A DNA stretch of 11,571 nucleotides from an uncultured Devosia sp. (GTDB lineage Bacteria; Pseudomonadota; Alphaproteobacteria; Rhizobiales; Devosiaceae), in assembly GCA_946481445.1 (NCBI GenBank), contig CAMLOA010000023.1:1-11571 (forward strand), written 5' to 3'. Position numbers and translations under genes: made by a program. How positions within the stretch are numbered: the first letter of the stretch is position 1; each line of letters begins with the position of its first letter. The notes below the pieces were generated by a model that saw only the letters and a list, made by a program, of their open reading frames with translations, did not search any database and was not told where the DNA came from. This document shows, one piece after another, positions 1 through 11,571 of the stretch.

Positions 1-159
1 GGCCAGTCGGTGCTGATCGTGCAGAAGACCGATGCCGACATGGCTGGAGGTCCCATCGGCTTCTCCGAAGCCGCCTGGGCCGGTGACCGGGTGCAGTTCA
101 CCTTCGAAAATTCTGAAATCGCTGAGAAAATCGCCGAAAGGACCGACGATGTTCAATGA
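1..159 (+). CDS. phnF: GntR-family transcriptional regulator, PhnF type (C-terminal end only)
   Basis: An open frame enters from the left edge and ends at the TGA at 157-159, giving the last 52 residues of a protein. The stretch with VPIG-like 'GGPIGFSEAAW', then 'AGDRVQFTFE', matches the end of the UTRA ligand-binding domain of PhnF-type GntR regulators, where the ending normally reads 'G.PI.FS...F.ADRVQ'. PhnF controls phn operons and sits directly upstream of phnG in many proteobacteria. The DNA-binding N-terminus lies outside the window and cannot be checked. The stop overlaps the phnG start by 11 bases, so the regulator is probably co-transcribed with the lyase genes. The family call is good; the exact ligand is unknown. 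Confidence 0.8.
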   Translation, partial: GQSVLIVQKTDADMAGGPIGFSEAAWAGDRVQFTFENSEIAEKIAERTDDVQ

Positions 160-604
160 AGCCAGTGGCGCCCCGGCGGGGGACCACTTCGATCACGCCG
201 ACTTGCTGGGCGTGCTGGCCCGGTCGCGCCCGGCACACCTCAAGGCCATCGCCGAAACCCTGCTGCAGGACCTTGCCGACATTCGCGTCATTGCCAACCG
301 CACCGGGCTGGTGATGGTGCCCATGCGCGATACCGTTGAAAACACAGACTTCTTCCTCGGTGAGGTGCTGGTCAGCGAGGCGCATATCGCCGATGCCGCC
401 GGTCATGTCGGCTATGGCATGATCACCGGCCGCGACCTTGAAACCGCTATGGCCATGGCCGTCGCCGACCTGGCTCTGGGTGCCGGCATCGCCAGGGACA
501 AGGTCCTCGCCCTCATCGAGTCCGAGCGCCGCATCCAGTCCGCCGCCGACGAAACCCGCCTGCGTCAGGTGGAGGCCACCCGCGTCGAAATGGAGACCTT
601 CTGA
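149..604 (+). CDS. phnG: C-P lyase core complex subunit PhnG
   Basis: The protein has 151 residues, close to the 150 of E. coli PhnG. PhnG is a subunit of the PhnGHIJ core complex and is needed, with PhnI, H and L, to couple phosphonate to the ribose of ATP. Supporting motifs are 'VLARSRPAHL' near the N-terminus, 'RTGLVM' in the middle, 'FFLGEVLVSEA', and 'GHVGYGMITGRD' followed by an alanine-rich helix, all in the family's order. The reading frame is open further upstream, but the ATG at 149 has an AAAGGA-like ribosome site about 7 bases before it and gives the family length. The gene overlaps the end of phnF, and its TGA shares an A with the phnH start. The cytoplasmic role is inferred from the family. 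Confidence 0.95.
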   Translation: MFNEASGAPAGDHFDHADLLGVLARSRPAHLKAIAETLLQDLADIRVIANRTGLVMVPMRDTVENTDFFLGEVLVSEAHIADAAGHVGYGMITGRDLETAMAMAVADLALGAGIARDKVLALIESERRIQSAADETRLRQVEATRVEMETF

Positions 605-1131
605 TGCTCACCGTCTCCCCGCCAGACGTCGCCGAAGCCCGCGCCAATGGCACGTTCGAAGCCCTGATGTGGGCGCTCGCCCGGCCCGGCGAAAGCCGCG
701 ACATGCCCCATCCAGGCCTTGAGGACATTGTCGAAACCCTTGTCGACCGCGAATGCACCGCTTTCGCCGACACCCCCGCGATCGCCGCCGTGATCGCGCA
801 GACCGGCGCCACCCTCGGCCCAATCGAGCACGCCGACCACCTCTTCCTGGAAAGACTCGACACCGGCGTCATCGGCGCCGTCCCCTGCGGCAGCGCGCTC
901 TATCCGGATGACGGCGCCACCATCGTCGCTACCACGTCCCATGCCGGCCAGCGCCTGCGCCTCACCGGCCCCGGCATCGAGGGCTTTCGCGATGTGTCTC
1001 TGGCCGTGCCCGCCGCCTTCTGGGCCCGGCGCGCCGAGCTGTGCACCTACCCCGAAGGCTTTGACCTGTTCCTCGTCGATGGCCGCTCCGTCATCGGCAT
1101 TCCCCGCTCAACCCTGGTAGAGGTGCTCTGA
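604..1131 (+). CDS. phnH: C-P lyase core complex subunit PhnH
   Basis: The protein has 175 residues, somewhat shorter than E. coli PhnH (194). PhnH is a PLP-transferase-like fold without PLP; it forms the outer part of the PhnGHIJ core complex. Recognisable parts are the N-terminal 'TFEALMWALARPGE' (family: F..LL.AMS.PG), a central 'GSALYPDDGATIV', then 'RLTGPGI', and the ending 'GIPRSTLVEV'. The start ATG at 604 overlaps the phnG stop (TGATG), and the gene's own stop overlaps phnI in the same way, so translation is probably coupled. No catalytic residue is known for the family, so function is assigned by homology and position. Confidence 0.94.
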   Translation: MLTVSPPDVAEARANGTFEALMWALARPGESRDMPHPGLEDIVETLVDRECTAFADTPAIAAVIAQTGATLGPIEHADHLFLERLDTGVIGAVPCGSALYPDDGATIVATTSHAGQRLRLTGPGIEGFRDVSLAVPAAFWARRAELCTYPEGFDLFLVDGRSVIGIPRSTLVEVL

Positions 1132-2219
1132 TGGCCTATGTCGCAACCCGCGGTGGCGAAAAGGCCATCGAGCAGGCCGAACGCCTGTTCCGCCAGGACC
1201 TTGGCAGCATCGACGCCACCCGCGTCGCTGCCATCCGCCAGTCCATGCCCTACCTGATCGACCGCGTCATGGGCGAAGCCTCGCTCTACGACGAGGAAAT
1301 GGCCGCGCTCGCGCTGGCCCAGACTGGCGGCGAACTCTCCGAAGCCGTCCTGGTCCTCCGCGCCTGGCGCACCACTCAACCGCGCATCGCCGTATCCGAG
1401 CCGGTGCTGCAGGCCGATCTCCTGACCCAGCGGCGCATCTCGGCCGCCTTCAAGGACATTCCCGGCGGCCAGATCTTGGGGCCGACCCTGGACTATTCCC
1501 ACCGCGTGCTGGCCACAGATGTGCTGGAAGGCAAGCCCTTCGATCCGCCGGCCGTCGACGCTGCGGCGACGCCTGCGCCCGCCCGCCAGCCCTCGCTGGC
1601 CGATTGGCAGCGCCAGCAGGGTCTGGTCGCCCGCAAACCGGAGCCCGAGGTGGCGCTGGACGAAATCCCCGATCTCACCCGCGAGCCGTTGCTCTTCCCG
1701 GCCTCGCGCGCGCATCGCCTGCAAAGCCTGGCCCGCGCCGAAACGGGCGGCGTGCTGGCGCTCGGCTATTCGGCGATGCGCGGCTATGGCAATGCCCACC
1801 CCACGGTCAACGAACTGCGCCTCGCCGAAGCCGAAATCGTGGTCCGCCACCCGAGCGGCACAAAGTTCGTGGCCGGCCGCGTCCGGGTCAGCCAGGCCGA
1901 GGTGACCTCAAAGGAGAAGGGCGGCTACCTCGAACTGGGCTTTGCAGCCACGTTCGGCTGGAATGAAGTCAAGGTGATTGCTGCGGCGACGCTCGACCTC
2001 AACTCGGCCGAAGCCCCCGTCGGCTCGCCGGTGCACGAGGAATTCTACCTCTACCACACCGAGCCAGTCGAAGCCTCGGGCTTCTGCATCCACTTCAAGC
2101 TGCCCCACTACGTCACCTTCCAGTCGGTGCTCGATGCCATGCGCGACGCCAAAACCAAGGCCGCCGCGCAGCCCGCTCTCGAGACTGCCCCCGAACGCCA
2201 GCCGGAGCCCGCCGAATGA
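1131..2219 (+). CDS. phnI: C-P lyase core complex subunit PhnI
   Basis: PhnI (362 residues; E. coli about 354) is the subunit that, with PhnG, H and L, makes ribose-1-phosphonate-5-triphosphate from ATP and phosphonate. The N-terminus 'YVATRGGEKAIEQA', then 'SLYDEEMAALAL', 'RRISAAFKDIPGGQILGPTLDYSHR' and 'DLTREPLLFPASRAHRLQSLAR' follow the family closely. His321 and His326 in 'IHFKLPH' correspond to the E. coli metal-binding pair His328/His333. Two differences stand out. The stretch before the C-terminal motif (about residues 250-290) looks shorter and more divergent than the usual version, which reads roughly RGYG.vFG..ERKAM. The C-terminus carries an extra Ala/Pro/Glu-rich tail. It starts in a TGATG overlap with phnH and ends in an ATGA overlap with phnJ. 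Confidence 0.95.
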   Translation: MAYVATRGGEKAIEQAERLFRQDLGSIDATRVAAIRQSMPYLIDRVMGEASLYDEEMAALALAQTGGELSEAVLVLRAWRTTQPRIAVSEPVLQADLLTQRRISAAFKDIPGGQILGPTLDYSHRVLATDVLEGKPFDPPAVDAAATPAPARQPSLADWQRQQGLVARKPEPEVALDEIPDLTREPLLFPASRAHRLQSLARAETGGVLALGYSAMRGYGNAHPTVNELRLAEAEIVVRHPSGTKFVAGRVRVSQAEVTSKEKGGYLELGFAATFGWNEVKVIAAATLDLNSAEAPVGSPVHEEFYLYHTEPVEASGFCIHFKLPHYVTFQSVLDAMRDAKTKAAAQPALETAPERQPEPAE

Positions 2220-3130
2220 GCCTCTCTACCCTCACCAGGCCCTGGGCCGCCACCAGCTATGGCTTTCTCGACGCCTCGGCCAAGCGCGAACTGCGCCGCA
2301 AAATGCTCAAAGCCATTGCCGTCCCCGGCTGCCAGATGCCCTATGCCAGCCGCGAAGTGCCGATGGCGCGCGGCTGGGGAACCGGCGGCCTTCAGGTGAC
2401 CTTGACGCTGGTCAATCCGCAATCGACCATCAAGGTGATCGACCAGGGCGCCGACGATGGCGTCAACGCGGCCTCCATCCGCCGTTTCATCAGCCGCGTC
2501 TCCGGCGCCACTGAAACCTGGGATACGCTGGACGCCTCCATCGTCCAGTCCCGCCACCGCGTGCCCGAAGAAACCATGCGCGAGGACCAGATCCTCGTGC
2601 TTCAAGTCCCCAATCCCGAGCCATTGCGCGGGGTCGAGCCCAACATGTCCATCGCCCGGCAGATGCATGCCGATGCCGATTATGGCCGGCTCTGGCTGAC
2701 CCTCTATGAGCAGATGGTCCGCAAGGGCCGCATCATGCAGGGCGCGGCCTATCCCAGCATGGTCAATGGCCGCCATGTCATGACCCCGTCGCCCATCCCG
2801 CGCTGGGACGTGCCCAAGCTCGATATGGCGCGCCACCTGACGTTCCTGTCCGCCGGGCGCGAGAAGCGTCTGCATGCCGTGCCGCCCTTCACCCGCGTCG
2901 AGCCTCTGGTCTTCTCCGACCGCCCCTACCGGGTCGAGGATCACGCCGACCTCACCTGCCGGCGCTCCGGCATTTCCGGCTACTTCATGAACGAAATCCC
3001 GCTCGATGCAGGCGGCTCGGAGTTCGAAGTGTCCGATAGCAATCTTGGCATCAAGTCCATCCGCCGCTCCGAAGGCGAAGCCGTTGCCATCGGCGACACC
3101 TGGTACCGCAACGGGGAGTACTCGGCATGA
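2216..3130 (+). CDS. phnJ: PhnJ-like C-P lyase subunit lacking the Fe-S and catalytic cysteines
   Basis: PhnJ is the radical SAM enzyme that cleaves the C-P bond. This 304-residue protein (E. coli 281) is clearly of the family: 'LKAIAVPGCQ', 'GWGTGG', 'KVIDQGADD', 'RHRVPEE' (His114, matching E. coli His108), 'MTPSPIPRWDVPK' and 'AGREKRLHAVPPFTRVE'. Gly38 matches the radical glycine Gly32. The C-terminal domain is abnormal. E. coli uses Cys241, 244 and 266 for the [4Fe-4S] cluster and Cys272 for catalysis. Aligning 'ADLTCRRSG' and 'FEVSDSNLG' to the canonical blocks gives Cys248, Ser251, Val272 and Gly278. Only Cys39 and Cys248 exist in the whole protein. The tail after Gly278 is also longer than usual. 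The codons read cleanly with no frameshift seen. Standard radical chemistry is therefore not expected; true function is unknown. Confidence 0.9.
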   Translation: MSLSTLTRPWAATSYGFLDASAKRELRRKMLKAIAVPGCQMPYASREVPMARGWGTGGLQVTLTLVNPQSTIKVIDQGADDGVNAASIRRFISRVSGATETWDTLDASIVQSRHRVPEETMREDQILVLQVPNPEPLRGVEPNMSIARQMHADADYGRLWLTLYEQMVRKGRIMQGAAYPSMVNGRHVMTPSPIPRWDVPKLDMARHLTFLSAGREKRLHAVPPFTRVEPLVFSDRPYRVEDHADLTCRRSGISGYFMNEIPLDAGGSEFEVSDSNLGIKSIRRSEGEAVAIGDTWYRNGEYSA

Positions 3131-3948
3131 ACATGGCCATGACCCTGCCGCAGCCCACCCTGCTGCCGCCGCAACTGATGACCGCCCAGCCGATCGTCAC
3201 CATGCGGGCAATCTCCAAGCACTATGGCAATGTCCGGGCGCTGAGCAATGTGGATGTCACCGTCTATCCCGGCGAAGTCGTCGGCATAGTCGGCGAAAGC
3301 GGCTCCGGCAAGTCGACCCTGCTGCGCATGATGAACCTGGAAGACACGCCCGACACCGGCGACTACCGCCTGTGCCTGCCCGACCGGGACGACGGTAATC
3401 TCTTCGATCTCGGCCGTTATCAGCGCCGCATGCTGTGCGCCCACCATATCGGCATCGTCTACCAGAATCCCCACCTCGGCCTGCTGATGCGCCACAGTTC
3501 CAGCGGCAATGTCGCCGAACGCCTGTTGATTGCCGGCGAGCGGAGCTTTGACGTGCTGCGGGCCAAGGCCCGGGACGCCCTCGACGCCTCGGAATTCCCG
3601 CTATCCCGCATGGATGCGCGGCCCGCCGAACTCTCGGGCGGCATGCAGCAGCGCGTGCAACTGGCCAAGGCCATTGCGCTCGAACCGGCTTTGCTGCTGC
3701 TCGACGAGCCCACCACTGGGCTCGACGTCAGCGTGCAGGCCCTGGTGCTCGACACGCTCAAGCGCCTGCAGCGCGATCGTCGCATTACCATGGTACTGGT
3801 CAGCCACGATCTTGGCGTTATCCGCACCATGGCCGACCGCGTGCTGGTCATGCGCCATGGCGAAGTGGTGGAGCAGGGGCTGGCCGATCAGGTCTTCCAG
3901 GACCCCCAGCACCCCTATACCCAGCAACTCGTGCACGCCAAGCTCTAG
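3127..3948 (+). CDS. phnK: C-P lyase ABC-type ATPase PhnK
   Basis: PhnK is a soluble ABC ATPase that docks on the PhnGHIJ core at PhnJ and is needed for phosphonate breakdown in vivo. The 273-residue protein has a Walker A 'GESGSGKS' at 56-63, signature 'LSGGMQQ' at 169-175, Walker B ending in Asp193-Glu194, and an H-loop His227 ('VSHDLG'). 'YQNPHLGLLM' around the Q-loop and the ending 'QHPYTQQLVHAKL' resemble PhnK and oligopeptide-type ATPases; position decides for PhnK. The N-terminus is about 15 residues longer than in E. coli; internal ATGs at 3133, 3139 and 3178 are alternatives. It overlaps phnJ by ATGA. All ATPase residues are intact, although its PhnJ partner is unusual. Confidence 0.93.
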   Translation: MNMAMTLPQPTLLPPQLMTAQPIVTMRAISKHYGNVRALSNVDVTVYPGEVVGIVGESGSGKSTLLRMMNLEDTPDTGDYRLCLPDRDDGNLFDLGRYQRRMLCAHHIGIVYQNPHLGLLMRHSSSGNVAERLLIAGERSFDVLRAKARDALDASEFPLSRMDARPAELSGGMQQRVQLAKAIALEPALLLLDEPTTGLDVSVQALVLDTLKRLQRDRRITMVLVSHDLGVIRTMADRVLVMRHGEVVEQGLADQVFQDPQHPYTQQLVHAKL

Positions 3949-3957
3949 GGGCCAGCC

Positions 3958-4692
3958 ATGACCGACACACAGCCCATATTGCGCGTCCAGGGCCTCACCA
4001 AGACCTTCCGCATGTATCACCTGGACAGCATGCTGCACGCTTTCGAGGGCATCAGCTTCGACCTGCATGCCGGCGAATTCCTGCTGCTGCGCGGGCATAA
4101 CGGCGCCGGCAAATCCACCTTGCTGCGCACCATCTGGCGCAGCTATCTGCCCGTCGCCGGACAGCTGATCTATCAGTCCAGCATGGGCGAGATCGACCTG
4201 GCTCTGGCCGCCGATGTCGATATCGCTTTGTTGCGGCGCCAGGAGATCGGCTTCGTCACCCAGTTCCTTAATGCCCGCCCGCGCGTCGCCGCGCAGGACA
4301 TCGTTGCCGAGCCGCTGCGCCTGGCTGGCCATGCTCCGGCCGATGCGCTCGACCAGGCCCGGCACTGGCTGGCCGAATTCGGCGTGCGCGAAGAGCTCTG
4401 GCGCGCCTATCCCAGCACTTTTTCGGGTGGCGAGCAGCAGAAGGTGAACCTTGCCCGCGCTCTGATCCTGCCGCAGCGCCTGCTGCTGCTGGACGAACCC
4501 ACCGCATCCCTCGATGCCGGCGCCCGCGCCGCCCTGGTCCGGCGCCTCGGCGACCTCAAGGCGCAGGGTGTCGCCATCATCGGCGTGTTCCACCATCCCG
4601 GCGACGTGGCCCAGTTGATCGATCGCGAAATCGACCTGGCGACCCGCGCCGTCTCCGACGAAAGCGAGCGAGAAGATCATGTGGCTGTCTGA
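3958..4692 (+). CDS. phnL: C-P lyase ABC-type ATPase PhnL
   Basis: PhnL acts with PhnI, G and H in the first step, joining phosphonate to the ribose of ATP, and can also bind the core complex as an ABC ATPase beside PhnK. The 244-residue protein shows Walker A 'GHNGAGKST' at 46-54, signature 'FSGGEQQKVNLARAL' from 155, and Walker B with Asp179-Glu180. The H-loop is 'GVFHHPGDV', matching the 'GIFHD' style of PhnL rather than transporter ATPases. The 'KTFRMYHLDS' start and 'LHAGEFLLLRG' are also typical. It begins 9 bases after the phnK stop and its end overlaps phnM by 14 bases. No sign of damage is seen. Confidence 0.94.
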   Translation: MTDTQPILRVQGLTKTFRMYHLDSMLHAFEGISFDLHAGEFLLLRGHNGAGKSTLLRTIWRSYLPVAGQLIYQSSMGEIDLALAADVDIALLRRQEIGFVTQFLNARPRVAAQDIVAEPLRLAGHAPADALDQARHWLAEFGVREELWRAYPSTFSGGEQQKVNLARALILPQRLLLLDEPTASLDAGARAALVRRLGDLKAQGVAIIGVFHHPGDVAQLIDREIDLATRAVSDESEREDHVAV

Positions 4693-5872
4693 TTTCCGTA
4701 TTGTCCTGGCCGACACCGTCATCGACCGCGGCGCTTTGCGCATCGAAGACGGCATGATCGCCGAACTGCGCGAAGAGCCGGTGGAGCATGCCGATATTGT
4801 CGGCGACGGCCTGATCCTGATGCCCGGCATGATTGATATGCATGGCGACATGATCGAGCGCGAAGTCGAGCCACGCCCCAATGTGCGCATGCCCATGGAA
4901 TTGGGCCTGCGCGACCTGGACCGGCGCCTCGCCAACTCAGGCATCACCACCGCCTATGCGGCTTTGTCCTTCAGCCCCGGCTCGACCTATGGCCACATGC
5001 GGTCCTACGACTTCACCAGCCAGATGATCCGCGACTTGCGGGCCTTTGCTCCCAGCTTGCTGGTCGATCACCGCGTGCATGCCCGCTTCGAAGTCACGTT
5101 TCCCGCTGCTCTCTCGGTGGTCAAGGAACTGATCGCCGAGGGCTCGGTCGATCTCATCTCGCTCTGCGACCATACGCCGGGGCAGGGCCAGTATCGCGAT
5201 CTCGCCAAGCAGGCCGAGATGCTGTCCAAGTCCAAGGGCATTACGCTCGAACAGGCCGCCGAAAACCTGCAGCAGCGTATCCGCGATCGCCTTGAGACCG
5301 CCGGCGATCTCACCGCCACTCTGCGCGCCATCGCGCAATACTGCGCCCTCCACGGCGTTCCGGTGGCCAGCCACGATGACGACACCGTCGAAAAGGTGGC
5401 CCAGATGCAGGGGCTGGGCGCCGGGATCAGCGAATTCCCCGTGACCATGGAAGCAGCTCGGGAAGCCCGGGCACGCGGTCTGGTCAACGCCATGGGTGCC
5501 CCCAACGCCCTGCGCGGCACCTCCTATTCCGGCAACTTGTCGGCACGCGATGTCCACGCCGCCGGCCTGCTCGATATGCTCGCAGCCGACTATCACCCCT
5601 CCGCCATGCTCCCCGCCGTCCTGGTTCTGGCGCAGACCGATCCGGAGGGACTTGCGGGAGCCGCGCGCTATGCCACGCTCAATCCTGCCCGTGCGCTTGG
5701 CCTTGAGGATCGCGGCGAGATCCGCACCGGCCTGCGAGCCGACCTCGTCATAGCCGACGACCGCGGCGTGGGTCATGTCCGCACTGTCTTCAGCAGGGGC
5801 AGGGCCATCTACTCGGACGGCTCCCTCCCGCAGGGCCAGGTCAAAAACGTCACGAGCATGTCATTCGGATGA
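4679..5872 (+). CDS. phnM: PhnM: ribose 1-phosphonate 5-triphosphate diphosphatase (amidohydrolase family)
   Basis: PhnM removes pyrophosphate from alpha-D-ribose 1-alkylphosphonate 5-triphosphate, producing the substrate that PhnJ normally cleaves. The 397-residue protein has the amidohydrolase layout: a small N-terminal beta part, metal motif 'DMHGDMIERE' (His55, Asp57), 'EPRPNV', 'SLCDHTPGQ', 'VASHDDDT', 'MGAPNALRG', 'SGNLSA', 'AADYHPSAML', and the C-terminal 'LNPARALGLEDRGEI.TGLRADLV'. E. coli PhnM has 'ELHTDN' where this one has 'DMHGDM', so it belongs to a somewhat different branch, but the metal His and Asp are kept. The ATG lies within phnL. The 3' end contains the Pho-box-like repeats listed separately. 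The function call depends on the neighbouring lyase genes and is well supported. Confidence 0.93.
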   Translation: MWLSDFRIVLADTVIDRGALRIEDGMIAELREEPVEHADIVGDGLILMPGMIDMHGDMIEREVEPRPNVRMPMELGLRDLDRRLANSGITTAYAALSFSPGSTYGHMRSYDFTSQMIRDLRAFAPSLLVDHRVHARFEVTFPAALSVVKELIAEGSVDLISLCDHTPGQGQYRDLAKQAEMLSKSKGITLEQAAENLQQRIRDRLETAGDLTATLRAIAQYCALHGVPVASHDDDTVEKVAQMQGLGAGISEFPVTMEAAREARARGLVNAMGAPNALRGTSYSGNLSARDVHAAGLLDMLAADYHPSAMLPAVLVLAQTDPEGLAGAARYATLNPARALGLEDRGEIRTGLRADLVIADDRGVGHVRTVFSRGRAIYSDGSLPQGQVKNVTSMSFG

Positions 5873-5902
5873 GTTAACGCTGTCATGTGAGGTCGCTAGA
5901 AC
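5847..5902 (+). promoter_or_regulatory. Putative Pho-box promoter for phnCDEE
   Basis: Four 7-base units lie exactly 11 bases apart: ACGTCAC (5847), ATGTCAT (5858), ATGAGTT (5869) and CTGTCAT (5880). PhoB recognises CTGTCAT-like units at 11-base spacing. The units match CTGTCAT/C at 5/7, 6/7, 3/7 and 7/7. A weak -10 candidate, TAGAAC at 5897-5902, begins 10 bases after the last unit, which fits Pho promoters where the box replaces the -35 element. The first units lie in the 3' end of phnM. This would allow phosphate-starvation control of the transporter genes separately from the lyase block. The strength of single units is modest, so the call is tentative. Confidence 0.5.
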
Positions 5903-5928
5903 CGGGGCATGGACTGAACCAGTCCCGG
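5902..5928 (+). other. Small inverted repeats upstream of phnC
   Basis: GGACT (5911-5915) and AGTCC (5921-5925) can pair around a 5-base loop; alternatively CCGGG (5902-5906) pairs with CCCGG (5924-5928). The two pairings exclude each other. There is no T tract, so a terminator is unlikely. It may be a leader hairpin or chance. Confidence 0.25.
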
Positions 5929-5955
5929 ATCGGTCAACCTGGTGGAGGGCACGCG

Positions 5956-6789
5956 ATGCTGGAGCTTCGCAAGATCACCAAGGCTTTCGGTGAAACCGTC
6001 GCCGTCAACAATGTCTCGCTGAACTTTGCGCCCGGCCAGATGGTCGGTATCATTGGTCGCTCGGGTGCCGGCAAGTCGACCCTGCTGCGCCTGATCAACC
6101 GGCTGGCCACGCCGGGTAGCGGCGACATCACCTTTGAGGGCACCAGGGTCTCGACGCTCACGGGCAAGGCCCTGCGGGAGTGGCGCGCCCGCTGCGCCAT
6201 GATCTTCCAGCAGTTCAACCTGGTGAACCGCCTTGATGTCCTCACCAATGTGCTGATCGGACGCATCGGGGAGACCGGCACCTTGCCGGTCATGTTCAAG
6301 CACTTTTCGCAGGCAGACCGTGCCGCTGCCGCCCTTGCGCTGGACCGGCTGGACCTCTTGCCCCAGGCGCTGCAGCGCGCCGACACGCTCTCGGGCGGCC
6401 AGCAGCAGCGGGTAGCCATTGCCCGGGCGCTGATCCAGAACCCGAAGGTCATCCTGGCCGATGAACCGATCGCGTCGCTCGATCCGCGCAATGCCCGCCT
6501 CGTCATGGAGGCCCTCCGCCGCATCAACCGTGAAGATGGCATTCCGGTCATCTGCAACCTTCACACTCTCGACGCGGCCCGGGCCTACTGCGATCGCATC
6601 GTCGGCATGGCGCATGGACGTGTCGTCTTCGACGGCACGCCCGAAATGCTGACCTCTCAGGCGATCCAGGCCATCTATGGCGATGCTGGTTCGTCAGACG
6701 AGGTCGATGAAAGCCTGACCTCCACGCTCGGCGCCATCCCGGTGCCGCAGCCGGCGAGGATCCCAGAATTGGCCGGTGCCAGCCTCTAG
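5956..6789 (+). CDS. phnC: Phosphonate ABC transporter ATP-binding protein PhnC
   Basis: PhnC is the cytoplasmic ATPase that powers phosphonate import through PhnE. The 277-residue protein has Walker A 'GRSGAGKST' at 34-42, Q-loop '[20 protein letters not shown]', signature '[15 protein letters not shown]' from 145, Walker B with Asp169-Glu170 ('[13 protein letters not shown]') and H-loop His203 ('CNLHTLD'). The Q-loop sentence and '[16 protein letters not shown]' are characteristic of PhnC. The frame is open upstream, but the ATG at 5956 is preceded by GGTGGAGG (5941-5948) at good spacing and starts the normal '[12 protein letters not shown]'. The C-terminus is about 15 residues longer than in E. 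coli. It is first in the transporter cluster, behind the putative Pho box. Confidence 0.95.
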
Positions 6790-6838
6790 GCGGCGGTCAA
6801 CCTACGACCAAAACAAATCATCACCGGAGCTCACGACC

Positions 6839-7759
6839 ATGAACACGTTCATGCGCCGCACCCTTGCGGCTGCCCTGATGGCGGCTGCCATCGTCGCCCC
6901 TGCCTTCGCCCAGGATTGGCGCGAGCAATATCCCGAACTCAGCATCGGCATCTCGTCCAGCGAGAATGAAGCCGACGCCATCGCCCGCAACGAGGGTTAT
7001 GCTGCCTATCTCAGCCGCAAGCTGGGCGTGCCGGTCAATGTCGTGCGCGGTACCGACTATGCGGCCGTCATCGAGGCCATGCGCGCCGGCCAGGTGCAGT
7101 TCGCCTCCATCGGTCCGGCAAATTATGCCCTGGCCCGCAAGGTGATGGGCGACGGCGTGACGCCGGTGGCCGTCAGCCTCGATCGCGAAGGCGCCAAGGG
7201 CTACTATTCCATCGTGGCCGTGCGTGCCGACAGCCCCTACCAGTCGCTGGACGATCTGAAGGGCAAGAGCTTCGCCTTTGCCGACCCGAATTCGACTTCG
7301 GGCTACGCCGTCCCCTCCTACTACCTCTCCACCGAACTCGACACGTCGGCCGACGAGTACTTTGGCGAAGTGGCCTTCTCCGGCGGTCACGAGCAGAGCG
7401 TGATCGCTCTGGTCAACGGCACGTTCGAGGCCGTTGCCACCCACTGGACCAACGAGACGCGCGGCAACATCCAGCGCATGGTCGAAAAGGGTCTGGTGCC
7501 GGAAGGGTCGACCCGCATCGTGTGGAAGTCGCCGATCATCCCCGGCTCGCCCGTCGTGATGCGCACCGACCTGCCGGAAGAGCTCAAGGCTGCCTTCACC
7601 GAAGCCATCTTCGCCTTTGCCGAAGAAGACCCGGAAGCCTTCAACGAACTGCATTCCGGCGAGTCCTCGGGATACGCGCCCGCCACGCATGAAGACTATC
7701 TCGATGTGATCGCCATCACCGAATACAACGCCGAGCAGCGCAAGGCGAACGCCAACTGA
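6839..7759 (+). CDS. phnD: Phosphonate ABC transporter periplasmic substrate-binding protein PhnD
   Basis: PhnD captures phosphonates in the periplasm and delivers them to PhnE. The 306-residue protein starts with a clear signal peptide: 'MRR', a hydrophobic alanine-rich core, and cleavage likely after 'AFA' at residue 24. 'ELSIGISSSENEADAI', 'YAAVIEAMRAGQVQFASIGPANYALA' and 'FADPNSTSGYAVPSYYL' follow the family; the 'STSG' at 152-155 lies at the pocket that holds the phosphonate group in this fold. 'HEQSVIALVNGTFEAVATH' is also typical. The chosen ATG at 6839 begins the signal peptide and has CGGAG 9-10 bases upstream. The ligand cannot be read from sequence; a 2-aminoethylphosphonate-like or alkylphosphonate ligand is only a guess. 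Stem-loop downstream. Confidence 0.95.
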   Translation: MNTFMRRTLAAALMAAAIVAPAFAQDWREQYPELSIGISSSENEADAIARNEGYAAYLSRKLGVPVNVVRGTDYAAVIEAMRAGQVQFASIGPANYALARKVMGDGVTPVAVSLDREGAKGYYSIVAVRADSPYQSLDDLKGKSFAFADPNSTSGYAVPSYYLSTELDTSADEYFGEVAFSGGHEQSVIALVNGTFEAVATHWTNETRGNIQRMVEKGLVPEGSTRIVWKSPIIPGSPVVMRTDLPEELKAAFTEAIFAFAEEDPEAFNELHSGESSGYAPATHEDYLDVIAITEYNAEQRKANAN

Positions 7760-7768
7760 TCCAGCTCA

Positions 7769-7795
7769 AGGGCGCGGGGCCATGCTCCGCGCCTT
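7769..7795 (+). terminator. Strong stem-loop between phnD and phnE1 (attenuator or mRNA 3'-end stabiliser)
   Basis: The run GGCGCGG (7771-7777) pairs exactly with CCGCGCC (7787-7793). The stem extends inward by G-T, G-C and C-G pairs to a 3-base CAT loop and outward by G-T and A-T pairs, giving 12 pairs. It starts 9 bases after the phnD stop. Only two Ts follow, so full termination is doubtful. Such hairpins after binding-protein genes commonly protect the upstream mRNA and lower expression of the permeases. Confidence 0.65.
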
Positions 7796-7814
7796 CTGCC
7801 ATTGGAGGCTCCCC

Positions 7815-8711
7815 ATGACCGATGTCCATGTCGCCACGCTGCCGGCCGAGGCCCGTCTGACCGGCTTCGAACAGCGCTACCAGCAGCAGCGGAAGCTGCG
7901 CCTGGCCTGGACCCTGCTCTATGTTGGCCTCTTCGTCGCCGCCCTGATCGGCTCCATGCAGGTGAGCGCCTTCAACCCCGCAAAGCTTGCGGCGGGCCTG
8001 CCCAAGGCCTGGAACTACATTTCTGGGACGTTCCCGGCTTTGCACTGGGAGACGCTCGGCGCCGATATCGCCGACTGGTACTGGGGCATTCGCTACTGGC
8101 TCAGCCTGCTGGTGGAAACAGTTCTCATGGGCTTTGTCGGCACTGTGCTGGGCGGCGTCATCGCCCTGTCGCTGTGTTTCTTTGCCTCGCGCAACCTGGC
8201 GCCGAACGGGACCGTCTATTTCGTCAGCCGCCGCTTGCTGGAATTCCTTCGCACTGTCCCCGAACTCGTCTTCGCGCTCATTTTCGTCTACGCCTTCGGC
8301 CTGGGTCCCTTCGCCGGCGTCCTGGCCATTGCCATTCACACCGGCGGTTCACTCGGCAAGCTGTTTTCCGAGGTGAACGAGAACGTGGATGAACGCCCCA
8401 TAGAGGGGATCCGCGCAGCCGGCGGCACCTGGCTGATGATCCAGCGGCTAGCCGTCGTTCCCCAGGCCCTGCCCAACTATGCCAGCTATCTGTTGCTGCG
8501 CTTCGAGATCAATGTCCGCGGCGCGGCCGTGCTCGGCGTGGTCGGGGCAGGGGGCATTGGCGAGGATCTCTACGTCGCCATTCGCCAGTTCGAATACACC
8601 GATATCAGCGCCATCATGCTGCTGCTGATCGCCATGACCGCCATAATCGACATGACCTGCGAGTCCATCCGCCACCGCCTGATCGGCCACGATCTGGGCA
8701 AGGGGAACTGA
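7815..8711 (+). CDS. phnE: Phosphonate ABC transporter permease PhnE (first copy)
   Basis: PhnE forms the inner-membrane channel of the phosphonate importer. The 298-residue protein has a first membrane segment at about residues 31-50 ('AWTLLYVGLFVAALIGS'), further segments near 94-120, 145-175 and 255-280, and the permease coupling loop with 'IEGIRAAGG' near residue 196, which contacts PhnC. 'LRTVPELVFALIFVYAFGLGPFAGVLAIAIH' and 'GVVGAGGIGEDL' are hallmark PhnE stretches. The ATG at 7815 follows GGAGG (7804-7808) at 6 bases; an ATG at 7782 in the same frame lies inside the stem-loop and lacks such a site. It is followed one base later by a second permease, so the channel is probably a heterodimer. 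Confidence 0.94.
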   Translation: MTDVHVATLPAEARLTGFEQRYQQQRKLRLAWTLLYVGLFVAALIGSMQVSAFNPAKLAAGLPKAWNYISGTFPALHWETLGADIADWYWGIRYWLSLLVETVLMGFVGTVLGGVIALSLCFFASRNLAPNGTVYFVSRRLLEFLRTVPELVFALIFVYAFGLGPFAGVLAIAIHTGGSLGKLFSEVNENVDERPIEGIRAAGGTWLMIQRLAVVPQALPNYASYLLLRFEINVRGAAVLGVVGAGGIGEDLYVAIRQFEYTDISAIMLLLIAMTAIIDMTCESIRHRLIGHDLGKGN

Positions 8712-8712
8712 C

Positions 8713-9567
8713 ATGAGCATCTCCGCCACCGAGCGCCTGGCGTCCATCCGGCAGGCCCATCCAGAAGTCTTTCACCGCCCGCTCGGCCAGCGCCTGCTGC
8801 CTGTGGCCGGCTGGGGGGCCGTGCTGGCCGTGCTGGGCTTCGGCCTGTGGTGGATCGATGCCTCCCCCGCCCGCATTTGGCAGGGGCTGGACAAGCTGGG
8901 CTTTCTGGTTCGCTTCATGTGGCCGCCCAGTGATGGCGGTGTGTTCCATGAGCACGCCTTTGCCATGCTCGAAACCCTTGCCATGGCGTTCCTGGGCACG
9001 GTAGTGGCCGCCTTGGTTGCATTGCCGCTGGGATTCCTGGGCGCCAAGAACGTCGTGCCCAACTGGCTCTTCCACTTCACCCTGCGCCGCGGCTTCGACA
9101 CCCTGCGCGGCATCGACAGCCTGGTCTGGGCGCTGATCTTTGTCAGCGCCGTGGGCATGGGGCCGTTTGCAGGCGTACTGGCGATCGCGGTGTCCGATGT
9201 CATGGTCTTCTCCAAGCTCTTCGCCGAGGCGATCGAGAACGTCGAACGCAAGCAGATCGAGGGCGTCCGTTCGGCGGGCGCCAGCCCGGTCCAGACCTTG
9301 CGCCTGGGAGTCTTTCCGCAGGTCTTTCCGGTCATGCTGAGCCACATCCTTTACTTCTTCGAAGGCAATGTGCGCTCGGCGACGATCCTGGGCATTGTCG
9401 GGGCGGGCGGCATCGGGCTGCAATTGTCCGATCGCATCCGCATCAACAATTGGGACGAGGCGGCCTTCATCATCCTGATGATCCTGGTCACCGTTTCGAT
9501 CATCGACAACATTTCCCGGCGCATCCGCGTCAAGCTGATCGAAGCGGCCCCAAACAGAGTTCAATAG
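8713..9567 (+). CDS. phnE: Phosphonate ABC transporter permease PhnE (second copy)
   Basis: A second PhnE-type permease of 284 residues begins one base after the stop of the first, with AGGGGAA (8701-8707) as ribosome site. It has the same plan: an early membrane segment around residues 32-52, a core starting at 'AMLETLAMAFLGTVVAALVALPLGFLGA', 'LRGIDSLVWALIFVSAVGMGPFAGVLAIAVSD', the coupling loop 'IEGVRSAGAS', and 'GIVGAGGIGLQL'. The two copies are related but not recent duplicates; they agree mainly in the core motifs. The usual interpretation is that the two subunits pair in the membrane and share one PhnC dimer. It is the last gene of the transporter cluster. Confidence 0.94.
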   Translation: MSISATERLASIRQAHPEVFHRPLGQRLLPVAGWGAVLAVLGFGLWWIDASPARIWQGLDKLGFLVRFMWPPSDGGVFHEHAFAMLETLAMAFLGTVVAALVALPLGFLGAKNVVPNWLFHFTLRRGFDTLRGIDSLVWALIFVSAVGMGPFAGVLAIAVSDVMVFSKLFAEAIENVERKQIEGVRSAGASPVQTLRLGVFPQVFPVMLSHILYFFEGNVRSATILGIVGAGGIGLQLSDRIRINNWDEAAFIILMILVTVSIIDNISRRIRVKLIEAAPNRVQ

Positions 9568-9572
9568 TGAAG

Positions 9573-9588
9573 CGTACCGGCGGGTACG
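9573..9588 (+). terminator. Small hairpin after phnE2, possible weak terminator
   Basis: CGTACC (9573-9578) pairs with GGTACG (9583-9588) around a GGCG loop, 5 bases after the phnE2 stop. The stem is only 6 pairs and no T run follows, so any termination would be weak or factor-dependent. Confidence 0.3.
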
Positions 9589-9612
9589 GCGCATACCTTG
9601 CTCAAGATGGCT

Positions 9613-9641
9613 TGCTAATATTAGCACATCGTGCATTAGCA
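9613..9641 (+). promoter_or_regulatory. Palindromic operator candidate upstream of the LacI-type gene
   Basis: TGCTAATATTAGCA at 9613-9626 is a perfect 14-base palindrome, and its half-site ATTAGCA recurs at 9635-9641, 15 bases on. The TG...CA outline and size suit LacI-family operators, though the centre is AT rather than the classic CG. The site is markedly AT-rich against the surrounding DNA and lies 28-56 bases before the regulator's start. Self-regulation by the downstream gene is the simplest reading; the site may also contain its promoter, but I cannot place -35 and -10 boxes with confidence. Confidence 0.55.
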
Positions 9642-9668
9642 TGGCTCCTGATCAAGTCCGAACCAGCC

Positions 9669-10769
9669 ATGACCCGCCCAGCCAGCTCCTCTACTCCCCG
9701 CAAGGGTACTGTCTCGCGCGCCGGCCGCCGCAGTGCCGTGCGACGGGTCACCATGACCGATGTGGCGCGTGAAGCGGGGTGCTCGCAGGCCACCGTATCA
9801 TTCGTCCTGAACGATGCCCCGGGGATAAGATTGTCGCCCGAGACCCGCAAACGTGTGGTGGAGGCGGCGCGTCGCCTGGGCTATGTCAGCGCGGCCCCGG
9901 CATCGGGGCGGCCCGGTCCGCTGGCCGGCAACCGGCGCGGCCGCCGGATCGGCTTCGTGGTCGACCAGCTTGCGACCAGCCCCGAGGCGGTGCAGGCCAT
10001 AGAGGGCCTGAGCCAGGCCTCGCGGGCGGCAGGGGACATGGTGCTCGTGTCGCAGACCTACAATGATGCCGAAGCCGAGGCGGATCTCATCGAAGCCTTT
10101 GTCGAGCAGGGCGTGGCGGCGCTGGTCTACATGACCATCTTCACCCGCGAGGTAGAACTGCCCACAGCCCTGAAAAACCTCGAAATTCCGGTGCTCCTGC
10201 TCAACTGCTACGCGCCCGGCCAGCCGCATCCGGCCGTGGTTCCGAGCGAGATTGCTGGCGGGCAGCGCTCCACCCACCACCTGATCACGATGGGACACAG
10301 GCGCATCGCCACTATAACCGGCGAAATCTGGATGGAGGCCGCCCAGGACCGCTTGAAGGGTTATCGCCGGGCCCTGGCCACCGCCGATATTCCCTTCGAT
10401 GCGGAACTGGTGTTCGAGGGTGATTGGTCCGCCAGCGCCGGCTATGACGCCACCCGCAGGATCCTGGCGCTGCGCGACGTGCCCACAGCCATCTTCTGTC
10501 AGAACGACCGCATGGCGATCGGTTGCTACGAGGCACTCAAGGAGGCGGGATACGATATTCCCGGCGACATGTCCGTCGTCGGCTATGACGACGAGGAGAT
10601 CGCCCGCCACCTGCATCCGCAATTGACCACGTCGGTGCTGCCGCATCGCGCCATGGGGCAGTGGATTGCCGAGCAACTGGGGGAGGGGGCCGAGGCCGAC
10701 CGCTATCCACTGACCAAGCTGGAATGCCCGCTGGTGGAGCGGGCCTCCGTGGCCAAGCCGCGGGATTGA
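9669..10769 (+). CDS. LacI-family transcriptional regulator
   Basis: A 366-residue LacI-type repressor. Residues 29-50, 'MTDVAREAGCSQATVSFVLND', form the DNA-binding helix-turn-helix, followed by the hinge region 'TRKRVVEAARRLGYVS'. The rest is a periplasmic-binding-protein-like effector domain with 'RRIGFVVDQL', 'LLNCYAPGQPHPAVVPSEIAGG', 'GHRRIATITGE', 'PTAIFCQNDRMAIGCYEALKEAG' and 'VVGYDDEEIARHLHPQLTT'. The ligand is most likely a sugar or similar small molecule, by family only. The ATG at 9669 leaves an Arg/Ser-rich N-terminal extension; ATG 9753 at the helix-turn-helix is an alternative, and neither has a strong ribosome site. It follows phnE2 on the same strand but has its own palindrome upstream, so it may not belong to the phn system. 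Confidence 0.9.
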   Translation: MTRPASSSTPRKGTVSRAGRRSAVRRVTMTDVAREAGCSQATVSFVLNDAPGIRLSPETRKRVVEAARRLGYVSAAPASGRPGPLAGNRRGRRIGFVVDQLATSPEAVQAIEGLSQASRAAGDMVLVSQTYNDAEAEADLIEAFVEQGVAALVYMTIFTREVELPTALKNLEIPVLLLNCYAPGQPHPAVVPSEIAGGQRSTHHLITMGHRRIATITGEIWMEAAQDRLKGYRRALATADIPFDAELVFEGDWSASAGYDATRRILALRDVPTAIFCQNDRMAIGCYEALKEAGYDIPGDMSVVGYDDEEIARHLHPQLTTSVLPHRAMGQWIAEQLGEGAEADRYPLTKLECPLVERASVAKPRD

Positions 10770-10781
10770 GCGCTCATTCTG

Positions 10782-10804
10782 GGCGGCGGGGCGCCGGCCG
10801 CGCC
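10782..10804. terminator. GC-rich hairpin between convergent regulator genes
   Basis: In the 58-base gap between the two converging genes, GGCG and CGG (10782-10789, one base bulged) can pair with CCGCGCC (10798-10804) around an 8-base loop. It could serve as a shared terminator for both strands, but there is no clear T tract on either side. Confidence 0.3.
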
Positions 10805-10827
10805 TGGGACCATTGCGTTCGGTCGTG

Positions 10828-11571
10828 CTACTCCTTTGGTGACGCTATCGAATTTCGTTCGATGAGTTCACATTCCAACTTGAGCTTCTGCAGCCGTTCG
10901 TCGGCGTCAATGCCCTCCAGGCCATCGAGCAGCTGGCCCACGGCCCAGCGTGCCATTTCGTCATGGGGCAGGTCCATGGACGAAAGCGGCGGGTCCATGT
11001 TGGCGGCGATGTCTTCGTTGTCGAAGCCGATGATGGAGATGTCGTCGGGGATGCGCAGGCCGATGGTCCGGGCTGCCTCATAGCAGCCGATGGCGGTGCG
11101 ATCGCAATAGCAGAAGATCGCGGTGGGTGGGTCGGGTTGGGAGAGCAGGGCGAGGGCCCGTTCGCGGCCGGCACGGATCGACCAGCCCCCCAGCGTGACC
11201 AGCGACTCTTCCACGGGGACGCCCCAGGCCTCCATGGCCTGGCGGAAGCCCTTTTCCCGGTCGACCGCTGCGTCCTCCAGGTGTTCTCCGGCAAGATGGG
11301 CAATCCGCCTGTGCCCGGCGCGCAGCAGGGCTTCGGTGGCCATGTAGCCGCCCACAATGTCGCCGGGCACCACGGCCGGATGGCGAAGTCGCTTCTCGTA
11401 GCAGTTGAGCAGCACTAGCGGCAGGGCTGAAAACGCTTCGGGAACAATGACATCCCGGGTAATCAGCGTGCAGTAGATCGCGCCGATGGCGTTCTGGGCG
11501 ACCAGCATGTCGAGGCCCGCCTGCTCCAGCGCTGGGTCATTGCCGGTGCAGAAGGTGGCGATGGTCACCTG
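10828..11571 (-). CDS. LacI-family transcriptional regulator (partial, N-terminus beyond the window)
   Basis: The minus strand is open from the right edge to a TAG at 10830-10828, giving 247 residues of a LacI-type effector-binding domain. The helix-turn-helix lies outside the window; a GTG at 11568 is an in-frame codon, not a believable start. The protein resembles its neighbour: both carry 'LLNCY', 'HPAVVP', 'GHRRIA', 'PTAIFC..DR.AIGCYEA', a 'Y/F-D-x-E-x-I-A' segment, and a closing 'K.EC.L.ER.S.A.P'. The two are therefore paralogues, arranged tail to tail. Its targets are likely genes to the right of the window, plausibly a carbohydrate operon, but nothing here shows which. Confidence 0.88.
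   Translation of the reverse strand, partial: QVTIATFCTGNDPALEQAGLDMLVAQNAIGAIYCTLITRDVIVPEAFSALPLVLLNCYEKRLRHPAVVPGDIVGGYMATEALLRAGHRRIAHLAGEHLEDAAVDREKGFRQAMEAWGVPVEESLVTLGGWSIRAGRERALALLSQPDPPTAIFCYCDRTAIGCYEAARTIGLRIPDDISIIGFDNEDIAANMDPPLSSMDLPHDEMARWAVGQLLDGLEGIDADERLQKLKLECELIERNSIASPKE

Follow-up and report, generated by a model that had tools for sequence, protein, structure and literature searches.

The phn operon analysed here encodes a full-length PhnJ that retains one of the four functional cysteines of E. coli PhnJ. We interpret this complex and those of its relatives as forming a second C-P lyase class, one in which PhnJ would hold no cysteine-ligated cluster. The iron-sulfur cysteines are lost but the metal and sugar-phosphate site is kept, which argues that the chemistry is probably different, and the complex probably works at the zinc site. 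We refer to these proteins as Cys-poor and to four-cysteine proteins as canonical.

A Cys-poor PhnJ in a complete phn operon

The window, by which we mean the whole stretch of 11,571 nucleotides from an uncultured Devosia sp., carries on its forward strand the gene order phnG-H-I-J-K-L-M-C-D-E-E, followed by a LacI-type regulator gene:

32..604, + strand: phnG (PF06754 and TIGR03293 above cut-off; Pfam match from residue 58, true start probably downstream of 32)
604..1131, + strand: phnH (PF05845 and TIGR03292 above cut-off)
1131..2219, + strand: phnI (PF05861, 353 bits)
2216..3130, + strand: Cys-poor phnJ (PF06007 and alignments)
3127..3948, + strand: phnK (best NCBIfam match TIGR02323, 223.9 bits, below the cut-off of 302.85)
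3958..4692, + strand: phnL (TIGR02324, 225.2 bits, below the cut-off of 256.3)
4679..5872, + strand: phnM (NF011988 and TIGR02318 above cut-off)
5887..6789, + strand: phnC (TIGR02315 above cut-off)
6776..7759, + strand: phnD (TIGR03431 above cut-off)
7782..8711, + strand: phnE1 (TIGR01097 above cut-off)
8713..9567, + strand: phnE2 (named from an ORF cluster shared with phnE1, with no family-library match behind the name)
9450..10769, + strand: LacI-type regulator (PF00356 and PF13377; HTH residues 101-146; true start downstream)

The original prediction placed an intact phnJ frame in a coupled operon, and this holds: phnG, H, I, K, L and M are all present, with genes overlapping or near-abutting, and phnK and phnL score below the NCBIfam equivalog cut-offs. 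Two LacI-family genes (9450-10769 and 10828-11568) lie end to end behind phnE. A relative of the window LacI gene was found near just 5/84 Cys-poor loci, and a LacI-type gene also stands at the start of both Thermus phn operons.

The phnJ ORF (2216-3130, + strand) encodes 304 amino acids, is full length and matches PF06007 with 374.4 bits (cut-off 25). As predicted, the protein has two cysteines. The earlier account discussed C248 alone; the other is C39. We aligned the protein to E. coli PhnJ (4xb6_D), using a canonical relative for the C-terminal end:

2957..2959, + strand: PhnJ Cys248, equivalent to E. coli Cys241, the sole Fe-S cysteine retained (C in 315/325 Cys-poor PhnJ; codon read)
2966..2968, + strand: PhnJ Ser251 at E. 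coli Cys244 (alignment; codon read)
3029..3031, + strand: PhnJ Val272 at E. coli Cys266 (alignment; codon read)
3047..3049, + strand: PhnJ Gly278 at E. coli Cys272, the thiyl cysteine (alignment; codon read)
2330..2332, + strand: PhnJ Cys39, equivalent to E. coli Tyr33, adjoining the proposed glycyl-radical residue Gly32 (alignment)
2552..2557, + strand: PhnJ Arg113-His114, equivalent to E. coli Arg107-His108, cyclic phosphate contacts (325/325)

One of the three cluster cysteines of the E. coli type of radical-SAM C-P lyase (241, 244 and 266) is kept in the window, and Gly278 takes the place of the thiyl cysteine 272. This is the pattern first proposed for the window, with one of four cysteines kept and Ser, Val and Gly at the other three positions.

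The losses recur throughout an alignment of 372 rows (47 canonical and 325 Cys-poor). All four cysteines were present in 47/47 canonical rows, 39 of which had been sorted by that same pattern. Among the Cys-poor rows, C244 and C266 were each absent from all 325, C272 from 324 and C241 from 10, and nine of the 325 proteins were cysteine-free. The position of Cys39 held C in 199, Y in 118, H in 7 and A in 1. The C-terminal domain further differs from that of E. coli PhnJ at D252 (N in 315/325) and L251 (M in 307/325). The 325 include 240 database proteins which, as best matches to the window and Thermus PhnJ, are a non-random sample, as well as the chimeric P0023 and P0044. They also include L150, a repeat of the L070 locus that is likewise counted among the 82 Cys-poor rows below.

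The phnJ gene is under purifying selection. Comparisons of the window with seven relatives gave dN/dS values of 0.056-0.150 for the gene and 0.099-0.268 for its C-terminal domain alone, which are rough because synonymous differences were 0.42-0.70. The low dN/dS and the pattern shared by homologues confirm that the cysteines were replaced and not lost through a frameshift. The original prediction had allowed for a sequencing or assembly error; C244 and C266 occur in 0/325 relatives and C272 in 1/325, which speaks against it. Sequencing error, frameshift and pseudogene are ruled out by the homologue pattern, the 372-row alignment and dN/dS.

Distribution and phylogeny of Cys-poor PhnJ

Among the best 120 of 7049 homologues of the window PhnJ above threshold, all had C39, all had C248 or a shifted equivalent, and none had the four-cysteine block. 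The genus-named best homologues were mostly Devosia proteins. In P0023, the C248 equivalent is shifted to position 300 by an internal duplication of ~52 residues, probably an assembly artefact. The best 120 of 8000 scored relatives of the Thermus HB8 PhnJ included no four-cysteine block and seven cysteine-free proteins; those with names came from Thermus, Meiothermus, Deinococcus, Anaerolineae, Oscillochloris, Roseiflexaceae, Synechococcus sp. WC101 and others. A third search contributed 34 more proteins, none with four cysteines and two cysteine-free. Viral contigs searched with the Synechococcus sp. WC101 PhnJ (P0124) yielded no relative.

We also scanned one genome per species with a C-terminal query piece, itself chosen from Cys-poor proteins. 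The scan gave 161 confirmed loci, 80 of which were kept. All 80 encode Cys-poor PhnJ, one of them (L010) as a partial gene that was left out of both trees and of the 372-row alignment. Their genera include Devosia, Nitratireductor, Paenochrobactrum, Agrobacterium, Rhizobium, Mesorhizobium, Bradyrhizobium, Pannonibacter, Paracoccus, Marivita, Salipiger, Pelagimonas and others. When 121 PhnJ rows were sorted by cysteine pattern, 39 were canonical, 82 were Cys-poor and 0 fell in neither class. Seven plasmid records from haloarchaea, gamma- and betaproteobacteria and the Bacillus group carried canonical copies. In the plasmid search, Thermus thermophilus PhnJ stood at 57-60% identity, against 46-53% for the canonical copies listed.

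Of 385 evenly sampled alphaproteobacterial genomes, 65 had PhnJ, each with a match at 467-507 bits. Two of the 65 had a further PF06007 match at 373-384 bits, and no PF06007 match in the 385 genomes fell between 384 and 467 bits. This score is an unclean proxy for type: the four-cysteine L149 scored 375.8 bits and Cys-poor Thermus proteins 409-416. Since the score ranges overlap, type was read from the sequence unless marked 'by score'. An order-level search found PhnJ in 184/292 genomes; its listing covered the higher-scoring rows and did not serve for typing. L149 (8410-9267) is a very divergent four-cysteine PhnJ with a tree branch of 4.48, and its genome (G028) also holds canonical and Cys-poor copies.

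A conserved clade with conserved operons had been named as a check, and the Cys-poor PhnJ do come out as one branch with its own G-M set. In a tree built without the cysteine-bearing domain, a branch supported at 99/96 separated the 52 Cys-poor rows from the rest, and the alphaproteobacterial ones were nested among Chloroflexota and Deinococcus rows. For this tree, the program warned that the long canonical Mesobacillus branch may join falsely; rows were thinned by number, and the canonical L131, L139, L147 and L149 and the Cys-poor L052 and L056 were also left out. In an earlier tree, built from E. coli and the alphaproteobacterial rows, the Cys-poor group had 100/100 support, with a bootstrap that had not settled. 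Both trees were midpoint-rooted. As judged from these sequences, Cys-poor PhnJ is one clade spanning Devosia, Rhizobium, Paracoccus, Marivita, Thermus, Deinococcus, Chloroflexota and a Synechococcus. The canonical side is spread over archaea and several bacterial groups, and we therefore infer that the cysteine loss is the derived state.

Canonical copies in the host genomes

A second, canonical copy elsewhere in the genome had been suggested, which proved right for most relatives and not for all. We searched the host genomes of 50 of the 80 loci, which are draft assemblies given without completeness values. A four-cysteine PhnJ was seen in sequence alongside the Cys-poor copy in 44/50. A four-cysteine match was looked for in each, and none was found in the remaining six drafts (Devosia elaeis, D. 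marina, D. indica, D. sediminis, D. subaequoris and Paenochrobactrum gallinarii). Within Devosiaceae, PhnJ was found in 79/136 genomes, 26 of which had a full-length match in the Cys-poor score range. These 26 were classed by score and by a match end at profile 268-271 (274 in L149), part of them being read in sequence, and by score the canonical match was absent in seven. A search of two Thermus plasmids, covering the plasmids only, found no second PhnJ.

Both types occur together in Marivita cryptomonadis (L031 and L137). Rhizobium miluonense (G041, contigs C30, C60 and C79; L070) has six PF06007 matches in one genome, comprising four four-cysteine PhnJ, one Cys-poor PhnJ and one short fragment with an internal stop.

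Conservation of the zinc and cyclic phosphate site

Passages of a 2023 cryo-EM study assign PhnI H219, H328 and H333 and PhnJ R107, H108, Q124 and loop 47-50 (GWGT) to the zinc ion and bound 5-phosphoribosyl 1,2-cyclic phosphate (PRcP) (PMC9947105). The same passages describe the four PhnJ cysteines as a putative Fe4S4 site 30 A from Gly32, give a distance of 31 A between Gly32 and the zinc ion for the open state, term the C-P lyase mechanism an unresolved conundrum, and report PRcP modelled at the zinc site in protein that had been produced without phosphonate (PMC9947105). This last observation suggests that the zinc site may form PRcP by another route. Passages of a further paper use Gly32 and the four cysteines to recognise a functional PhnJ (PMC11978286).

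We aligned PhnI from 46 canonical and 85 Cys-poor loci. Three residues of the window PhnI bear on this site:

2091..2093, + strand: PhnI His321, equivalent to E. coli His328, zinc ligand (85/85 Cys-poor, 46/46 canonical; role from passages of PMC9947105)
2106..2108, + strand: PhnI His326, equivalent to E. coli His333, zinc ligand (85/85 Cys-poor, 46/46 canonical; role from passages of PMC9947105)
2085..2087, + strand: PhnI Cys319, two residues before the first zinc-site His (alignment)

At the level of sequence, the equivalents of PhnI H219, H328 and H333 were kept in 85/85 Cys-poor proteins, and those of PhnJ R107, H108, Q124 and loop 47-50 in 325/325. Gly32 was likewise kept in 325/325. Canonical rows also keep nearly all zinc-site residues.

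Two cysteines were considered as replacements and rejected. Cys39 as a substitute thiyl residue beside Gly32 was the idea first favoured; the position is Tyr in 14/82 Cys-poor PhnJ of the alphaproteobacterial set and in 103/122 of the Thermus/Chloroflexota type. A Cys-His-His metal site in PhnI, formed with C319, was the other; this position is C in 83/85 Cys-poor PhnI, Ala in both Thermus proteins and C in 2/46 canonical ones. The PhnI cysteine belongs to the alphaproteobacterial members, and we keep C319 only as a subclade feature. Predicted structures of PhnJ and PhnI had mean pLDDT of 40 and 43 and were unusable.

The GHIJ core of Thermus HB8 contains one cysteine in total, and therefore no cysteine-ligated cluster is possible within one core unit. 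In Thermus strain SNM1-1, GHIJ has two cysteines, one in PhnG and one in PhnJ.

Neighbouring genes and pathway clues

Genes of the phnC, phnD and phnE types lie on the same strand in 59/81 Cys-poor loci. The transporters differ by subclade, being PhnCDE, a system with a family-8 binding protein, or a dipeptide-type system. A PhnF-like GntR-type gene was found near 78/84 Cys-poor and 37/41 canonical loci. PhnN scored above cut-off in 49/50 host genomes, including all six without a canonical match, and lay nearby in 9/84 Cys-poor versus 25/41 canonical loci. In Mesorhizobium AR07, the Cys-poor operon contains phnM-DUF1045-phnN with overlapping ends, and a YmdB-type phosphoesterase gene adjoins both Thermus phn operons. 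The DUF1045 and YmdB families have cyclic-phosphodiesterase activity. Going by such gene content, the downstream genes would fit PRcP or ribose-1,5-bisphosphate as the product.

PhnP and DUF1045 were set aside as diagnostic genes. The PhnP model TIGR03307 was above cut-off in 0/50 genomes, with or without canonical PhnJ (weak matches in 49/50), and DUF1045 also occurs in 6/10 genomes lacking PhnJ. A xylose-isomerase-like TIM-barrel gene lies near 19/84 Cys-poor loci, both alphaproteobacterial and Thermus, and near 0/41 canonical loci by that query; a different member of this Pfam family is present in two haloarchaeal canonical operons. A PfkB sugar kinase lies near 9/84 Cys-poor and 0/41 canonical loci. 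No radical-SAM family was found among the recurring neighbour genes annotated, which are a minority of the neighbours.

Near some Rhodobacterales Cys-poor loci (L040:12950-20093, likewise L029, L043, L053 and L054), there is a further cluster with a PhnD-, PhnC- and PhnE-like transporter, a PhnM-like amidohydrolase and methyltransferase genes; some copies also include a TIM-barrel gene. This cluster resembles an independent system for taking up and degrading a P-compound. A CxxC...CxxC pattern resembling a metal site precedes Walker A in PhnK of six canonical operons of gammaproteobacteria, betaproteobacteria, the Bacillus group and haloarchaea (L156:6879-7709, L157:6848-7708, L158:6846-7691, L160:6885-7736, L153:8981-9811 and L154:8969-9796). 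It was present in 6/46 canonical PhnK (with a near variant in L159), 0/86 Cys-poor and 0/39 alphaproteobacterial canonical ones.

How a Cys-poor complex might work

We tentatively favour a mechanism in which the ribose 2-OH attacks phosphorus with assistance from the metal and no radical is made in PhnJ; we consider it quite possible, if short of probable. PhnI with G, H and L would still join the P-compound to C1 of ribose triphosphate, and PhnM would then remove pyrophosphate. The ribosyl-P intermediate would sit at the PhnI-PhnJ zinc site, where the 2-OH, aided by the metal and His108, would attack phosphorus and expel the organic group without radicals, giving the same PRcP. RNase A makes a cyclic phosphate, and the proposed route can be likened to it. 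Likely substrates would be P-compounds with a usable leaving group, such as activated phosphonates, phosphate esters and phosphoramidates; plain alkylphosphonates may be substrates too. Heterolysis would call for a special substrate, since the leaving group in a plain C-P bond is poor.

The cysteine losses, the cysteine-free PhnJ proteins, the nearly cysteine-free Thermus core, the single clade, the invariant zinc and PRcP contacts and the downstream genes that fit PRcP or ribose-1,5-bisphosphate all speak for this mechanism. Against it, PhnN and DUF1045 are not specific, the PhnI cysteine is absent in Thermus, and the invariance of the zinc-site residues may partly reflect shared ancestry.

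Plain alkylphosphonates might instead be cleaved by a radical made outside PhnJ, with an activase generating a glycyl radical at Gly32 or with another source. The invariance of Gly32 and the cysteine adjoining it in 199/325 proteins are consistent with such a route, which we consider possible but doubtful: the thiyl cysteine is gone, nine PhnJ are cysteine-free and Gly32 may be structural. The annotated neighbours include no radical-SAM gene, although an activase could be encoded elsewhere.

Synechococcus sp. WC101, presumably of hot-spring origin, has a Cys-poor PhnJ (P0124). We take Synechococcus OS-B' and JA-2-3B'a(2-13) to be one strain, and a 2011 ISME J paper reportedly described methane and ethane release in light by OS-B'. 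Phosphonate use is reported for JA-2-3Ba(2-13), and methane release is discussed for such cyanobacteria, in passages of PMC5955973; phosphonate use by OS-B' is reported in passages of PMC9600594. These observations also fit a radical made outside PhnJ, with the PhnJ type read in WC101 only. The growth reports concern strains that carry both PhnJ types or whose PhnJ type was not read. If JA-2-3Ba(2-13) carries a Cys-poor PhnJ, unactivated bonds may be cut, which would make plain heterolysis doubtful. The boldest possibility is a natural C-P lyase for unactivated C-P bonds that needs no Fe-S cluster, SAM radical or thiyl cysteine. It would act at the PhnI-PhnJ zinc site, release methane or ethane, and operate in aerobic cells, even those that evolve oxygen; we regard this as unlikely.

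PhnJ might also be a mere scaffold, with the complex stopping at a ribosyl-phosphonate for activation, storage or biosynthesis. The loss of all catalytic cysteines but one would agree with this, as would the good matches of PhnI and PhnM to their families. The cyclic-phosphate contacts are invariant, the phnC-, phnD- and phnE-type genes share the strand in most loci, and PhnN is present in all six genomes without a canonical match, which makes such an arrest unlikely. Together with the clade's own G-M set, the invariant contacts and transporter genes also weaken the original suggestion of a purely regulatory or scaffold PhnJ.

It is very improbable that Cys-poor PhnJ depends on a canonical PhnJ in the same cell, through mixed complexes or as a regulator. 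Such a canonical protein does occur in 44/50 host genomes. Yet the Cys-poor PhnJ has its own complete operon, no canonical match was found in 6/50 genomes or in 7/26 Devosiaceae with matches in the Cys-poor score range (assemblies possibly incomplete), and the two Thermus plasmids, searched as plasmids only, hold no second PhnJ. That a cluster is still bound through non-cysteine ligands or another protein is barely conceivable: Cys248 is kept in 315/325 and Ser/Thr occupies the C244 position in 324/325, but nine PhnJ are cysteine-free and the whole Thermus HB8 core has one cysteine.

Relation to known systems and implications

The Cys-poor system shares with E. coli C-P lyase subunits G-M, a PF06007 PhnJ, the zinc-site and cyclic-phosphate contacts and Gly32. 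It differs in that PhnJ lacks Cys244, 266 and 272 and falls in a separate clade. It resembles the four-cysteine systems of the same alphaproteobacterial genomes in operon content, and often shares the cell with them (44/50); identity to four-cysteine PhnJ was 46-53% among the canonical plasmid rows listed. The phn cluster of Thermus thermophilus HB8 plasmid pVV8 is similar, with a Cys-poor PhnJ, a LacI-type regulator and phnC-D-E plus G-M. It differs in having no PhnI cysteine; its PhnJ is 60% identical to that of the window, and its only cysteine lies within the motif seen in the window PhnJ. In the open-licence literature searched, we found no description of PhnJ lacking these cysteines; subscription papers were mostly outside this scope.

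A large lineage without the Fe-S site but with the zinc site is a ready-made natural experiment on the mechanism of C-P lyase. Cleavage of unactivated bonds at the zinc site, if true, would also suggest that in E. coli the bond is cut somewhere other than the PhnJ Fe-S site, which lies 30 A from Gly32. These results also bear on environmental surveys. According to passages of PMC8774927, phnJ (K06163) counts are taken to indicate that methane is released from methylphosphonate. Public annotation labels Cys-poor proteins PhnJ too, and therefore environmental phnJ counts, and the methane markers based on them, may mix two enzymes.
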